DNA of 64,000 nt, taken from contig NZ_JACEFB010000015.1 of assembly GCF_013694095.1 (NCBI RefSeq), forward strand, positions 1 to 64,000. The letters run 5' to 3'. Numbering within the stretch: the stretch's first letter is position 1; each line of letters starts with the position of its first letter. The position numbers were made by a program, and so were the translations under genes. This DNA comes from Thermogemmata fonticola. Its GTDB lineage: Bacteria; Planctomycetota; Planctomycetia; Gemmatales; Gemmataceae. Under the pieces are notes generated by a model. That model saw nothing but the letters and a program-made list of their open reading frames with translations. It was not told where the DNA came from and did not search any database. This document shows, piece after piece, positions 1 through 64,000 of the stretch.

Positions 1-357
1 GAGCGGGCGGATTTTGGAGTCCAGCAGCGGGATTTGCCCTTCCCCTCATCCTCGCGCATGCCGGCTCCACCCTTCCGGCCCACGGGAAGGGGGGAAAGCT
101 GCCCCCAGTCCTTCCCGTGGGGGAGAGGGAGGAAGTGAAAAGCTCCTGTCGAGAAGCGCTGGGGCGGACGGCCTCTGTTCGGCGGGGCGCGGGCGGATAA
201 AACATGAACATCTGGTTCAGCGAGTGAGAACTCCCGGCGCTGCACCTCTCGCCTGCCGATCTACCGGTTTTGGAGGGGAAGCGCACCGCGGTCTGCCGCC
301 GATCTCCCGGCGTTCCCGACCCATCCTGTGAACATCGAGCAATAGGGTGACACTGCT
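1..357. other. Intergenic leader of the TPR gene with an inverted repeat
   Basis: No gene is supported here; the open frames are GC-rich shadows. Positions 79-90 (CCCACGGGAAGG) and 110-121 (CCTTCCCGTGGG) form a perfect 12-bp inverted repeat with a loop of about 19 nt. No T-run follows, so it is not an obvious intrinsic terminator. Confidence 0.5.
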
Positions 358-2892
358 ATGACACGATGGGAAATTTATGAATACCTTCTCAAGGGATTGT
401 ATCTGGGTTTGTGGGTATTTCTGGCATTGCAAGTGCCACAGGAAGAGGCTGATCTTTGGGTAAAAATTGTCTGGACGACGAGTTGGATGGTGATAGCATT
501 TGTTGTTGTATTTTTACTGGCTTCTCTTTGGCAGGTAATTCGGGGAATACGTCCGTGGAGGAATTGGTTAGCGTTTCCGATATTTGTTTTATTAGAGAGT
601 CCGACGTTTATATATACAGGCATATTGATGGGTGTGGTGATTAGTGTGTATTCGGGGAATCCGGCGGCGGAGGGCTGGGTGGGACCGCTGGTGGAGCGGT
701 TGGGCAGCAGTTTTGAGGACATCCGCCACAGTTTTCCCAGTTCCGAGTGGTTGAGTTATTGTATTGCTGGGGGATTGCTGTTAGGTTATGGGTTTTATCG
801 GCTGCGGCAGACGGAGGAGCCGCGCTGGCGGCTGTGGCTGGGGCTGGTCCTGGCGGCGGCGTTGGCCTATGTGGCGGTGGCCTTCCTCCAGCGGTTGGAG
901 GCGTTGGATTCCCCCTGGAGCCGGTGGTATCTTGGTATTCATCTCATGTTAGGAATACCCTTTTTCTACATATTGTCATTTTGTGGAGAAGCGGAGGAGT
1001 CAGAAGTGGAGATTATGGCATTATGTGCTACATTGGGAGCATCATTACATCTCTTGGGATTTGGGCAACAGATACCCGGTATGGGAGGTGCAACTTCGTT
1101 TTTGGTTCCTTTGTTGATTTACTATGTTTATGCGGTTTTTTTGCTTCCGCCGTTGCGTGTATTCAAGCATGTGTTGCGTGGTTATAGTTATATGCATATT
1201 GGGCAGTTGCGGGTAGCGTTGGGTTTTTTCCGGCGGGCGTTGAAGTTGGATCCGCGCAGTCGGTGGGCGCTGGAGGGGATGATTCGTTTGCATCGGCGGT
1301 TGACGCCGGCGGTGATTGCAGCGGATGCGGAGCTGGCGCGGGTGGTGGATTATGGTTTGTGTTTGGATCGGGCGGGTGCCCTTTTGATGCACCCGCCGAC
1401 GGCGGAGCAGATGCGGGAGGCGGAGGATTTTCTGGCGTTGGTGGAGCAGAAGCAGCCGCGGTTGCAGGCGCGGGTGGATTATTTGCGGACGCTGGCGGAT
1501 TTGCACCGGAAGGATTACGAGGCGGCGGCGGCGCGGCTGGCGCGGCTGCTGGACCCGTCGGCGGGATATGATCCGGCGGTGCGGCAGGAGGTGTTGTTTG
1601 AGGCGTGGGAGCTGGCATTGCGGCTGCATCCGCGGATGGCGGAGGTGGGCCAGGCGGCGCTGCGGCAGCCGGGGCGGCGGATGGAGGCGATCGCAGCGGT
1701 GGAGCGGCGCTTGCGGCGTGAACCGCAGAATGAGTCGGCCCGGCAGCTCAAGCGCGAGTTGTACGCGGAGTTGACGGAGAGCGAATTCATCGCGGCGGTG
1801 TCGCCCGAGGGCGAGGTGCCCCAGGATTTTGACTATGAATTGACAGCACAGCTTGGGCAGGCGCTGTTGGACGATCCTGAACGGCAGCGGCGGGAGCGGG
1901 GGCGGGAATTGCTCCGCATTGCCGCGCGGGGTCTGGCGGGGCGGGCGGTGGGGCTGTATGTCCAATTGGCCGATTCTTACGAGAAGGACGGGGAAGCGGA
2001 GAATGCCCAGCGGGCGCTGACGATGGCCTGTCAAGTTGCGCAGCAGATTGGCCCGCGGCGGCTGAGCGAAGAGCAGTACCGGCATTATTTGGCGGCCTTG
2101 CAACGGCTGGCCCAGGAGGCGGAGCGGCAGCAGGATTATGCCCGCGCCATCAGTTATTGGCGGCGGTATTTGGAAGACGGAGGGACGGCGGCGCTGGAGA
2201 CGTATCGCAAGCTGGCCGAGTTGTACGGACAGATCGGCGATCCACTCAATGGATTACTCATGGTAGAAACAGCGTTAACTTATGATAAGAGCGACGCGGA
2301 TTTGTTGCGGAAGAAGGATACATTCTACTATTCACTTGATTCTAAGCGTCTCGAAGAGGTGCGCGAGAAGGTGGCGCCATGGTTCGATGTCGATTACTGC
2401 GTGCGCAAGGCGACGGCGGTGCTCAATGCTCAGCAAGCGAGCGTGGAGCTTTTGGACTGGGCGGCGCATTTGGCGCAGTTGGCGGCGTTGATGCGTCCGC
2501 AGAGTAATGCGGTGCGGCTGGTGCAGGCGCGGGTGTTGTTGCGGCGGGGGCAGCGGGAGGAGGGCCTGAAACTTCTCGAAGACATCCACTACGAGAGCGA
2601 GAAAGGGAGCGGAGCGGAGGAGGAGGCGTGGTATTTGGCGACGAAGCTTTTGGGGCAGCTTTATCTGGAGGAGCTGAACAAGCCGGAGAATGCGTTGCAC
2701 TGTTACCTTCAGTACAAGGAGTATTACAAGAGCGGGGCGGACACGCTGTATCAGATTGCGCGCTGTTATGAGGCGCTGGGGGACTGGGTGCGGGCGATGC
2801 AGCATTACAAGGCGGTGACGGGTTTTGAGGGGCACCCGCTGGTGTGGGAAGCGGAGGCGGCCTTGCGGCGTTTGCAGGAGGGGAGCCGCTAG
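358..2892 (+). CDS. TPR-repeat integral membrane protein
   Basis: The 844-residue product starts with about eight hydrophobic segments between residues 10 and 265, then becomes a soluble helical region. The second part (about 275-840) has TPR-like signatures, for example the GQLRVALGFFRRALKLDPRS block at about 281-300 and A-x2-CY-x-LG-type blocks near the C-terminus (ARCYEALGDWVRAMQHYKAV). This suggests a membrane-anchored scaffold whose TPR array faces the cytoplasm or periplasm. The N-terminal third has visibly lower GC and different codon use than the TPR part. ATG 358 was chosen because it is the first start of the long frame; the Shine-Dalgarno is weak. The gene converges on the efflux permease on the other strand. 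The partner proteins and the precise role cannot be read from the sequence. Confidence 0.85.
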   Translation: MTRWEIYEYLLKGLYLGLWVFLALQVPQEEADLWVKIVWTTSWMVIAFVVVFLLASLWQVIRGIRPWRNWLAFPIFVLLESPTFIYTGILMGVVISVYSGNPAAEGWVGPLVERLGSSFEDIRHSFPSSEWLSYCIAGGLLLGYGFYRLRQTEEPRWRLWLGLVLAAALAYVAVAFLQRLEALDSPWSRWYLGIHLMLGIPFFYILSFCGEAEESEVEIMALCATLGASLHLLGFGQQIPGMGGATSFLVPLLIYYVYAVFLLPPLRVFKHVLRGYSYMHIGQLRVALGFFRRALKLDPRSRWALEGMIRLHRRLTPAVIAADAELARVVDYGLCLDRAGALLMHPPTAEQMREAEDFLALVEQKQPRLQARVDYLRTLADLHRKDYEAAAARLARLLDPSAGYDPAVRQEVLFEAWELALRLHPRMAEVGQAALRQPGRRMEAIAAVERRLRREPQNESARQLKRELYAELTESEFIAAVSPEGEVPQDFDYELTAQLGQALLDDPERQRRERGRELLRIAARGLAGRAVGLYVQLADSYEKDGEAENAQRALTMACQVAQQIGPRRLSEEQYRHYLAALQRLAQEAERQQDYARAISYWRRYLEDGGTAALETYRKLAELYGQIGDPLNGLLMVETALTYDKSDADLLRKKDTFYYSLDSKRLEEVREKVAPWFDVDYCVRKATAVLNAQQASVELLDWAAHLAQLAALMRPQSNAVRLVQARVLLRRGQREEGLKLLEDIHYESEKGSGAEEEAWYLATKLLGQLYLEELNKPENALHCYLQYKEYYKSGADTLYQIARCYEALGDWVRAMQHYKAVTGFEGHPLVWEAEAALRRLQEGSR

Positions 2893-2967
2893 GCGGGGGG
2901 TTGGTCCCTTGCTCGAAGGGGCTGGGGGGTGTTGCGATTGGAGGCGGAGAGTTGGGGGTTGCGGCGT

Positions 2968-5900
2968 TCAATGCCCTGGGGATGGGGAGGATGGGCCGGG
3001 GGTTATGTGTGGGGGCAGGAGGTAGTAGAGGACGGGAAGCACGAAGAGTGTCAAGAGCATGGCACTGAAGAGGCCCCAGACGATGACGGTGGCCAGGGGG
3101 CGTTGGACATCGGAGCCGAGGCCGGTGGCGAGTGATGCGGGCAAGAGGCCGAAGATGGCGACGATGGCGGTGATGAGGATGGGGCGTAAGCGTTGTTGTG
3201 CTCCGGTGAGGATGGCAGTTTTGAGGTCGAGGCCGGCTTCCCGGAGGAGGTTGATGCCGCGGACCATGAGCACGCCGTCCATCATGGCGATGCCGAAGAG
3301 GGCGCAGAAGCCGACTCCGGTGGAGACGTTGATGTGCATGTGGCGTAGGTCCAGGGCGATGATGGCCCCGAGGGAGGCGAAGGGGATGCCGGCAATCACG
3401 AGGATGGCGGAGGTGAGGGAGCGGAAGGTGATGATGAGCAGGAGGAGGATCAAAAGGATGGTGAGTGGGATGAGGTAGAGGAAGTGTTGGCGGGCGCGTT
3501 CGAGGTTTTCGAACATGCCCAGCCAGGCGACGCGGTAGCCCGGGGGCAGCAGCGGCCGGATGGTGTCGTCGAAGTGTCGCTGGGCTTCTTTGACGAAGCC
3601 GCCCTGATCACGTCCCACGATGTCGCAACGGACGGTGAGGCGGCGGCGGCCATTTTCGCGGGCGATGATAGTTTGGCCATCGACCAGTTCGATGCGGGCG
3701 ACTTGATTGAGGGGCACCGGTAGTCCATCGGGGGTGTACACGGGCAGGCGTCCGATGGCGAGGGGGGAGTTGGCGACTTCGCGGTCGACTTTGGCCACAA
3801 TGTGGAAGCGGCGTTCGCCCTCGTAGACGGTGCCGATTGGTTCTCCGCCCAGGGCGATATTGATCAGGTCGGTCACATCTTCGATGCGGACGTTGTGCTG
3901 GGCGCAGCGTTGGCGGTCCGGCGTGATGACCAGTTGGGGTTGCGGTCCTTCCTGTTCGATGTTGACATCCTGGGCGCCGGGGATGGTGCGGATGAGGTCG
4001 GCGGTTTGCTGGGCCAGCTTCAGGAGTATGGCCAGGTCGGGGCCGGAGAACTCGATGGCCAGATTGGCGGAGGTGCCGTTGGTGTCTTCGGTGACGCTGT
4101 CGATGATGGGCTGGGTGAAGTTGAAGCGTGTGGTGGGGAATTCTTCGCGGAGGCGTTGGCCGATGGCGGCGACCAGGTCGTGTTTGCTGCGGAATTGCGT
4201 CCAGTGCTCGCGGGGTTTGGGGCCGATGAGGATTTCGAGCCGGCTGGGGGGGAAGGGGTCGGTGCCGGAGTCGTTGCGGCCGGCCTGCACGGTGATGAAG
4301 TGGACGTCGGGAAACTCCAGGACGACTTCCCGGATGCGCCGGCCATATTCGCTGGATTGCCGCAGCGATGTGCCTTCCGGGAAGTTGGCCCGCACCCAGA
4401 TGACGCCTTCGTCCAGGTAGGGCAGAAACTCGGTGCCGAGGCGGGGAAGTATGTGCCCGGCCACGGTGGCCAGGCCGCAGACCACGCCGGCCAGCACCAG
4501 CCAGCGCGCACCCAGAAAGGCCCGGAGTAAGCGCTCGTAGATCGGGCGCGCTAGGGCGAGCAGTGGGTTCTCCCATTCGTCGTATCCCCGGCGAAAGATC
4601 AGGCTGGCCAACACCGGCACGACGAACAAGGCGAAGAGCAAGGCTCCCAGCAGCGCGAACACCATCGTCAGGGCCATCGGGCGGAAGAGCAGCCCTTCGA
4701 TGCGGGACAGGGACAGCAGCGGCAGATACGCCACCAGGATGATGAGCACGGAAAAGAAGATGGGCCGTTCCATCTCCAAGGCGGCCTCGAGTACCAGGCG
4801 GGGGACCGGGCGGCTGTCACCCCGTTGTCGCGCCTCCCCCAGCCGTCGGGCGATATGCTCCGCCATGATCACCGCACCATCGACAATGACCCCAAAATCA
4901 ATCGCGCCGATCGAAAGCAAACCAATCGGAATGCCCGTCAGATACATCAAAATGAAGGCAAACAGCAGGGCAAAGGGGATGGTCAGGGCCACCAGGGCGG
5001 CCATCGCCGGACGACCCAAAAACAGCAGCAACACCAGCACCACCAAAGTGATGCCCAGCAGGACGCTATGGGTGACCGTATGGAGCGTCGCATCCACCAG
5101 ATATTGGCGGTCGTAGAAGGGAGCCACGCGCACCCCCGGCGGCAGCAAGGCGGTATTCAACTCTTCAACGGCGGCGTTGATCTGGGACAGGACGCGCGAA
5201 GGATTCTCTCCCTTGCGCAGCAGGACAATCCCTTCCACCCCTTCATCGTGATAATCCTTGCTGAAAATGCCCGATGGCGGGCGGTAATCCAGGTCGACAG
5301 CCGCCACGTCCCGCAGATAAATCGGAATCCCACGCACCGACTTGACAAAAATTTTCTCGATGTCCTGTAACGACTGGATCGCCCCGCTGCCGCGGATCAC
5401 AAACGACATGCTGCCCCGCTGGAGCAAGCTGCCGCCTGCCGAGGCATTGTTCGATTGGATGGCTTCGATCACATCCTGGAGGGTCAGGCCGAAACGGTCA
5501 AGGTCCGCCGGGCGAAACGTCACCGAATACTGTTTCTCCAAGCCGCCAAAGTTCGTCACCTCCGCCACGCCGGGTACCCGCAACAGCCGGGGAATAACCA
5601 CCCAATCGTTTAGCTCGCGGAGCTCCATTAGGCTGTGGCTGCCATCCGAAACCAGTTCATAGCGATAGACTTCTCCGTAGGCGGTTGCCAGCGGTCCCAG
5701 CTCTGCTTCGGCTCCTTCGGGCAAGGAGACGGTGGCGAGCCTCTCCTGCACGCGGGCCCGCGCCCAGTAACTTTCCGTTCCCTCCTCGAAGATCAATTGC
5801 ACCACCGATAAGCCGAAAATGGTCCGCGAGCGGATCGTCTCGACCTTCGGCACCGTCCGCATAGCCGTCTCGATGGGTACGGTGACTTGCCGCTCGACTT

Positions 5901-6078
5901 CCTCCGGAGCGCGGCCCGGATACACCGTGATCACCTGGACCATCTGGGCGGAAATATCGGGGTAGGCGTCGATCGGTTGATGCCGAAAGGAGTACCAGCC
6001 GGCCCCGCAGACGGCAGCAGCCAAAATCAGCACCACCCATCGCCAACGGAGGGCACTGGCGATCAACGAGGCGATCAC
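2968..6078 (-). CDS. CzcA/CusA-type heavy-metal RND efflux permease
   Basis: A 1036-residue inner-membrane proton/metal antiporter of the HME-RND family. It has the family N-terminus (QPIDAYPDIS near residues 34-43), a first periplasmic loop with the YPGRAPEEVERQVTVPIE block (53-70), and the TM4 proton-relay motif GAIDFGVIVDGAV at 391-403 with D394 and D400. A second half repeats the fold with TM segments to the C-terminus. Length fits the family (about 1020-1060). The start is GTG at 6078, overlapping the upstream adaptor stop by four bases (GTGA), so the two are translationally coupled. Exact metal (Cu/Ag versus Co/Zn/Cd) is not assigned; the outer-membrane TolC-like partner is not in this window. 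Confidence 0.95.
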   Translation of the reverse strand: MIASLIASALRWRWVVLILAAAVCGAGWYSFRHQPIDAYPDISAQMVQVITVYPGRAPEEVERQVTVPIETAMRTVPKVETIRSRTIFGLSVVQLIFEEGTESYWARARVQERLATVSLPEGAEAELGPLATAYGEVYRYELVSDGSHSLMELRELNDWVVIPRLLRVPGVAEVTNFGGLEKQYSVTFRPADLDRFGLTLQDVIEAIQSNNASAGGSLLQRGSMSFVIRGSGAIQSLQDIEKIFVKSVRGIPIYLRDVAAVDLDYRPPSGIFSKDYHDEGVEGIVLLRKGENPSRVLSQINAAVEELNTALLPPGVRVAPFYDRQYLVDATLHTVTHSVLLGITLVVLVLLLFLGRPAMAALVALTIPFALLFAFILMYLTGIPIGLLSIGAIDFGVIVDGAVIMAEHIARRLGEARQRGDSRPVPRLVLEAALEMERPIFFSVLIILVAYLPLLSLSRIEGLLFRPMALTMVFALLGALLFALFVVPVLASLIFRRGYDEWENPLLALARPIYERLLRAFLGARWLVLAGVVCGLATVAGHILPRLGTEFLPYLDEGVIWVRANFPEGTSLRQSSEYGRRIREVVLEFPDVHFITVQAGRNDSGTDPFPPSRLEILIGPKPREHWTQFRSKHDLVAAIGQRLREEFPTTRFNFTQPIIDSVTEDTNGTSANLAIEFSGPDLAILLKLAQQTADLIRTIPGAQDVNIEQEGPQPQLVITPDRQRCAQHNVRIEDVTDLINIALGGEPIGTVYEGERRFHIVAKVDREVANSPLAIGRLPVYTPDGLPVPLNQVARIELVDGQTIIARENGRRRLTVRCDIVGRDQGGFVKEAQRHFDDTIRPLLPPGYRVAWLGMFENLERARQHFLYLIPLTILLILLLLIITFRSLTSAILVIAGIPFASLGAIIALDLRHMHINVSTGVGFCALFGIAMMDGVLMVRGINLLREAGLDLKTAILTGAQQRLRPILITAIVAIFGLLPASLATGLGSDVQRPLATVIVWGLFSAMLLTLFVLPVLYYLLPPHITPGPSSPSPGH

Positions 6079-7277
6079 GGTTGGCTCTCCCCCAGTTGCA
6101 GAGCGCGGATCGCCAGCGGCTTGAACAAAATGGTTTTCTGGCCGATCACCCGCATTCCTTCTGCCACCCCAGAGAGGACCTGGATGTCGTTACCATACGG
6201 TTCGCCAAGCTGGACTTCCGTGACCAGCCAGGTGTTGTCCTCCCCGGCTACCAGAACGTAGTCCGAGCGGCCTATGTGGAGGACGGCTTCGGCGGGAACG
6301 AGCAACGACTCGCGTGGGTCCGTGCCCAGGCCGATCTCCGCAAACATGCCAGGGCGCAGCTTGTCCGCGGGATCATCGATGGTGAACAGCACCCGCAGCA
6401 GGCGCCGCTCCGCCGAGAGCATCGGCGCAATCCGCTTGACCCGGCCCGTAAACGTTTCTTTGGGCAAGCCAAAAAACCGCGCCCTGCACCCCTGGCCGAT
6501 CTTGATCTGATGGAGCCATCCCTCCGGCACTTCGGCCAGCACAATGTCGATGTCGGAAGCGGCGGAGCGGAGCAACTCCGGGTCCAAACCCGTCTGTTGC
6601 AAGCGGCGGACTTGAATGGCTTCCTCGCGTCGGGAAGCGTGGAGGGCGATTTCCGCCTGGTGAATTTCCCGCCGTTCGCTAATTTCCATCTGGAGCAACT
6701 GCGCCCGCTCGACGGCCAGGTTGTTGACCGCATCGGTCCCCGCTTCCACCAGCTTTTCCAAACGCCGGACGACTTGACGCTGCGCCTCCAGCCGGGCTTG
6801 GGCCAATTGCTGGACCAACTCCAATTGCCGCTCGTTGAACGCAATGTCGGCGATGGCTTTTTGCCAGTCGGTGTAGGCGGTCAACATCTCGTTGGAGTCG
6901 AACTGCCAGAAGTCTCGCCCTTTGCCATTGCCTGGACGCAAGCTCGCCACCACACGCCCCGTGACGGTCAGGATCGGCTCGCTGAGCACCACCTTGCGTA
7001 CCGGAACCACCTCGATTTTTTGGGCCAAGAGGCTGCCCGGTGCGATGTGAATGCAGTTCGGCCCCCGGATGGTGACGACTTCCGGCGGGGGAGCGACCCG
7101 TTTGACCGGTTCCGTCGGCGGTTCCAGAGGGTTCGTCAGCAAATACACGAGGAAGGTTATCGAGCCGGCTAACGCCAGAACAAATTGCAGCCACGACCAC
7201 AGCCTGCTCCATCGCACGGAGGTGGATGGGGACGGTGAAACCGTCGGCGCTGAGGGCGGGGACGAAGAAAGCATCAT
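6075..7277 (-). CDS. Periplasmic adaptor (membrane fusion) subunit of the metal RND pump
   Basis: A 400-residue HlyD/CusB-type protein. Residues about 25-47 form a single N-terminal membrane anchor (FVLALAGSITFLVYLL). A barrel-sandwich region is split by a long alpha-helical hairpin rich in Q/E/R/A (about 130-230), followed by a beta-barrel (VLAEVPEGWLHQIKIGQGC) and a membrane-proximal domain (LLVPAEAVLHIGRSDYV). The protein links the RND permease to an outer-membrane channel. It lies first in a two-gene operon with the permease (4-bp overlap). No metal-binding Met/His-rich N-terminal extension of the CusF kind is visible. Confidence 0.92.
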   Translation of the reverse strand: MMLSSSPPSAPTVSPSPSTSVRWSRLWSWLQFVLALAGSITFLVYLLTNPLEPPTEPVKRVAPPPEVVTIRGPNCIHIAPGSLLAQKIEVVPVRKVVLSEPILTVTGRVVASLRPGNGKGRDFWQFDSNEMLTAYTDWQKAIADIAFNERQLELVQQLAQARLEAQRQVVRRLEKLVEAGTDAVNNLAVERAQLLQMEISERREIHQAEIALHASRREEAIQVRRLQQTGLDPELLRSAASDIDIVLAEVPEGWLHQIKIGQGCRARFFGLPKETFTGRVKRIAPMLSAERRLLRVLFTIDDPADKLRPGMFAEIGLGTDPRESLLVPAEAVLHIGRSDYVLVAGEDNTWLVTEVQLGEPYGNDIQVLSGVAEGMRVIGQKTILFKPLAIRALQLGESQP

Positions 7278-7399
7278 GATGCACCCACTGGCTTATTGGA
7301 CAGCCTCATCGTACCAGCCCTATTTTTTGTAGGGAATCGCAAGTTTCCCGACATTTGCCCCCACGGCCTATCTCAGCTCCGTTTTTTGATCGCATCAGT

Positions 7400-7567
7400 C
7401 ATCCATACTTTGGAGTCGTACGTATCTCCGTCTGTGATCTATTGTCCTGAGAGTTATCGTGCTTTGGAATCGTGCGTATCGCTGTTCGTAATTTGTTATC
7501 TTGAGAGTTATCGTGCTTTGGAGTCGTGCGTATCGCTGTTCGTGATCTGTCGCCTGCACCAGTTCGT
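7400..7567. repeat. 54-bp direct tandem repeat, about three copies
   Basis: Copies begin at about 7406, 7460 and 7514, recognised by T(A/G)CTTTGGA(A/G)TCGT(A/G)CGTATC; copies two and three share the longer GAGTTATCGTGCTTTGGA stretch at their junctions. The first and last copies are degenerate. It lies in the 5' flank of the adaptor gene, about 130 bp from its start. Confidence 0.8.
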
Positions 7568-7618
7568 CGCCTGCGCTTGAGCCAGCGAGCTAATCGAAAG
7601 TTGCGGAACGCCTAGGAA

Positions 7619-7797
7619 TGCCAGGAGCCAGGAGCCAAAAGCTAGTAGCCAGGAGCCAAAAGCCAAAAGCCAGGAGCCAAAAGCCAAAAGCCAAAAGCCA
7701 AAAGCCAAAAGCCAAAAGCCAGGAGCCAGGAGCCAAAAGCCAAAAGCCAAAAGCCAAAAGCCAGGAGCCAGGAGCCAAAAGCCAAAAACCCAAAGCC
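7619..7797. repeat. Heptanucleotide array (GCCAAAA/GCCAGGA)n
   Basis: About 25 head-to-tail 7-bp units alternate between GCCAAAA and GCCAGGA with few deviations. Seven is not a multiple of three, so all three frames of either strand are open and give monotonous peptides (FGFWLLA-type on the minus strand). I treat these frames as artefacts and the array as a minisatellite between the efflux operon and glcF. Confidence 0.9.
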
Positions 7798-7922
7798 AAC
7801 AGGCGGAAACGTTGCAATCTCCCAGGCTGTCCTGCCTCCTGCGGGGCCGTGTGCGGGAGGAAAGGGAGCGGTGCGGGAGCAAGCGGCTTGGGAGCCGGGC
7901 AGCGGCTTTGGGGGCAGAAAGA

Positions 7923-9392
7923 TTAGGGACGGGAGGAAGGCAGGAAGGGGGTGAGTGACTCCGGGTAGTCACCGGAGTAGGCGATCCAGAGGGCGTCCAG
8001 GGGGTGGGCGATCCAGAGGGAGGCGCCGGCGGCGCGGAGGTGGCGGGTGATCTGCATGAGGCAGCCGACGTTGCCGGTGAAGACGGCCTGGGCGCCGGTG
8101 GCGAGGATGCGCTGAGCTTTGCGATCGCCGAGGCGGGCGGCCATTTCCGGCTGGGTCAGGTTGTAGCTGCCAGCAGCCCCGCAGCAGAGTTCGCTTTCCG
8201 CGAGGGGGACGAGTTCCAGTTGGGGGATTTGTTCCAAGAGGGCGCGGGGCGGGCGGGCGATCTGCTGGGCGTGGCGCAGGTGGCAGGCGTCATGGTAGGT
8301 GGCGCGCAGGGGCAGGGGGTAGCGCGGCGGTCGAAGACCGAGTTCGGCCAGGAATTCGTGGACATCGCGGACTTTGCTTTGGAAGCGGGCGGCGGCTTCG
8401 GCCCAGGGGGTGGAGTGCAGCAGGTGGGCGTAGTCCTTCAGTTGCGCCCCGCAGCCGGCGGCGTTGGTGATGATGGCGTCTAGCTCTGCGAAGCGGTCGG
8501 CCTGTTCCGCGCCGAAGACCTGGCAGTTGGCGGCGGCGAACTGCTGAGCGGCGGCTTCCTCCGCGGCGTGGTAGTGCAGCGCCCCGCAGCAGGTTTGGCC
8601 TCGGGGAATCCACACTTCGCACCCATTGGCTTGCAGCACGCGGGCCGTGGCGTAGTTCGTCTGCGGATAGAGGGCATCGGCGACGCAACCGAGGAACAGG
8701 GCGACTCTCGCCCGGCGCGGCCCGATCGGTTCGAGCACTTCCGGCAGTTCGCCGTAATGTGGCTCCAGGGGCGGGAGCATGGCCCGCAGGGTTTGCAGGG
8801 AGCGGGGGAGGAGGCGGACCAGTCCCAGGCGGTCCAGGAGGCGGTCCAGGCCGGTCCATTGGAGCAGGCGGGCCGGGGCGAGCAGGAGGCGGTTCCGCCA
8901 GCGGTAGGGGAAGACGTGGAAGAGGAGCCAGCGCTGCCAGGGGGTGAGGGTGCGTACGGCTCGGCCGGGGAAGCGTTCGGCGATGGCCAGGCGGAAGGGT
9001 TCGAGAATGCGGCCATACTGGACGCCGGAGGGGCAGGCTGTTTCGCAGGCGCGGCAGTTCAGGCACAGGTCGAGGTGCCGTTCCACATCGGCATCCCAGG
9101 GGAGCACGCCGTCGAGGACCTGGCGCATCAGGTAAATCCGGCCGCGGGGCGAGTCCGCCTCATGACCGGTTTCCACATACGTTGGGCAACTGGCCGTGCA
9201 CAGGCCGCAATGCACGCAGTCGAGCACCAGTTCGTAATCCAGATGGGGCTGCAAGCGCGCTGGTCCGCCGTGGGCAGCCGTGACGACCGGCAAGGGATGA
9301 CGCCCGGCTGTCATGTCGCCGCCTGTAGGAATTTCCGGGGCTTTCCCGGCGTCTGCTGCTGTCGGAAGTGTTGGACAAGTCGCTGTCACCAT
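7923..9392 (-). CDS. glcF: Glycolate oxidase iron-sulfur subunit GlcF
   Basis: The 489-residue protein carries two ferredoxin-type 4Fe-4S motifs: C59-x2-C62-x2-C65-x3-C69 (in DCVHCGLCTASCPTY) and C110-x2-C113-x2-C116-x3-C120. These are followed by two cysteine-rich CCG domains (LFLGCVADALYP; C-x-L-x-H-A with ELCCGAAG). It passes electrons from the flavin subunits of glycolate dehydrogenase to the quinone pool. It is directly downstream of the FAD-binding subunit gene (about 100 bp gap). The first ~50 residues are poorly conserved-looking, so the true start may lie further in. No glcD is present here, though some planctomycetes encode it elsewhere. Confidence 0.92.
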   Translation of the reverse strand: MVTATCPTLPTAADAGKAPEIPTGGDMTAGRHPLPVVTAAHGGPARLQPHLDYELVLDCVHCGLCTASCPTYVETGHEADSPRGRIYLMRQVLDGVLPWDADVERHLDLCLNCRACETACPSGVQYGRILEPFRLAIAERFPGRAVRTLTPWQRWLLFHVFPYRWRNRLLLAPARLLQWTGLDRLLDRLGLVRLLPRSLQTLRAMLPPLEPHYGELPEVLEPIGPRRARVALFLGCVADALYPQTNYATARVLQANGCEVWIPRGQTCCGALHYHAAEEAAAQQFAAANCQVFGAEQADRFAELDAIITNAAGCGAQLKDYAHLLHSTPWAEAAARFQSKVRDVHEFLAELGLRPPRYPLPLRATYHDACHLRHAQQIARPPRALLEQIPQLELVPLAESELCCGAAGSYNLTQPEMAARLGDRKAQRILATGAQAVFTGNVGCLMQITRHLRAAGASLWIAHPLDALWIAYSGDYPESLTPFLPSSRP

Positions 9393-9496
9393 AGCTGCAT
9401 CTCGGCTTTCACGTTCCGGTCCCGCACCAGCCCGCCGCTGGGGTGCTCTCGATCCGGGGGAAGGAAGGCGGGGCGGCGTCCGTTCCCTTTCTCATC

Positions 9497-10945
9497 TTAC
9501 AGGTCGCCGAAGAGCCGGCCGGGGTTGAAGACGTTGTCCGGGTCCAGGGTGCGCTTGAGTTCCCGCAGGAAGGTCCAGGTGTCGGCGGGGGGGTCGGCAC
9601 CCCAGAGCCAGCGTCCGCGTTTGCCGGCCAGCGGGGCACGCCAGAGGATGCCCCCGGGGGGACCGTGGTTCTCCGGTAGGGCGAGCCGGTGCCGCCAGAG
9701 GATGCCGCTGAGCGCGTGGGCGTGGACCCAATCGCCCTCCTGGGCCGCCTGCCGCAGGACCTCCGCCATCTGGCTAGGTCGGCAGCGCACCTTCTCCACC
9801 ACGGGCCGGGGCGAAGCGCTGGGCCAATCCGTGAGCCGCTGCCACAATCCCGCCGGGTCCGCCACTTCGACCCCCTCCGCGGGAAGCCCCGCCTGGCGTA
9901 ATTCCTCCTCCAGCTTCTGCCACTGCCAGCGCACCGTCACCGCTTTCTCCTCGTAGCCGACCGCCACCAGCCACGGCGCCTCCGGACGGTCTGGCGGCAG
10001 CGCCATCGCCTCCCAGGTCTCCCGGCTCAGGGCTTCCACCGCCACCGGTCGCGTCGCACTCCCGTGGAGCGCATCGAGCATCGGCCCCAGGTGTTCGTCC
10101 GCGCAGCCGAAGACGCGCGCCGCCGAGCATTCCGGCCGAGGACGCACCTTGAGCGTCACCTGCGTGATCAGCCCCAGGGTCCCTAGGGCGCCGATGTGCA
10201 GCTTCATCAGGTCGTAACCCGCCACGTTTTTGACGACCCGCCCGCCCCCTTGCACTTCCACCCCGTCGTCACTGAGGAAGCGGATGCCGATGACATAGTC
10301 CCGCCACGTGCCGTAACCATAGCGCCGCGGACCGCTCGTGTTCGCCGCCAACGCCCCGCCCAGGGTCGCGCGCGGCCCCTGGGGCGTATCCACCGGCAGC
10401 CACTGCCCCTCCTGCCCCAGCACCGCCTGAAGCTGCCCCAGCGGGATCCCCGCTTGCACCGTGATCGTCAAATCGCGGGACGGATAATCCACGACCTGCT
10501 GCCAGGCCGTTGTCTCCACGATGGTGCCGCGCCGCAAGGGCGGATAGCCCAGCTCCTGCTGCGTTCCACCCCCGCGGGGAAAAACCCCCTCGCCCCGGCT
10601 CCGCGCCGCCCGGATCAACTCCCCGGCCTCACTCACGCTCCCCGGCACCACCACCGGGCACGGCTGCTGCGCCGCCTCCCAACTCCCGCTCACAGCCCCC
10701 TCCGCTTCCAGACCCCCGCTCACAGCCCCCTCCGCTTCCAGACCCGTCTCCGTTTCCCCTTCCAAACCCCGATCCTGTCCTCCCTCCGTGCCACCGTCTA
10801 ACTCTTCCTCCTGCTGCTGGTGTTGTACGAATCCTTCTCCACCACGCCACGTTGGGCCACCGGACTTCCGCCTGCCTTTCCTGAGAGACCGACATCTATC
10901 TTTCTCAGGAACAACATCGCACCGCGGCGTTCTCGACTGCCGCAC
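9497..10945 (-). CDS. glcE: Glycolate oxidase FAD-binding subunit GlcE
   Basis: The conserved part has the FAD-binding type 4 (VAO/PCMH) fold: RGGGTQQELG, VQAGIPLGQLQAVL, the ATLGGALAANTSGPRRYGYG block and GRVVKNVAGYDLMKLHIGA. This matches GlcE, the second flavin-domain subunit of glycolate dehydrogenase. The stated frame opens with about 110 residues of Gly/Glu-rich low complexity containing a 30-bp duplication. GlcE normally begins just before the PVVVPGSVSEAGELIRAA segment, so the annotated ATG at 10945 is probably too early, and a GTG or unrecognised start near 10640 is likelier. It is followed by glcF. Confidence 0.9.
   Translation of the reverse strand: MRQSRTPRCDVVPEKDRCRSLRKGRRKSGGPTWRGGEGFVQHQQQEEELDGGTEGGQDRGLEGETETGLEAEGAVSGGLEAEGAVSGSWEAAQQPCPVVVPGSVSEAGELIRAARSRGEGVFPRGGGTQQELGYPPLRRGTIVETTAWQQVVDYPSRDLTITVQAGIPLGQLQAVLGQEGQWLPVDTPQGPRATLGGALAANTSGPRRYGYGTWRDYVIGIRFLSDDGVEVQGGGRVVKNVAGYDLMKLHIGALGTLGLITQVTLKVRPRPECSAARVFGCADEHLGPMLDALHGSATRPVAVEALSRETWEAMALPPDRPEAPWLVAVGYEEKAVTVRWQWQKLEEELRQAGLPAEGVEVADPAGLWQRLTDWPSASPRPVVEKVRCRPSQMAEVLRQAAQEGDWVHAHALSGILWRHRLALPENHGPPGGILWRAPLAGKRGRWLWGADPPADTWTFLRELKRTLDPDNVFNPGRLFGDL
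10685..10744. repeat. 30-bp tandem duplication inside the 5' end of the glcE frame
   Basis: Two adjacent copies of a 30-bp unit (10685-10714 and 10715-10744, beginning CCCGCTCACAGCCCCCTCCG) encode GLEAEGAVSG twice on the minus strand. It lies in the region doubted to be part of the mature GlcE. Confidence 0.85.
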
Positions 10946-11236
10946 GCTATGGGGACGGGAATTTCTGGTTTAAGCCGTCAATCAAGGCTGAAGTGAAAGG
11001 TGATCCAGTATGAACGCCGGAGCTGTACGATCGTTGAGGGCGCCACCAGAGCACCACCGCTAGGGGACAGACGAGGAGCACAGCTAGTGAGATCAAGTCG
11101 AGATGACGAACCGCCATCCACCCGCCGCCGAACGGCACGGGCGTCAGCTACTAAGAAGGGAGGGAGCGAAGCAGCTGTCGGTTGGATGCGCTTGTTGTAT
11201 CGCCTTTTGGATTTCAAGGATCAAGACCATGATTGC

Positions 11237-12625
11237 TCAATTTCCAATGGCCGCTACCGACGTTTGCCCCAAATAATCTGTTAGTACACGTTCAAATTCC
11301 CGTGTTGCATCAACTGTATTTGTAGTTGCATGTGCAACCTCATGTAAGAGAGTTGCCGCATAGTCCCTGAGAGAGGAAAGCTTTCTGCGCCTAATTACGA
11401 TAGCATGAATAGACGGGTCCCATATTCCTTCGGTGTCATCAGTGGTCACTCTCATGGTTTCGGAAATTCGTATTGGGGGGACTCGATCGGGAGTCAGACC
11501 GACAAGCGCGAGTATCTTCGGCGTAAAATCGTAGATGCGGCGTTCTTCTGGCGTCAATTGATGGAGGTCAACAAACTTATACTCAAAACTATCATTATAT
11601 TCTCGGACATACTCTTCGAGAATCCGAACCCGTAGTCCACCCGCCTCAATTTGGGATTGCAGCTTGGATTTTTGCTGATCGGTGATAACGATAACTTCAT
11701 AGCCATCCAACTTAGCATTATCGAGGATGTTGGGCATTGATTGAACTTCCTGCTCCGTGAAATAAACCACCTTTCGTCGTTGGTGCATGAGGTTAAGAGC
11801 CATTTGACTGATTTCAATCCACCCCATCTCGTCGCTTTGGTCTCCCGTTGCACGCTTTTCCACTTGGTCGACAAGTATATCTTCAATTGTTTTACTTTTT
11901 GCACTCTTGAGGATGGCTTTTACTCTATCGGCGTAAGTGGTCCTGCCCACATTTAACCTTTCGCGATTGAGTTTCTTTTTCATGGAGTCAGTCAAACTGG
12001 TGATGTTGTATGAGAAAAGAAAATTAGGTTCCTCGCTAGCAAACACCCCCAAGATGTATATGCGGGCCGCGCTCCCTTCTTTACGCCGTAGGATTTGGCC
12101 GTAAGTAGTTGTTTCCAAGATTTCTTCGTTAGAGAATCTCAGAAAGAGTGATTTGGCCTTCGCCATATCTACGTCGGTCACACCATGCAAAATAAACTCT
12201 GTACCGTGCATGTTGTTGGGCGAGTCATCATACTCCACATGAAGGGTCACAATGTCACTAAACCCATGCTTATGCTCTTGTCTAAGGCGAAATGTGCCGA
12301 ATGGAGAACGAATAAGGACGCCGATCCCCCTGCGATGAAAAGTCGCCAATGCATCCTTGAGTCCAACACCGAACTTGCCAATGACCCCTGAAAGCGCATT
12401 GAGTTTTTCTTCATTTTCATTCAGGGTAAAGTGCTCGATCTTCAGCCCACGCCCAAAATCGCGAATATGCCAAGCGCCCTGACTGTCCTTAAAAATTTCT
12501 ATCTCGGCAGTTTGGGAGATGACCTGCTCGTCAAGCGCATTGGCGATGACTTCTCGCAAGGCGTGTTCAACTTCCCAATTCTCCAAAACTTCCACGATGT
12601 TGAGGTCAAAGGTTCGTATTGCCAT
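11237..12625 (-). CDS. GHKL (Hsp90/MutL-type) ATPase with C-terminal HExxH motif
   Basis: A 462-residue protein. Start ATG 12625 is preceded by GGAGG at seven bases, better than the upstream ATG at 12658. The N-terminal GHKL ATPase fold has the N box (REVIANALDE, Asn29), G1 box (RDFGRGL, Asp56) and G2 box (GKFGVGLKDA, 83-92). The middle (about 150-400) is unassigned. The C-terminus has HEVAH at 428-432 followed by glutamates at about 443-445, the pattern of a gluzincin-type zinc site, and the region resembles a small metallopeptidase. Base composition is clearly more AT-rich than the neighbours, suggesting acquisition by transfer. The combination could couple ATP-driven conformational change to proteolysis, but this is inference. 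Confidence 0.75.
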   Translation of the reverse strand: MAIRTFDLNIVEVLENWEVEHALREVIANALDEQVISQTAEIEIFKDSQGAWHIRDFGRGLKIEHFTLNENEEKLNALSGVIGKFGVGLKDALATFHRRGIGVLIRSPFGTFRLRQEHKHGFSDIVTLHVEYDDSPNNMHGTEFILHGVTDVDMAKAKSLFLRFSNEEILETTTYGQILRRKEGSAARIYILGVFASEEPNFLFSYNITSLTDSMKKKLNRERLNVGRTTYADRVKAILKSAKSKTIEDILVDQVEKRATGDQSDEMGWIEISQMALNLMHQRRKVVYFTEQEVQSMPNILDNAKLDGYEVIVITDQQKSKLQSQIEAGGLRVRILEEYVREYNDSFEYKFVDLHQLTPEERRIYDFTPKILALVGLTPDRVPPIRISETMRVTTDDTEGIWDPSIHAIVIRRRKLSSLRDYAATLLHEVAHATTNTVDATREFERVLTDYLGQTSVAAIGN

Positions 12626-12982
12626 CTGTTTTCCTCCGAAGGTGAAGACGTGCCACAATCATTACGAACGGACCGAACGAATCTATGACCGCCGCCGGCT
12701 GGCCATCTCCAGGAGGAGGCCTGTCCTTCCCTTCAACCACAAGCTGGAAACTTTCCCACAAACGCCATTTTGCCCCTTGATCTGGGTCAGTGCAAGGCGG
12801 TTGTGGACGGATTCCGAGGCGAGGTCCAACCGGAACGAGAAGTCAATTCCCCCTCCAGCTTCCGAGTCGACACCATTGCGCCGCCGCTCCGGGGAGCTGC
12901 ACGTCTGAGCAAGCCGACCCGCCTGAGAAAGTCCACCTGCCGCTCCGCCCCGTCCCGTGCCGCGCTGGCTGCGGCCGACTAC
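12626..12982. other. Intergenic, no gene recognised
   Basis: It holds the Shine-Dalgarno (GGAGGA) of the GHKL gene at its left edge. The rest is GC-rich sequence with only shadow frames, and I see no strong hairpin or coding signal. Confidence 0.4.
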
Positions 12983-13459
12983 TTACGATCGTCGGAAAAT
13001 GGCCAGCCACTCTTGACGGAGCTGATCTGCTGTGATTCCAAGTCCGCGCAGGTAATCGGCCGCGGGGCAAGGGCTGCCCAGCAATAAGCTCATGATCAAG
13101 TGTTCTGTACCCACATGCCGATGCCCCCAGGCTTGGGCCTGCCTCTTGGCCTGCTCCAAGACGCACTCCAGTTCGGGACTGAGCACCGGCCGTCGTGGCG
13201 ACGGCGCCCGTGGAGTCGCTTCGGCCAGCGCCGTGATCTCCGCCAGGGCGCACCGCAGGTCCACGCCAAGCCGCCGCAGCACCGCGTTGGCACAACCGGC
13301 TTCGAGCGTTGCCAGGCCGAGTAACACGTGCTCGGGAGTGACGGCCTGATGGCCACGGCGGACCGCGTGCCTCCGTGCGGCGACCAGGACGTTGACCGCT
13401 CGGTCGGTGAAACCCTTCAGGCTGTAGCGAAGCGCGAAGACGAGCGAGGACCAGTCCAT
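12983..13459 (-). CDS. Stand-alone Clp N-terminal (ClpC/ClpA N-domain) protein
   Basis: About 158 residues form a double Clp_N repeat: FTDRAVNVLVAARRHA with TPEHVLLGLATLEAG in the first, and LECVLEQAKRQAQAWG with VGTEHLIMSLLLG in the second. This is the substrate/adaptor-binding N-domain of ClpA/ClpC chaperones without any AAA+ module. It may act as an adaptor or decoy for a Clp machine; that is inference. ATG 13459 is chosen because a purine-rich GAGGGAGGGGG lies 5 bases upstream; the earlier ATG at 13483 would add eight residues. First (3'-most) member of the minus-strand small-gene run. Confidence 0.85.
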   Translation of the reverse strand: MDWSSLVFALRYSLKGFTDRAVNVLVAARRHAVRRGHQAVTPEHVLLGLATLEAGCANAVLRRLGVDLRCALAEITALAEATPRAPSPRRPVLSPELECVLEQAKRQAQAWGHRHVGTEHLIMSLLLGSPCPAADYLRGLGITADQLRQEWLAIFRRS

Positions 13460-13528
13460 CGCACCCCCTCCCTCGCTGAACACTCCAGCTCCGCGGCGGG
13501 GTTGCCAAAGCTATGAGCCTGGGAAAGC

Positions 13529-13840
13529 CTATCCGCCGCCGCCCGCCGCCGTATTGGGTTCGTCATCTGGGCCGCGGACCTTCTGACCCCACTTGTCGTA
13601 CTCAGTGCCGCACTCGTCGCAAGTGCACCCACCCCACAAGAACTGACGCCAATTGCGCGGCCGGCGGATGACCGGCGCCGGCGTCCCACACGCAGGACAC
13701 TGAACTGGCTGGAGGTTGATGCCCCAGCGACCCCGCTTGCGGACCGTGTCACGGACCACGAGGAACACGCCGATACCCAATACCAGCACCATGCCAATGG
13801 CGAGGGCCGCAACAACGATCATCGCCCCATCGTCGTCCAT
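13529..13840 (-). CDS. Small single-pass membrane protein with zinc-ribbon cysteines
   Basis: 103 residues. Residues 7-28 form one transmembrane helix (MIVVAALAIGMVLVLGIGVF), followed by a soluble tail with CPACGT and CTCDECG motifs, a likely four-cysteine zinc ribbon, and a Gly-rich end. GAGGAGG sits 8 bases before the ATG. The start is preceded at 13856-13862 by the GCCGAAC core (GTTCGGC on the coding strand) seen before several neighbours. Function unknown. Confidence 0.7.
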   Translation of the reverse strand: MDDDGAMIVVAALAIGMVLVLGIGVFLVVRDTVRKRGRWGINLQPVQCPACGTPAPVIRRPRNWRQFLWGGCTCDECGTEYDKWGQKVRGPDDEPNTAAGGGG

Positions 13841-13960
13841 TGGCCTGTCCTCCTCGCCGAACGTCCCCGCTCCTTAGTCCGGACCACTCCGGTGAGCTAC
13901 AAGCTCCCGGAACCGATGTTGCAGCCCCAGTCCGTCGCGCCGCGCCGGGTGCGGTGCGCC
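13841..13960 (-). repeat. Shared intergenic element, copy 1
   Basis: About 105 bp here are nearly identical to 15550-15655. On the coding strand the element starts just after the stop of the upstream gene with a CGCACCCGGCGCGGCG block. It then contains a small hairpin (plus strand CCGG-T-GAGCT-ACA-AGCTC-C-CCGG) and ends with GGAGCGGGGACGTTCGGC directly before the next gene's ribosome-binding site. The placement resembles an attC site in an integron cassette array, but the core is GTTCGGC instead of GTTRRRY. Confidence 0.75.
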
Positions 13961-14269
13961 TCACGAGCGGACGAGGGCACCCAGCGCCAGCGAGATGACC
14001 ACCTGGATCACCAGATAAAGGCCGGCTGCTAACCCCGCCCGCTTGAGGTCCATGTCGCAAGTCAACATGATGGCCACGGTAGCGCACGCAGCCCCCACGA
14101 TCAATCCCACAAAAAACAGCGCCGGGGGCAAGACGGCGTTGAGGACCGCTGCGGGAATGACGGCGGCGAGTACGCAAAGGATCATCTTGCCCCAGCCGGG
14201 AAATTCCCCTCCCTCCATCGCCGTGATGATGATCCCCAGAATCGCCGCCCCGAGAATCAATCCGAGCAT
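13961..14269 (-). CDS. Small three-helix membrane protein
   Basis: 102 residues, almost entirely hydrophobic, with helices at about 3-20, 28-62 and 78-98. ATG 14269 is supported by GGAGG 8 bases upstream; the frame extends further but without signal. A GTTCGGC core lies at 14301-14307. The protein has no motif I recognise. It is followed by the shared intergenic element. Confidence 0.65.
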   Translation of the reverse strand: MLGLILGAAILGIIITAMEGGEFPGWGKMILCVLAAVIPAAVLNAVLPPALFFVGLIVGAACATVAIMLTCDMDLKRAGLAAGLYLVIQVVISLALGALVRS

Positions 14270-14382
14270 AGGGTGATCCTCCGAATGGCCCGCCTCCGCC
14301 GCCGAACGCTCCGCTCCAACGGGAACACCAGCGGCGCGCTCGACTTCCCACCCACGCATCATACCCCACATGCCGCCCCGGC

Positions 14383-14850
14383 CTAATCTTCTGGTTCCGG
14401 TTCGGCCAATACCCACGGCACCCGCGTCTCAAACTCCAATTGCACCAGCGGCAGACCCGCGAACACCTCGCGCACCAGCGCCAGGTCGGATGTGAACCCG
14501 AACTTCAAGCCCGGCACCAACTCCTCGAATCGCATTAAGCCGACGTTGTTGACCCACTCCACCAAGTCCTTGCCCGCGACGATCGACCCGACCAGGTGAA
14601 ACCAACCGCCCGTCAGATACAGGCCGGACGGCTCGCGGCACCAGTGACACAGCTCCGCGGGTTTGGTCGGGTCCACGCCGAGAGTGTCGAGCAGGCGGAC
14701 AAACTCCGGGGGAAAGGTCCGGCCCGCGGCGGCGTCGAAATTGCGGCACTGCTGGCAGGAACAGCCGGTGCCCACCGGAAGCTGAGCATAGCAGCGCCGG
14801 GTCGTGTCCGGATCGCAGTCGATCAGCCATCGGCCTACCGGCAGACGCAC
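14383..14850 (-). CDS. Hypothetical protein with paired Cys motifs
   Basis: 155 residues from a GTG start with GAGG about 7 bases upstream. It contains GCSCQQCRNF (about 28-37) and CHWC (about 70-73), which could bind zinc, and an acidic C-terminus (AEPEPED). The composition is that of a soluble protein. I do not recognise the family. It is one of the lineage-specific small genes in the same-strand run; such genes in planctomycetes are often of unknown or immunity-like function. Confidence 0.6.
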   Translation of the reverse strand: MRLPVGRWLIDCDPDTTRRCYAQLPVGTGCSCQQCRNFDAAAGRTFPPEFVRLLDTLGVDPTKPAELCHWCREPSGLYLTGGWFHLVGSIVAGKDLVEWVNNVGLMRFEELVPGLKFGFTSDLALVREVFAGLPLVQLEFETRVPWVLAEPEPED

Positions 14851-15007
14851 GGGCGCCTCTGCCCTCCATTACCGCCCCATCCTCAGAGGATTCAGCCGCC
14901 TCGCGGGGAACGCCTCAACTCGGCTCGCCACCCCTATCCCCTTGCCCTGGACTGGACCAGCCCTGCTCATCGTCGCTCATCGTCAGAACTGCCCCACTTC
15001 CGGCGGG

Positions 15008-15538
15008 TCACGCTGGAGCCACCGGCGGGCCACCGCCGCTCCCCGCGCGCTTCTCGTACACCATCCCCAATCGCTGGGCAAAGAGCCGAACCTGATCTTC
15101 CGAGAAGAGACCGGCGAGCCGCATCGGCTGGGTAAACGCATCATACCATTCCAGCAGAACGGTTTGATCACGGTAAACGTGAAAATGGACAGCCAGCTCA
15201 ACCGCGAGGCGTGATCGCATCAACTCCGCCAACCGCCGGATCGTGTCTGCTGTAGCTGGCACATGAAAAATCAACGGCCTTGGCCAAATCGTCCCGTAGG
15301 CGAGGTGTGCGCGCTCAGGTACCGCGTGTTCGCGCAGAAAACGGGCCAGCTCCCCGGAAGGACCGCCGTCCTCGAAGTAGAGAACGCATCCCGGAGGTAG
15401 TAACGTCTCAAGGGCTTCCAACAGCGAGGGGAAGTCGGTCGCCCCCGACAGTTCCCAGTACGGGCCGGTTGTATCAAGTGAAATGCCTCGCATCTCTTCG
15501 CGCGAGACGGCACCGAATATCTTCGCGAGCAGACCCAT
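15008..15538 (-). CDS. Hypothetical soluble protein
   Basis: 176 residues starting MGLLAKIFG. The body is mixed alpha/beta in appearance (LLPPGCVLYFEDGG; FHVPATADTIRRLAELMRS) and ends in a Gly/Pro/Ala tail. No catalytic motif or domain is recognised. The gene is preceded by a CCCGAAC core (15551-15557) and the second copy of the shared intergenic element. Shine-Dalgarno is weak. Confidence 0.6.
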   Translation of the reverse strand: MGLLAKIFGAVSREEMRGISLDTTGPYWELSGATDFPSLLEALETLLPPGCVLYFEDGGPSGELARFLREHAVPERAHLAYGTIWPRPLIFHVPATADTIRRLAELMRSRLAVELAVHFHVYRDQTVLLEWYDAFTQPMRLAGLFSEDQVRLFAQRLGMVYEKRAGSGGGPPVAPA

Positions 15539-15655
15539 GGTGTCTTTCCACCCGAACGTCCCCGCTCCTTAGTCCGGACCACTCCGGTGAGCTACAAGCT
15601 CCCGGAACCGATGTCGCAGCCCCAGTCCGTCGCGCCGCGCCGGCTGCGGTTTGCC
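15539..15655 (-). repeat. Shared intergenic element, copy 2
   Basis: This matches the copy at 13841-13960 over about 105 bp with only a few substitutions. It fills the entire gap between the stop of the lipoprotein gene and the start of the 176-aa gene. The GAGCT/AGCTC hairpin and the terminal GGAGCGGGGACGTTCGG segment are kept. Confidence 0.75.
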
Positions 15656-16048
15656 TTACTTGCCCCGGTAGCCCTCGATGAACGCCCGCAGACGCTCGAC
15701 AGTGTCCGGCTTGGGCTGGTGGATGATGAACACCTCCCGGTCGTCCCACAAGACCGGCACGCCCACCGCCCGCTCGAGTTGCTGGTCGAAGTCCGCGAAC
15801 GGCCCCCACCCAAGCTCGTCCGGGACGTAGGAGGGGGGCATGAAGTTGAACACGACCTGCACGCTGCCGTCGGCCATCACCCGGAGGACCGGCTCGCCCA
15901 GCGGGTCGAACCCCGACAGCAGGATCTCCTGTCGGATCTCGTCCATCCGGCCGGACTCGTTCGCGGGGGGTGGGGTTGGGATCGCCGACCGGCTACACCC
16001 CAGCGCGGCGGTCAGGATAGCAGCCACAGTTAGCACGCGCCACCTCAT
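15656..16048 (-). CDS. Small predicted lipoprotein
   Basis: 130 residues from ATG 16048. The N-terminus is a type II signal peptide with lipobox LTAALGC (Cys about residue 18), so the product should be lipid-anchored. The mature part has no recognised domain (VMADGSVQVVFNFMPPSYVP; RLRAFIEGYRGK end). The signal peptide defines the start even though the ribosome-binding site is weak. Upstream sequence carries AGCGGAGCGGGGGTGTTTCATC, a degenerate version of the boundary sequence before its neighbours. Confidence 0.65.
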   Translation of the reverse strand: MRWRVLTVAAILTAALGCSRSAIPTPPPANESGRMDEIRQEILLSGFDPLGEPVLRVMADGSVQVVFNFMPPSYVPDELGWGPFADFDQQLERAVGVPVLWDDREVFIIHQPKPDTVERLRAFIEGYRGK

Positions 16049-16083
16049 AGTCACACCGTTGATGAAACACCCCCGCTCCGCTG

Positions 16084-17160
16084 CTACAGCAGCGACCAAA
16101 TCTCGGACGGTATCTTGGTCTGATCGGTCCACTGGGCGCGGATGGCCGTGCGATAAAGCTTGTGGAAATCCTCCTGCAACTTTGCCACGACGCTTTCGTC
16201 TTCGGCCCAGCTCGCTGCGTCTATCGCATAAATCCACGCCTCCGCTGCGGCCTGCAGGGCCGCGTCGGCATCGGCCTGCGCCGCTTCGGCCGCCTTCTCC
16301 GCCGCCTTGGCCACGTACGAAGCGATGGTCCCGGAATAGGCATTCTCTGGCCCCGATTCACCCTGGGCAGAATCGGATCTGCCTCTCAGCGCCGCCCCGG
16401 CAACGAGGATGGCTCGCCGGACGGCATCTTGGAGACCTTCAACCGCCCGGCCTTCCTCAGCCGATTGCTCCGCCAACTCAATAGCTCGCCGGACGGCCTC
16501 GGAATGCTTCGTAGGAACTCCGGGCCAATGCTGGGCCAACAACGGCAAGACTTGCCGCGCACAGTGGGCGGCAAAGGCAACCCGCGCCCATCGGGGCAGG
16601 TCCGCCAGGGTCGGGCCGGTCTTCGTCCGGGGCGGTGCCGCCTCCGCCGAGGCTGGAGACTTCCTCGGCGGCTGTCTGCTTTTGCGGCTGTCCAGATGCG
16701 CGAACGCCTCAGCATGGGACCGAATGTAGCGGGCCAGACAGTTGGTGAGGTCGTCCTGGGCCTCGAAGAACTGCATGTCCATGTCCGTGGGCCAACTGGT
16801 GATCCGCTTGAGGTAGTAGCGCAGCCGTTTGTCAATATCGGTAGGCGGCCGAGAATGGGGGAAGATGGCCAGGGTCTTCTGCACCGCCTCGGCAGCCTTC
16901 TGGCAGCCAACCGTTCGGAATGCCTCCGCAGTCAAGGCGAAGTACGGATCACCTTTGAAGTTTCCCTCAAACAGATACCGGAAGCCGCCGTTCCCAATGA
17001 TGCCGGCTGCCTGCCACACGAGGAACACCACGCGTTCCTCTTGGCGCAGGGCCGACACGTCGATGTTGTCGCCGTGATACTCGATGATGCGGGTGACCAC
17101 ACCGTCACATAACTTGAAGTTGTCCGCTTCCGCTAACAGTTGTTTGATAGACTTCGCCAT
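16084..17160 (-). CDS. DMP19/DUF4375-like protein with Ala-rich C-terminal extension
   Basis: 358 residues. The first ~155 contain the DUF4375 (DMP19-like) signature: VVFLVWQAAGIIGNGGFRYL then PYFALTAEAFRTVGCQKAAEA. DMP19 of Neisseria is a DNA-mimic protein, and related domains also occur in toxin-immunity contexts. Residues about 165-330 are an unusual extension rich in Ala/Glu with coiled-coil-like segments (AEKAAEAAQADADAALQAAA), so the protein is about twice the usual family length. It is a member of the same-strand small-gene run. Role here is unknown. Confidence 0.75.
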   Translation of the reverse strand: MAKSIKQLLAEADNFKLCDGVVTRIIEYHGDNIDVSALRQEERVVFLVWQAAGIIGNGGFRYLFEGNFKGDPYFALTAEAFRTVGCQKAAEAVQKTLAIFPHSRPPTDIDKRLRYYLKRITSWPTDMDMQFFEAQDDLTNCLARYIRSHAEAFAHLDSRKSRQPPRKSPASAEAAPPRTKTGPTLADLPRWARVAFAAHCARQVLPLLAQHWPGVPTKHSEAVRRAIELAEQSAEEGRAVEGLQDAVRRAILVAGAALRGRSDSAQGESGPENAYSGTIASYVAKAAEKAAEAAQADADAALQAAAEAWIYAIDAASWAEDESVVAKLQEDFHKLYRTAIRAQWTDQTKIPSEIWSLL

Positions 17161-17278
17161 AGGTCACCGAATGATGAAGTTCAGCCGCCCCTCTACGCCA
17201 GGAGCGGAGTGCCGGAATCCCCGACGGCGTCCCCCGCCGCCGCCCCGCTGCTCCGCCGCGCCGGGTGCGATGTCTTCC
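17161..17278 (-). repeat. Partial copy of the shared intergenic element
   Basis: On the coding strand it begins, as in the two full copies, with a GCACCCGGCGCGGCGG block after the stop codon of the upstream gene. The remainder has diverged, and the 3' boundary reads GGCGGCTGAACTTCATCATTCGG. Confidence 0.5.
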
Positions 17279-17767
17279 TCAGCCAAACAGCCTCGCATAG
17301 CAATCCAAACACAGACCAATTTCATCCTCGCAGTTGGCGGGATGGGCCACCCACCACTCCTCGCCTGGGAACACCTTCGCCCAGCAAAGATAGCAGTGCT
17401 CGTGATCCCAGCCGCCCCGGACCAGTCGATACCGCGTGGGAGCGAATGGCTCGCCATGATAGATACCGGAGACGTAGTATCCCGCCTCGTTCGACTCCAG
17501 TGCCAATAGCATGTCTTGGTTGCTGAAGGGGCGGCGACAAAAGCGGAGCGTCCGAACAAAGGCCTCCATTTCTCGTCTTGTCGCCTCGGCATGGACGTCA
17601 TGAGCGCGTTTGAGGTCATGGGGGTGGACCCTGATGATATACAACGGCCGCCTTCCCCTATTCGTCACAGTGCATTGCTCGAACCGGATACCGGCTTCTC
17701 GCAGCAAGTCGGCCAACCGGTCCGAGAGATTTTTGTTGGCTGCTACATCGAATTCCTTATAGTCCAT
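17279..17767 (-). CDS. Hypothetical protein with C-terminal zinc-binding cysteines
   Basis: 162 residues from ATG 17767 with GGGGAA upstream. The middle is soluble alpha/beta (RPLYIIRVHPHDLKRAHDVH), and the C-terminus has HEHCYLCWAK and CEDEIGLCLDCYARLF, a likely zinc-binding knuckle. Family not recognised. A GTTCGGC core lies at 17798-17804, 30 bases before the start. Confidence 0.65.
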   Translation of the reverse strand: MDYKEFDVAANKNLSDRLADLLREAGIRFEQCTVTNRGRRPLYIIRVHPHDLKRAHDVHAEATRREMEAFVRTLRFCRRPFSNQDMLLALESNEAGYYVSGIYHGEPFAPTRYRLVRGGWDHEHCYLCWAKVFPGEEWWVAHPANCEDEIGLCLDCYARLFG

Positions 17768-18283
17768 GACGTTCCCCGCAGATGGCTGATGACGGAAGCC
17801 GAACGACCCCCTTCGTCTGCCCAGTGCCACTCCGGGAGCTACAGCATTGAGAAAGCCTGCCCGCCGCCCCGGTCCGCCTTACAACGCTAAAGTGGGTCCG
17901 TGCTCGAACAACGCCATCGTCGCAGGCATCATGCTGCGGTGCGGGCAGGCATTCGACATCTGGGGCGGCTACGCGAACCTCGGCAATTATTCCCTCGCTG
18001 CTCAAGGCCCACGGCCTTTACTTAGGCCAGGGCATCGTGTGTGGCAAGCACCATCCCGTTCTGACCCACAAGGACGGCAGCAGCAGCCGCGTGGAGAGCG
18101 TGGATTTGAATGGCAACAGAGCAAGGTGTGCGGGGCCTATAACGGCAAGGCTAACCTGTTGGGCCATCTGTAACGTCTTCATGCGGCCCGAACCGGGATG
18201 GCAACCAGGCTAAGCTTCAGTTGTTTATTATGCCGCGATTCGTTTGCTAGGAACAGAGTACTTCCAGTCCCCTTCGCAGGAGG
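17768..18283. other. Intergenic; possible decayed coding DNA
   Basis: About 500 bp without a supportable gene. Near 17840 the sequence again resembles part of the intergenic element (CTCCGGGAGCTACAGC). Between about 17900 and 18180 codon-like plus-strand stretches in different frames (for example HPVLTHKDGSSSRVESVDL) suggest an old frameshifted gene, but no family is recognised. Confidence 0.35.
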
Positions 18284-18383
18284 GTGCAACCAAATTCTCT
18301 GGGAGTTCCCTGCCGGGCAGCTCTGCTAGTCTGGGGAAACACCTCGCGGGTTCAGCCCCCACCCCCAGAGAATCTAGGTACAC
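18284..18383 (+). mobile_element. MITE-like element, copy A (100 bp)
   Basis: The element runs from GTGCAACCAAATTCTCTGGG to the reverse-complement-like end AGAGAATCTAGGTACAC. Imperfect ~22-bp terminal inverted repeats enclose a conserved core (CTGCCGGGCAGCTCTGCTAG). It is about 95% like the copies at 32264 and 50771. It has no coding capacity. No target duplication is evident at this copy. Confidence 0.75.
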
Positions 18384-18427
18384 CCCCCATTCGGGCGTAG
18401 CACTGGAGTGGCCTCCTATTGACAACC

Positions 18428-18916
18428 TCATTCGCGAGGCGCGATACTCCATGACCTGGGGTTTATGGCGATATTCGCCACATCGAGCAACGGTAGGTTC
18501 CCAGAGAACGAACCGGACAACAACATCGGAAGCCATCCACTAGCCGTCAGGGTGATTGTGATCCCATTTGGCCCGATGGCTCCCTCCTTGTTCAGCGCCC
18601 GCCTGAACGCCTCCACGTTGTTGGTCACCAGCATGGTTAGAATTTTGATACCGATCTTGATACGGACATCCGGGATAGCGACAGCTAAAGCATTACCGAT
18701 TGCATCACCGATTAGCTTGGGATCCGCGCGATTCAGGGCCTCTCGTAATCGAATTGCGGCTTCCTTGTTTAGAGAGAAGATATACTTTGTCTCGCTCCAA
18801 CCCATCTCAATTTTGAAATTGACCTCAGGATCGGCTGCCCTCGCCATGGAAGTTGGGCCGACCACCATCCAGCTAATGCAGACCAACGGTATGAGGCACC
18901 GTGACAGAGTTGACAT
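18428..18916 (-). CDS. Exported hypothetical protein
   Basis: 162 residues with a cleavable signal peptide (LIPLVCISWMVVGPTSMARA, cleavage near residue 28). The mature protein has no recognised domain. It includes a hydrophobic stretch (ALAVAIPDVRIKIGIKILTM) and a beta-rich end (ITITLTASGWLPMLLSG). GGGAGG lies at ten or so bases before the ATG. Part of the minus-strand run. Confidence 0.6.
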   Translation of the reverse strand: MSTLSRCLIPLVCISWMVVGPTSMARAADPEVNFKIEMGWSETKYIFSLNKEAAIRLREALNRADPKLIGDAIGNALAVAIPDVRIKIGIKILTMLVTNNVEAFRRALNKEGAIGPNGITITLTASGWLPMLLSGSFSGNLPLLDVANIAINPRSWSIAPRE

Positions 18917-19073
18917 AGCATTGCCTCCCTAGCTACTGAGTGTAGGTACTTGTGGAACCCCGGCGGCAGTATGGGCACCGTATCCTAGCGTATTCCCATT
19001 TCCCTTACCGAACTTGTGCTACGACAACGATGGCGACATCGATTATGGTCAAGCCGTTGGTACTCGATCAAGC

Positions 19074-19162
19074 CGTCTGCGGGATCGGTCCGCTTCAGGG
19101 ATTGAACCGCCTGCCCGGAGATTCATGGGGCCGGCGATTTTCTCGCAGTGCTGGGCAAGTTG
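19074..19162. repeat. 89-bp repeat, copy 1
   Basis: It is nearly identical to 21137-21225. It begins CGTCTGCGGGATCGGTCCGC and ends TCTCGCAGTGCTGG...AGTTG; the ends CTGCG and CGCAG are inverted. It sits about 70 bp beyond the stop codon of the 329-aa gene. Confidence 0.8.
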
Positions 19163-19230
19163 CCGTTTCCGAACGATCTCCTGGGGGTAGCTCGATGCCC
19201 GGCGCTATGGGGCGTCCCACCAGTTTGCCG

Positions 19231-20220
19231 TCAGGGGATTCCGCGAATCGGCGGCTGAGCTTCGATCATGCCCGCTATGGTCAAAACCACGGCACCCACC
19301 AACACCACCGCCCAGCCAAACCCCGGAGACGCTAACACTGCAAAGAAGGCAAACTCTTTATGCGTGCTCAGTGCATAGAGGGCAATCCCGTAAAAAATTG
19401 TGGCAAACAGCGCTAAGCCGCCAAGGAGGGCATAAACACCCCGCCTCGTACCTACACAAATCTGAAAGAATGTTATTGCAACTAATACGAAAGTATAAAT
19501 CGGATATAAAATCGCAAAAATTCCAACGACAACCAATGCTATTTCTGGATGGCTCAATTTTCTGTTCGATTCATCCTGGAGTTGCAGTCCACGTCCTTGG
19601 GGTGGTCTTGCTCCGTCGTCGGTTTCCACTAGGATCCGCCCGAGGGTCGCAGCCTTCCAGGTGACATCGATGAAGGAGAGCCAGGAACCGGCAGCGCTCA
19701 CCATAGGCAGAAACAGGCCGATGAGCAGGATGGCGGCCCCGATTCCGGCTAAAGCTTGATTGGTGGGTGCTGTGGTTCTTCGTCGAGCCATCCGCTGGCG
19801 GATCCTTGATATCGACAGCTCATCCTCCAACGTGAAGGAGGAGGCTGGTGCGGATGGCTGATTGTCCATTGTGAAGGGGGGGACCGGCGCCGGTTCCGGC
19901 GATGGAGAGGGGGCCGAAAGAACGACCGTGGCGTAGCAATGCGGGCAGAGGAAAGCGGGGTGAGGCCATGGCTGCGGAAGCACGGCCGGGCGGCTGCAGG
20001 AGGGACAGATAATGCTCCGCGTGGTCGGGTCCGACAAGGGAACTTCTGGCACCACTGGCTCGCTCGGGGGAGCAGTTGGGGGAGGCGAAGGAGATGGCGA
20101 CCGAGAGAACCGAACCTTGATCGTCACCCCGCATTTCGGGCACTGGAATCGCTCTTCAGTTCGGTCATCGTCAAGGATCAGACGTGCCTGACATCGAGGA
20201 CAGTGTAGAACGGCTGCCAT
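19231..20220 (-). CDS. Zinc-ribbon polytopic membrane protein
   Basis: 329 residues. The N-terminus has a CPRC...CPKC ribbon (about residues 8-30), a Pro/Ser linker, a second CPSC...CPHC ribbon (about 73-97) and another Pro-rich linker. Four transmembrane segments follow (AGIGAAILLIGLFLPMVSA; IALVVVGIFAILYPIYTF; ALLGGLALFATIFYGIAL; WAVVLVGAVVLTIAGM). This architecture, with a finger domain feeding a small membrane domain, is common in planctomycetes and of unknown function. GAGGAGA lies before the ATG, and a GTTCGGC core at 20235-20241. Confidence 0.75.
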   Translation of the reverse strand: MAAVLHCPRCQARLILDDDRTEERFQCPKCGVTIKVRFSRSPSPSPPPTAPPSEPVVPEVPLSDPTTRSIICPSCSRPAVLPQPWPHPAFLCPHCYATVVLSAPSPSPEPAPVPPFTMDNQPSAPASSFTLEDELSISRIRQRMARRRTTAPTNQALAGIGAAILLIGLFLPMVSAAGSWLSFIDVTWKAATLGRILVETDDGARPPQGRGLQLQDESNRKLSHPEIALVVVGIFAILYPIYTFVLVAITFFQICVGTRRGVYALLGGLALFATIFYGIALYALSTHKEFAFFAVLASPGFGWAVVLVGAVVLTIAGMIEAQPPIRGIP

Positions 20221-20774
20221 CCGCGTATCTCCTCGCCGAACTCGGGATTAGCCTGACCCATCGCATCCACTAAGCATTGCAGGCATTACCATCCAAAGCG
20301 GTCGCTACTAGCTTGCACCTGGCCGCGCGCATCGAACAACACCTACTTGGCTCAGGAGGACTTCGCTGCTCTGCCGCTGCGGGATTGGGGAAGCTGGTAA
20401 TCTCCCATCGCCTGCATCGCCGGATAATCTAACAGACTTCCGCCGATCAAAATCTAAGTTTACCATGTAGATTAAAACCATTGTCCTATTGACATCCTCC
20501 TACCCCAGCATTTTCTGGACCGGATAATATCGTAATCGCCCTCCCAAGGAATGAAAATCTTGGTAGTGGATTGCAAGTGTTTCGGCTGCATCTTCACCTA
20601 TCAGTTATCCCATCTCACTGACGTGAGGATGTCAACAGGAAAAAGTGAGAACTTGAGACGTGGGGGGTGAGGAGGCGAGCGGGCAGGGGGAACAAAAGGG
20701 TGAGAAGGCGTAGTCGAAGGAGCAGTTGATGCGAACGCACGGCTCGAACCACTCTGGGAGGTGGTGTGTCTGGT
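20221..20774. other. AT-richer intergenic region with an 11-bp inverted repeat
   Basis: No gene is supported. TTGACATCCTC (20489-20499) and GAGGATGTCAA (20627-20637) are exact inverted repeats bounding 149 bp. The TGACATCCTCC type of end is reminiscent of IS200/IS605-family element ends, so this may be a small non-autonomous remnant. A TTGACA box is present but no TATAAT-like box is at proper spacing (the nearest, GATAAT, is 28 bp away). Confidence 0.45.
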
Positions 20775-21059
20775 CTAATCCGAGGTCGCAATTGAGCTTC
20801 TCGAACGTATGCCCCCCTCAATCATCCGTCTCGCCACGTCTCGCAAGGTCCGCGGTTGTCCTGGGGGGGTAAGCAGACGGGTTGGGTCACTCTCCTGCCA
20901 GATGAGGGATAGGAAGCTATCCTCGTCCTCAAGCTGGATCAGGAACAGTTCCCCTTCCGGTCGATTGACCTCGGTGAGCAAGCGTTCATTAACGCGATAC
21001 CCCGCATGTTGGCGCTCGGCTAAGACATCTCGCACGACAGAAGCATCAATACGTCGCAT
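20775..21059 (-). CDS. Small hypothetical protein
   Basis: 94 residues starting MRRIDASVVRDVLAE, with a strong GGGAGGGGAGGG purine tract before the ATG. The protein is acidic and soluble (EGELFLIQLEDEDSFLSLI) and not recognised. A GTTCGGC core lies at 21080-21086. Confidence 0.55.
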   Translation of the reverse strand: MRRIDASVVRDVLAERQHAGYRVNERLLTEVNRPEGELFLIQLEDEDSFLSLIWQESDPTRLLTPPGQPRTLRDVARRMIEGGIRSRSSIATSD

Positions 21060-21136
21060 CGGTTGCCCTCCCCTCCCGCGCCGAACTGGTGATTCGATTT
21101 ATTCGATTGTGCCCGCGCCATCAATTCCGCTCGCGT

Positions 21137-21225
21137 CGTCTGCGGGATCGGTCCGCTTCAGGGATTGAACCGCCTGCCCGGAGATTCATGGGGCCGGCGA
21201 TTTTCTCGCAGTGCTGGACGAGTTG
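21137..21225. repeat. 89-bp repeat, copy 2
   Basis: Second copy of the element at 19074-19162, same orientation, 78 bp upstream of the 94-aa gene. The two copies differ at only a few positions. Confidence 0.8.
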
Positions 21226-21528
21226 TCCCCCTACCCTTGGCTACGCAAGCTATCCCCCACCTCCAGGTGGGCGTGCTGTCCCACTACCTTCTGTTGTGCG
21301 ACCTGTCACACTACCGAACCGAATCCTGGCACAACTCCTCCGATTCTTGATCTAACCAGCGTATCATCCCGTCGACCTGTTGTCAATCGTCAAGCGGTCT
21401 TTGGAATTTCCTGCCCGCCCCAGTGCAGCCAGGGGTAGCAAACCTCTCGGTGCCAGGGTTGGGTCTCGATCCTCCGGTGTCAGTCGTCCTGGTGCCAGCC
21501 CGGGGTTTTGATCTGCCGCCCTGGTCGG

Positions 21529-22290
21529 TTACAGTGCGGGGTTCGACGGCATCGCAGTCTGCTGCGGGAGCTGTCGGCCCCAGAACACCGTCACAGCCGA
21601 TCCCTCCGCCACGAGCGCCGAACGTGGCTCCTGCCCCAGGACCTCGACAAACGGGCGGCCGTAGCAATTCGCCACGTCGCACTCCAAGCGGGTCGCCGTC
21701 GCCCTCCAGACACGCCACGGCGGATGCTCCACGCCGTACTCCAGCACTGCTCCAGAACGCTGAGACACGTAACCCCAGTAATGCTCCACAATGAACTCCT
21801 CCAGGGAGCCTGCCACCGGGTAGCTCGGCAGCCCCGCGAACTCCGCTTGCAGGGTATTTCTGGCGGCGCCCTTTCCCCAACTGTATTCGACAATGCCCCC
21901 CTGTCCCCGCGCGGGGTCCGGTAGCTGAATGTGGGAGTCCATCGGGCAGGCAACGTAGTTCTCGTTGTACACCCAGCGGGCGACGACAGCGATGGCCCAC
22001 TTCGGGACGATCTCCTTGACGAACACAACGCCGCGCCGCGATTCCCCGCCGACATGCCGACGCACGTAAAACCGCAGGTTGACCTCTTCAAAGTTGCGGT
22101 GGAATGGAATGGGGATGCCGAGGAGGCGAGTGCGCAGAAAGCGGAAGCCCACCAGGCTGATGAACGTCTTGCCTTGCCACGTATCCAGCTCGGTGCCAGG
22201 GGGGACAAAGGGGCGGAGGAGGTCCGGATCGATTTCGAAGTTGAGCATTGCCAAGTACCGCCATTCCGCCGTGAGGAACCGTCGGTTCAT
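21529..22290 (-). CDS. DUF2071 (YqjF-like) protein
   Basis: 253 residues matching DUF2071: an N-terminal RFLTAEWRYLAMLNFEIDP block, LRPFVPPGTELDTWQGKTFI, SLVGFRFLRTRLLGIPIPFH, NLRFYVRR and GVVFVKEIVPK. Family members are small cytosolic beta-rich proteins related in fold to acetoacetate decarboxylase-like barrels; no activity is established. Length fits. It is the first gene in the run with a broad-distribution family. Confidence 0.88.
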   Translation of the reverse strand: MNRRFLTAEWRYLAMLNFEIDPDLLRPFVPPGTELDTWQGKTFISLVGFRFLRTRLLGIPIPFHRNFEEVNLRFYVRRHVGGESRRGVVFVKEIVPKWAIAVVARWVYNENYVACPMDSHIQLPDPARGQGGIVEYSWGKGAARNTLQAEFAGLPSYPVAGSLEEFIVEHYWGYVSQRSGAVLEYGVEHPPWRVWRATATRLECDVANCYGRPFVEVLGQEPRSALVAEGSAVTVFWGRQLPQQTAMPSNPAL

Positions 22291-22448
22291 GGTTCACCGC
22301 TCCGTGCCAACGCCAGGGAATCGCGCCGCCGAGCGCCTCCGTTCCGCCTACCGGCTCGTCTGGTGAGCTACGAAGTCCAGATGCGCTCGTGGTCCCGCCC
22401 TCAGCTTGCCGTGCCGTGCTCGCCGCACAGTTCGCCTCCGGGATCGCT

Positions 22449-22928
22449 TCACGGCTCGGTTGAAGGGCTTGCCCTCGACTGGTGCTCCGCTGTCGTGCTG
22501 CCGGCTTCCAGCGCGGCGATCGCCGCACGGATCGCCTCCGGGATCGGCACCTTCTCCCCGCGGTGATAGTCGTAGCTGACCACCACCACCTCCCCTTCCG
22601 CCGCCAGGGCCTGATGCTTCCGACTCACCAGCCGATAGACGAAACGGACCCGATCGCTGAGCACCTCCACCGCCTTCGCCCCGATCCAAAGATGATCGGG
22701 ATAGACCAGGGCCTTGCGATAGCGCGCCGACGTGGAAGCCACAATCGGCCCCAGTCCCCGCTCCTCCTTGAGCTTCAGCCAGCCGATCCGCTCCAGATAG
22801 GCGATCCGCGCCTGCTCGAAATAGCGGAAGTAGACCACGTTGTTGACATGGCCATAGGCATCCATGTCTCCCCAGGCCACGTCCCACTCCACCACCACCG
22901 GGTAGGATTGCAACAGAGCGTCGAACAT
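22449..22928 (-). CDS. 4-hydroxybenzoyl-CoA thioesterase-like (YbgC-type) acyl-CoA thioesterase
   Basis: 159 residues with a hotdog fold: V-x-W-x-DMDAYGHVNNVVYFRYFE near the N-terminus holds the catalytic Asp (WGDMDAYGHVNN), followed by YLERIGW and the ARYRKALVYPDHL strand pair. It should hydrolyse acyl-CoA thioesters in the cytosol. Substrate is not assigned. The C-terminal 20 residues are a low-complexity tail. No operon partner is clear. Confidence 0.88.
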   Translation of the reverse strand: MFDALLQSYPVVVEWDVAWGDMDAYGHVNNVVYFRYFEQARIAYLERIGWLKLKEERGLGPIVASTSARYRKALVYPDHLWIGAKAVEVLSDRVRFVYRLVSRKHQALAAEGEVVVVSYDYHRGEKVPIPEAIRAAIAALEAGSTTAEHQSRASPSTEP

Positions 22929-23095
22929 GGAGGATGTTCTACGCCATCCCAGCCGCTTCGGTCCAGGCGATCTCGGAGCTGGATGCCTCCCCCCGCAGCT
23001 TGACGGGCCAGCCTTGCGCTACGGACCCCCGCCTTGGCCTTCCGCCGCCGAAACCTTTCCGCCTCGCTCCTCTTCGGACCACCTTCTGCGATGGG

Positions 23096-23653
23096 CTACT
23101 TTTTGAGCCACACTTCCTCCGGCAGTGCCCACAGGCGCAGCGTCTTGTCAGAGCTTCCTGACAGGGCATAACGGCCATCGGGGGAAAAGGCGACGCTCTC
23201 GACCCCACTCGTGTGTCCGGTGAATCGGCGGATTTCCTTCCCCGTGGCCACCTCCCACAGCCGCAGGGTCTTGTCCCTGCTTCCCGACAGGGCAGAGCGG
23301 CCATCGGGAGAAAAGGCCACGCTGAAGACCCAATCAGTGTGTCCGGTGAATTGGCGGATTTCCTTCCCGGTGGATACGTCCCACAGCCGCAGCGTCGTGT
23401 CCAAGCTTCCCGATAGGGCAGAGCGGCCATCGGGAGAAAACGCCACGCTGGTGATCCCCCCGATGTGTCCCTCGAAGCGGCGGACTTCTTGATTCGTTGT
23501 TGGTTTCTCTTGGCTCACACCTTGGGCTAACCAGGGGGAACTCAGGATCAACAGTCCCAGGCCAACCAGCCCGACACCAGGCCGACTCAGCTCATGCCGA
23601 TTCGAGGGGCGTTTGGGACTCGTGGCATTCCGCAATCGAGTTGGCGAACCCAT
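23096..23653 (-). CDS. Short WD40-repeat protein with signal/anchor sequence
   Basis: 185 residues: a basic N-terminus, one hydrophobic segment (VGLVGLGLLILSSPWLAQG, about 27-45), then three WD40 repeats with the same consensus as the kinase gene (GHT-x6-SVAFSPDGR-x-ALSGS-x-D-x-TLRLW). The last repeat and the end ALPEEVWLKK are identical to the C-terminus of the 820-aa protein 60 bp upstream. Three blades cannot close a propeller alone, so it is likely a truncated duplicate or a partner that completes a propeller in trans. Confidence 0.75.
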   Translation of the reverse strand: MGSPTRLRNATSPKRPSNRHELSRPGVGLVGLGLLILSSPWLAQGVSQEKPTTNQEVRRFEGHIGGITSVAFSPDGRSALSGSLDTTLRLWDVSTGKEIRQFTGHTDWVFSVAFSPDGRSALSGSRDKTLRLWEVATGKEIRRFTGHTSGVESVAFSPDGRYALSGSSDKTLRLWALPEEVWLKK

Positions 23654-23710
23654 TGGAGACCTCCGTTTGTTTGGCCGACGCGAGAGAGCTTCTCTTGCCT
23701 TAGCAAGGGG

Positions 23711-26173
23711 CTATTTTTTGAGCCACACTTCCTCCGGCAGTGCCCACAGCCGCAGCGTCTTGTCTGCGCTTCCCGACAGGGCATAGCGACCATCGGGAGA
23801 AATCGCCACGCTCCAGACCCCACCGGTGTGTCCAGTGAATTGGCGGATTTCCTTTCCGGTGGCCACCTCCCACAGCCGCAGGATATGCTTTTTATCGAAC
23901 TGATCATAGCTCCCCGACAGGGCATAACGGCCATCGGGAGAAAAGGCGACGCTATTGACCTCTTCGGTGTGTCCGCTGAATTGGCGGACTTCCTTCCCCG
24001 TGTCCACCTCCCACAGCCGCAGGATATGCTTTTTATCGAACTGATCATAGCTCCCCGACAGGGCATAACGGCCATCGGGAGAAAACGCCACACAAAGGAT
24101 CTTGTCGGTTTTTTCGGTGAAGCGGCGGACTTGCTGTCCCGTTTTCACATCCCATAACCGCAGGGTCTGGTCCTCGCTTCCCGACAGGGCATAGCGGCCA
24201 TCGGGAGAAATCGCCACGCTCCTGACCAAATCGGTGTGTCCGGTGAAGCGGCGGATTTCCTTCCCCGTGGCCACCTCCCACAGCCGCAGGGTCTTGTCCT
24301 CGCTTCCGGACAGGGCATAGCGGCCATCGGGAGAAAACGCCACGCTCGTGACTCCATCAGTGTGTCCGCTGAATTGGCGGACTTCCTTCCCCGTGGCCAC
24401 CTCCCACAGCCGCAGGGTCTTGTCCTCGCTTCCCGACAGGGCATAGCGACCATCGGGAGAAAACGCCACGCTCCAGACCGTCTCGGTGTGCCCGCTGAAT
24501 TGGCGGATTTCGCCGGGCACTTGCCATGTCCGGCGGAGGGAAGCAGAGACAGCCCCTCGGCCATCCGCGACGCGAAACTCAAGTTCCAATGCTCCTGGTG
24601 CCACACGTTCCAGGCGGACCTGGCCCTCTGGTGCCATCTGCCAGTTGTTCTCCCCAACCCGGCGATACTCGAAGGTGAGGGTGTCGCCGTCCGGGTCGTT
24701 CCCATCCAAGCGGATGGTGAAGGGCTGGCCTGGCACTGGTTCCGCCGGATCGGTTCCCGCGATGGCCACCGTCGGCGGCTGATTCGAGGAGGGTGTTTGG
24801 TCTGGTCTCGGAGCATCGGTTGGGTGGCGGGTGGTGTGGGTGGTCTGCCAGGAGCCGATCTCGTAAGCCAGCAACACAGCCACTGCCACTCCCCCACCGA
24901 ACAAAATTTGACGCCGACGTTTGGGATCACGGAGCACTGCCTGCAACCGCGACCACAAGTGGGATAGCAGTTCAGAGAGCGAAGACTTCAGCGAGGAACG
25001 TGCTGCGGGCGGCGGCGGGGGTGGCGGTGGCGGCGCCGCCATGCTCGGTGCAACCTGGGACAACCAGGAAGGCAAACCGCGGGACGACGGGCGAGAGGAC
25101 GGCGGGCGAGAAGAAGACGAGGACGTTTCACCCGGCATCACAAGGAAAAAATCATCGGAAGAGGGAGAAGTCGGAGTGTAATGCGGCCTTGGTTCCAGAT
25201 AGTGCTGCACGGTTGTTCGATCTTCGCGGGACAGCGGGCGTACTTTCCCGTCGCGGACCAATTCCGTCAGCCAGGGGGTGGCAGTTATCGGACGGACCGC
25301 GCTCAGAAGAAGATGGCCGACCAGATGGCGGGCGTCCTCCTCCGGCAATTCCCAGAGCCGGCGGAAGAGACGCGAGTCCTTGGGTTGTTCAAAGTCCGCC
25401 TTGGTGAAGAGCAGATTGTCACCTTCGTTGTTGAATGGCTCCCAGAGGGTGGGATCGACCATCAAGCAGCGCAAGGCGGTATAGATCACCAGATGGGAGA
25501 AGCGATCCACGTCCGGGCCGTAATATCCCTGCTCCAGGCGTTTCGGGTGTTGATAGTTCGGATGTCCGCGTTCGGTTGACGTGGTCTGAGCCAGTGCGGG
25601 GACGTACATGCCATCGTAGTCCACGAGCCTGAGGAACACCACGGGGGCTTCGCTGCCTGGAACCATGAGGACGTTGCCATGCTGCAAATCGCCGTGGCCA
25701 ATGTTTTTGTCGCGGAGGTTTTGCGCAAGCCGGAGCCAAAGTTGGGTGAGGGCCTGGAGCGTCTCACGCGCATTGTGATTGTTCAAGCAATCGCGCACGA
25801 AGGCGTTGAGGGGCTTCCCCTCGACCCAGTGCATCTTGAGGATCGGGTACCAACGGCCGCGGACGAGGATGCCAGAATCCAGATAATGGAAGTCCACCAT
25901 GCAGGGAAGGCGGACACGCTGGAGATGCTCGCTGATCGCCTGATAGCGCTCCCGCAAGCTGGGCACTTCTCGTGTAAAACACTTGACGGCCCACCGCTGC
26001 CCGTTCGGAGAGGTGACCTGAAACACAATGCCGAAGGCGCCACTTATGGGCTTGGGCATGCCGAATTTGTTGTCCACCGTAACCTGTCCTTCTTTCAGGT
26101 CGGGGTCCTGAAAGCAGCGCTTCGGGTGCTGGATGGTTTCTTGGTAGTCCAGATCGATTGGCCAGGTCGTCAT
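23711..26173 (-). CDS. Protein kinase-like membrane protein with WD40 propeller
   Basis: 820 residues in four parts. Residues 1-330 are kinase-like: Gly loop SGAFGIVFQV (44-53), Lys64 in AVKCF, catalytic loop HGDLQHGN (160-167) and the metal-binding DYD at 185-187 (LVDYDGMYVP). HGDLQHGN with DYDG is typical of the kinases found with TerY/VWA-type systems rather than classical PknB kinases. Then comes a Ser/Pro linker with a nine-Pro run, a single transmembrane helix (about 423-440), a Cadherin/Ig-like stretch (NQPPTVAIAG), and six nearly identical WD40 repeats (555-812). The kinase would be cytosolic and the WD40 part outside the membrane. No phosphatase or VWA partner is adjacent. Confidence 0.85.
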   Translation of the reverse strand: MTTWPIDLDYQETIQHPKRCFQDPDLKEGQVTVDNKFGMPKPISGAFGIVFQVTSPNGQRWAVKCFTREVPSLRERYQAISEHLQRVRLPCMVDFHYLDSGILVRGRWYPILKMHWVEGKPLNAFVRDCLNNHNARETLQALTQLWLRLAQNLRDKNIGHGDLQHGNVLMVPGSEAPVVFLRLVDYDGMYVPALAQTTSTERGHPNYQHPKRLEQGYYGPDVDRFSHLVIYTALRCLMVDPTLWEPFNNEGDNLLFTKADFEQPKDSRLFRRLWELPEEDARHLVGHLLLSAVRPITATPWLTELVRDGKVRPLSREDRTTVQHYLEPRPHYTPTSPSSDDFFLVMPGETSSSSSRPPSSRPSSRGLPSWLSQVAPSMAAPPPPPPPPPAARSSLKSSLSELLSHLWSRLQAVLRDPKRRRQILFGGGVAVAVLLAYEIGSWQTTHTTRHPTDAPRPDQTPSSNQPPTVAIAGTDPAEPVPGQPFTIRLDGNDPDGDTLTFEYRRVGENNWQMAPEGQVRLERVAPGALELEFRVADGRGAVSASLRRTWQVPGEIRQFSGHTETVWSVAFSPDGRYALSGSEDKTLRLWEVATGKEVRQFSGHTDGVTSVAFSPDGRYALSGSEDKTLRLWEVATGKEIRRFTGHTDLVRSVAISPDGRYALSGSEDQTLRLWDVKTGQQVRRFTEKTDKILCVAFSPDGRYALSGSYDQFDKKHILRLWEVDTGKEVRQFSGHTEEVNSVAFSPDGRYALSGSYDQFDKKHILRLWEVATGKEIRQFTGHTGGVWSVAISPDGRYALSGSADKTLRLWALPEEVWLKK

Positions 26174-26624
26174 GGAGTAGCTCTCGCTTCGTCGTAGCCA
26201 GGTTTACTCCTCTGGGGTTGACCGCGCGAGCACATCATCGCTCGGCGGCAGGATTCCAGGTGGTACCTGAAAAGAATCGCTCGTCAAAGCTCAATCGTTC
26301 CTTGGACCTTGATGCATCTTAATGATCGGTTTGGGTGGATACAATCGACGTGCGTCCAAACGCTGCGTTTTTTTCGCCGGATGGATTTTTTCGCTTTCGA
26401 GAAGAGGGTGTAGGTTCGGCGACTGGGGGGGTGGGGGCAAGCCGTTGTCTTTCTGGTGAGTGCAGCGTGCCGTTTTTCCCAGCGGTTGGGGTGGGAGTGT
26501 GCGGTTTGCGGTTTGTGGCTGGCTTTTGTGAGGATGGCCGGGGGGCTCTTGCCGAGGGGGCGGTGGGGGCGGAACCTGTCAGAAGCGGACTGTGCGAGGA
26601 CCAAGCCTTCGTGAGGACTTCCCC
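26174..26624. other. Divergent intergenic region
   Basis: It separates the divergently transcribed kinase and MFS genes. Frames across it are low-complexity shadows. A purine tract (GTGAGGACTTCCCC) before 26625 supplies the MFS ribosome-binding site. No clear promoter boxes were recognised. Confidence 0.4.
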
Positions 26625-28115
26625 ATGAGTGCAAGCCGGTCGGGACGGGTGTTGGCCGTGATTGCCGCTTTGCTCGGCTGGATGTTCGACGGTATGGAGA
26701 TGGGTTTGTTCCCGCTGGTGGGGCGGGATGCCTTGCGGGAATTGCTGGGGGCGGAGGCGGAACAAGCGGCACTGGACCTGTGGTATGGGGTGGTGCTGGC
26801 CTGCTTTCTGGTGGGGGCGGCGACGGGGGGCGTTCTCTTCGGCTATCTGGGGGACAAGTTCGGGCGCGTTCGCGCCATGACCTTGAGCATTCTCCTCTAT
26901 TCGCTCTGTAGCGGTTTGAGTGCGGCGGCGTCGGGACCGGCGGTGCTGGCCATCCTCCGCTTTCTCGGCGCCCTGGGCATGGGGGGGGAGTGGGCGTTGG
27001 GCGTCGCCTTGGTCATGGAGTTGTGGCCGGGAGCGTCCCGCGCTCTGCTTGCCGGTTTGATCGGCGCCTTCGGCAACCTGGGTTACACCATCTGCGGCGG
27101 GATGGCTTATGCTCTGCATCACCTGACCCCGGAGCAAGTCCAGCAGTCGCTTCTGGCGCTGGGCCTGCCCCAGGAGTGGACCCACGCCCTGACGGCCCAT
27201 CGCTACTGGCGCCTCCTCTTTCTGCTGGGGGCGATTCCCGCGTTGCTCACGCTGCTCATCCGTCTGTTTGTGCCGGAGTCGGACAAATGGGAACACGCGC
27301 GGCAAGCGGGCAAAGCCTTCCACTGGTCGGAGCGGGACCTTTTGGGCGTGCTGCTGGGGACGGCGTCGGCCTGTGGCGTGATCGCCTTGTGGGCGGCTCC
27401 GGCGGGTGCCTTGCCTTCCTCTGTGCGGCTGGCCGGCTCGCTCGTGGGTTTGCTCCTGGTGGTGGGGGGGTATTTGTATCCGGCGCGGGGTTATCTGCTG
27501 CGCAGCGGACTACCGGCGGTTCAGCGGCGCTGGGTGCTGGGCCGCATGCTTCTGGGGGCGGGTTTGAGCGGCGTGCCCCTTCTGGGCACCTGGGCCGGCC
27601 TGATGTGGATGTACATGTGGGTGGGGAAGCTGCCGGGCGGCGATGTCCCCGAAGCCAAACCGCTGCTGCAAATCATCTCGTCGGTCTCCGCCGCGGTGGG
27701 CTGTTTCCTGGCCGCCTTGCTTTGCGCCCCGCTGGGACGTCGAGCTGTCTATGCCGCCCTCTGCCTGCTGTCGCTCTTGACGATGGTCGGCTTCTACCGC
27801 CTCAATGACCATTACGGCACCACGTTCCTGCTCACCGCGGCGCTGATGAGCCTGGTCTCCGCCGCCTTCTACGGCTGGCTGCCACTCTACCTGCCGGAGC
27901 TATTCCCCACGGCGGTGCGGGCCACGGGCCAGGGTTTCGGCTTCAACTTCGGGCGGATCATCGCCGCTGCCGGCAATCTGCAAATGGCCAACCTCTTGGC
28001 CGCCTTCGACAACGACTACGCCCAAGCCTGCGCCGTCGTCGCCGCGGTGTACCTCGTCGGCCTTCTCCTCATCGCCCTCGCACCGGAAACCCGTGGCCGA
28101 CCTCTGCCGGAGTAA
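26625..28115 (+). CDS. MFS transporter (sugar/aromatic-acid transporter-like)
   Basis: 496 residues with 12 predicted transmembrane helices. The A-motif GYLGDKFGRVRAM is in loop 2-3, RFLGALGMGGEWALG in TM4-5, and a related RRAVYA in the second half. The sequence GMGGEWALGVALVMELWP matches the metabolite:H+ symporter/AAHS-type subgroup. ATG 26625 with GAGGA 7 bases upstream is preferred over the earlier in-frame ATG at 26592. A long cytoplasmic loop sits between TM6 and TM7. The substrate is unknown; the gene is monocistronic. Confidence 0.9.
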   Translation: MSASRSGRVLAVIAALLGWMFDGMEMGLFPLVGRDALRELLGAEAEQAALDLWYGVVLACFLVGAATGGVLFGYLGDKFGRVRAMTLSILLYSLCSGLSAAASGPAVLAILRFLGALGMGGEWALGVALVMELWPGASRALLAGLIGAFGNLGYTICGGMAYALHHLTPEQVQQSLLALGLPQEWTHALTAHRYWRLLFLLGAIPALLTLLIRLFVPESDKWEHARQAGKAFHWSERDLLGVLLGTASACGVIALWAAPAGALPSSVRLAGSLVGLLLVVGGYLYPARGYLLRSGLPAVQRRWVLGRMLLGAGLSGVPLLGTWAGLMWMYMWVGKLPGGDVPEAKPLLQIISSVSAAVGCFLAALLCAPLGRRAVYAALCLLSLLTMVGFYRLNDHYGTTFLLTAALMSLVSAAFYGWLPLYLPELFPTAVRATGQGFGFNFGRIIAAAGNLQMANLLAAFDNDYAQACAVVAAVYLVGLLLIALAPETRGRPLPE

Positions 28116-28771
28116 AAACGCGCGGATTCAGACCCCTTCGCCTCCTCCGGTGTGCCGCGGACCAACAGGAGAACACTTCCAAGCCAGGGGAAAGGCGGCC
28201 CCGTCATCCGCCCCAGGATGGGGACCCAAAAAAAGTAAAAAATTTCCGAACCGGAGGGCGGCCAACTGCGTCTTCTATCTTTGGGGGTAAGGGGGAACTC
28301 TGCCCATTTCGGGCCGGGGAAGCCTCGCTTCGGGAAAATCGAGGGTCCGTCGCGCAAGGAGGAGTATGCCCAGCGTTCAGAATAACGGGCCTGGTTCACC
28401 TATCTGTCTTAGGTGCGAAGAAACCCTCCTTTTTAAGAAGGAGGGTTGGTTCACCTATCTGTTTCCGTTTTAGTTGTGAAGAATCCTTCCTTAATTAAGT
28501 GGGGAATAAATCGGGGGAATTCTTCCCTTGAGGAAGGGGTCCGATCGGAAGAGTCCTATGTTGTCCTTCTAATGGAGGGTTTCATCGGATCGGGGGCAGA
28601 TGATCATCACCCTGATATGCAAACCGATGTTTGTTGGTTTTATCCCAGGGAAAGGAGGAACGGCAGCGGCAGGGAGCGAAAAGGGGAATTTTCCCAAAAT
28701 ATCCTTCAGCAGTCCGCGAAGGACTTCGGTAGACAACCCTGGTTCCCGGAAAGGAGAAGGGACCAACGCAC
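28116..28771. other. Intergenic with hairpin and short direct repeats
   Basis: AACCCTCCTT/AAGGAGGGTT form a strong hairpin at about 28422-28447 flanked by two copies of GGTTCACCTATCTGT (28393 and 28447). No gene is supported. It may serve as an MFS terminator region, though no T-run follows the hairpin. Confidence 0.4.
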
Positions 28772-29279
28772 GAGCCACGGTGGGCACTGCGGATGTTCTG
28801 GCGGGGCGGTTCGGGAAAAAATCGAGATTTTCGGGGAATAATCCGACCGCTCTGCATCTAGTGTGTGGAAAGAGCCAGAGGGCGGCCGGCAACCGGCGAA
28901 CGCCAGCGACCCCGGCGAGTGACACGCCATGAACATCAACCGCATGGTTTCACCTCCCGAACACTGCTCGGAGCGCCAGGTTCCCGGTTCCCTCGGTGCG
29001 ATCAGGGGAGCCGTGGCGGCAGCGGCCTTCCCCGATTTCCTGTTCCTGTGGGAGGATTGCATCTTGCATTACTCGCTACGCCCAGCGATTGCCTCGATGC
29101 CATCCGCTGGTCTTGGCATCCTGTCATTTCAGAGTCTCTATTTCCACTAAGTTGTGGAGATATGGCTCTGTCTTACGTAGTTTGGACTGACTTTTTCTGT
29201 TGACCCTCAGCGGGTTTTTTGAGCTAGGTTCTTTGCTCGAAGGTTTGTGCTTGACCGCATGACCTCAGAGTGCGGGGGA
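28772..29279 (+). repeat. ~508-bp direct duplication, copy 1
   Basis: From GAGCCACGGTGGGCACTGCG to CTCAGAGTGCGGGG it matches 29635-30147 almost base for base. Near its 3' end is ACCC-TCAGC-GGGTTTTTTG, a weak terminator-like hairpin on the plus strand. Another structured part, GGCGGCCGGCAACCGGCG, lies at about 28881. Frames open on both strands but show no coding signal, so a structured RNA is an alternative. Confidence 0.85.
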
Positions 29280-29437
29280 TTGTTTGGTGCTCTGGGAACG
29301 AGCTAAACGCGGCTTGTTCAGTTATCCAGCTACGACGGAGGTCTCCTAATAATGTCCATCCGCCGTTGACGAATGAACTAGTGGATCTCAGTAAGTTTAG
29401 TGTCCAAAACGAAGACTCTAATTGAAAGGAGAAAAAC

Positions 29438-29626
29438 ATGTTTGACTGGCTATTTGCCAAAAAAACCAAGACGGTCCACACCCGCAAAGGTTGGTTCGGT
29501 GATCGAATCACCGATGTGACCTACCACGATACCGGCCGGAAGGTTCGTTACCGGACCCGTCCGGGCATCTTCGGTGGAAAGGTCACAAAGGCCTACGAAC
29601 TGCGAAAAGGCAAGAAGAAAAATTGA
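29438..29626 (+). CDS. Small basic protein between the two duplicated segments
   Basis: 62 residues starting MFDWLFAKKTKTVHTRKG, with an excellent Shine-Dalgarno (GAAAGGAGAAAAAC before ATG). Very Lys/Arg-rich with alternating strand-like segments (ITDVTYHDTGRKVRYRTRPG), ending GKKKN. It looks like a small SH3-like or nucleic-acid-binding fold, but no family is recognised. The codon use is more AT-rich than the neighbouring metabolic genes. It stands exactly between the two 510-bp repeats and upstream of the ECF sigma gene. Confidence 0.7.
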   Translation: MFDWLFAKKTKTVHTRKGWFGDRITDVTYHDTGRKVRYRTRPGIFGGKVTKAYELRKGKKKN

Positions 29627-29634
29627 CCGCTGAG

Positions 29635-30147
29635 AGCCACGGTGGGCACTGCGGATGTTCTGGCGGGGCGGTTCGGGAAAAAATCGAGATTTTCGGGGAA
29701 TAATCCGACCGCTCTGCATCTAGTGTGTGGAAAGAGCCAGAGGGCGGCCGGCAACCGGCGAACGCCAGCGACCCCGGCGAGTGACACGCCATGAACATCA
29801 ACCGCATGGTTTCACCTCCCGAACACTGCTCGGAGCGCCAGGTTCCCGGTTCCGGTTCCCTCGGTGCGATCAGGGGAGCCGTGGCGGCAGCGGCCTGCCC
29901 CGATTTCCTGTTCCTGTGGGAGGATTGCATCTTGCATTACTCGCTACGCCCAGCGATTGCCTCGATGCCATCCGCTGGTCTTGGCATCCTGTCATTTCAG
30001 AGTCTCTATTTCCACTAAGTTGTGGAGATATGGCTCTGTCTTACGTAGTTTGGACTGACTTTTTCTGTTGACCCTCAGCGGGTTTTTTGAGCTAGGTTCT
30101 TTGCTCGAAGGTTTGTGCTTGACCGCATGACCTCAGAGTGCGGGGAC
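29635..30147 (+). repeat. ~513-bp direct duplication, copy 2
   Basis: Copy 2 of the element at 28772. It differs mainly by a six-base insertion (GGTTCC, tandem with an existing GGTTCC) and a few substitutions. The same terminator-like ACCCTCAGCGGGTTTTTTG lies near 30070-30088. Confidence 0.85.
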
Positions 30148-30365
30148 TTCTTGGTGTGATTTAGGAGCTGAGCCGGTCGCCGAAGCCGTCCGGATGGGAC
30201 TGCTTCTGTGGTTGCCGGCCGAGGTGTCCCGCCGTCGAACCTCGATGAACTCCCCTGGACCAGGGACCACCTGAAGTGCGGCGGGAGGCGGTCCTGCGTG
30301 CCCGAAGCCGAGGCGTGTCTCGTGCCGAGGGCGAAACATTCCGGGACATCAACTAAGGAGAACAC

Positions 30366-30995
30366 ATGACCCAAGACACGATCGAGCTGATTCTGCAAGT
30401 GCAAAATGGCGACAAAAAAGCGTTCGACAAATTGTACAGTCAATACTACCAAAAATTGCTTCGATATATTTCTGATCTTTGCCGCAAGGCCAATTTAGCC
30501 AACGAAGATGAAGACATTGTTCAGGAAACATTTCTCAAGGTATGGCAAAAATTGAAAACGCTCAAGGACCCCAAAGCTTTCGAAAGCTGGTTGACAAAAA
30601 TTGCGAAAAATATCGTCTATCGCCATACGAAGAAAAAAATTCGAGATAAGAAAAGCTTGCGGCGTTCGGTGAGCAGCGGTATTCGTCAGGTCATTCGCGG
30701 CGGTGTCAACCCAACCGATTCTGGGGAGGTGGGTTGGGAAGATCAAGCTTACAATCCTGAGCAAACCGATCCCATGGACGGAGTCGCTGACCGGGAAATG
30801 TGCGAGACGCTCCGCCAAGTGCTGCCGCACCTTTCGCCACTCCATCGCAAAGTTGTGGAAGAGCACTATTTGAACGGCCGTTTGGTCGCGGAGATTGCCC
30901 AGGAGCTGAACAAGCCGGAAGGCACCATCAAGCGTCTGCTCTACGAAGCCCGTGCGGTGTTGCGCGCCCCGCTGGCCCACAAGCTGTCCTTCTGA
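30366..30995 (+). CDS. ECF-type RNA polymerase sigma factor
   Basis: 209 residues with sigma-70 region 2 (AFDKLYSQYYQKLLRYI then DEDIVQETFLKVWQKL, about 19-62) and region 4 (LSPLHRKVVEEHYLNG then EIAQELNKPEGTIKRLLYEA, about 156-195). The linker (90-145) is longer than usual. Such factors direct RNA polymerase to alternative promoters. No anti-sigma factor, kinase or C-terminal extension lies next to it, so its control is not visible. ATG 30366 follows AAGGAG by 6 bases. The first half is Lys-rich and AT-richer than surrounding genes. Confidence 0.92.
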   Translation: MTQDTIELILQVQNGDKKAFDKLYSQYYQKLLRYISDLCRKANLANEDEDIVQETFLKVWQKLKTLKDPKAFESWLTKIAKNIVYRHTKKKIRDKKSLRRSVSSGIRQVIRGGVNPTDSGEVGWEDQAYNPEQTDPMDGVADREMCETLRQVLPHLSPLHRKVVEEHYLNGRLVAEIAQELNKPEGTIKRLLYEARAVLRAPLAHKLSF

Positions 30996-31357
30996 TCGGC
31001 CTGTTTTGGCTGGAAGGCCTCGTGCCTGTCATCCGGGGGCGGGCGCGGCATCGGGTCTTGGTTTTTCTTGTGACTTTTACACACCGTCCCCTTGTTTCTG
31101 CTGAAAGGTCTTCTCGACCGTTTGCCGCTGCCCTTCCTTCTTACCTTCCCTCTTACTTTTTCCTATCCCCTGCGGGTGCTATTGCTCTTCTCCTGGCTTT
31201 GCTTGTTCGCGAACATCTCCTCGCGCTTCGCGACTGTCCCTCCCTTTCTCGCCTTACGTCCCGGCTGCCCTTTCCCTCTCGGTAGGATGAGGAAAGGACT
31301 AAGGGCGGAGGCGGATTTTCCCCTGCGGATGAGGAGGGGGAACGGTTGGAGGACAGG

Positions 31358-31405
31358 AAAAAAATGGGCGGCCTCCCGCTGTCCGCGTCCGAAGGAGGGG
31401 AGGCC
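31358..31405 (-). terminator. Intrinsic terminator of the PEP-CTERM gene
   Basis: On the minus strand GGCCTCCC and GGGAGGCC form an 8-bp stem followed shortly by a run of seven T (31358-31364 read as A on the plus strand). It lies about 55 bp beyond the stop codon at 31459. The rest of 30996-31357 is pyrimidine-rich and holds no recognised gene. Confidence 0.7.
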
Positions 31406-31458
31406 GGTAGGAGGCTGCGGTTTGCGTCAAAGTTTGCTAGCGAGATGTCAGGAGAGTG

Positions 31459-32088
31459 TCAGCGACGGCGGAGCATCCGGGCGGCGCCGATCAGGGGCAA
31501 TCCCAGGGCAGCCAAGGCCAGCGTGGCTGGTTCCGGCACTCCTGGCGTGGGGCCTTGGCTTCCGGTTGGCGTGATCGTTTCCGTGATGTTGTTGTCGATA
31601 ACGCCGTCGGCAGCTCGCGGATTGGTCGCGGTGAAGAAGCTGGGCTTGCTCGACGAATAGAGCGAGGTGGCCATGAAGTTGCCCAACGTGAGCTGGCCGG
31701 CGGGGATCGTGGGGCCGTTGTAAGTCCAGGTCAGGTTGACGATGCCGGGATCATCCGTGGGACTGAGCAGGGGCGGGGTCTGGCCGGTCAGGTTGGTGGA
31801 GACGCTCCAGTAGGCGGCGTAGCTCGCGTCCGGCCCGGTGGCGCTGACCTTAGCCGAACCCGCGATGTACCCCTCGAAGTCGTAGATGGTGAAGTAATCT
31901 CCCGCTTTCAGTTGCATATCGGTGGGCAGAACCACCGAGTAGGTCCAGCGGAAATTGCCGGATTCGGGTTGCACCGTGACCGAAACGGGGAGCAAGCCAG
32001 CCCGAGCCTGCCCCAAACTCAAGGCGAGCATGGCCAGGCCCACACCCGCGTAGGCGAGCCGGCGCGTCCAGAACAAACGTTGTGTCAT
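31459..32088 (-). CDS. PEP-CTERM sorting-domain protein (paralogue 1)
   Basis: 209 residues from ATG 32088 (GGAGGA 8 bases upstream). It has a signal peptide (LAYAGVGLAMLALSLGQARA), a beta-rich body with the conserved block LKAGDYFTIYDFEGYI, and a C-terminal VPEPATLALAALGLPLIG transmembrane segment followed by RMLRRR. VPEP plus helix plus Arg cluster is the PEP-CTERM signal, cleaved by exosortase, so the protein is exported and anchored or released. The paralogue lies 1.6 kb away beyond the methyltransferase. No exosortase is in the window. Confidence 0.88.
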   Translation of the reverse strand: MTQRLFWTRRLAYAGVGLAMLALSLGQARAGLLPVSVTVQPESGNFRWTYSVVLPTDMQLKAGDYFTIYDFEGYIAGSAKVSATGPDASYAAYWSVSTNLTGQTPPLLSPTDDPGIVNLTWTYNGPTIPAGQLTLGNFMATSLYSSSKPSFFTATNPRAADGVIDNNITETITPTGSQGPTPGVPEPATLALAALGLPLIGAARMLRRR

Positions 32089-32263
32089 CGAAATGATCCT
32101 CCGTGTCAGGCGACTCCTCGGTGTGCACGGCCCGTCCATCGGGCCGCCGCTCCCGCCCGCCGTTTCCCTCCGTCGGCGGCGAGCCGGGTGGCTTTCCAAG
32201 CGGGACTGTATTACCGCCAGCAACGCTTCCTTGTCAACGCCACTTCCCGCTCCCTGCCGCTGG

Positions 32264-32364
32264 GGTGCAACCAAATTCTCTGGGGGTTCCCTGCCGGGCA
32301 GCTCTGCTAGTCTGGGGAAACACCTCGCGGCTTCAGCCCCCACCCCCAGAGAATCTAGTTACAC
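32264..32364 (+). mobile_element. MITE-like element, copy B with apparent 11-bp target duplication
   Basis: It is the same element as at 18284, with imperfect terminal inverted repeats (GTGCAACCAAATTCTCTGGG / its partner ending AATCTAGTTACAC). The 11 bases CCTGCCGCTGG occur immediately on both sides (32253-32263 and 32365-32375), consistent with a target-site duplication made on insertion. Confidence 0.8.
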
Positions 32365-32552
32365 CCTGCCGCTGGAGCTTTCCCGCCTCTGGGCATTCTG
32401 CCCCAAGACTTTCCCGTACCGGGCCGAACCGCGGAAGGCGGCGCGAGGGGAACGCGATTTTCGCCAGCGGGGGAAAGGGTGGCATCTTCAGCGTCTGGGA
32501 GAAGGGGCGTTTTGAACCTCGCTGACCTTGCGCTGGTCTTGTCCCGGCGGGG

Positions 32553-33458
32553 TTAGAGGACATTTCCCAGGGAAAGCCACAGTTCCCTCTGCGGGCGGGC
32601 TTGGAGGCGGCGGGCGGCGGCTTGGGCATACGCCGGGTTCAACTCGATGAGGATGCAGCGGCGGCCCAGTTCCTGCGCAGCCAGGGCGGTGGTGCCGGAA
32701 CCGGCGAAGGGATCGAGCACCGTCTCCCCCGGACGAGTGGCCAGCAGGATACAGCGGCGGGCCAGGTCCTTGGGAAAGGCTGCGGGATGATCGCTGCTAT
32801 TAGGTTCGGAACCGAGCAGCCAGTAGTTCTTCAGGTTTGCCCCGCTGGGTTCGCGCACGGCCTGGTGGTCGTAGAAGTAGCCGGGCTGCTGGGCGAAGAG
32901 GAAGATGTCCTCCGTAGCTCGGCTGGGGCGGTTGCGCACGCTTTCGGGCATCGGCGTCTTTTTGATCCAGACGATGTGGCTGCGCAGGATCCAGCCGTCC
33001 TCTTGCAGAGCAAAGGCCACGCGCCAGGGCAGGCCGAGCAGGTCCCGATCTTTGAGTCCCCAGCATGCGGGAACCCGGCAGTTCCGCTTCTGGATGAGCT
33101 TGCGGGTGTTGCCGACGCGGGCGTTGGGGCCATGCCGGCCTGTGCCGCCGTTGCGGGCGTAACCATCTCCGATGTTGAGCCAGAGCGTCCCCTCCGGCCG
33201 CAAAATCCGACGGACCTCGCGGAAGATGGCCACCAGATGAGCAACATACTCCGCCGGCGACGGCTCGCTGCCGAGCTGCTCCGGATGCTCATAATCCCGC
33301 AGGCCCCAATACGGCGGGGAGGTGATGCAGCACTGCACCGACTCGCTGGGCAACAACGGTAGAAGTTTCCGGCAATCGCCGATGAGCAGCCGCGTCTCCC
33401 CGATGTGCACTTCCGCGTGCTCCACAAACTGGCCCCCAGGAGAGAACCCCTTGTCCAT
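32553..33458 (-). CDS. Site-specific DNA methyltransferase (TSPPYW class)
   Basis: About 301 residues. Catalytic motif IV is TSPPYW (residues 46-51), motif I is DPFAGSGTT near residue 245 with IELNPAYAQAA after it, so the order is the beta-class arrangement. TSPPY is typical of N4-cytosine methyltransferases, although some N6-adenine enzymes share it. The target-recognition segment is between them. The start is uncertain (33458, 33494 or 33512); the weak ribosome-binding sites do not decide. No restriction endonuclease is adjacent, so it looks like an orphan methyltransferase. Confidence 0.9.
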   Translation of the reverse strand: MDKGFSPGGQFVEHAEVHIGETRLLIGDCRKLLPLLPSESVQCCITSPPYWGLRDYEHPEQLGSEPSPAEYVAHLVAIFREVRRILRPEGTLWLNIGDGYARNGGTGRHGPNARVGNTRKLIQKRNCRVPACWGLKDRDLLGLPWRVAFALQEDGWILRSHIVWIKKTPMPESVRNRPSRATEDIFLFAQQPGYFYDHQAVREPSGANLKNYWLLGSEPNSSDHPAAFPKDLARRCILLATRPGETVLDPFAGSGTTALAAQELGRRCILIELNPAYAQAAARRLQARPQRELWLSLGNVL

Positions 33459-33737
33459 ACGCTGCTCTGACTCAGACGAGGATGGCTTCTGCATCCGCCA
33501 CCGTTTCCACACTCGACCCTACTCTCACTCCCGATTCTACACCTCCACTCCCGGCTCACCAAGCGAAGCTGCGCTCCTCTTACTTAGAACTTCCCGGCAA
33601 AAGGGAACTAAGAAAATCACGATTCAGCAATGGAGTGATTCTCAGGGGAGAGAGTCTCTGGGCGCGAGGCGGACCGGGAAGAAGGGAAGCGAGTGGAGGT
33701 TGGGCGATTCCTTCTGGCAGGATCGGCGGTGGGCCGG

Positions 33738-34337
33738 TCAGGGGTGGCGGCGCCAGAAGCCGAGCAGGGGTAAGCCCAGGGCGGCCAGCACCCAGGCGGC
33801 CGGCTCCGGCACCGGCGGCGGCGGGGGCGGCGCCTTCGGCGTGGGCACCGTCGTCGGCGTGATGTTGTGGTCATTGTAGCCACCGACCGTTCCCGTCCGC
33901 GCTGTAAACCAGGACTCCTTGGTGTCCGGATAGATCGACAGTGCCCAGAAGTTCCCCAGACCCGTCTGGGCGGCGCCGAGGACTGGCCCGTGATAGGTCC
34001 AGGTCAGATTGGGGATGCGGGGATCGTCCATGGGCAGCACGCCGGGCGGTGTCGGGCCAGTGCCACTGCTGGAAAAGCTCCAGTAACTGGCGTAAGGCGT
34101 GCCACCCACCTGGTCGCTTCCGGGGACGAAGCCGTCGAAGTCGTAAATGGTGAAGTAGTCCCCCGGACGGAGCAAGGCGTCGCTGGGCAGCACAATGGCG
34201 TAGGTGAAGCGATAGTAGCCGCCATCCGGCAGGACGGAGACCCGCACAGGAACCAAGCCGGCCTGAAGCGGCGCCGCTACTCCCAGCGTCAGCAGCAGCG
34301 GAATGGCGAACCCACGACCACGACAAAATCCCGACAT
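33738..34337 (-). CDS. PEP-CTERM sorting-domain protein (paralogue 2)
   Basis: 199 residues from ATG 34337 (AAGGAG at 7 bases). Signal peptide (AIPLLLTLGVAAPLQA), a body sharing LVPVRVSV, YRFTYAIVLPSD and RPGDYFTIYDFDGFVPG with paralogue 1, a run of seven prolines, then VPEPAAWVLAALGLPLLGFWRRHP. It is an exported, exosortase-processed protein. The conserved GDYFTIYDF(D/E)G block marks a family of extracellular planctomycete proteins of unknown role. The N-terminal 59-residue extension in the longer frame lacks coding character. Confidence 0.88.
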   Translation of the reverse strand: MSGFCRGRGFAIPLLLTLGVAAPLQAGLVPVRVSVLPDGGYYRFTYAIVLPSDALLRPGDYFTIYDFDGFVPGSDQVGGTPYASYWSFSSSGTGPTPPGVLPMDDPRIPNLTWTYHGPVLGAAQTGLGNFWALSIYPDTKESWFTARTGTVGGYNDHNITPTTVPTPKAPPPPPPVPEPAAWVLAALGLPLLGFWRRHP

Positions 34338-34579
34338 CGAGTTTCTCCTTGGGTGAATCTTCGGGCGGTAGAGTTTGGCCCTGGCGGAACTCTTCAGCCA
34401 GTTCCTGCATCGCGGCCCAAGGTAGCACTTCTGGAATTCGCGGGTCAAGGGGGATTGCGTTGCGGTCGAAAGCGAGCGGAACAGGGGAGGTTGGCGAGGA
34501 AAAAGGAGGGACAAAGGGGCGAACGAAACAGGGGCGGACTTGGGAGAGAGGCAGCGGCGCAGGAGACCAAGGAACCGGC

Positions 34580-35224
34580 TTAGGGGCTGGGGGTGGAGTC
34601 GGACGGCGGGGGCAGAAGGGAAGACGGGGCGGGGGGTGCGGTGCTTGGCGGCGGGACGGCGAGGGGCAAGTGCGGGGCGGAATCGCTGGGGTCGAGAGTC
34701 GGCCAGCTTGGTGCTGCTTCGGGGCTGGCTTTGTCCGCCGGGGCAATGATCAAGGGCTTGATCTCGCCGCTGTGAATGTCCACCACGATGCAGGTGCGGG
34801 GATTGGCCCGAAAGAGGGCGCCGGGATTGGCTACCAATGTGCGGCCGGTGCGGTGCTGTTCCCGCATGTGGGTGTGGCCGTAGAAGAGGTAGTCGAAGTA
34901 ATCCGCCATTTCCAACTGGCGCAGGTGCCGCCGTTCGTGGCTGTGCAGCCAGGCGATGCGTTTGCCGCCGATTTCCAGCGCGCCGAAGGTCTCGAAGTGC
35001 ACGCCGCCGATCTGCTTGATGGCCCGCGCTAGCTCCTGACGCTGGCGATCCCAGTTCCCGAAAACGAAGTAAGTCGGCACGGGACGAAACGCCTCGACCG
35101 CAGCCACCGACTCGATGTCCCCGCAGTGCAGGATCAGTTCGACCTGATGTTCCTGGAGACGGCGCACGGCTTCCGCAATCGCTTCGTGGCGATCATGGGT
35201 ATCGCTGACCACACCAATGCGCAT
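34580..35224 (-). CDS. YfcE/MJ0936-type metallophosphoesterase
   Basis: 214 residues from ATG 35224. The calcineurin-like metal-site motifs appear in order: SDTHD (Asp8, His10), HCGDIES, FGNWDR, LHSHERRHL and YGHTHM (GHTH), then VANPGALF. These bind a dinuclear metal centre and hydrolyse phosphodiesters. The enzyme part ends at about residue 160. The last 50 residues are a Pro/Ser/Ala-rich tail not normal for the family. Cytosolic; substrate unknown. Confidence 0.92.
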   Translation of the reverse strand: MRIGVVSDTHDRHEAIAEAVRRLQEHQVELILHCGDIESVAAVEAFRPVPTYFVFGNWDRQRQELARAIKQIGGVHFETFGALEIGGKRIAWLHSHERRHLRQLEMADYFDYLFYGHTHMREQHRTGRTLVANPGALFRANPRTCIVVDIHSGEIKPLIIAPADKASPEAAPSWPTLDPSDSAPHLPLAVPPPSTAPPAPSSLLPPPSDSTPSP

Positions 35225-35277
35225 ACCGTCCCCCACACGTGTTCTTCATCCTCCGGCTCCTGCCACCATTTTTAATC

Positions 35278-36714
35278 TTACGCCACTGTACCACGCGGCG
35301 GTACTGCTGGGGAGTTCAGTTGCCCGGCGGAGGCGGTTCCGGTGCTGTGCCGAACCCGGCGGACGGCCCGGTGGAGGCGGCGGATGCCTTCGCGGATTTG
35401 CTCCGGTGTGGCGACGCCGAAGCTCAGGCGGCAGGCGTGGTGTGGCGGGCGCTCCCCGTCGGCGGGCAGATAGGCGAACTCGCCGGGGACGTAAAGCACG
35501 CCCTCCTCCAGGGCCGCCTGGGCCAGTGCCCCCTGCGGGCCGGTGTCCAGATCGGCAAACGCCAGCCAAACGTACAATCCCCCTGCCGGCCGGCTCCAAC
35601 GAATCCCGGCTTCCTGGCCAAGAGTGGCCGCCAACTCGTCCAGCATCACGTCGCGCTTGTGCCGATAGAGCGGGCGCAGGCGGTCCCGCTGCCGCTGATA
35701 CTCCCCGCGGTCGATCAGCTCCGCCAGCAGATGCTGCACGAGATGGGCCGAGCCGAAATCGTGGTTCCCCTTCAGGTGCAAGATCGGCTCGCGTATCTCC
35801 GGCGGCAGGAGGGCATAGCCGCACTTGAGTCCCGGTGCGCACGGCTTGGAAAACGTGCCGGCGTAGACCACCCAGCGGTTGTCCCGATCCAGGCTCTTGA
35901 GGCTCGGCAGGTCCGGCCCTTCGTAGCGCAGCTCGCGGTAGGCGGCATCTTCCACGACCAGGACCCGCTGGCGGCGGCTGAAGCGCTGGACCAGCTCCAA
36001 CAATTGCGGACGCCGTTCGGCGGCGAGCGTCCACCCCGTGGGGTTCTGGAAGTAATCGACGGTGTAAAGGAGCTTGACGCGCTCCGCCGCTCCCTGCCGC
36101 GCGAGTTGTTCCCAGAGTTCCTCCAGGGCCGGCAGGCACAAGCCCCCCTCATCCACGGGTACGCCGAGCACCTGGACGCCGTGGCTTTGCAAGACACTGT
36201 GGAAGACGAAGTAGGAGGGCGCCTCGGTGAGCACGATGTCGCCGGGGTCGAGCAGCACTTCGGCCAGAAGGTAGAGCAACTGCTGCGAGCCGGTGGTCAG
36301 AACGACGTCGTCGGGGGTGAGGTTCAACTCGTGGGGGGAGCAGCCGTCGGCCTGGCCAAGGAGGTGGAGGACTTGTTCGCGCAGGCGGGGCAGACCCTGG
36401 GTCGAGCCGTATTGCAAGGCGGCGGGTCCGCGCCGGGGGTCGAGCAGCACGGCCTGGCAGGCCTGGGCCACCGCTTCGCAGGGCAGGCTACCTTCATCGA
36501 CGAGGCCAGCGGCCAGCGAGATCAAGCCGGGCGTCTCCAACGCCTTCTGGATGTAGAAATTGATGGGGGAATCAGTGGTCCGTAGGGACTTGCGGGAGCG
36601 CACGATCGGCGGTGGAGACAGTCTGCTGTCAGTGCCGGGGGGAACCCTGGACGTGCAGCCAGACACAGCGGTCCGTTCACTCTGCGGCGGGGCATCGGGC
36701 AGGTGGGAAGGCAT
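35278..36714 (-). CDS. PLP-dependent aminotransferase (MocR/2-aminoadipate type)
   Basis: 478 residues, fold type I. Motifs: ISLAAGLVDEGSLP at the N-terminal arm, ALQYGSTQGLPRLREQV, TTGSQQLLYLLAEVLLDPGD, FQNPTGWTL (substrate/cofactor contact), and the PLP-lysine segment AGTFSKPCAPGLKCGY. This is the family containing LysN-like 2-aminoadipate and other multi-substrate transaminases. It has no GntR DNA-binding domain. The first ~45 residues are low-complexity and may not all be translated. Substrate is not deduced from the neighbours (phosphoesterase downstream). Confidence 0.9.
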   Translation of the reverse strand: MPSHLPDAPPQSERTAVSGCTSRVPPGTDSRLSPPPIVRSRKSLRTTDSPINFYIQKALETPGLISLAAGLVDEGSLPCEAVAQACQAVLLDPRRGPAALQYGSTQGLPRLREQVLHLLGQADGCSPHELNLTPDDVVLTTGSQQLLYLLAEVLLDPGDIVLTEAPSYFVFHSVLQSHGVQVLGVPVDEGGLCLPALEELWEQLARQGAAERVKLLYTVDYFQNPTGWTLAAERRPQLLELVQRFSRRQRVLVVEDAAYRELRYEGPDLPSLKSLDRDNRWVVYAGTFSKPCAPGLKCGYALLPPEIREPILHLKGNHDFGSAHLVQHLLAELIDRGEYQRQRDRLRPLYRHKRDVMLDELAATLGQEAGIRWSRPAGGLYVWLAFADLDTGPQGALAQAALEEGVLYVPGEFAYLPADGERPPHHACRLSFGVATPEQIREGIRRLHRAVRRVRHSTGTASAGQLNSPAVPPRGTVA

Positions 36715-36739
36715 GGGTGGTTCGTCCTTTCTTCATCGA

Positions 36740-36783
36740 GGTCAAAAAAGGCGTCGGCCCCGGGAACTTGCTCCGGGGCCGAC
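36740..36783 (-). terminator. Strong intrinsic terminator reading leftward
   Basis: GTCGGCCCCGG (36752-36762) and CCGGGGCCGAC (36773-36783) give a perfect 11-bp stem, with a six-T run (36740-36745 area) on the minus strand. It stands 26 bp upstream of the aminotransferase start and therefore must terminate a transcript from the right, namely the 73-codon frame at 36826. Confidence 0.8.
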
Positions 36784-36825
36784 ATGCACTGGGTCTTCGC
36801 GGGACTGAGTGATGGCACCCCGGAG

Positions 36826-37047
36826 CTAGCTGCCTCCTGCGGCAATCGCTGCAGCGGCAGCCAGAATGGCAGCGGCCAGGGCTGCGGCGGGAACACAAGC
36901 CCCAGGAGCGGACCCAGCGGCCCATCGTCCTGCCTTGGCCTGTTCGCCGTACTTCCGCTCCGTCTCCCAGAATGGCTCCGCCGCCCCCGACGCTCCACGC
37001 CATCGGGACGCTCGCTGCGCCAGTACCGGGGACAATCGCCGCCCCAT
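36826..37047 (-). CDS. Small hypothetical protein ahead of a terminator
   Basis: 73 codons, ending AAALAAAILAAAAAIAAGGS, an Ala-rich hydrophobic helix after a charged middle (WETERKYGEQAKAGRWA). It would be a tail-anchored or peptide-like membrane protein. Coding status rests on the terminator 43 bp after its stop; other frames run through the terminator. No family is recognised, the start is uncertain, and a non-coding RNA remains possible. Confidence 0.4.
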   Translation of the reverse strand: MGRRLSPVLAQRASRWRGASGAAEPFWETERKYGEQAKAGRWAAGSAPGACVPAAALAAAILAAAAAIAAGGS

Positions 37048-37398
37048 CGCTACCTCGGCTTACACTTCCCTTCGGGATGCCAACATCCTCACTCTATCGC
37101 CGCCTTTCCCCACTGACAAGGGAAAAACCCCTTTCGCTTCGCAAACCGCTTCCTTCACCGGGGAATCAACGAGGTCTTGGAACACCGCCTTGTTCTCGTG
37201 CGAGCAATGTTGGCCAGGCGGAACGAGCAGGGGAAAACGGGCCGGCCCAGCCCGCCCTCCAGGAAGTGTGTGTTAATATTGAGGGAGAAGGCGGAGAGCG
37301 CCCGGCGGGGCATCCCGGTCGAAGCGGCGCAGGGAGCCAGCGGTGGGACGGCGGGGGTTCCCCAGCATGCCTACGGGAACAACGTGAGGGAAGCGGCG

Positions 37399-38268
37399 AT
37401 GGCGGCGAGCCGATTGCATCTGGAATGCCTGGAAGGGCGGGAATGTCCGGCGACGGTCAACCTGTTCAACGGCATCCTGACCGTTTTGGGCACGGACAGT
37501 GCGGACAGCATCATCATCAGCCAAAGCGGTACCACGATCAGTGTGGCGGGACAGAGCTTTTCCGCCGCTCAGGTACGGCGGATTGTGGTGTCGGCGGGGC
37601 AAGGGGATGATCTGGTGCGCAACAACACGGCGATCGCAGCGACGCTTTACGGCGGGATAGGCCACGATCGGCTTATCGGCGGCAGCGGGCGGGATGTGCT
37701 CTACGGCGGGCAGGGGAACGATTATCTCAACGGGCGGCAGGGGGTGGACCGCCTCATCGGCGGTTCGGGGAATGACCAACTGGTTGATACCCTCGGCGGG
37801 GACGTGCTCAACGGGGGCAGTCCGGCGCCGAATCGGGGCAACACGAGCTTTGAAGCCGAGATCATCCGACTGGTCAATCAGGAGCGCGCCCGCGCTGGAC
37901 TAGCCCCGCTGACGGTCAGCGGCCGACTCAATCAGGCGGCCTATCTGCACACGCTGGACATGACGGCGATCAGCAATCGCTACGGTCCCGATGCCGGGCA
38001 CCAGCACACCCTCTTCGGCACGACGCGTCCGCAGTTGCTCGACCGGCTGGACGCCGCCGGCTACGATACCTGGACGCGTTCGTTTGCCTTCGGAGAAAAC
38101 ATCGCCTACGGCTACAGCAGTCCGGCGGAGGTCATGTCCGCCTGGATGGCTTCACCGGGCCATCGGGCCAACATTCTCAATCCGAACTTCACGGAGATCG
38201 GGGTCAGCGTCCTGGCCGACGCTTCGGGCCGTCTCTTCTTCACTCAGAACTTCGGCCGACTTGTCTGA
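37399..38268 (+). CDS. Secreted CAP/SCP-domain protein with RTX-like repeats
   Basis: 289 residues from ATG 37399. The N-terminus (RLHLECLEGRECPATV) is the LExLExRxxPA-type signature of planctomycete extracellular proteins, used instead of a classical signal peptide. Residues ~80-140 hold glycine/aspartate-rich hemolysin-type repeats (GGSGRDVLYGGQGNDYLNG), which bind calcium. The rest is a CAP domain like YkwD: EIIRLVNQERARAGLAPLTV, HTLFG, GENIAYGYSS and GHRANILNPNFTEIGVSV. The combination suggests a calcium-stabilised secreted protein of unknown activity. Confidence 0.9.
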   Translation: MAASRLHLECLEGRECPATVNLFNGILTVLGTDSADSIIISQSGTTISVAGQSFSAAQVRRIVVSAGQGDDLVRNNTAIAATLYGGIGHDRLIGGSGRDVLYGGQGNDYLNGRQGVDRLIGGSGNDQLVDTLGGDVLNGGSPAPNRGNTSFEAEIIRLVNQERARAGLAPLTVSGRLNQAAYLHTLDMTAISNRYGPDAGHQHTLFGTTRPQLLDRLDAAGYDTWTRSFAFGENIAYGYSSPAEVMSAWMASPGHRANILNPNFTEIGVSVLADASGRLFFTQNFGRLV

Positions 38269-38332
38269 CATCGGTCGGGCGCCTCTCTGAGCTTCTTTTT
38301 CCGCATCCCAACCGAGCAGCCGAGCCAGGATA

Positions 38333-38452
38333 TCTGAACATATTTCCCATTCCGATTTGATTGTCAAATCAAACATTCGGCGGGGGAATGACATAACTGA
38401 ACACATTTTCCATTTTAATTCGATTGTCAAGGCGAACCATTGACGGGGGAAG
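38333..38452. repeat. Imperfect ~63-bp tandem duplication
   Basis: Two adjacent copies begin CTGAACA (38333 and 38396) and share ATT-rich centre GATTGTCAA and a GGGGGA end. It lies between the convergent CAP gene and the small 107-aa gene and is locally AT-rich. Confidence 0.65.
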
Positions 38453-38493
38453 ACGGGGGCCGAAGGGGGGAAGAGAGAGTGCCGCAAGGGGCG

Positions 38494-38817
38494 TCAGTGC
38501 TCGATCTGGTACCATTCCGGGCCGCTGGCTTCGTAGCGGGAGTAAAGGTCGTCGCGGTCGACGGGGGCGTGGGCCAGACCCTGACGGGTCGCTTCCTCCA
38601 GGAGGGCGTCCAGGGCGTCGAGGGCGACCATGTACTGCCGGGCCAGTCGGCCCTGGTAATGGGTGAAGTCCACCGCTTCCGCATAGACCTGTTCATACAC
38701 GTCGGGACGCTGGCGCAACAGGTGCGTCCACAGATGCGTCAGGCGGCTTTGGAACGCCTCGCGGCTTTCCTGCTCTTCCGCCAGCAGTGTCAGGCAGACG
38801 TATTCTGGCTCGCTCAT
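38494..38817 (-). CDS. Hypothetical helical protein
   Basis: 107 residues from ATG 38817 starting MSEPEYVCLTLLAEEQ. It is strongly alpha-helical and acidic (ESREAFQSRLTHLWTHLLRQRPDVYEQVYAEAVDFTHYQ), cytosolic, and of no recognised family. An alternative start at 38880 would add 21 residues of unlikely composition. Confidence 0.6.
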   Translation of the reverse strand: MSEPEYVCLTLLAEEQESREAFQSRLTHLWTHLLRQRPDVYEQVYAEAVDFTHYQGRLARQYMVALDALDALLEEATRQGLAHAPVDRDDLYSRYEASGPEWYQIEH

Positions 38818-39022
38818 GATCGTCCGTCGGTTTTGGCTCCGGTCGGCCCAGGCGGACCGCTGGGCAAACCGGCCGTTCACGGGGAATGGGAGGGCTGTCC
38901 TGCCCCTTCGGCTTTCACATTCGGCGTCTTTGCCTCCGCAGCATCAGCTTAGGGAGCGAGGGCGGGATTGTCCGCCGGAGGGGCCAAGGAGCGCGGGGGA
39001 GGCAGGGGAGCAGCAGCGGGGC

Positions 39023-40705
39023 CTACCGGGCGGAAGGAGTGCAAGCGGAAGGGGTGAGGGCGGCGGCGTTGGCCACCACGAGGATGTCGCAACGGGCGAG
39101 CAAGTCGTACTGTCGGGCCAGGCACGTATGCGGGGCGAGCACCGCGCGCAGGCTGGCCTCTTCCGCCGCAGGAGCGGGGAGGAAGAGGTAGGCCGGCGTC
39201 GGCGTTTCCAGGAAACGGCGGACGGCGGCGGCATCCGGCAGGTTCATCACTTCCCGCCCGCAGTAAAACACCAGGCTGGGAGCGAACCAGCGATGCGTTC
39301 CCACGCGCAGGTCCCGCTGCGGCTCTGCGATACCGCTGGCTTCCACCAGCACCTTCGGTGCCCGATGGCGATCGAGTGTCACCGGCAGGACTGCGGCACT
39401 GGCCGCGACAAAGGCGATACCCGCCACGGCCAGCCGCCGCCGCAGCGCCGCCGCTTCGCCCCGCTTCCAGGCCTTCCATCCCGCCGCTGCTCCGCCGACA
39501 GGAATCAGCCCCAGCCAGCAGCACAGGCCCAGGCCGTGGTACCAGCGTTCCGCCACGAGCAGGCCGACCCCCGCCGCCAGACCCACCGCCGCGAGCAATC
39601 CCAAGGCTGTTGGCACCACCCAGCGCGCCAGAGGCACCTGCTCCCTCTGCCAGCGCGCGAAGAACCGGCCCGTCAAGAGCGCCAGCGCAGGGTAGAGCGG
39701 GAAGATGTAATTCGGCAGTTTTGTCGCCGCCGCGGAAAAGACCAGCAGGTACACTCCGATCCAGCAGACAAGGAAGCGGTACGGGCGGGGGTCCTCCGCT
39801 TCCCCCCCGGTGCTCGGCTCCGCCAAGGCCAGAAAGCGGCGGACACGTCCCACCGCCTGCTGCCCGGTGTGCTCCAGCACCGGAATGAGCCAGAGACTCC
39901 AGGGCAGAAAAAAGACCGGCAAGACCAGAGCATAGTAGAAGAACGGCCCGCCATGCCCTTCCATCGGCCGCGCGAAGCGCTCCAGGTTTTCCCGCCCAAT
40001 GAACGCTTTGACCCATTCTCCCCGTGTCTCGCTGGCCACCAAGGCGTACCACGGTCCGGCTGTCAGCAAAAACAGTCCCGCCGCACTCAACAGGCGCCCG
40101 TCCAGCAAGCGCCGCCCCTCCTTCTGCCAGAGGAAGTACAGCAGAATGACCAGTCCCGGCAGGGCAGCCCCGATCGGCCCTTTGGTCAACACCGCCAGGC
40201 CGCAGGCCGCCGCCACGGGATGCCACCAGGCCCGCCGCCCCTGCTCCTGCCCCCACCAGAAGGCGAAGAATGTCAGCACGGTGAAGAAGAGCAGCGGAGC
40301 ATCCGGCGTGGCCGCCCGGCTCAGGATGGCAAACTGCACCGCACTGCCCAGGATCACCCCGGCCCATAGGCCGCTGGCCCGGTCCCACAGCCGACGGCCC
40401 AGTTCATAGCACAGCAGCACTGCGCCCAGACCGCAGAGAACCGACGGCCCGCGCGCCCACCCCTCCGACACCCCCCCCACTGCATAACTCCACCGCTGCA
40501 ACCAGTACAACAACACCGGCTTGGCCGTCCGCAACTGATAGTTGAACGTCGGCACGATCCAACTGTCTGCCTCGGCCATCTCGCGCGCCGCCTCGGCGTT
40601 GACCCCTTCATCCACATCCCACAGACTGTAGCTGCCTAGCCCCGGCAAGCTGACCAGTCCCACCACGAGCAGCAGCACGGCATAATCGCCCAGGCGCTCC
40701 CGCAT
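39023..40705 (-). CDS. GT39/ArnT-like polyprenyl-phosphate sugar glycosyltransferase
   Basis: 560 residues from ATG 40705 (GGAGAG 8 bases upstream). About twelve transmembrane helices occupy the first 420 residues. The catalytic-loop motif DVDEGVNAEAAREMAEADSW holds the acidic pair of the PMT_2 family, and EWVKAFIGRENLERF lies in the second periplasmic loop. The soluble C-terminus is periplasmic. These enzymes move sugars from undecaprenyl-phosphate to lipid A, proteins or glycans at the outer face of the inner membrane. Substrate unknown. Confidence 0.88.
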   Translation of the reverse strand: MRERLGDYAVLLLVVGLVSLPGLGSYSLWDVDEGVNAEAAREMAEADSWIVPTFNYQLRTAKPVLLYWLQRWSYAVGGVSEGWARGPSVLCGLGAVLLCYELGRRLWDRASGLWAGVILGSAVQFAILSRAATPDAPLLFFTVLTFFAFWWGQEQGRRAWWHPVAAACGLAVLTKGPIGAALPGLVILLYFLWQKEGRRLLDGRLLSAAGLFLLTAGPWYALVASETRGEWVKAFIGRENLERFARPMEGHGGPFFYYALVLPVFFLPWSLWLIPVLEHTGQQAVGRVRRFLALAEPSTGGEAEDPRPYRFLVCWIGVYLLVFSAAATKLPNYIFPLYPALALLTGRFFARWQREQVPLARWVVPTALGLLAAVGLAAGVGLLVAERWYHGLGLCCWLGLIPVGGAAAGWKAWKRGEAAALRRRLAVAGIAFVAASAAVLPVTLDRHRAPKVLVEASGIAEPQRDLRVGTHRWFAPSLVFYCGREVMNLPDAAAVRRFLETPTPAYLFLPAPAAEEASLRAVLAPHTCLARQYDLLARCDILVVANAAALTPSACTPSAR

Positions 40706-40970
40706 GCCAAGCTCTCCGTTCTGCCAGGGTCTCCGGTTTCCAGCCCGCCAGAGGGTGACTTCCTGCCGTGGAGGGAAGCCGCCGCCCTCCCGTCCCGCCG
40801 CCTGCCCCTTTGCCCCTTCCGCCGAACGGGCCGAGCAGCAAGCCGCCTGCGGTGACAGGAAATCCCGAAGCGGTCGAGGATTGGTCGAGGATTCCCCCGC
40901 GTTCCCAGGGTTCCCCACCGACTACCAAGCCAGCCCATCCCCGGCGTCCGCCGAGGTTCCCCAATCGCCC

Positions 40971-41058
40971 AGGGAATCCCGGCGTTTGCCAAGTTGTCCA
41001 GGGAATCCCGGCGTTTGCCAAGTTGTCCAGGGAATCCCGGCGTTTGCCAGGGAATCCC
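40971..41058. repeat. 29-bp tandem repeat, three full copies
   Basis: Units begin AGGGAATCCC at 40971, 41000 and 41029 and read on through GGCGTTTGCCAAGTTGTCC; a partial fourth follows. It lies in the 730-bp region between the GT39 gene and the selenoprotein gene. No spacers of variable sequence occur, so it is not a CRISPR array. Confidence 0.85.
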
Positions 41059-41272
41059 ACCCTAGCAATTCCCTCCCGCCGCGCGAAGGGGAAAGCGGAA
41101 GTGCTGCCGTATCGCAGGGAGCCACAAGCTGCTGGGAAGCCGTTGATTCCCCCCGCGTGGCCGGGGCATTCCGGGGCGATCTGCGAACGGCAGGGTTCGT
41201 GTCCCGCCGGGCCGCCAATTCGGCGTTGAAGGAGCGAGAAGAGGGGGGCCTCCGCCATTGCGGCGGAAGCGG

Positions 41273-41298
41273 AACCTGCTAGCCATCGCAGGTTTTTT
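41273..41298 (+). terminator. Intrinsic terminator without an obvious upstream plus-strand gene
   Basis: AACCTGC and GCAGGTT form a stem followed by TTTTTT; a second hairpin, TCCGCC-ATTGC-GGCGGA, lies just before it at about 41251. No plus-strand gene is supported in 40706-41272, so a small RNA or leader transcript may end here, about 140 bp before the selenoprotein gene. Confidence 0.55.
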
Positions 41299-41438
41299 AA
41301 AATGTGGCTCCTTGCAGTGCCGCCGGACATTGCCCGCCTCTTCAACCCCTGCATGGCCACCTATTCAGGAAGAAGGGGGTGTAAAAGACAAAGGGGGCAA
41401 GTGACAATTCCTGGTCCGTTCATCCCGGAGGTGTTCCG

Positions 41439-42128
41439 ATGTGCGGCTTTCGGCTTGTGCTGGTGCTGAGCAGCCTAGTAGCCGGTGCGGCCCTGTGCGC
41501 GGCGGCCCCGCCAGGTGCAGGCAAATCACGGCCCGCAGGCCGGCCGGGCGAGGTCAATACGCCCCCGGCCAAAGGCGAGCGGTTTCCCGACCGGCTCAAG
41601 GTCGGTGACCTGGCCCCGGATTTCGTCCTGTCCGATCCTACCGGGAAGAGAGAGGTTCGACTCTCCAGCTTCCGCGGCCAGCGGCCAGTGGTCTTGATCT
41701 TTGGCAGCTTGACCTGACCACCTTTCCGTCGCCAGTCTGGCGACCTGGAGCGGCTGTACCAAACGTACAAGGACCAAGCGGAATTTTTCCTGATTTACAT
41801 CCGCGAGGCCCATCCGGACTCCCTCCTCTATGTCCCTCAAGACAGCGAGGGAACAGAGGAGGGCGACGAGATACTGATGAAATTGGGTCAAACGAACACC
41901 CTGGCCGAGCGCAGCGAGCGGGCCCAGCAGTGCGTAGCCACTTTGAAACTTTCGATCCCGGCCCTGGTGGACGGGGAGGACAACCGGGTGAACCGGGCCT
42001 ACGCTGCCTGGCCGGACCGGCTGTACGTCATCGGGAGCGATGGCCGCATTGCCTACAAAGGGGGCCGGGGACCGAGCGGCTTCCGACCCGCCGAAGTCGA
42101 ACACTGGCTGAAAACTCACCTTCCCTGA
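41439..42128 (+). CDS. Deiodinase-like redoxin, predicted selenoprotein (UGA = Sec93)
   Basis: A single frame of 230 codons interrupted only by TGA at 41715. Residues 1-25 are a signal peptide (VLVLSSLVAGAALCAAA). The redoxin core starts VGDLAPDFVLSDPTGKREVRL, then VVLIFGSLT-[TGA]-PPFRRQ. FGSxT(U/C)PPF is the active site of iodothyronine-deiodinase-like thioredoxin-fold proteins, where bacterial homologues carry Cys or Sec. Coding continues in frame (LERLYQTYKDQAEFFLIYIREAHPD, then VNRAYAAWPDRLYVIG and GGRGPSGFRPAEVEHWL), and a SECIS-like hairpin follows the TGA. Start ATG is 6 bases after GGAGGT. It is expected to act as an extracytoplasmic redox enzyme; substrate unknown. The alternative, a nonsense-mutated gene, is less likely. 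Confidence 0.85.
41715..41744 (+). promoter_or_regulatory. Bacterial SECIS-like hairpin after the UGA codon
   Basis: TGA at 41715-41717 is followed by GTCGCCA (41728-41734), loop GTC, and TGGCGAC (41738-41744). The perfect 7-bp stem has a G as first loop base, and the loop starts 17 nt after the TGA, inside the usual distance for bacterial SECIS elements that bind SelB. Read as AGUCU, the apical part resembles the AGGUCU apical loop of the E. coli fdhF element. Confidence 0.75.
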
Positions 42129-42331
42129 AGACTCGCCGACTCTCCGGCTGAAGGACGGAACGAGGTCTCAGCTTGGTCATCTCTATAGCCTGTTTGGGAC
42201 GGCCCAAAAATTCAGGGGCGAAAAATTAAAAAATCGATTGACATGATGGGGTCAACCGAATATCTTAGAGGCGTCGGTTAACCTATCGTCGGGTTCACGT
42301 CTCATAGGGTATCTTTCAGGGGAGGTGGCCT

Positions 42332-43381
42332 ATGAGTAACGGGAGCAATGGCGGTTGCCAGGCCTGTGGGCGGCAGGGGGTGTGGTCGAAACTGGGGAGT
42401 TGCGTGCGCTGCATGCGTATCGCGTGGTGGGGGACTGTAGTCGCCTGGCTTGGGGTCGTGGCGGCTTTTATGGCGGCAGCCCCGTCGGTGCTTGGTTTGG
42501 CAGCGTTGGGAGTAGCTGGGCTATTCAGCGTGCTTTGGTTGGCTCACTGGGGGGCCTTTGTAGGCAAGAACGTGGCCTCTATCCGGCAACTGGGGAATGC
42601 CCTGGGTCAGCCCTTGGGCCGTCGCGACCTGTTGCGATTGGCTGTCCATCAGGCGGGCGCCGCTCTGATCCTGGTCTGGGGGCAGGGAGCCTTTGGGCGT
42701 GTGCGGGGGGATGATGATGTCATCCCACCGGGGGATGATGATGTCATCCCACCACCCGGTCAAGACGAGCAGATCGATGACCCTCCTGGCTGCGGGCCAC
42801 TTCGGGTGAGGGTGAGAGCAACAGCCAGGGCAGCTAATGCACAGGCTGCCTGCAATGAAGCCAGACTACGGCTCGACCAGAGAATATTTTGGGTCATCCG
42901 GAATTGCCATCAATATTGTGCCAGGGACAACAATGATCCAAACTGCAGAAGTCGGGAGTGTGTCTGTCTTCAGATTGCGGACGTGGTGCGCTGTGGCCCA
43001 GCAAGAAGAGATCCTCAGCAGGGCGATTTTGTCTGTACCTGTGAAGGAACAATTCACATCATTTGCCACTGCCTCCAAGATACATGTGGGGTCTTGGGAC
43101 CCATCTTGGTCGCCGGAGCTGAAGCATGCAATGCAAATCAAAATAGAGCCCTGCAGGATGCTTTGGCCAGCCTGCAGCAGGCTGCACAAGCGGAATGCGA
43201 TAAGCGTTGCACGGCGCGAAATCGTCACTGCGCGGTCCTAGGACAGCGATGTGTGTGCGCAGGGATAAACCGCCTGGGCCAGCCGGAGTGCAGACACCGA
43301 ACCGAGATCGATGGCGAGGGTAACAGGCGCCATTGCTACCAATGCTCAGCAACCTACCAACTGAGGTGCCGGTGCTCCTAG
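42332..43381 (+). CDS. Cys-rich membrane/Tat-like protein
   Basis: 349 residues. Residues 9-27 contain CxAC and CVRC pairs (C9, C12, C24, C27), a small zinc ribbon. Two membrane helices follow (about 32-50 and 53-72). At 97-98 is a twin arginine in GRRDLLRLAVHQAGAALIL, a Tat-signal-like segment in the middle of the protein. An 18-bp duplication encodes DDDVIPP twice. From residue 150 on, over twenty cysteines appear in CxC and CxxxC spacing (CRSRECVCLQ; HCLQDTCG; CSATYQLRCRCS). The second half is less GC-rich. GGGGAGG precedes the ATG. No family recognised; possibly a disulfide-rich or metal-binding exported domain. Confidence 0.7.
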   Translation: MSNGSNGGCQACGRQGVWSKLGSCVRCMRIAWWGTVVAWLGVVAAFMAAAPSVLGLAALGVAGLFSVLWLAHWGAFVGKNVASIRQLGNALGQPLGRRDLLRLAVHQAGAALILVWGQGAFGRVRGDDDVIPPGDDDVIPPPGQDEQIDDPPGCGPLRVRVRATARAANAQAACNEARLRLDQRIFWVIRNCHQYCARDNNDPNCRSRECVCLQIADVVRCGPARRDPQQGDFVCTCEGTIHIICHCLQDTCGVLGPILVAGAEACNANQNRALQDALASLQQAAQAECDKRCTARNRHCAVLGQRCVCAGINRLGQPECRHRTEIDGEGNRRHCYQCSATYQLRCRCS

Positions 43382-43815
43382 GCAGGCGTCCGGCGTCTGA
43401 GGCAGGTGGGGGGATCGGCAGCGCGTGGGTCCTGCCGGGCGCCTTCACTCCCGTTACGCACGGCCCTGCCCATTCTGGGTTGTTCCTTGGCCGGGCCGTG
43501 GGGGGCGTGGCTATCTGGGGAAGCGATCGAGGGTAGGCCGGAGCGGGTCGGGTGTCCGTGGTGCCGATCGCTCTGGCCGGTATTCTTTATCGCTCTGTCT
43601 GGCATTCGCTTGGGTGAAGAAAGTAGTCCATCCTGGCACTTCGTGGAGGGGTCTGGCTCCGAGGCTTTTCCTATCGGCTGCCTTCAGGGTTGCTGAGTCG
43701 GCCAGTCGGCTTGTGCTTGACGTGGCGGGGCGGCGTGGTATGGTGGGCGCCGGGCCAAGGAAAGGCGCCGGGCAGCGCAGCGGCGACGGCGGGACGTCAG
43801 GGACGACGTGCACCT
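43382..43815. other. Intergenic before the AsmA-like gene
   Basis: Only shadow frames. The in-frame upstream extension of the AsmA-like gene to 43690 lacks the expected hydrophobic start, and the true start is placed at 43816. I see nothing else. Confidence 0.4.
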
Positions 43816-46800
43816 ATGCGGAGCTGGGCAATCCGAGGGATGATTCTGGGTCTGGCCGCTGGTCTGGCTGGCCTGGTCTGGCTGGCGCGGACGTGGGTCA
43901 GTCCGGAACGGGTCCGGCAGCAGGTGGAGGCCCATTTGCGCGCCGAGTTGCCCGGCTGGCAGGTTCAGGTCGGTTCGGCCCATCTGCGGCTGCTCGGCGG
44001 CATTGCCGTGCGCGAGCTGAGCCTGCGCCGGCCGGGATCGAGTGCAGCGGCGCCGCCCGTCTTGCACGCCCCCTATGTGCTGCTCCATCACGACAAAGAA
44101 CAGCTCAATCGGGGCCGCCTTGTCATTCGCAAAATCGAGCTGGAAGGGCCGGAGTGGACGTGGGAGCGGCAGGCGGATGGGTCCTGGAATCTAGGCTCCT
44201 GGTGGGGCAGCGGGGCGGCGGACAAGTCCTGGCCGACGGTGCTGATGCGGCAGGCGACGGTGCATCTGCGGGACCCCAGCGGGGCGTGGCCCGCGCTGAC
44301 CTTGCGGCAGGCGCAGGTGACGATCCTGAACGATCCGCTGCCGGTGGTCAGCGTGCAGGTGCAGGCTCAGGCGGACGGCTGGGGAACGGTCACCCTGCGG
44401 GCGCGGTTCAACCGGCTGGATGGCTCCCTGGCTGCCGGGGTGGAATTGCCGGCCTGCCCGCTCCAGACAGCGCTGGCCGCCTGGGGTTCCCGCGTCTGGC
44501 CCCTGGGCGGCGATCCCTGGCGCGGACTGGAAGCTCTGGCAGCGATCAGCGCGGACCTGACCTATCTGCCCCAGAAGTCCCCCGCCTGGCGTTATGATCT
44601 ACGCCTGGATTTGCGCGAAGGGCGGTTCCAGCATCCCGACTTGCCCTGGCCGGTGGAAAATCTGTCGGCGAGCATCCTGGTCAGCGGGCAGAAAATTGTC
44701 GTGGAGCGGGCCAGCGGGGAAATGGCCGGCGCTGCCGTGCAGTTGAGTCTGGAGAGCCGGAGCTTTGGGACGGACGCCTCGGCCCCGGCTGCCTCTCCGC
44801 GGTCCGCGAGCACCAGCCGCCCGGCCTGGTTGCAGCGCCTGGAAGAGTATCTTCAGCGCCTGGAGCTGACCGTGCAGGGGGTGGCGCTGGAGGATGCCCT
44901 GTTCCCGCATTTGCCCCATCGGGTGCAGGAGTTGCGCCGGCGCTTTGCGCCCCGCGGTCGGCTGGACCTCACGTACAAATACCAGCGCCTGGCCCAGGGC
45001 AGCCAGCAGGAGATCGAGCTGCGACCCCGGCAAATGCAGATCACGTATGACAAGTTCCCCTATCCGCTTCAGGACCTGCGCGGCACGATCCGCCAGACTT
45101 TGCGCCCGGAGCAGCCGCCGCAGACCGTGCTCGATCTGGTCGCTTCCGCCTCCGGCCATCCGATCACGATCAAGGGGAGTGTGACGGGCGAAGGCCCGGA
45201 CCCTGGGATTCAACTGCGCCTGAGCGGGACGAACATTCCCCTGGATGAAACCCTCATCGCGGCGTTTCCGCCCAAGTATGCGGCGCTTATCCGGCGCTTC
45301 CACGCCCAGGGGTATGGCGACTTCGTGGCGGAAATCACGCAATATGCTGGGGTCAATCGCCTGAGCAGCGAGTTCCGGGTGGAGATTCGGGAAGGGCGGT
45401 GCCGGTATGAGGCGTTCCCCTATCCGTTGGAGAAGGTGCGGGGCCGGCTCGTGGTGCGGGTGGTGGATACGGACCCGAAGCGTCCGGTGCGTCCGGGGGA
45501 ACCGGTGGGTCCGCCGCCGGATGAAGATGAGCTGATATTGGACGGTTTCACGGCGGTGCATGCCGGGGCGCCGATCTGGCTGCACGGGCAGAATCGGCCC
45601 TTGCCCGGCTCGCGTGATCGCTTGCTGACTTTGCGCCTGGGCGGAACCCACTGCCCCCTCGACGAGGACTTGCGGCAGTCTCTGGCCGCCTTGCGCCTGG
45701 GCGAGCTGTGGGAGGTGTTCGCCCCGCGGGGACACTTCAACTTTACCGCCGATGTGCAAATCCTGGAACGGGCACGCGCTTCGTCCCAGCAGAAGGAGCC
45801 GCCCCCCTTTCAACCCGCTACGGACTTGAAACTCAGCTTGCATCTGGCCGGCCCGACCCTTACCCCCCGCTTCTTCCCCTATGAGTTGAACGAAGTCAGC
45901 GGCTGGCTGGAGTACAAAAACGGGCGGGTGGAGCTGGCCCACTGGCAAGCGCGGCATGGTCTGACCCGCTGCCGTCTGCCGGCGGCGGAGGTACGCTTCT
46001 TCCCGGATGGCAGCCTTTGGGCCAATCTCGGCCAATTGGAAGCGCAGGACTTGCAGGTGGATGCCGACCTGTTGCGGGCGTTGCCCCGCCGCCTGGCCCA
46101 GAGCCTCCAGGCGCTGCATTTGCGGGGGGAGGTCCACTTGCGGGTGCAGCATTTGGTGGTGCGGACGGCCCCGGAGCTGGCGCATCTGCCCGGCTCGGCT
46201 CCGCCGGAACCGGCCCCCCTGCGTCCGGCAGCCGCGGGGTTGGAACCTCCCGGCTCTGGCGCGGCGACTCCGGCGCCTGGTGCTTTTCCGCCGTCCGCGC
46301 CTCCTGCGGGTTCGGCTTCGTCCTCCGATCCGATCATTTACTGGGATGCGGAGGTGCGCCTGCGGGATGCCGCCTGGGAGGCGGGGGTCAGTTGGGCCCA
46401 GGTGCACGGCACCTTGGCCTGCCGCGGACGGTACGAAGGGGACCGTCTCGGAGCAGTCCTGGGGGCCGCCTGGCTGGATCGGGCCCAGATCGCCGATCAG
46501 CCCTTGCAGCGCATTTTGGCCCGGTTTCGCACTGAGCCGCAGCGGCCCGATCCCCACAAGCCCGGCCAGTTCCTTCCCGTGGCGGTGGAAGTGACCGATC
46601 TGCGCGGGGAGTGGTTCCACGGAGTCATCGGCGGCCAAGCCCGCCTGGTGCTGGGGGAACCGACGGGCTTTCAGCTTTGGCTCAATGCCGCCGAGGTGCA
46701 ACTGGAAGCGGTGGCCGCCCATTATCAGCTCAACAAGGACGCCGACCTCAAGGGGCTGGCCCAAGCCCAGCTCCACTTGTACAACCGCACGGATGCCGCC

Positions 46801-47286
46801 ACCGGCCAGACTTACCTGGAAGGAGCCGGCAAGATCGATGTTCCCGCCGGGCGGCTCTACAACCTGCCCATCCTCCTGGACCTGCTCAAGGTCCTCAAGC
46901 TGCAAGCCCCGGACAAGACCGCCTTCGAGGAAGCCCACGCCGTCTTCCGCATCCGCGGCGACCGTATCCTGGTAGAACAGATCGATCTGATCGGTAAGGC
47001 CGTCTGCCTGGGCGGCTCCGGCGAGATGGACATCCGCGGCGAATATGTCCAGTTCGACTTTTACACCATCGCCTCGCAGATTCTGGCCCGGCTGGTGCAT
47101 ACTCCGGTGGGCGACCTGACGGCGTTTTTGAGCAAAAACCTGTTTCGCATCCGCTTGACGCGGGAAGGGGGGCAACTGGTGTACAAGCCGGAGGCGGTGC
47201 CGCTCATCACCGATCCGGTGCGGCGGATTGCCGATCGCTTGCGGGCGCGGGCCGCCCCTTGGCTCGGACGCAGCGATCCTCCCTGA
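43816..47286 (+). CDS. AsmA/TamB-like giant periplasmic protein
   Basis: 1156 residues from ATG 43816. One N-terminal transmembrane helix (GMILGLAAGLAGLVWLA) is followed by the AsmA-type opening (VRQQVEAHLRAELPGWQV then LRLLGGIAVREL), and very long beta-strand repeats with occasional Pro/Ala linkers (about 790-850). The C-terminus carries the AsmA-like end: GKIDVPAGRLYNLPILLDLLK and LSKNLFRIRLTREGG. AsmA/TamB proteins are thought to form lipid-conducting beta-grooves bridging inner and outer membranes. The LptF/LptG-type gene follows after 115 bp, consistent with outer-membrane lipid assembly. Confidence 0.85.
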   Translation: MRSWAIRGMILGLAAGLAGLVWLARTWVSPERVRQQVEAHLRAELPGWQVQVGSAHLRLLGGIAVRELSLRRPGSSAAAPPVLHAPYVLLHHDKEQLNRGRLVIRKIELEGPEWTWERQADGSWNLGSWWGSGAADKSWPTVLMRQATVHLRDPSGAWPALTLRQAQVTILNDPLPVVSVQVQAQADGWGTVTLRARFNRLDGSLAAGVELPACPLQTALAAWGSRVWPLGGDPWRGLEALAAISADLTYLPQKSPAWRYDLRLDLREGRFQHPDLPWPVENLSASILVSGQKIVVERASGEMAGAAVQLSLESRSFGTDASAPAASPRSASTSRPAWLQRLEEYLQRLELTVQGVALEDALFPHLPHRVQELRRRFAPRGRLDLTYKYQRLAQGSQQEIELRPRQMQITYDKFPYPLQDLRGTIRQTLRPEQPPQTVLDLVASASGHPITIKGSVTGEGPDPGIQLRLSGTNIPLDETLIAAFPPKYAALIRRFHAQGYGDFVAEITQYAGVNRLSSEFRVEIREGRCRYEAFPYPLEKVRGRLVVRVVDTDPKRPVRPGEPVGPPPDEDELILDGFTAVHAGAPIWLHGQNRPLPGSRDRLLTLRLGGTHCPLDEDLRQSLAALRLGELWEVFAPRGHFNFTADVQILERARASSQQKEPPPFQPATDLKLSLHLAGPTLTPRFFPYELNEVSGWLEYKNGRVELAHWQARHGLTRCRLPAAEVRFFPDGSLWANLGQLEAQDLQVDADLLRALPRRLAQSLQALHLRGEVHLRVQHLVVRTAPELAHLPGSAPPEPAPLRPAAAGLEPPGSGAATPAPGAFPPSAPPAGSASSSDPIIYWDAEVRLRDAAWEAGVSWAQVHGTLACRGRYEGDRLGAVLGAAWLDRAQIADQPLQRILARFRTEPQRPDPHKPGQFLPVAVEVTDLRGEWFHGVIGGQARLVLGEPTGFQLWLNAAEVQLEAVAAHYQLNKDADLKGLAQAQLHLYNRTDAATGQTYLEGAGKIDVPAGRLYNLPILLDLLKVLKLQAPDKTAFEEAHAVFRIRGDRILVEQIDLIGKAVCLGGSGEMDIRGEYVQFDFYTIASQILARLVHTPVGDLTAFLSKNLFRIRLTREGGQLVYKPEAVPLITDPVRRIADRLRARAAPWLGRSDPP

Positions 47287-47401
47287 GGCCGGCGCCTGCC
47301 GGAACGAAGGTGCCGCTACTCTCCGGGACCAAGGACGGACGGGACGCCCATGCCCGGCGGCTGTCCCGCTCCCTCCTCCCGCGGACTGCAAGGACGCAAC
47401 C

Positions 47402-48646
47402 ATGCCTGGACTCATCCTCAATCGCCTGATCTTCCGGGAGTTGGTCAAGGTCTTCCTGCTGTCACTGGGCACGGTGACCGGCCTGTTGGTGATCGTGCCG
47501 GTCTATCAGGACGCCTCACGCATGGGGCTGTCGCTGATGCAAGTCCTGGAAGCGATTCCGCTGACGATTCCGAACATGCTGCCGTACACCATCCCGGCGA
47601 CGACGCTCTTTGCCGCCTGCGTGGTCTATGGCCGCCTGGCCCATGACAATGAAGTGGTCGCCATCAAGGCCGCGGGGGTGCATCTGTTCGTCATCCTGCG
47701 GCCGGCCCTGCTTTTGGGGTTGATCAACACCCTGGTCACCGCGTATCTGTACCACACGATCATTCCCCGCTCGCAGCAGATACTTTATCAGCGGCTGCTG
47801 GATGATCCGGAGGAGCTGCTCTACAACCTTTTGCGCCGGGACCGCTGCCTGCGCCATCCGCAGATGCCCTACGTCATCTACGTGCGGGACGTGGAAGGCC
47901 GGCGGCTGATCGATGTGGTGGTCAAGCGGCGCAATCGGGTCATCGATCCGCAGACGCGGCAGGAGTTTTACTTCGGTTACGATGTGGTGGCCCGGGCGCG
48001 GGAAGCCCGCCTGCGCTTCGATCCCAGCGACGGCAAGCTCTATCTGGACCCGGACCGCTTCGTCATTTATGACAAGCATACGACAGGAACCACCGACCCG
48101 ACGGGACCATTCCAGATGGATTTGCCGGAGGGGTGGAACGGCAAGGACCGCGTGCGCACCTCCGCCCTGACCTGGGACGAATTGCCCCGGCGCATCGCCG
48201 ACCTGCGGGAGCAGATCGCCAGCAAAGAGCGCCAGCGGCAGCAAGTCTGGGAGCAGATCGAGCAGATTCCCGATCCGGTGCAGCGGGAAGCCCTGCGGCT
48301 GCGCGCCCGCGAAGAAGAGCGGCATTACGACTACCAGATTCAGTTCCTCCAGCGGCAAATGCGCAACGCCGAGGCGGAGCTGTATCAGCGGCCGGCTTTG
48401 GCCTTCGGCTGCCTCATTTTCGCCCTCCTGGGCTGCCCTGTGGGTATCTGGGCCAATCGGGCCGACTACCTGAGCGTGTTCGTCATCTGCTTCCTGCCGG
48501 CCCTGTTGGTGTACTATCCGCTGCAATTGGCCGGCGTGGGTCTGGGCCGGGATGGCAAATTGCCCCTGCCGCTGGCCTGCTGGCTCGCCAACCTCACCGT
48601 CGGCTGCGGCGCCTTGCTCCTGAACTGGCGCTTGCTCCGCCGCTGA
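47402..48646 (+). CDS. LptF/LptG-family permease
   Basis: 414 residues from ATG 47402 (AAGGA 8 bases upstream). The N-terminal helix and coupling segment (LIFRELVKVFLLSLGTVTG; ASRMGLSLMQVLEAIPLTIP; DNEVVAIKAAGVHLF) are the YjgP/YjgQ signature. A large periplasmic beta-jellyroll domain follows (about 110-250), then a coiled coil rich in Gln/Arg/Glu (about 260-325), which is unusual, and three C-terminal helices. LptF/G drive lipopolysaccharide extraction with the LptB ATPase. Here the partner is probably encoded elsewhere, and the AsmA-like gene is directly upstream. Confidence 0.9.
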   Translation: MPGLILNRLIFRELVKVFLLSLGTVTGLLVIVPVYQDASRMGLSLMQVLEAIPLTIPNMLPYTIPATTLFAACVVYGRLAHDNEVVAIKAAGVHLFVILRPALLLGLINTLVTAYLYHTIIPRSQQILYQRLLDDPEELLYNLLRRDRCLRHPQMPYVIYVRDVEGRRLIDVVVKRRNRVIDPQTRQEFYFGYDVVARAREARLRFDPSDGKLYLDPDRFVIYDKHTTGTTDPTGPFQMDLPEGWNGKDRVRTSALTWDELPRRIADLREQIASKERQRQQVWEQIEQIPDPVQREALRLRAREEERHYDYQIQFLQRQMRNAEAELYQRPALAFGCLIFALLGCPVGIWANRADYLSVFVICFLPALLVYYPLQLAGVGLGRDGKLPLPLACWLANLTVGCGALLLNWRLLRR

Positions 48647-48722
48647 CAGGTCCGCCCGCCCCATCCTGCCGACGGGGAAGAAGCCCGAAGCGCAGACGCT
48701 CCGAAAGCCGAAGCAGAGCCGC

Positions 48723-50147
48723 TCAGCCAGATGCCGATGCCGGACCGGAGGCAGACGCTGGGCCTTCGGAAGCGGAGGGCGGAGGGGGGGAAGGAGGCAG
48801 CGCAGAGCCGCCTGTTCCCGTGCCCTCCGGCCCAGAGCTGCGCGGGGGAGCCGCCGTCGTGCCAGCCTCCGCTTGGGGCCGCTTGCGTTCTCCGCTGAGG
48901 GGGCCGTTAGCTGGAAGAGTTGGACTCACTCCGCTCGTGACAGGCGATTGTCCCGCAGAGGCGGCAGGTTCCGCGGGCGTGCTCGGACTCGTGGCGGAAG
49001 ACGGCGGAGCCACGGGCCGGCTGTTCCAACCGCTCAGGCCCGTCCGGCGCCGTATGCGCTGGAGCTTGAGCTTGGGCACCGGTACGTCATGTTCATCCTC
49101 AATATCGCCGACGATTTCCTCCAGCACGTCCTCCAGGGTGATCAGACCCAGGACGTTCCCCTGCTCGTCGCGGACGATGGCCATGGGACGGTGGGACTTG
49201 CGGAACAGGCGCAGAGCGTAGGCCACCGGTTCATCCGGCCCCAGAAAGATCGGAGGGTAAAGGGCATCTTCCAGGATGACCGCCCCGGATGTGCTGAAGA
49301 GATAGAACAAATCCTTCGTGTTGACAATGCCGACGATGTTATTCAGTTGTCCATCATAAACCGGGAGGCGGGTATGGGCGCCGTGGCGGACCGCTTCCAG
49401 GATTTTCTCCGGCGGCAGGTTCAGGTCTAAGGCAGCCATTTTCTCCCGCGGTACCATGCAGTCGCGGACCTTCTTCTGGGACAGGGCGAAGACATTGAGA
49501 ACGAAATCAGCCTGGTCCGGTTCCAGCAGTCCGGCTTCTTCGGTGTCTTCGATGAGCAGGCGGAGTTCCTCGACGGTGTGGATTTCCCCGGCATCTCCTT
49601 GATCGCGATAGCCGAAGCGGCGGAGCAGCCAGGCGCTGGAGCCGTTCATCAGGCGGATGAGCGGGTCGCTCAGGCGGGCCAAAGCCAGAACCGGTCCCGC
49701 CGTCCAGAGGGCGATCCGCTCGCTGTCTTGCAAGGCGGCGATTTTCGGCATCTGCTCGCCGAAGACCACATGCATATAGGTGATGCCCGTGAGCGTGAGC
49801 AGGACGGACAGAGCACGCGTCCATTGCGGCGGCAGACCTGCCAGCAGCGGTTCGATGAGAGCGTGAATGGCCGGTTCGCTGACAAAACCCAGGGCCAGAC
49901 TGGCGATGGTGATCCCCAGTTGACAGGCTCCGACGCTGCGGTTGAGGTCACGGATGGCGGCCAAAAGGGTGACGGCTCCCGCTCGGCCTTGCTGCACCAA
50001 CTCCTCGACGCGCGTCCGCCGGATGGCCACCAGAGCAAATTCCGCTGCCACAAAGAAGCCGTTGATCGCTATCAGAATAGGAATGGCGATCAGGTGGCCG
50101 GCCAGCGCCGGCGTCAACGTCGGAAATTCACCCAACGGCGTGGCCAA
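48723..50147 (-). CDS. CNNM/TlyC-type membrane protein with CBS pair
   Basis: 474 residues. DUF21/CNNM transmembrane domain (residues ~15-195; NGFFVAAEFALVAIRRTRVEEL, SLALGFVSEPAI, VVFGEQMPKIAAL), then two CBS domains (RDCMVPREKMAALDL...RLPVYDG; NIVGIVNTKD and RPMAIVRDEQGNVLGLITLEDVLEEIVGDIEDE). The family is linked to magnesium/cobalt transport and, by name, hemolysins. Instead of the usual C-terminal CorC_HlyC domain there is a ~110-residue Pro/Ala/Ser tail. The start is TTG 50147 with GAGGA upstream, and no ATG in frame is better. Confidence 0.85.
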   Translation of the reverse strand: MATPLGEFPTLTPALAGHLIAIPILIAINGFFVAAEFALVAIRRTRVEELVQQGRAGAVTLLAAIRDLNRSVGACQLGITIASLALGFVSEPAIHALIEPLLAGLPPQWTRALSVLLTLTGITYMHVVFGEQMPKIAALQDSERIALWTAGPVLALARLSDPLIRLMNGSSAWLLRRFGYRDQGDAGEIHTVEELRLLIEDTEEAGLLEPDQADFVLNVFALSQKKVRDCMVPREKMAALDLNLPPEKILEAVRHGAHTRLPVYDGQLNNIVGIVNTKDLFYLFSTSGAVILEDALYPPIFLGPDEPVAYALRLFRKSHRPMAIVRDEQGNVLGLITLEDVLEEIVGDIEDEHDVPVPKLKLQRIRRRTGLSGWNSRPVAPPSSATSPSTPAEPAASAGQSPVTSGVSPTLPANGPLSGERKRPQAEAGTTAAPPRSSGPEGTGTGGSALPPSPPPPSASEGPASASGPASASG

Positions 50148-50620
50148 AAAATCATCCTCGGTAAGGATAGCACCCTGGTGGTGTTATTCTAGCAAATCAG
50201 GCCGCCTCCTGGGGCCTTCTGCAATCTCTGCCTCCGCGGCGTCGGAACTTCGCAGCTCCCACTGCGGGGGAATCAGGGACGAACAGGCAGCGGGGCGGGA
50301 CGTGCTTGGCGGCGGGGAAAGGGGCGGTTATACTCGCGGCGGCAGGGCGAAACCAGCACCGCGACCCTCGCCGCGTGCAGGAGAAACCCACCCAACAGCA
50401 GGGGGAAGCAGATCGACGACGAGGGAAACCGAGCCGGTGGGGAAAGCCCACCAGCGGCAAGGGAAGCAAGTTAGCGGCGGAAGCAAACCAACGGCGGGAC
50501 TAACAGCGGAGAAAACCGACGGCGACGGAAAGCCAACTCGACAATGGGGGAAACCAAACCGGCGGGAGAAACCCACCCCACGTCATGAGGAAAGTCCAAC
50601 CAAACAGGGGAGAAAGTGAG
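50148..50620. other. Intergenic with low-complexity purine-rich part
   Basis: The stretch 50330-50610 is rich in GGGGAAA/CCAAC-like degenerate repeats. Frames are open but without coding character. No promoter or hairpin stands out. Confidence 0.35.
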
Positions 50621-50776
50621 ATGGCCGGTGAGTACGACACGGTGACACGCATCCTGCTCGAACATTGCGGCCAGGATTGGCTCGCCGCCCTCGCCACCAT
50701 CCAACGCTTCCCCGACAGAGTCTTCCGCCTCCACTACCCCCAACCCTACCTCCTCCATCTCGAAGTCCGGGTGTAA
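50621..50776 (+). pseudogene. Truncated Rpn/PD-(D/E)XK nuclease-family fragment
   Basis: The ATG 50621 (GGGGAGAAAGTGAG upstream) opens MAGEYDTVTRILLEHCGQDW, the N-terminus typical of the Rpn/DUF4351-type (transposase-like PD-(D/E)XK) proteins abundant in planctomycetes. The frame ends after 51 codons (HLEVRV stop) exactly where the MITE-like element begins (50771). No continuation is recognisable beyond it, so the gene is a remnant. Confidence 0.65.
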
Positions 50777-50870
50777 CTAGATTCTCTGGGGGTGGGGGCT
50801 GAACCCGCGAGGTGTTTCCCCAGACTAGCAGAGCTGCCCGGCAGAGAACCCCCAGAAAATCTGGTTGCAC
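50771..50870 (-). mobile_element. MITE-like element, copy C (inverted)
   Basis: This copy is in the opposite orientation to copies A and B. It starts GTGTAACTAGATTCTCTGGG and ends AAATCTGGTTGCAC. It terminates the nuclease-family fragment. No clear target duplication is seen. Confidence 0.8.
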
Positions 50871-51069
50871 CCAACGACGCTCTGGAATCTGAAAAAAGTT
50901 GATGCGATCCTGTAGAGGAGTTAAGATAGAGTCAACTCTGAAATGGCTCCCACGCACAACCTGCCTGCCGAGCTAATCATTACCACTACCCCAAACGGCA
51001 ATAGTTCGCCTGTGTGCAATGAATCGACTCGAAGGGGAAAAATGAGCTTTCGTCTCAGGACAGGAGGCG

Positions 51070-52491
51070 ATGATGAGAGATGCGATGCCATCCGAAGCGG
51101 TGGTACCTCCGCTGGCGGTGGGCCAGCAGCGGAGCCGGGTGTGTTCTGGCTGGCACCGGCGGTCGTTTTTGCAGGTGGGAGCCTCGACGGTGCTGGGGCT
51201 GTGCTGGCCGCGCTGGCTGGCGGTGCAGGGGGCGAGCCGCACGGCTCCCGCAGGACCGGCCCGGTCGGTCATTCTGCTCTGGCTCTGGGGCGGTCCCAGC
51301 CAGCTCGATACGTTCGACCCCAAGCCGCAGGCGCCGTCGGAGTATCGCGGGCCGTTCGGGACTATTCCCACGCGGATCAGCGGGGTCCGTTTTGCCGAGC
51401 TATTTCCTCAACTGGCAGCGCGCAGTCACCACCTGGCTGTTATTCGCACGTTGACGACTTCTTCCAACGATCACGGCATCGCGGGAACGATTGGCCTGAC
51501 GGGCAGCGGAGCAGGGGGTGTCGGTCTGGATGGCAAGCCGCTGCCAGGTTCGCCGCAGCCGGCTTTGGGGTCAGTGGTGGCGCGGGTGCGAGCGGCGCGA
51601 GGGGGTAAGGCCCTCCATCCGTTTTTCGTTGTCGGCGGCAAGCTGCATCAGGGGAAAAAGCCGATCATCGGCGAAGGGGGCGGCGTGCTGGGAGCGGCCT
51701 GGGACCCCTTCCGCCTGGAGTATGACCCGGTGCAAGGTGCGGCGCGCGTTCCCGCGCTGCGTTTGCCCCCGGAGCTGACGCCGGAACGGCTCCACCACCG
51801 CCAGGAGTTGCTCCAAGCCCTCGATGGCGTGCAGCGGGAGGCGGAGCGGTTGGCCCGCCAGCAGAACCTGCCCGCCTATCAGCAGCGGGTGCTGGACATG
51901 CTTCTGGCGCCGCAGAGCCGGGCGGCCTTCGACCTCTCCCGCGAACCGCCTGCCCTGGCGGATCGCTATGGCCGGACCCGCTTCGGCCAGTCCTGCCTCT
52001 TGGCCCGCCGCCTCGTCGAAGCTGGCGTCCCCTTCGTTCAGGTCAACTGGAGCGACCACGTCGAGGCGGAAGAGGACGCCGGCGACGGCGGCTGGGACCA
52101 ACACTACCGCAACTTCCAGATCATGCAGGACCGGCACGCCCCCTGGCTGGATCAGGCCATGTCCGCCTTGCTCGATGACCTGCAGGAGCGCGGCTTGCTC
52201 TCCAGCACGCTGGTTCTGGCCGTCGGCGAGTTTGGCCGGACCCCTCGCATCAACGACAAAGCCGGGCGCGACCACTGGCCGGACTGCTACTGCGCCCTGG
52301 CGGCCGGCGGCGGACTGCGCCGCGCCTGCTTCGTCGGCACCAGCGATGCCAAAGCGGCCAAACCGGCGGACACACCCCTGACACCCGCCGACTTGCACGC
52401 GACCATCCTCCACCAACTGGGCCTGACCAGCGAGCAAATCACAGCGTTGGGACTGACCCCCACCGGCCGGGTCATCACCGAGTTGCTCTAA
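51070..52491 (+). CDS. Tat-exported DUF1501 protein (sulfatase-like fold)
   Basis: 473 residues with the twin-arginine signal HRRSFLQVGAS at about residues 29-39. The body has the DUF1501 order: SVILLWLWGGPSQLDTFDPK, RSHHLAVIRTLTTSSNDHGIA, LLARRLVEAGVPFVQVNW, LAVGEFGRTPRIN, GRDHWPDCYCALAAGGGLRR. The Asp/His-rich motifs match the alkaline-phosphatase-like metal site. DUF1501 genes in planctomycetes usually pair with DUF1553 or DUF1549 cytochrome proteins. None is adjacent here, and the next gene is a TolB-like protein. ATG 51070 follows AGGAGG. Confidence 0.92.
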   Translation: MMRDAMPSEAVVPPLAVGQQRSRVCSGWHRRSFLQVGASTVLGLCWPRWLAVQGASRTAPAGPARSVILLWLWGGPSQLDTFDPKPQAPSEYRGPFGTIPTRISGVRFAELFPQLAARSHHLAVIRTLTTSSNDHGIAGTIGLTGSGAGGVGLDGKPLPGSPQPALGSVVARVRAARGGKALHPFFVVGGKLHQGKKPIIGEGGGVLGAAWDPFRLEYDPVQGAARVPALRLPPELTPERLHHRQELLQALDGVQREAERLARQQNLPAYQQRVLDMLLAPQSRAAFDLSREPPALADRYGRTRFGQSCLLARRLVEAGVPFVQVNWSDHVEAEEDAGDGGWDQHYRNFQIMQDRHAPWLDQAMSALLDDLQERGLLSSTLVLAVGEFGRTPRINDKAGRDHWPDCYCALAAGGGLRRACFVGTSDAKAAKPADTPLTPADLHATILHQLGLTSEQITALGLTPTGRVITELL

Positions 52492-52606
52492 CGCGGGCAG
52501 GACATTGGGCTTGGCTGCTGCCGCAAAGCAATGCCCCTCTCTCCATAAAAAGAGAGGGTATCGCCGATGAATCAGTATAGGTTCTGCCCATAGCGGGGAT
52601 TACACC

Positions 52607-53650
52607 ATGCGCGGAGTTTTTCTACGGAGAGGGCGTGGTTCATCCCGGAATTTCCGCGATTTTTGCGGATTTGACAAAACCAGATTAAAGTGTTCAGATT
52701 TACAATTAGGATGGATTTTCACTATCTCGTTTCTGGGTCTGGGTATGCCTCTGGCCATCTCGCAGGCGGCGGACCCGCCCTCCTCAGCCCCGCAAGCTCC
52801 TGATGCTCCCGGCGAACCTCGGCGGCTCACCACCGACGGCTCGTACAAATACCACCTCCAATGGTCCCCGGACGGCCAGACGCTGCTCTTCACCCGCATC
52901 CACGAAGGACTGATGGCCTTGTGGACTATCCCCATTTCCGGCGGGCCGATGAAACGTCTTCTCCCCGGCCATAAGGAACCCCACTTCGACGGCCACTTCT
53001 CCCCGGATGGCCAACGCATCGTCTATGTCTATGACCGCTTGCAAGGCACCGATGGCAAACTTCAGATCAACATCTGCCAGGCCGACGGCAGCGAGGATAA
53101 AGTCTTCATCCCGCATCAAGCGTTCGAGGAATCCCCCCGCTTCCATCCCCGCGGCGAGTTCGTCCTCTGGGTGTCCACGCGTCAGAAGAACCCGGACCTC
53201 TTCACCGTGGATGCCCAAGGGAAAAACGAGAAACGGCTGACCAATCACCCCGCCCTGGACCTGCATCCGGCCTGGAGTCCCGACGGGCGGCAGATCGCCT
53301 TCAGCAGCAACCGCCACGGCCCGCAGAAAATTTACCTCATGGATGCCGACGGCAGTAACGTCCGCCGCTTGACAGACGGAGAAGGACTGGACTCCTGGCC
53401 AGCATGGCGCCCCGATGGCCAATGGCTCGCCTTCGCCTCCCACCGCAGCGGCAACTACGACATCTGGCTCATCCGCCCCGACGGCCAGGGCCTGCGCAAT
53501 CTGACCCGCCACCCCGCCCACGACACCTGCCCCGCCTGGAGTCCCGATGGCCGCCGCCTCGCCTTCATCTCCAATCGCCACGGGGGCAGCGACATCTACA
53601 TCCTGTCGATGGATGGACACCTCCCCTTGCCGCGCCCCCGCGAAAAGTGA
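52607..53650 (+). CDS. TolB-like PD40 beta-propeller protein
   Basis: 347 residues with a signal peptide-like segment (FTISFLGLGMPLAISQAAD, about 38-56) after an N-terminal extension, so the real start may be internal. Six PD40 repeats follow, each with a (W/F/H)SPDG(R/Q) core (LQWSPDGQTLLFTR; GHFSPDGQRIVYVY; AWSPDGRQIAFSSNRHG; AWRPDGQWLAFASHRSG; AWSPDGRRLAFISNRHGG). The last repeats are very similar to each other. It is expected to be exported and protein-binding, like TolB. It follows the DUF1501 gene after a 115-bp gap. Confidence 0.85.
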   Translation: MRGVFLRRGRGSSRNFRDFCGFDKTRLKCSDLQLGWIFTISFLGLGMPLAISQAADPPSSAPQAPDAPGEPRRLTTDGSYKYHLQWSPDGQTLLFTRIHEGLMALWTIPISGGPMKRLLPGHKEPHFDGHFSPDGQRIVYVYDRLQGTDGKLQINICQADGSEDKVFIPHQAFEESPRFHPRGEFVLWVSTRQKNPDLFTVDAQGKNEKRLTNHPALDLHPAWSPDGRQIAFSSNRHGPQKIYLMDADGSNVRRLTDGEGLDSWPAWRPDGQWLAFASHRSGNYDIWLIRPDGQGLRNLTRHPAHDTCPAWSPDGRRLAFISNRHGGSDIYILSMDGHLPLPRPREK

Positions 53651-53942
53651 GTGGAAGCCCACCGGCCCCCCTGGAATTACCGTATTTGACAGTGAGATGA
53701 TTTATGTAAAAATGTCCAGTATCAACATATCCGCTGCCCATGGGGTTCGGTCAGGATGTGCCCAACGGGGAGACGGCCCCCGGCACCCCTCATTGTTCCC
53801 GGCAGAATGAGGAACGACAGGACGCCGCTGAGCTGCGCCAAATGTGCCACGAGCAGAGGGAGATAAGCTTCGCACCAAGGCGGAGGAAGGGGAAACGGCA
53901 TCCAAGCTCGGAAGCCAAGCATGCATTCGGGGTACCAGGGAG

Positions 53943-54251
53943 CTATGACCCTGAGAAGGCTGACATATCCCCCGCCTCCGCTGCACTGCCCGACTTGGCA
54001 AACTTACCTCGCAGCCAGCCTACGAGTAGAAGGACAAGCCCGATGATGCCGAGCGACCAAATCGGAACTAGGACGAACCACATCGCGGGAGGAATACCCT
54101 GGCCCTGAAGTTCCGGGAAGAAAATCGTCACGATCGCCCGGCCGATGATGAGACAGGCGAAGCACAAGCCGACCAAGAGGCCACCGAGCTTCTTCATTCT
54201 TTCACCGGGTTTCGCCGAAGTATGGACAGGTTGTACTTCCGACTCTGCCAT
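53943..54251 (-). CDS. Small two-helix membrane protein
   Basis: 102 residues from ATG 54251 (AGGGGG about 8 bases upstream). A polar N-terminus is followed by two transmembrane helices (LLVGLCFACLIIGRAIVTIFF, MWFVLVPIWSLGIIGLVLLLV) and a short tail. The family is not recognised. Flanking plus-strand sequence is non-coding. Confidence 0.65.
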   Translation of the reverse strand: MAESEVQPVHTSAKPGERMKKLGGLLVGLCFACLIIGRAIVTIFFPELQGQGIPPAMWFVLVPIWSLGIIGLVLLLVGWLRGKFAKSGSAAEAGDMSAFSGS

Positions 54252-54736
54252 GGTTTGCACCCCCTTCATCGAGTCTCGGATTCGGTACCACAATCACGAC
54301 TGCCGCTGCTGGGATCAGTGCTGCCACCTGGTTCCGCCGCCTTTTCGGTTCGATTGAGCCAACGGCAGAGGGTTCAGACGATCAAATCATATTTATGCTA
54401 ACCTGTTCCGGCAGTGTGTCAATGAAAAAAGATGAGCCCGCGGAAGTTCCGAAGTTCCTAGGATCCAACAAAGCGGAAGCCGCAGGGCCGAGTTCGTAAC
54501 CCCATCCCTTGGCGGCTGGATTCAATCAGCAGGCCAGCAGTTTAATCTCCGCTCGTGCTCAGCCATCTTGCCTGCCTCGCGCGGGCGCGGGCGCTGAATC
54601 ACTTGTCCCTGCCCCCGCTTGTCTCTCCGGCAAACGAACAAACTTCAGTCGGCGTAGAGGGTTACTCCAATGCGCTGTGACAGGTCCATCCACGAATCCG
54701 CGAGGTGGAGGGGTTGGCAAGGGATTTGGCCCTCCT
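54252..54736. other. Intergenic, no gene recognised
   Basis: A moderately AT-rich stretch (54365-54500) suits a promoter for the leftward gene, and the rest is GC-rich shadow sequence. No hairpin or repeat was noticed. Confidence 0.35.
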
Positions 54737-55501
54737 TCATGCGGGGCGGTGGACGTCGTCTTGCGGTCTGTAGCCGAGCTGGGTGCGCGCCACGGTCAGA
54801 TCCCAGCGCATGCCGGAGTTGGCGGACATGCCGTTGACAATCAGGAACCGTTCGGGGAGGGGAGCGGTCAGGCAGCACTCCATCAGGTGCAGAAAGTCGC
54901 GGTCGGAGAGCCACAGTTGGCGGAACCACTCGCCCCGATCGGCTGGCAACTGGTCGGGCCGATTGATTCCTCGCCACACCCAGCCGAGGCGAACGGCGAT
55001 CACTTCCAGGCCCCGGACGGCGGCGTAGTGCTGGCCGACGCGTTCGCCGAAGAGCTTGGCGGCGGCGTAGGGTCCGCTGAAGCGTTCGGCTCCGTCGGCA
55101 GTGTAGCGCAGGCCTGGTTTGGGCGGCAGGTCCTCGGTGATCGGCAGCGGCGGCCCGTCCTGGTAGCCCCCCATGACATGATTGGAGCTGGCGAAGACGA
55201 AGCGCCGGACGCCGTGCAGGGCCGCGGCCTCGTAGACGTTGAGCATGGCATCGACATTTGGCCCCAATAAATCGGGCCAGTCGTGATAGGCGACGGGGTC
55301 GCCTGCCAGGTGCACGACCGCCTCCACGCCCTGGAAGTGCTTGATCCAATCGCCCCATCGGCTTAGATCGGCGGTGTGGACGCCGTCGCGGGGCTGACGG
55401 TCGATTAGCACCAGGCGGGTCTGCCCGGCCAGATGAGCGGCCAACTTGGCGCCGAGATTCCCACTGGCCCCGGTGATGAGCACAACGGCGGGCAACGTCA
55501 C
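54737..55501 (-). CDS. NAD-dependent epimerase/dehydratase (extended SDR)
   Basis: 254 residues. The Rossmann motif GASGNLG is at 11-17, the central VVHLAGDP at about 63-70, and the catalytic Tyr145-x3-Lys149 is in PYAAAKLFGE. It resembles uronate dehydrogenase-type SDRs (WGDWIKHFQGVEAVVHLAGD; FASSNHVMGGY). It overlaps the upstream glycosidase by the ATGA tetranucleotide (55498-55501), so the two are coupled and may act on the same sugar. Product is cytosolic. Confidence 0.9.
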   Translation of the reverse strand: MTLPAVVLITGASGNLGAKLAAHLAGQTRLVLIDRQPRDGVHTADLSRWGDWIKHFQGVEAVVHLAGDPVAYHDWPDLLGPNVDAMLNVYEAAALHGVRRFVFASSNHVMGGYQDGPPLPITEDLPPKPGLRYTADGAERFSGPYAAAKLFGERVGQHYAAVRGLEVIAVRLGWVWRGINRPDQLPADRGEWFRQLWLSDRDFLHLMECCLTAPLPERFLIVNGMSANSGMRWDLTVARTQLGYRPQDDVHRPA

Positions 55502-56637
55502 GGCTTCTCCCCCGTGATTTCGGACAGCAAACGAAAGAAGCCTCTCTTCCGTTCACTGCTGATTTGCCAGTTCACCGGCACACTCTGGTAACCCTCGTCG
55601 AACCCTTCGCCTTTCCGACGATAGTCGAAGTAGCCCCAGGACGCATACGCCTTGACTGCCGCGATGAAGTTGTTGTTGGGTTTGTCAAAGTCGTAGTGGT
55701 CGTCCTCGTTGAAGAGGATGGGCATGGGGCGGTAGCCTTGCACTCGGCGGGTCTGGTGCACCATCTCGGTGATCCGTTGGGGGTCATGTACGCCGTTGCC
55801 GTGCAGCAGGAGGAAGTCAGCCGCTTTGACCACGTTGGGTTTGGGGATGCTCCCCCCGCCGTAACTCGTACTGACCCAGAGGGGGTGGTTTTTCTCCCGG
55901 CTCCGTGTTTTCACCCGCTCGATGAGTTCATGGACGCGCTCGGCCTTGAGAATGTCGTGATCATACCTCTTCACGTCGCATTCGTTGTTCACTTCCACCA
56001 CCACATTCGTGTATCGGCGGGCGATGAGCCAATCGACCACATGATCGACCCCGGCGATGACGGCTTGCTCGTCCTTAAGCCGCTCATCTTGGCCGAAGTA
56101 ATACAAGCCGAGGATGACCACCATTCCCAGTTCGTCGGCCTTGTCGATCACCTGGGCCAGGCGCGCCATGTATTTTTCGTCCAGTGTGCCGTCAGCGTGG
56201 ATCGCTGAATTGTGCCACGGCTGCGCCTTCGAGTATCCTTCGGGACTGCCGCCTTGCAAGTTCAGCGTGATGGCTAGCAAGCCGTGCTTGCGCCAGGTCG
56301 GCATCGTGGCGATAAATTCCGCGGTGTTGCGCTCCGGGTCCCACTTCCTGGTGTCCGGGTAAGCCCAGCGTGTCACGGTAGCGGGATTGCGATCGTCAAA
56401 GATCGCCTGCACCATCCGGCTGTTGAATAGCAGCCCCTCAATGGGCACACCGTTCCAGATGCGGCCCTTGTAGGTCGGCTGGCCGTTGATGTAAAACTTG
56501 TCCTTCACGATACTGACGACGGTGGCACGCGGGGTTTGAATGGTCGAGGCTGCGGGCCGGAGGGCTGCCCTGTCCCCCATTGCCAGGGCTGCGATTGTGA
56601 AGGCGATCATGCCGCCTACCATGAAGAGGTGACGCAT
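55498..56637 (-). CDS. Secreted GH-A clan glycoside hydrolase-like protein
   Basis: 379 residues with a signal peptide (MVGGMIAFTIAALAMG, about 6-21). The TIM-barrel signature shows the acid/base pair N218-E219 (VVVEVNNEC) and a probable nucleophile E311 (ILFNEDDHY), plus barrel strands LLAITLNLQGG and MVVILGLYYF. It is related to GH5-like/putative cellulase families found in planctomycetes. The length fits a single catalytic domain. The downstream epimerase overlaps by four bases. Substrate is not deduced. Confidence 0.8.
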   Translation of the reverse strand: MRHLFMVGGMIAFTIAALAMGDRAALRPAASTIQTPRATVVSIVKDKFYINGQPTYKGRIWNGVPIEGLLFNSRMVQAIFDDRNPATVTRWAYPDTRKWDPERNTAEFIATMPTWRKHGLLAITLNLQGGSPEGYSKAQPWHNSAIHADGTLDEKYMARLAQVIDKADELGMVVILGLYYFGQDERLKDEQAVIAGVDHVVDWLIARRYTNVVVEVNNECDVKRYDHDILKAERVHELIERVKTRSREKNHPLWVSTSYGGGSIPKPNVVKAADFLLLHGNGVHDPQRITEMVHQTRRVQGYRPMPILFNEDDHYDFDKPNNNFIAAVKAYASWGYFDYRRKGEGFDEGYQSVPVNWQISSERKRGFFRLLSEITGEKP

Positions 56638-56888
56638 AAATTCCTCCGTTTCGGCTTCGGATGGTGGGAACTTTCCTAGTGCCTGACAGCTCGCTGTCCC
56701 GGTGAGTCGTCGAGTGGTTTCTGGAGTCTCATCCCAGCATACTGTTGGTCTTTCCCGCGGGCAAGGAATGGAGAAACGACACCGGCCAACCTCTCAGGGC
56801 TGGCCGGGCGAAGGAGCGACTGCTGATCCCGCTGGAGGAGCGCCCCGCGGCTCATTCTGACCGCGAGGGGGCGGATGACTTCAGGACG

Positions 56889-57767
56889 TCACTGATCCCC
56901 CGTGTACTCGGCGGGGATGTTCGAGAGGAAGCCGAGGGAGTACTTCCCCTTGTTGGCGTCCCAGACGGCCTGGGGGAAAGGAGCGACGGAGGGAACATCG
57001 ACCGGGCGGCGGGTTTCCACATGGCCATCGGCCATCGCGACATTGCCGACACCGGCGAAGCGGAAGTGAGCGCAATTGACGCCCCATGAAGTAAAGGCGT
57101 TGGTGCCTCCGTAAGGATTGGGCACATACGGCGAGCCGAAACTGTCGAACACCTCCTGCAACGTGCCGTCCGGGTTGAGCTGGACCTGCTCGGCAAAGAG
57201 GAAAGTTTGGCTGGTGGGCAGGTGATGGAGACGCTTATTCTGCACGTGGCGGTTGTAGGCGTAGCCGCGCGACAGCATGCCGACCGTCGCCCGCACCGGA
57301 TACCCCTCGATTCCGGGGCATTTTGCTACTTCCGTGTTGTTCTCGTAAAAGTTGGTCAGGATCCCGCGGGTCGGGTCCACACTGACGACCTGATAGGTCG
57401 TGCTGCTGTAGGTCACCAGGCCGTACCAGTACTGGATGGTGTAGGTGGGGGTACTCCAGGTGAAGACGGAGGTCGGGGGCAGTTTGCCGTGGGTGTCGTG
57501 GTAGTTGTGACAGGCCAGTGCCAATTGGCGGATATTGTTGGCGCCCTTGATGCGGGCGGCGGCAGTGCGCACCTTCTGCACGGCGGGCAAGAGCAGGCCG
57601 ATGAGGATGGCGATGATCGCGATCACCACCAAAAGCTCGATCAGCGTGAAGGCGTGCCGCAGCGGGAAGCGGCTAGCAGAGGCTAGTCTGGCTCGGCGGC
57701 TCGGTCCGCGTTGAGGCAGGTTCGGCAGGGCATGGAGACGGAAAACGGTCAACACACAGGTCCACAT
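56889..57767 (-). CDS. DUF1559 pseudopilin-like protein downstream of a cobalamin riboswitch
   Basis: 292 residues. The class III prepilin-type N-terminus [25 protein letters not shown] sits at 37-60 (cleavage expected before F40), followed by the DUF1559 helix ([20 protein letters not shown], with [13 protein letters not shown]) and the C-terminal GHVETRR and ADGHV motifs. DUF1559 proteins are very numerous in planctomycetes and are probably fimbrial or surface subunits. ATG 57767 lies 9 bases after GGAGGAG, which is partly inside a hairpin. A cobalamin riboswitch lies about 155 bp upstream, so the gene may be B12-controlled, which is unusual for the family. Confidence 0.9.
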
Positions 57768-57781
57768 GGACAGGTACTCCT

Positions 57782-57799
57782 CCCGCCGGTCCGGGCGGG
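57782..57799 (-). promoter_or_regulatory. Hairpin overlapping the Shine-Dalgarno of the DUF1559 gene
   Basis: On the minus strand CCCGCC-loop CGGACC-GGCGGG, whose 3' arm runs into GGCGGGAGGAG and so contains the ribosome-binding site edge. It lies between the riboswitch and the start codon and could be the expression platform that blocks translation when cobalamin is bound. Confidence 0.5.
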
Positions 57800-57921
57800 G
57801 TAGTCGGGGCGGACTGTCCAGGTGCGGTCAAAACGGGACGGGGCTGCGCCCCACGCGCAGCACAGGAAAGGATCGACCGGCCCGTCCGGCAACCTGGGTC
57901 CGAGGCCCCGAACGACTCAGA

Positions 57922-58112
57922 TCATGACGGGCAGGTCTTCTGGCTTTCGGCTCGTGGCGAACCTGTCGGCGGCCTTCCCATGACCCGCAGGTCACAGTGG
58001 CGTGCATGCCGAGGGTTCTGGCCGATCACAGCAGCGGCCCTGCGCCGGATTCGCACCGGCTTCCCTCTTGCCTCCCCGATCCGCAGACCGGGGAACCCGT
58101 CATGCTAGCGCT
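57922..58112 (-). promoter_or_regulatory. Cobalamin riboswitch
   Basis: Read on the minus strand, the hallmarks are in order: GGTTCCCCGG in the 5' arm, GGGAAGCCGGTGCGAATCCG, the AGGGCCGCTGCTGTGA core, CATGCACGCCACTGTGACC (B12 box region), GGGTCATGGGAAGG and the 3' end AAGCCAGAAGACCTGCC. This is the conserved cobalamin aptamer. The first downstream gene on that strand is the DUF1559 gene (start 57767); the OPT transporter lies upstream, ending at 58264, so it is not the regulated gene. Confidence 0.93.
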
Positions 58113-58263
58113 TCGTTGTACATCCCCGACGGGAGTCTGGCCAGAGCGTCTCTGCGGACCCAGCCGCCCTCGGCGAACAGGTCCAGGGGCAGACAGGGAC
58201 AGGAGGAGTACGCCGACATCCGCCCGAGGGGAAGGAGGCAGCAGGACGAAGGGGACGGAATGC

Positions 58264-60636
58264 TCAGGGGCGAGAGGCCGAGTCCGCAGCGGGAGGGGAA
58301 GTCGGACGCCGTCCCACAGCCAGGAGATAGGCCGCCAGTATGGCAAACAGGGCTACTCCCAACGCCCGCGCCCACGGGACCTCGTTGGGGTCCCACACCC
58401 GCTTGCCGCTAGCGTCCAGGGTGCCGAAGAAGTGCGCGCCGAGGTTGACCGCGGCCACCAGCTCATCCGAGAAGGCAAAGAAGGCGACGATCAGACCGCA
58501 GAGCGTGCCCCCCGCTATGTAACCGCTGGCTAAAAGCACGCCGGGACTGGTTTCCGCCGCCGCTTCCCGTTCCGGTCCGCCCCGCCGCCAATCGGCAAGG
58601 TAGCGCAGCAGCCCGCCCAGGAAAATCGGCACCGTGGAGGCGAGCGGAATGTACATCCCCACCGCCAGGGGCAAGGCTGTCACTCCCATCAGCTCGACGG
58701 ACACAGCGATGAGCGCGCCGATCAAAACCAAGCCCCATTCCAGCGTGCCGCCCAGGATGCCCTGGATGATGTTGGCGAACAGGTGCGGCTGCGGTGCCGT
58801 GAAGGCGGCCGGAGCGGAGGAACCGTCGTCCATCCGCCGCGATTCCTGGGCGATCGGCGTATCCGTGCGGTAGTGCGCCTTGCCGCTTTCATCGACCAGG
58901 TACCGTCCGGGCCGCACTTCCGCCAGTCCCTGGCTCGGTTCCGCCGGGTATTCCCCCCGCCGCACATGGACCACAAAGTACTCCTGGGTATCGTCCTGGT
59001 ACGGTTTGCCGGGCCGCTGCCGCGGAGCATCCGCAGGAATGGCCAAGCGCCGTTCTGGCAGATTTTGTTTGCTGTAGTGCGTGCCCGCGGTGTTCAACAG
59101 CAGCATGGTAAAGCCGATGACCAGGGCCGACGAAATCGCGCCCAACAGAATGCCCCACTGTTGCTTGTACGGCGTAGCTCCGACCAGAAAGCCGGTCTTG
59201 AGGTCCTGCGAAGTCGTTCCCCCGTTGCTGGACGCAATGCACACCACCGCCGCGATCGTCAAAGCACTGAGCATGGCCGAGGGACCGCTCCGCCCCACCA
59301 CCACGAAAATCAGGCACACCAGCAGCAGCGTTGCAATCGTCATCCCAGAGATCGGATTCGAGGAAGAGCCGACTTCCCCCGTCAGCCGGCTGGACACCGT
59401 GACGAAGAGGAAACCGAAGAGCAAAATCAACACGCCGCCCAGCAGTCCCTCGGCATTGAGACCCAAGCCCAGTTGAGGGATCGCTGCTAAGGCCAGCACC
59501 AGGGCCACACTGCCGAAGAGGACGGCGCTGAGGGGTAAATCCTGTTCCGTGCGCCGGCGGGCCGGAGAGTTCGCCGCTCGACTCGCCCGCAGGTCTCGCA
59601 GCCCCCCCTGGATCGACGCCACAATCAGCGGCAAGGCCCGCAGCATGGCGATGATCCCTCCCGCTGCCACCGCCCCCGCGCCAATGTAGCGCAGATACGT
59701 CCGCCCAATCTGGCCCGGACTCATGTTGCGGATCAAACCCGCATTGCGGCTATCCTGGGGTTGCTCCGCCGCCCACACTGCCGGCGAAACCGGCTCCGTC
59801 AACTTTTCCCCGAAAGTGACAATGAGCGGTCCCAACACCCAGTACGACAGAATCGCTCCCGCCATCATCAGGCAAGCGATCCGCGGGCCGATCAGAAACC
59901 CCACCCCCAGCAGCTCCGGGGCCAGTTCCCCTGCTGCCTCGGCCCCCTTCAAACCGCTGCGACTGCCATCCGCCTGCCGGTGCGATAACTCCACCGCCGG
60001 TTCCGACGCCCACAACTTCCCCGCCGCCTGGAAAAACTTGTACACAAACGCCAGCCCGAACCCCACAAACACCATCCGCGCCGTCGCTCCTCCCTTCTCC
60101 CCGGCGATCAGCACCTCCGCGCACGCTGTTCCCTCCGGATACGGCAGACGCCCATGCTGCTGCACAATGAAAGCCCGACGCAGCGGAATCATCATCAAAA
60201 TCCCCAGCACCGCCCCCAGCACCGCCACCGTCATCACCCGGATCGGGTCCATCTCGAACCCCAACAGCAGCAGCGCCGGCATCGTCACCCCGACCCCAAA
60301 GGCAATGCTCTCTCCCGCACTGCCGGTCGTCTGCACAATGTTGTTCTCCAGGATCGTCGCCCGCCGCCAGCCCAACGCCCGGCTGCACGCCCGAAACAAC
60401 GTCACCGACAGCACCGCAATCGGCACCGACGCCGACACCGTCAAACCCACCTTGAGCACCAAATACAGCGACGAAGCCCCGAACAATATCCCCAGCACCA
60501 CTCCCACCAGCACCGCAGGAAACGTGAACTCCGGCGGCGATTGCTCCGGCGGCACAAACGGAATGCCGTTCCCCTCTCCCTGGCCCGCCGCCTGCCCCTC
60601 CCTCTGGCCCGGATCAGTATCTCGACGCCGCTCCAT
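58264..60636 (-). CDS. OPT-family oligopeptide transporter
   Basis: 790 residues from ATG 60636 (GGGGGG at 5 bases). The first helices match the family (EFTFPAVLVGVVLGILFGASSL; TILENNIVQTTGSAGESIAFG; PYPEGTACAEVL), and there are 14-16 transmembrane segments in total. A hydrophilic insertion at about 530-590 (RRGEYPAEPSQGLAEVRPGRY) is unusual. OPT proteins import peptides or iron-siderophore chelates by proton symport. A periplasmic binding protein is not expected. The gene is followed by the riboswitch of the next gene. Confidence 0.93.
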   Translation of the reverse strand: MERRRDTDPGQREGQAAGQGEGNGIPFVPPEQSPPEFTFPAVLVGVVLGILFGASSLYLVLKVGLTVSASVPIAVLSVTLFRACSRALGWRRATILENNIVQTTGSAGESIAFGVGVTMPALLLLGFEMDPIRVMTVAVLGAVLGILMMIPLRRAFIVQQHGRLPYPEGTACAEVLIAGEKGGATARMVFVGFGLAFVYKFFQAAGKLWASEPAVELSHRQADGSRSGLKGAEAAGELAPELLGVGFLIGPRIACLMMAGAILSYWVLGPLIVTFGEKLTEPVSPAVWAAEQPQDSRNAGLIRNMSPGQIGRTYLRYIGAGAVAAGGIIAMLRALPLIVASIQGGLRDLRASRAANSPARRRTEQDLPLSAVLFGSVALVLALAAIPQLGLGLNAEGLLGGVLILLFGFLFVTVSSRLTGEVGSSSNPISGMTIATLLLVCLIFVVVGRSGPSAMLSALTIAAVVCIASSNGGTTSQDLKTGFLVGATPYKQQWGILLGAISSALVIGFTMLLLNTAGTHYSKQNLPERRLAIPADAPRQRPGKPYQDDTQEYFVVHVRRGEYPAEPSQGLAEVRPGRYLVDESGKAHYRTDTPIAQESRRMDDGSSAPAAFTAPQPHLFANIIQGILGGTLEWGLVLIGALIAVSVELMGVTALPLAVGMYIPLASTVPIFLGGLLRYLADWRRGGPEREAAAETSPGVLLASGYIAGGTLCGLIVAFFAFSDELVAAVNLGAHFFGTLDASGKRVWDPNEVPWARALGVALFAILAAYLLAVGRRPTSPPAADSASRP

Positions 60637-61098
60637 GATCACCCCCCGCCTTGACACACGCGAAGACCCCACCCCGCCGCCTGCTCGTCTCCTCTTTCCC
60701 CGCATGCCTGCGGTACACCATCCCCGCCCTCGAGGACCCCGAAGCTGGCGAAACAAACCCCGAAGGCTCACGCCGCGAGGATATTCCTGGACTCCCCTTG
60801 GCCTCCGAATATAGAAGCTGACCGCCCGCAGCACCACAAGCCGCCAGGAGGCCACAACTCTGGGAATAATCCTAGAGACCTTATGCAAAACTTGCTATTG
60901 GCTGGAATCGGCGAGGTGGTGGTTCCTCAAGTTCGCCAGCAGCCTGGGCTTTGCAAAACTCGCTAACGGCGTGGCTTTGCAAAACTCGCTATTGGCTGGA
61001 AATGGTGAGATGGTTCCCGCGGCTAGCGACAGGCGTGAATGCAGCGAAAGGCGTGGATTTTGTCACAGCGGCCCCCGCTCACAATCCTCCGCCCCAGT
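60637..61098. repeat. Intergenic with three short direct repeats
   Basis: The motif GCAAAACT(T/C)GCTA occurs at 60885, about 60955 and 60979; the first and third are followed by TTGGCTGGAA. The rest of the region is GC-rich, without a gene. The AT-richer part (60860-61060) probably holds the promoter of the leftward OPT gene. Confidence 0.5.
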
Positions 61099-61887
61099 CT
61101 AGGGTTGGATCCATCTGCCAGTACCCTCTTGGGGAGCAAGCCATTGCCGCCAGATGATCGTGCGGCTGTGCGGATCAATTTCACCCCAATAGTAAACAGT
61201 GGCGTGGATTCGGACAAGAACCCTGCGGTCATCATCTGCCTGAAGTTCGATATAATCACCATTGCGCGCTACTTCAGTAAACGTGCGAATTCCTCCTTGC
61301 GGACTTCGTTCCCGCCAATTCTTGCCACCGAGATGCTCATAGATCCTGCCTGAAGGTGTGGCCCAGCGAACCCGCGGATCAGGAGGGGGAGGAGGGGATG
61401 GATTGGCCGGCCCAGCCACCAGGTCCTGAAGTTCTTTCTCCAGCAGCGCGGCTTCGGCATCTCTTTTGTTGCGGACGAGTTGCCGGATCGCTTCGGTGTA
61501 AGCCGACTGGAGTGCTTTGCGGGCCGCAGCCAGTTGGGAGAGGTATTGGTTGGTAGGGATAGACTTGGGCAGCTCTCCTGTGGTGGTATAGGCCAGTCGC
61601 TCGGCTAGGATTTGGTCCACTAGCTTTTTGTTGCCATCCTGGCGGGCTAGAGCTTCCTTCTTGTCAAAAGCGTCGAACAGGCTCTTCTTGATTCGCTGCA
61701 CTTCAGACTCGTAAGCCTTTTTGGCCGCGTCCAGTTTGGCTAAAATTGGGTCGGCCTTGGATTTCTGAGGTGGATCGGCATTTTGGCCTCTGGAAACGAG
61801 GGCGGCCCCTGTCAGTCCCAGGAACGCGAAGAGAATCCACCGGCCAAACTGAGACTTAACAGAAGTAATCGTCCCGCAATGAGTCAT
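61099..61887 (-). CDS. Exported coiled-coil hypothetical protein
   Basis: 262 residues from ATG 61887 (AGGAGGT at 6 bases). Signal-anchor WILFAFLGLTGAALVSRG at about 17-34, then a long Lys/Glu/Ala helix with heptad-like spacing (about 45-150), a Pro-rich linker (NPSPPPPPDP) and a C-terminal beta domain (IYEHLGGKNW, DDDRRVLVRIHATVYYWGEI). The architecture is typical of uncharacterised planctomycete exported proteins. No enzyme motif is visible. Confidence 0.7.
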   Translation of the reverse strand: MTHCGTITSVKSQFGRWILFAFLGLTGAALVSRGQNADPPQKSKADPILAKLDAAKKAYESEVQRIKKSLFDAFDKKEALARQDGNKKLVDQILAERLAYTTTGELPKSIPTNQYLSQLAAARKALQSAYTEAIRQLVRNKRDAEAALLEKELQDLVAGPANPSPPPPPDPRVRWATPSGRIYEHLGGKNWRERSPQGGIRTFTEVARNGDYIELQADDDRRVLVRIHATVYYWGEIDPHSRTIIWRQWLAPQEGTGRWIQP

Positions 61888-62236
61888 CGTCCACCTCCTC
61901 TCAGTCAGAAAGACAAAGTGTGAGTCTCCTGCTTTTCCCGCAGGACACCCTAGTATACCATTGGGTAAGGAACCGGGGCTAGAGACTTGAGAAACACTTT
62001 GGACCACCGCGACCCTCCCCTTGTTGTGGCTTAGCGTCCTGCACTCGCACTTGTCCTGGGGAGCGCTCGCAGGGGCCGCTGGCGGTCAAAGCGCGGACAA
62101 AGCGGACGGCAACTGGACTGTGGTCGTCCTACACTACAGTTCGGATAGCGGTAGTGGAGCCACGAGGCGCCGTTTCACAGCTTCTCCTTTCTCCGTTACC
62201 GGGCGGCTCAGCACGAATTGTCGCCAGACCTCCCCC
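61888..62236. other. Intergenic, no gene recognised
   Basis: It contains the AGGAGGT ribosome-binding site of the coiled-coil gene and otherwise only shadow frames. No repeat seen. Confidence 0.35.
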
Positions 62237-62692
62237 CTAAGCGATGATTCCCTCTCTAGGGCTTTCCTCGCCCTCAATCACGACCTGTAACTTGTAGTGG
62301 ATCGGGAACACTTTCGAGGCTGATTGGCCGAGCAATGCGACGAATCTCTTGCGCTCTTCAATCGCTTCCTTGTTCTCAGATTTCCGTGGGACGGCTCGAT
62401 ACCCGAGTCGGCCTAGCACTATCCCCTCGCCGATTTCCACTGACTCGCCCGCGGTGTTCACGATCAAACAGCCGTCGAGCTTTCTCCCGCTTGCTGTCGT
62501 GAAAGTTGCAGCCACAAATAAGTCATAAGCTCCCTTGGGGACGATCTTGCTATTGATTGGGCGAACCCACGTTTCGTCCCGGCCCGGTACGTCCTCTTCG
62601 TCTAGAGCGAATTCCCAGATCGGGAAGGCGGCAAAGTCGCTCACCTTCAACTCGTTGCAAGGCTTACGCGTTTGGAGTGAGACCTTTCTCAT
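62237..62692 (-). CDS. Hypothetical soluble protein
   Basis: 151 residues from ATG 62692 starting MRKVSLQTRKPC. The sequence is alpha/beta (YDLFVAATFTTASGRKLDGC; EEREKRFVALLG-like; FPIHYKLQVVIEGEE). No domain recognised. An alternative ATG at 62707 adds five residues. The nearest genes give no functional clue, though a small regulatory or immunity-like protein is conceivable. Confidence 0.6.
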   Translation of the reverse strand: MRKVSLQTRKPCNELKVSDFAAFPIWEFALDEEDVPGRDETWVRPINSKIVPKGAYDLFVAATFTTASGRKLDGCLIVNTAGESVEIGEGIVLGRLGYRAVPRKSENKEAIEERKRFVALLGQSASKVFPIHYKLQVVIEGEESPREGIIA

Positions 62693-62925
62693 CCCGATTA
62701 CCCCCATCAGGCCATTTGTCAGGGCTAGACCTCAGTTCGACCCGCCAGGCCAACAGATGGAGCGCCGAGTGCTCTTATCATTAGAATCAGGACGGCTTCT
62801 ATCACCGCCGAGATTTGGTCCGCCGCCGTGGCGTTTCGGTTGTCAAACTGGCCCGCTGAAGGCCGGTGAGTAGCGGCAGTCTGCTGCGGGAGGAAACACC
62901 CTCACGGATCAGGCTGGGGTGGCGC

Positions 62926-63135
62926 TCACTCCTCGTTGATGCCCAAAAGCGCGATCAGGGCGCAGAAGGTGGCCATCACGATCCCCCAGGGCCACCACAC
63001 CTCATAGACATACCACAGCACGAGGGCCGCCAGAAACAGGACCGCCGCCGCGCCGAAGGCGACCACGCTCCGCCGTTCGCCCAGCCATGTCAGGAAGAAT
63101 GGCTCAATCAACCCGTAGTAGAAGAAATCCATCAT
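62926..63135 (-). CDS. Small two-helix membrane protein
   Basis: 69 residues (start 63135 or 63132) with two hydrophobic helices (AFGAAAVLFLAALVLWYVYEVWWPWGI and MATFCALIALLGI) after MDFFYYGLIEPFFLTWLGE. No family is recognised. The ribosome-binding site is weak. Confidence 0.55.
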   Translation of the reverse strand: MMDFFYYGLIEPFFLTWLGERRSVVAFGAAAVLFLAALVLWYVYEVWWPWGIVMATFCALIALLGINEE

Positions 63136-63347
63136 GGACGATCCGCGCTCCGCGGACGTGTTCCCTTCAAACTCCACCTGCCCGCCACCCTCCAGGATAA
63201 ATCCGGGAGAAACGGGTGTCAAGCCGCCGAAGCCGCATCTTCTGCCGCGATGGGATGTCCAATAAATCTGGAGGGGGGCTTCCCAGGTGGAGTCGGCCAC
63301 GGTGTCCGCCTTTGCGTCGGCAAAGCTCCGCCGCCCCGTGGACTGGC

Positions 63348-63876
63348 TCAGGGCTCCATGAGGGGGAGCCGCACGGGGCCGTGAAGCCCCTTCCCGCAGC
63401 ACCGCGGGGACAGCACCACCCGCCTGCGGATCGGCTCGTCACCGGACTTTGGACCGGCAAGTGCGATCTCGGCCACGGGATGAATCCCCTCCGGGATGAT
63501 CTTGGAACTGACACGGGGAAGGCTGTCTCGGAGCGAGAGTGGTTGACGTAAGACTGTCACGGCAACTCGCGGGTCTTCCTGGAGGGAAGTTCCCCCGCCG
63601 AGGGTCTCGACACGCCCCGATTTCGCCTTCCTGCCCGCGGAGGAAGCCCTCGGTAAGCGCCGGGTACATCGTGGGGAGCAGATCGCCATCCGCTACAAGC
63701 TAGAGGCGGTGTGCTGCCCGCGGCCCGAACACCAGCAAGGCATGGTGCGACGCTTTCGACTGATAGACCGGCTCGCGCCGGAGGCTGCGGTCAATTGAGG
63801 ACAGATCGACCGACGGGGCCACCGCAAGGTGCAGAATCAACAGGCTAAGGCAAGAGAGAACACTTGGGCAGAGCAT
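63348..63876 (-). pseudogene. Decayed secreted-protein gene
   Basis: ATG 63876, after AGGAGGGGG, opens a signal peptide (CPSVLSCLSLLILHLAVAP) and then REPVYQSKASHHALLVFGP, the start of a common planctomycete exported family (EPAYQSKPKYALLVFGP-type, followed by a DGD...NGDLTE segment). A TAG at about 63702 interrupts it at HRL|LVADGDLL, and frame changes follow; the last part (PRVSSKIIPEGIHPVAEIA to LHGPVRLPLMEP) is in another frame, ending 63348. I read this as one inactivated gene. Confidence 0.6.
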
Positions 63877-64000
63877 CGCAGAACGCCCCCTCCTTTCCCG
63901 CTGAGCGGCCTAACGGCGGTCGCCAACGGATACGGGGTGTTGAACCTACGAATCAGGACGCCCCACCGTTTACTAGCAGTGGCCGGATTAGGGCGCATAA

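What the first reader, a model, noticed from the sequence alone, without database searches (positions are those of the whole stretch)
41439..42128. Predicted selenoprotein: deiodinase-like redoxin with in-frame UGA at the catalytic position
An uninterrupted 230-codon frame has exactly one stop, TGA at codon 93. It falls inside FGSLT-UGA-PPFR, where deiodinase-like redoxins carry the catalytic Cys or Sec (FGSxT(U/C)PPF). The conserved family sequence continues in frame on both sides, and a correctly placed SECIS-like hairpin follows. If right, the organism makes selenocysteine, and standard gene callers would report two truncated proteins here.
Basis: partly seen in the sequence, partly recalled or inferred. 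Interest (0 to 1): 0.88.

Follow-up and report, generated by a model that had tools for sequence, protein, structure and literature searches.

The report
Bacterial deiodinase-like selenoprotein with SECIS hairpin
This planctomycete gene uses a UGA codon, normally a stop signal, to insert the rare amino acid selenocysteine into the active site of a peroxiredoxin-like enzyme related to the vertebrate thyroid-hormone deiodinases; it is a real but ordinary member of a selenoprotein family that has been known from bacteria since 2005.

Summary
Confirmed. Frame 41439-42128 (+) holds one in-frame TGA (codon 93, 41715-41717) before its terminal TGA; the read-through matches Pfam T4_deiodinase (E 8.5e-32). 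The genome carries tRNA-Sec, selA, selB and selD. In 163 homologues the aligned codon is TGA (142) or Cys (21), never anything else. All 25 order-level genomes with a strong TGA homologue have selB; G050, which has the Cys orthologue of the closest clade, lacks selB and tRNA-Sec. A 7-bp hairpin 17 nt after the TGA meets the bacterial SECIS rules and covaries (97.5% paired, 0/500 shuffles); Cys homologues lack it. One double change alters two amino acids together (R98S, D102Y) and is found in two separate clades, which RNA pairing explains. The AlphaFold model is closest to mouse Dio2 and Dio3 (Z 21.0, 19.8), then peroxiredoxin AhpE (Z 17.2). A Dio proton-relay histidine is missing, so a peroxiredoxin-like reductase is likelier than a deiodinase. 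Not found in the papers searched: the family's spread in Planctomycetota (90 of 294 genomes) and a second-cysteine swap: helix Cys 149, Cys at U-2 9, both 0, neither 5. New member of a known kind.

The parts
41427..41431 (+). Shine-Dalgarno-like GGAGG, 7 nt before the ATG
   Evidence: Read from the sequence; function inferred.
41439..42128 (+). Deiodinase-like selenoprotein gene, 229 residues read through, with a likely N-terminal signal peptide (residues 1-22, judged by eye)
   Evidence: T4_deiodinase E 8.5e-32; AlphaFold2 mean pLDDT 88.3.
41715..41717 (+). UGA selenocysteine codon, residue 93, in FGSLT-U-PPF
   Evidence: Aligned residue is U in 142 and C in 21 of 163 homologues.
41728..41744 (+). 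Bacterial SECIS hairpin, GTCGCCA-GTC-TGGCGAC
   Evidence: Covariation in 17 Sec homologues, 97.5% of cells paired, 0/500 shuffles; 42.9% paired in Cys homologues; energy.
41811..41813 (+). Codon of invariant His125 (His202 of mouse Dio3), in the EAH motif
   Evidence: H in 163 of 163; alignment to 4tr3.
41931..41933 (+). Codon of Cys165, proposed resolving cysteine for Sec93
   Evidence: Inferred from mutual exclusion with Cys at U-2; helix 155-168 in the model.
42126..42128 (+). Terminal UGA stop codon
   Evidence: Close homologues end within a few codons of here, at TAA, TAG or TGA.

Best explanation
The gene encodes a selenoprotein of the bacterial deiodinase-like family (PF00837, thioredoxin fold with peroxiredoxin-like features). 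During translation SelB, carrying Sec-tRNA(Sec), binds the hairpin at 41728-41744 and decodes UGA 93 as selenocysteine. Shown by sequence: conserved UGA/Cys column, full Sec machinery, covarying SECIS. Inferred: the protein is exported, and Sec93 works as the attacking residue of a peroxiredoxin-like reductase (hydroperoxide or other electrophile). The oxidised Sec would then be resolved by Cys165 on a later helix, and that bond reduced by a cellular thiol system. The confidence given is for the selenoprotein itself; for the peroxiredoxin-like role it is about 0.6 and for Cys165 as resolving residue about 0.5.
For: tRNA-Sec 74.9 bits and ARAGORN; selB 396 bits, selA 533 bits, selD 291 bits, all over curated cut-offs. 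U/C column in 163 sequences, reaching Chloroflexi, Alpha- and Betaproteobacteria. selB in 25/25 strong TGA genomes versus 19/30 Cys-only, Fisher p 5e-4, not corrected for relatedness. Cys-orthologue genome G050 lacks selB and tRNA-Sec. SECIS covariation, with GTAGCCA..TGGCTAC in two separated clades. Third-position excess of changes on both sides of the TGA. Fold: Dio2 Z 21.0, Dio3 Z 19.8, AhpE Z 17.2. Mutually exclusive second Cys: helix 149, proximal 9, both 0, neither 5.
Against: No direct proof of Sec insertion (no peptide). The total folding energy of the 51-nt stretch is not lower than codon-preserving shuffles (z -0.75), so the SECIS case rests on position, covariation and the contrast with Cys forms. 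The cysteine swap has only 4 independent changes on the tree (sign test p 0.125), and 5 sequences have neither Cys. The substrate is unknown, and the distance from Sec93 to Cys165 could not be measured because the tools give no coordinates.
Confidence: 0.95

Rival explanations
1. The TGA is a recent nonsense mutation or sequencing error, and the gene is broken.
For: A standard code gives two short ORFs; one relative (L027/L059) does look decayed, with an extra TAG.
Against: TGA is in the same codon in 142 homologues over several phyla; downstream protein identity of 60-70% with third-position excess.
Confidence: 0.01
2. UGA is read as a standard amino acid such as Trp or Cys by a reassigned code or suppressor, not as Sec.
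For: Only that the frame is open under such a code.
Against: The genome has a tRNA-Sec and selA/B/D; UGA also ends this gene; TGA occurs only at the catalytic column.
Confidence: 0.01
3. It is a selenoprotein, but a true dehalogenase (deiodinase-type reductive removal of halogen from an aromatic compound) rather than a peroxiredoxin-like reductase.
For: PF00837 membership and closest fold Dio2/Dio3; Tyr120, Glu123 and His125 conserved; Arg210 present, aligning with Arg275 of Dio3.
Against: The proton-relay residue His219 of Dio3 is Thr152 here and His in only 6 of 163; Arg210 is Arg in only 58 of 163; the DGW of the Dio loop is absent in the window protein.
Confidence: 0.12

Closest known systems
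Bacterial deiodinase-like selenoproteins of the Sargasso Sea (Zhang et al. 2005, PMC1088965)
   Same: PF00837, Sec and Cys forms side by side, bacterial SECIS within the coding region.
   Different: Found there as 4 metagenomic Sec sequences; reviews list the motif as UxxC, whereas here U+3 is Phe, Tyr or Val in 163 of 163 and the candidate resolving Cys lies in a later helix.
Vertebrate iodothyronine deiodinases Dio1-3 (4TR3, 9H48)
   Same: Fold, TUPPF active site, YI.EAH motif.
   Different: His219 equivalent and DGW loop missing; SECIS in the coding region rather than the 3' UTR; the proximal Cys of Dio1/Dio3 is Leu91 here.
Peroxiredoxins of the AhpE/Bcp type
   Same: Overall fold (AhpE Z 17.2; AhpC-TSA and Redoxin hits).
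   Different: Sequence identity is only about 20%, and PF00837 scores far higher.
Selenoproteins of Planctomycetes (PMC4807772)
   Same: Complete Sec machinery in planctomycetes such as Gemmata obscuriglobus.
   Different: That paper's main text does not mention deiodinase-like proteins; its supplements could not be read.

Membership tests
Bacterial selenoprotein gene | In-frame UGA aligned with Cys of homologues | tested here: met
   142 U, 21 C, nothing else in 163.
Bacterial selenoprotein gene | SECIS: loop 3-9 nt, stem 4-16 bp, G in the first two loop bases, spacing 16-37 nt, energy at or below -7.5 kcal/mol (rules in PMC13188914) | tested here: met
   Loop 3, stem 7, G first, spacing 17, -11.0 kcal/mol.
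Bacterial selenoprotein gene | selA, selB, selC, selD in the genome | tested here: met
Bacterial selenoprotein gene | Sec found in the protein | not testable with these tools
   Needs mass spectrometry or 75Se labelling.
Deiodinase-like family PF00837 | Match over the curated cut-off | tested here: met
   110.8 bits against a cut-off of 27.
Deiodinase-like selenoproteins as tabulated in reviews | UxxC motif | tested here: not met
   U+3 is F 151, Y 11, V 1 in 163; the Pfam and fold criteria of the family are still met, so the listed motif seems not to define it.
Iodothyronine deiodinase (enzyme) | Proton-relay His219 of Dio3 | tested here: not met
   Thr152 in the window protein.
Iodothyronine deiodinase (enzyme) | Deiodination of iodothyronines | not testable with these tools
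   Needs an enzyme assay.
Two-cysteine-type peroxiredoxin mechanism | A resolving Cys partnered with the attacking residue | tested here: inconclusive
   Mutually exclusive Cys positions, but only 4 independent changes.

The most novel reading that the evidence does not exclude
Deiodinase-like selenoproteins are a major, expanded redox family of Planctomycetota, in which the resolving cysteine has moved repeatedly between the position two before Sec (as in Dio1 and Dio3) and the helix after the active site (Cys165 here). The same relocation could bear on how Dio2, which lacks the proximal Cys, is or is not re-reduced.
Probability: 0.4. Interest if true: 0.5.

Novelty: new member of a known kind. 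Interest (0 to 1): 0.4.

Why it matters
Standard gene calling splits this gene and its relatives in two, so the family is probably under-annotated: 90 of 294 sampled Planctomycetota genomes carry a homologue, nearly all with one TGA. The covarying SECIS is a clean case of RNA structure constraining protein residues. The cysteine swap makes the reducing half-reaction of the deiodinase family testable in simple bacterial proteins.

Tried and rejected
Gene neighbourhood: no conserved neighbours within the flanks of 15 relatives, so no operon-based clue to function. Codon-preserving folding test: not significant for the window. A first scan of named genomes with the single protein found nothing; the profile scan worked. 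An early alignment used the wrong strand for minus-strand loci and was redone. Nonsense mutation and code reassignment were considered and rejected. The structural distance between Sec93 and Cys165 could not be read, as no coordinates are returned. The contrast of selB in 25 against 30 genomes is not corrected for phylogeny.

Full report
Observation. The frame starting at ATG 41439 has one internal stop, TGA at 41715-41717 (codon 93), and ends at TGA 42126-42128. Standard calling gives a 92-aa and an 83-aa ORF. Read through, the protein matches T4_deiodinase at 110.8 bits against a cut-off of 27.

Sec machinery. The window's genome (4.81 Mb, 97% complete) has tRNA-Sec over the Rfam cut-off and by ARAGORN, SelB with full-length coverage, SelA and SelD, the last in a 775-aa ORF with an N-terminal oxidoreductase-like extension. 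It has a single PF00837 gene. Over the order, all 25 genomes with a strong TGA homologue have selB, against 19 of 30 with only Cys homologues (Fisher p 5e-4, not corrected for relatedness; counted, test). In the window's own clade one genome, G050, has TGC instead of TGA, and neither selB nor tRNA-Sec was found there. This is what a Sec-to-Cys switch on loss of the trait would leave.

Homologues. In the first 30 loci every TGA in intact copies falls in the column where others have Cys. A profile scan of named genomes gave relatives from Gemmatales and other Planctomycetota, Chloroflexi, Alpha- and Betaproteobacteria and a Pedosphaera MAG. A phylum-wide search found homologues in 90 of 294 genomes, nearly all with exactly one TGA. 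In the combined set of 163 sequences column 93 is U in 142 and C in 21; no other residue occurs there and no TGA occurs elsewhere. Changes between the window gene and its relatives are concentrated at third codon positions on both sides of the TGA.

SECIS. The hairpin GTCGCCA-GTC-TGGCGAC at 41728-41744 meets the published bacterial SECIS rules (rules; values). Among 17 Sec homologues 97.5% of cells pair, 16 cells carry changes on both sides, and none of 500 shuffles reaches either value; sliding the partner by one base drops pairing to 44-47%. In 7 Cys homologues pairing is 42.9%, no better than shuffled. The change from GTCGCCA..TGGCGAC to GTAGCCA..TGGCTAC turns Arg98 to Ser and Asp102 to Tyr together, and is found in two places separated by starred branches (L057, and L052 with L074). 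Pairing in the RNA explains this coupling directly. Other clades place a different hairpin 16-22 nt after the TGA. The total folding energy alone is not unusual against codon-preserving shuffles.

What it does. The AlphaFold model (mean pLDDT 88) is closest to mouse Dio2 (Z 21.0) and Dio3 (Z 19.8), then to the peroxiredoxin AhpE (Z 17.2). Tyr120 and His125 are invariant and Glu123 nearly so, matching Tyr197, His202 and Glu200 of Dio3. The Dio3 proton-relay His219 (role in PMC12025243) is Thr152 here and His in only 6 of 163, and the DGW of the Dio loop is absent in the window protein, so thyroid-type deiodination is unlikely; a peroxiredoxin-like reductase is the better guess (inference). Relatives are fused to EF-hands, and one also matches the CMD (AhpD-like) family weakly, just under the cut-off; this would fit a redox role, possibly outside the cytoplasm (inference).

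Resolving cysteine. Dio1 and Dio3 have a Cys two residues before Sec that has been proposed as resolving (PMC12025243). The window protein has Leu91 there, but Cys165 in the helix 155-168. Over 163 sequences 149 have a helix Cys and no proximal Cys, 9 the reverse, none both, 5 neither. The proximal Cys changed 4 times independently on the tree; the helix Cys went the opposite way in 3.5 of these on average and never the same way (p 0.125). This is suggestive, not proven.

Known or new. Bacterial deiodinase-like selenoproteins were described in 2005 (PMC1088965), and Sec use in planctomycetes is known (PMC4807772). The window gene is a new member of that kind. The reviews' UxxC motif does not fit any of the 163 sequences here. 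The library searches found no paper on this family in Planctomycetota, though only openly licensed papers are held.

Noticed in passing
window 57913-58115 (-): Cobalamin riboswitch, 101.3 bits, the only Rfam match in the window.
   Followed up: no
L022 1051-2124; L020 1210-2094; L033 835-3114; L043 532-2121; L042 703-2946: Sec-containing deiodinase-like domains fused to EF-hand calcium-binding domains; L042 also shows a CMD (AhpD-like) match just under the cut-off.
   Followed up: partly
L027 / L059 (Gemmatales bacterium SKYB77): A copy with an extra in-frame TAG and lost conserved residues, apparently a decaying selenoprotein gene in a genome that still has selB and tRNA-Sec.
   Followed up: no
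L014 1384-3711 (-): SelD is the C-terminal part of a 775-aa protein with an N-terminal pyridine-nucleotide oxidoreductase-like region (by eye).
   Followed up: no
G073 (same genus as the window's genome): Has selB and tRNA-Sec but no homologue of this gene, so other selenoproteins probably maintain the trait there.
   Followed up: no
window 42332-43381 (+): Downstream Cys-rich protein with only a sub-threshold DUF3624 match.
   Followed up: no
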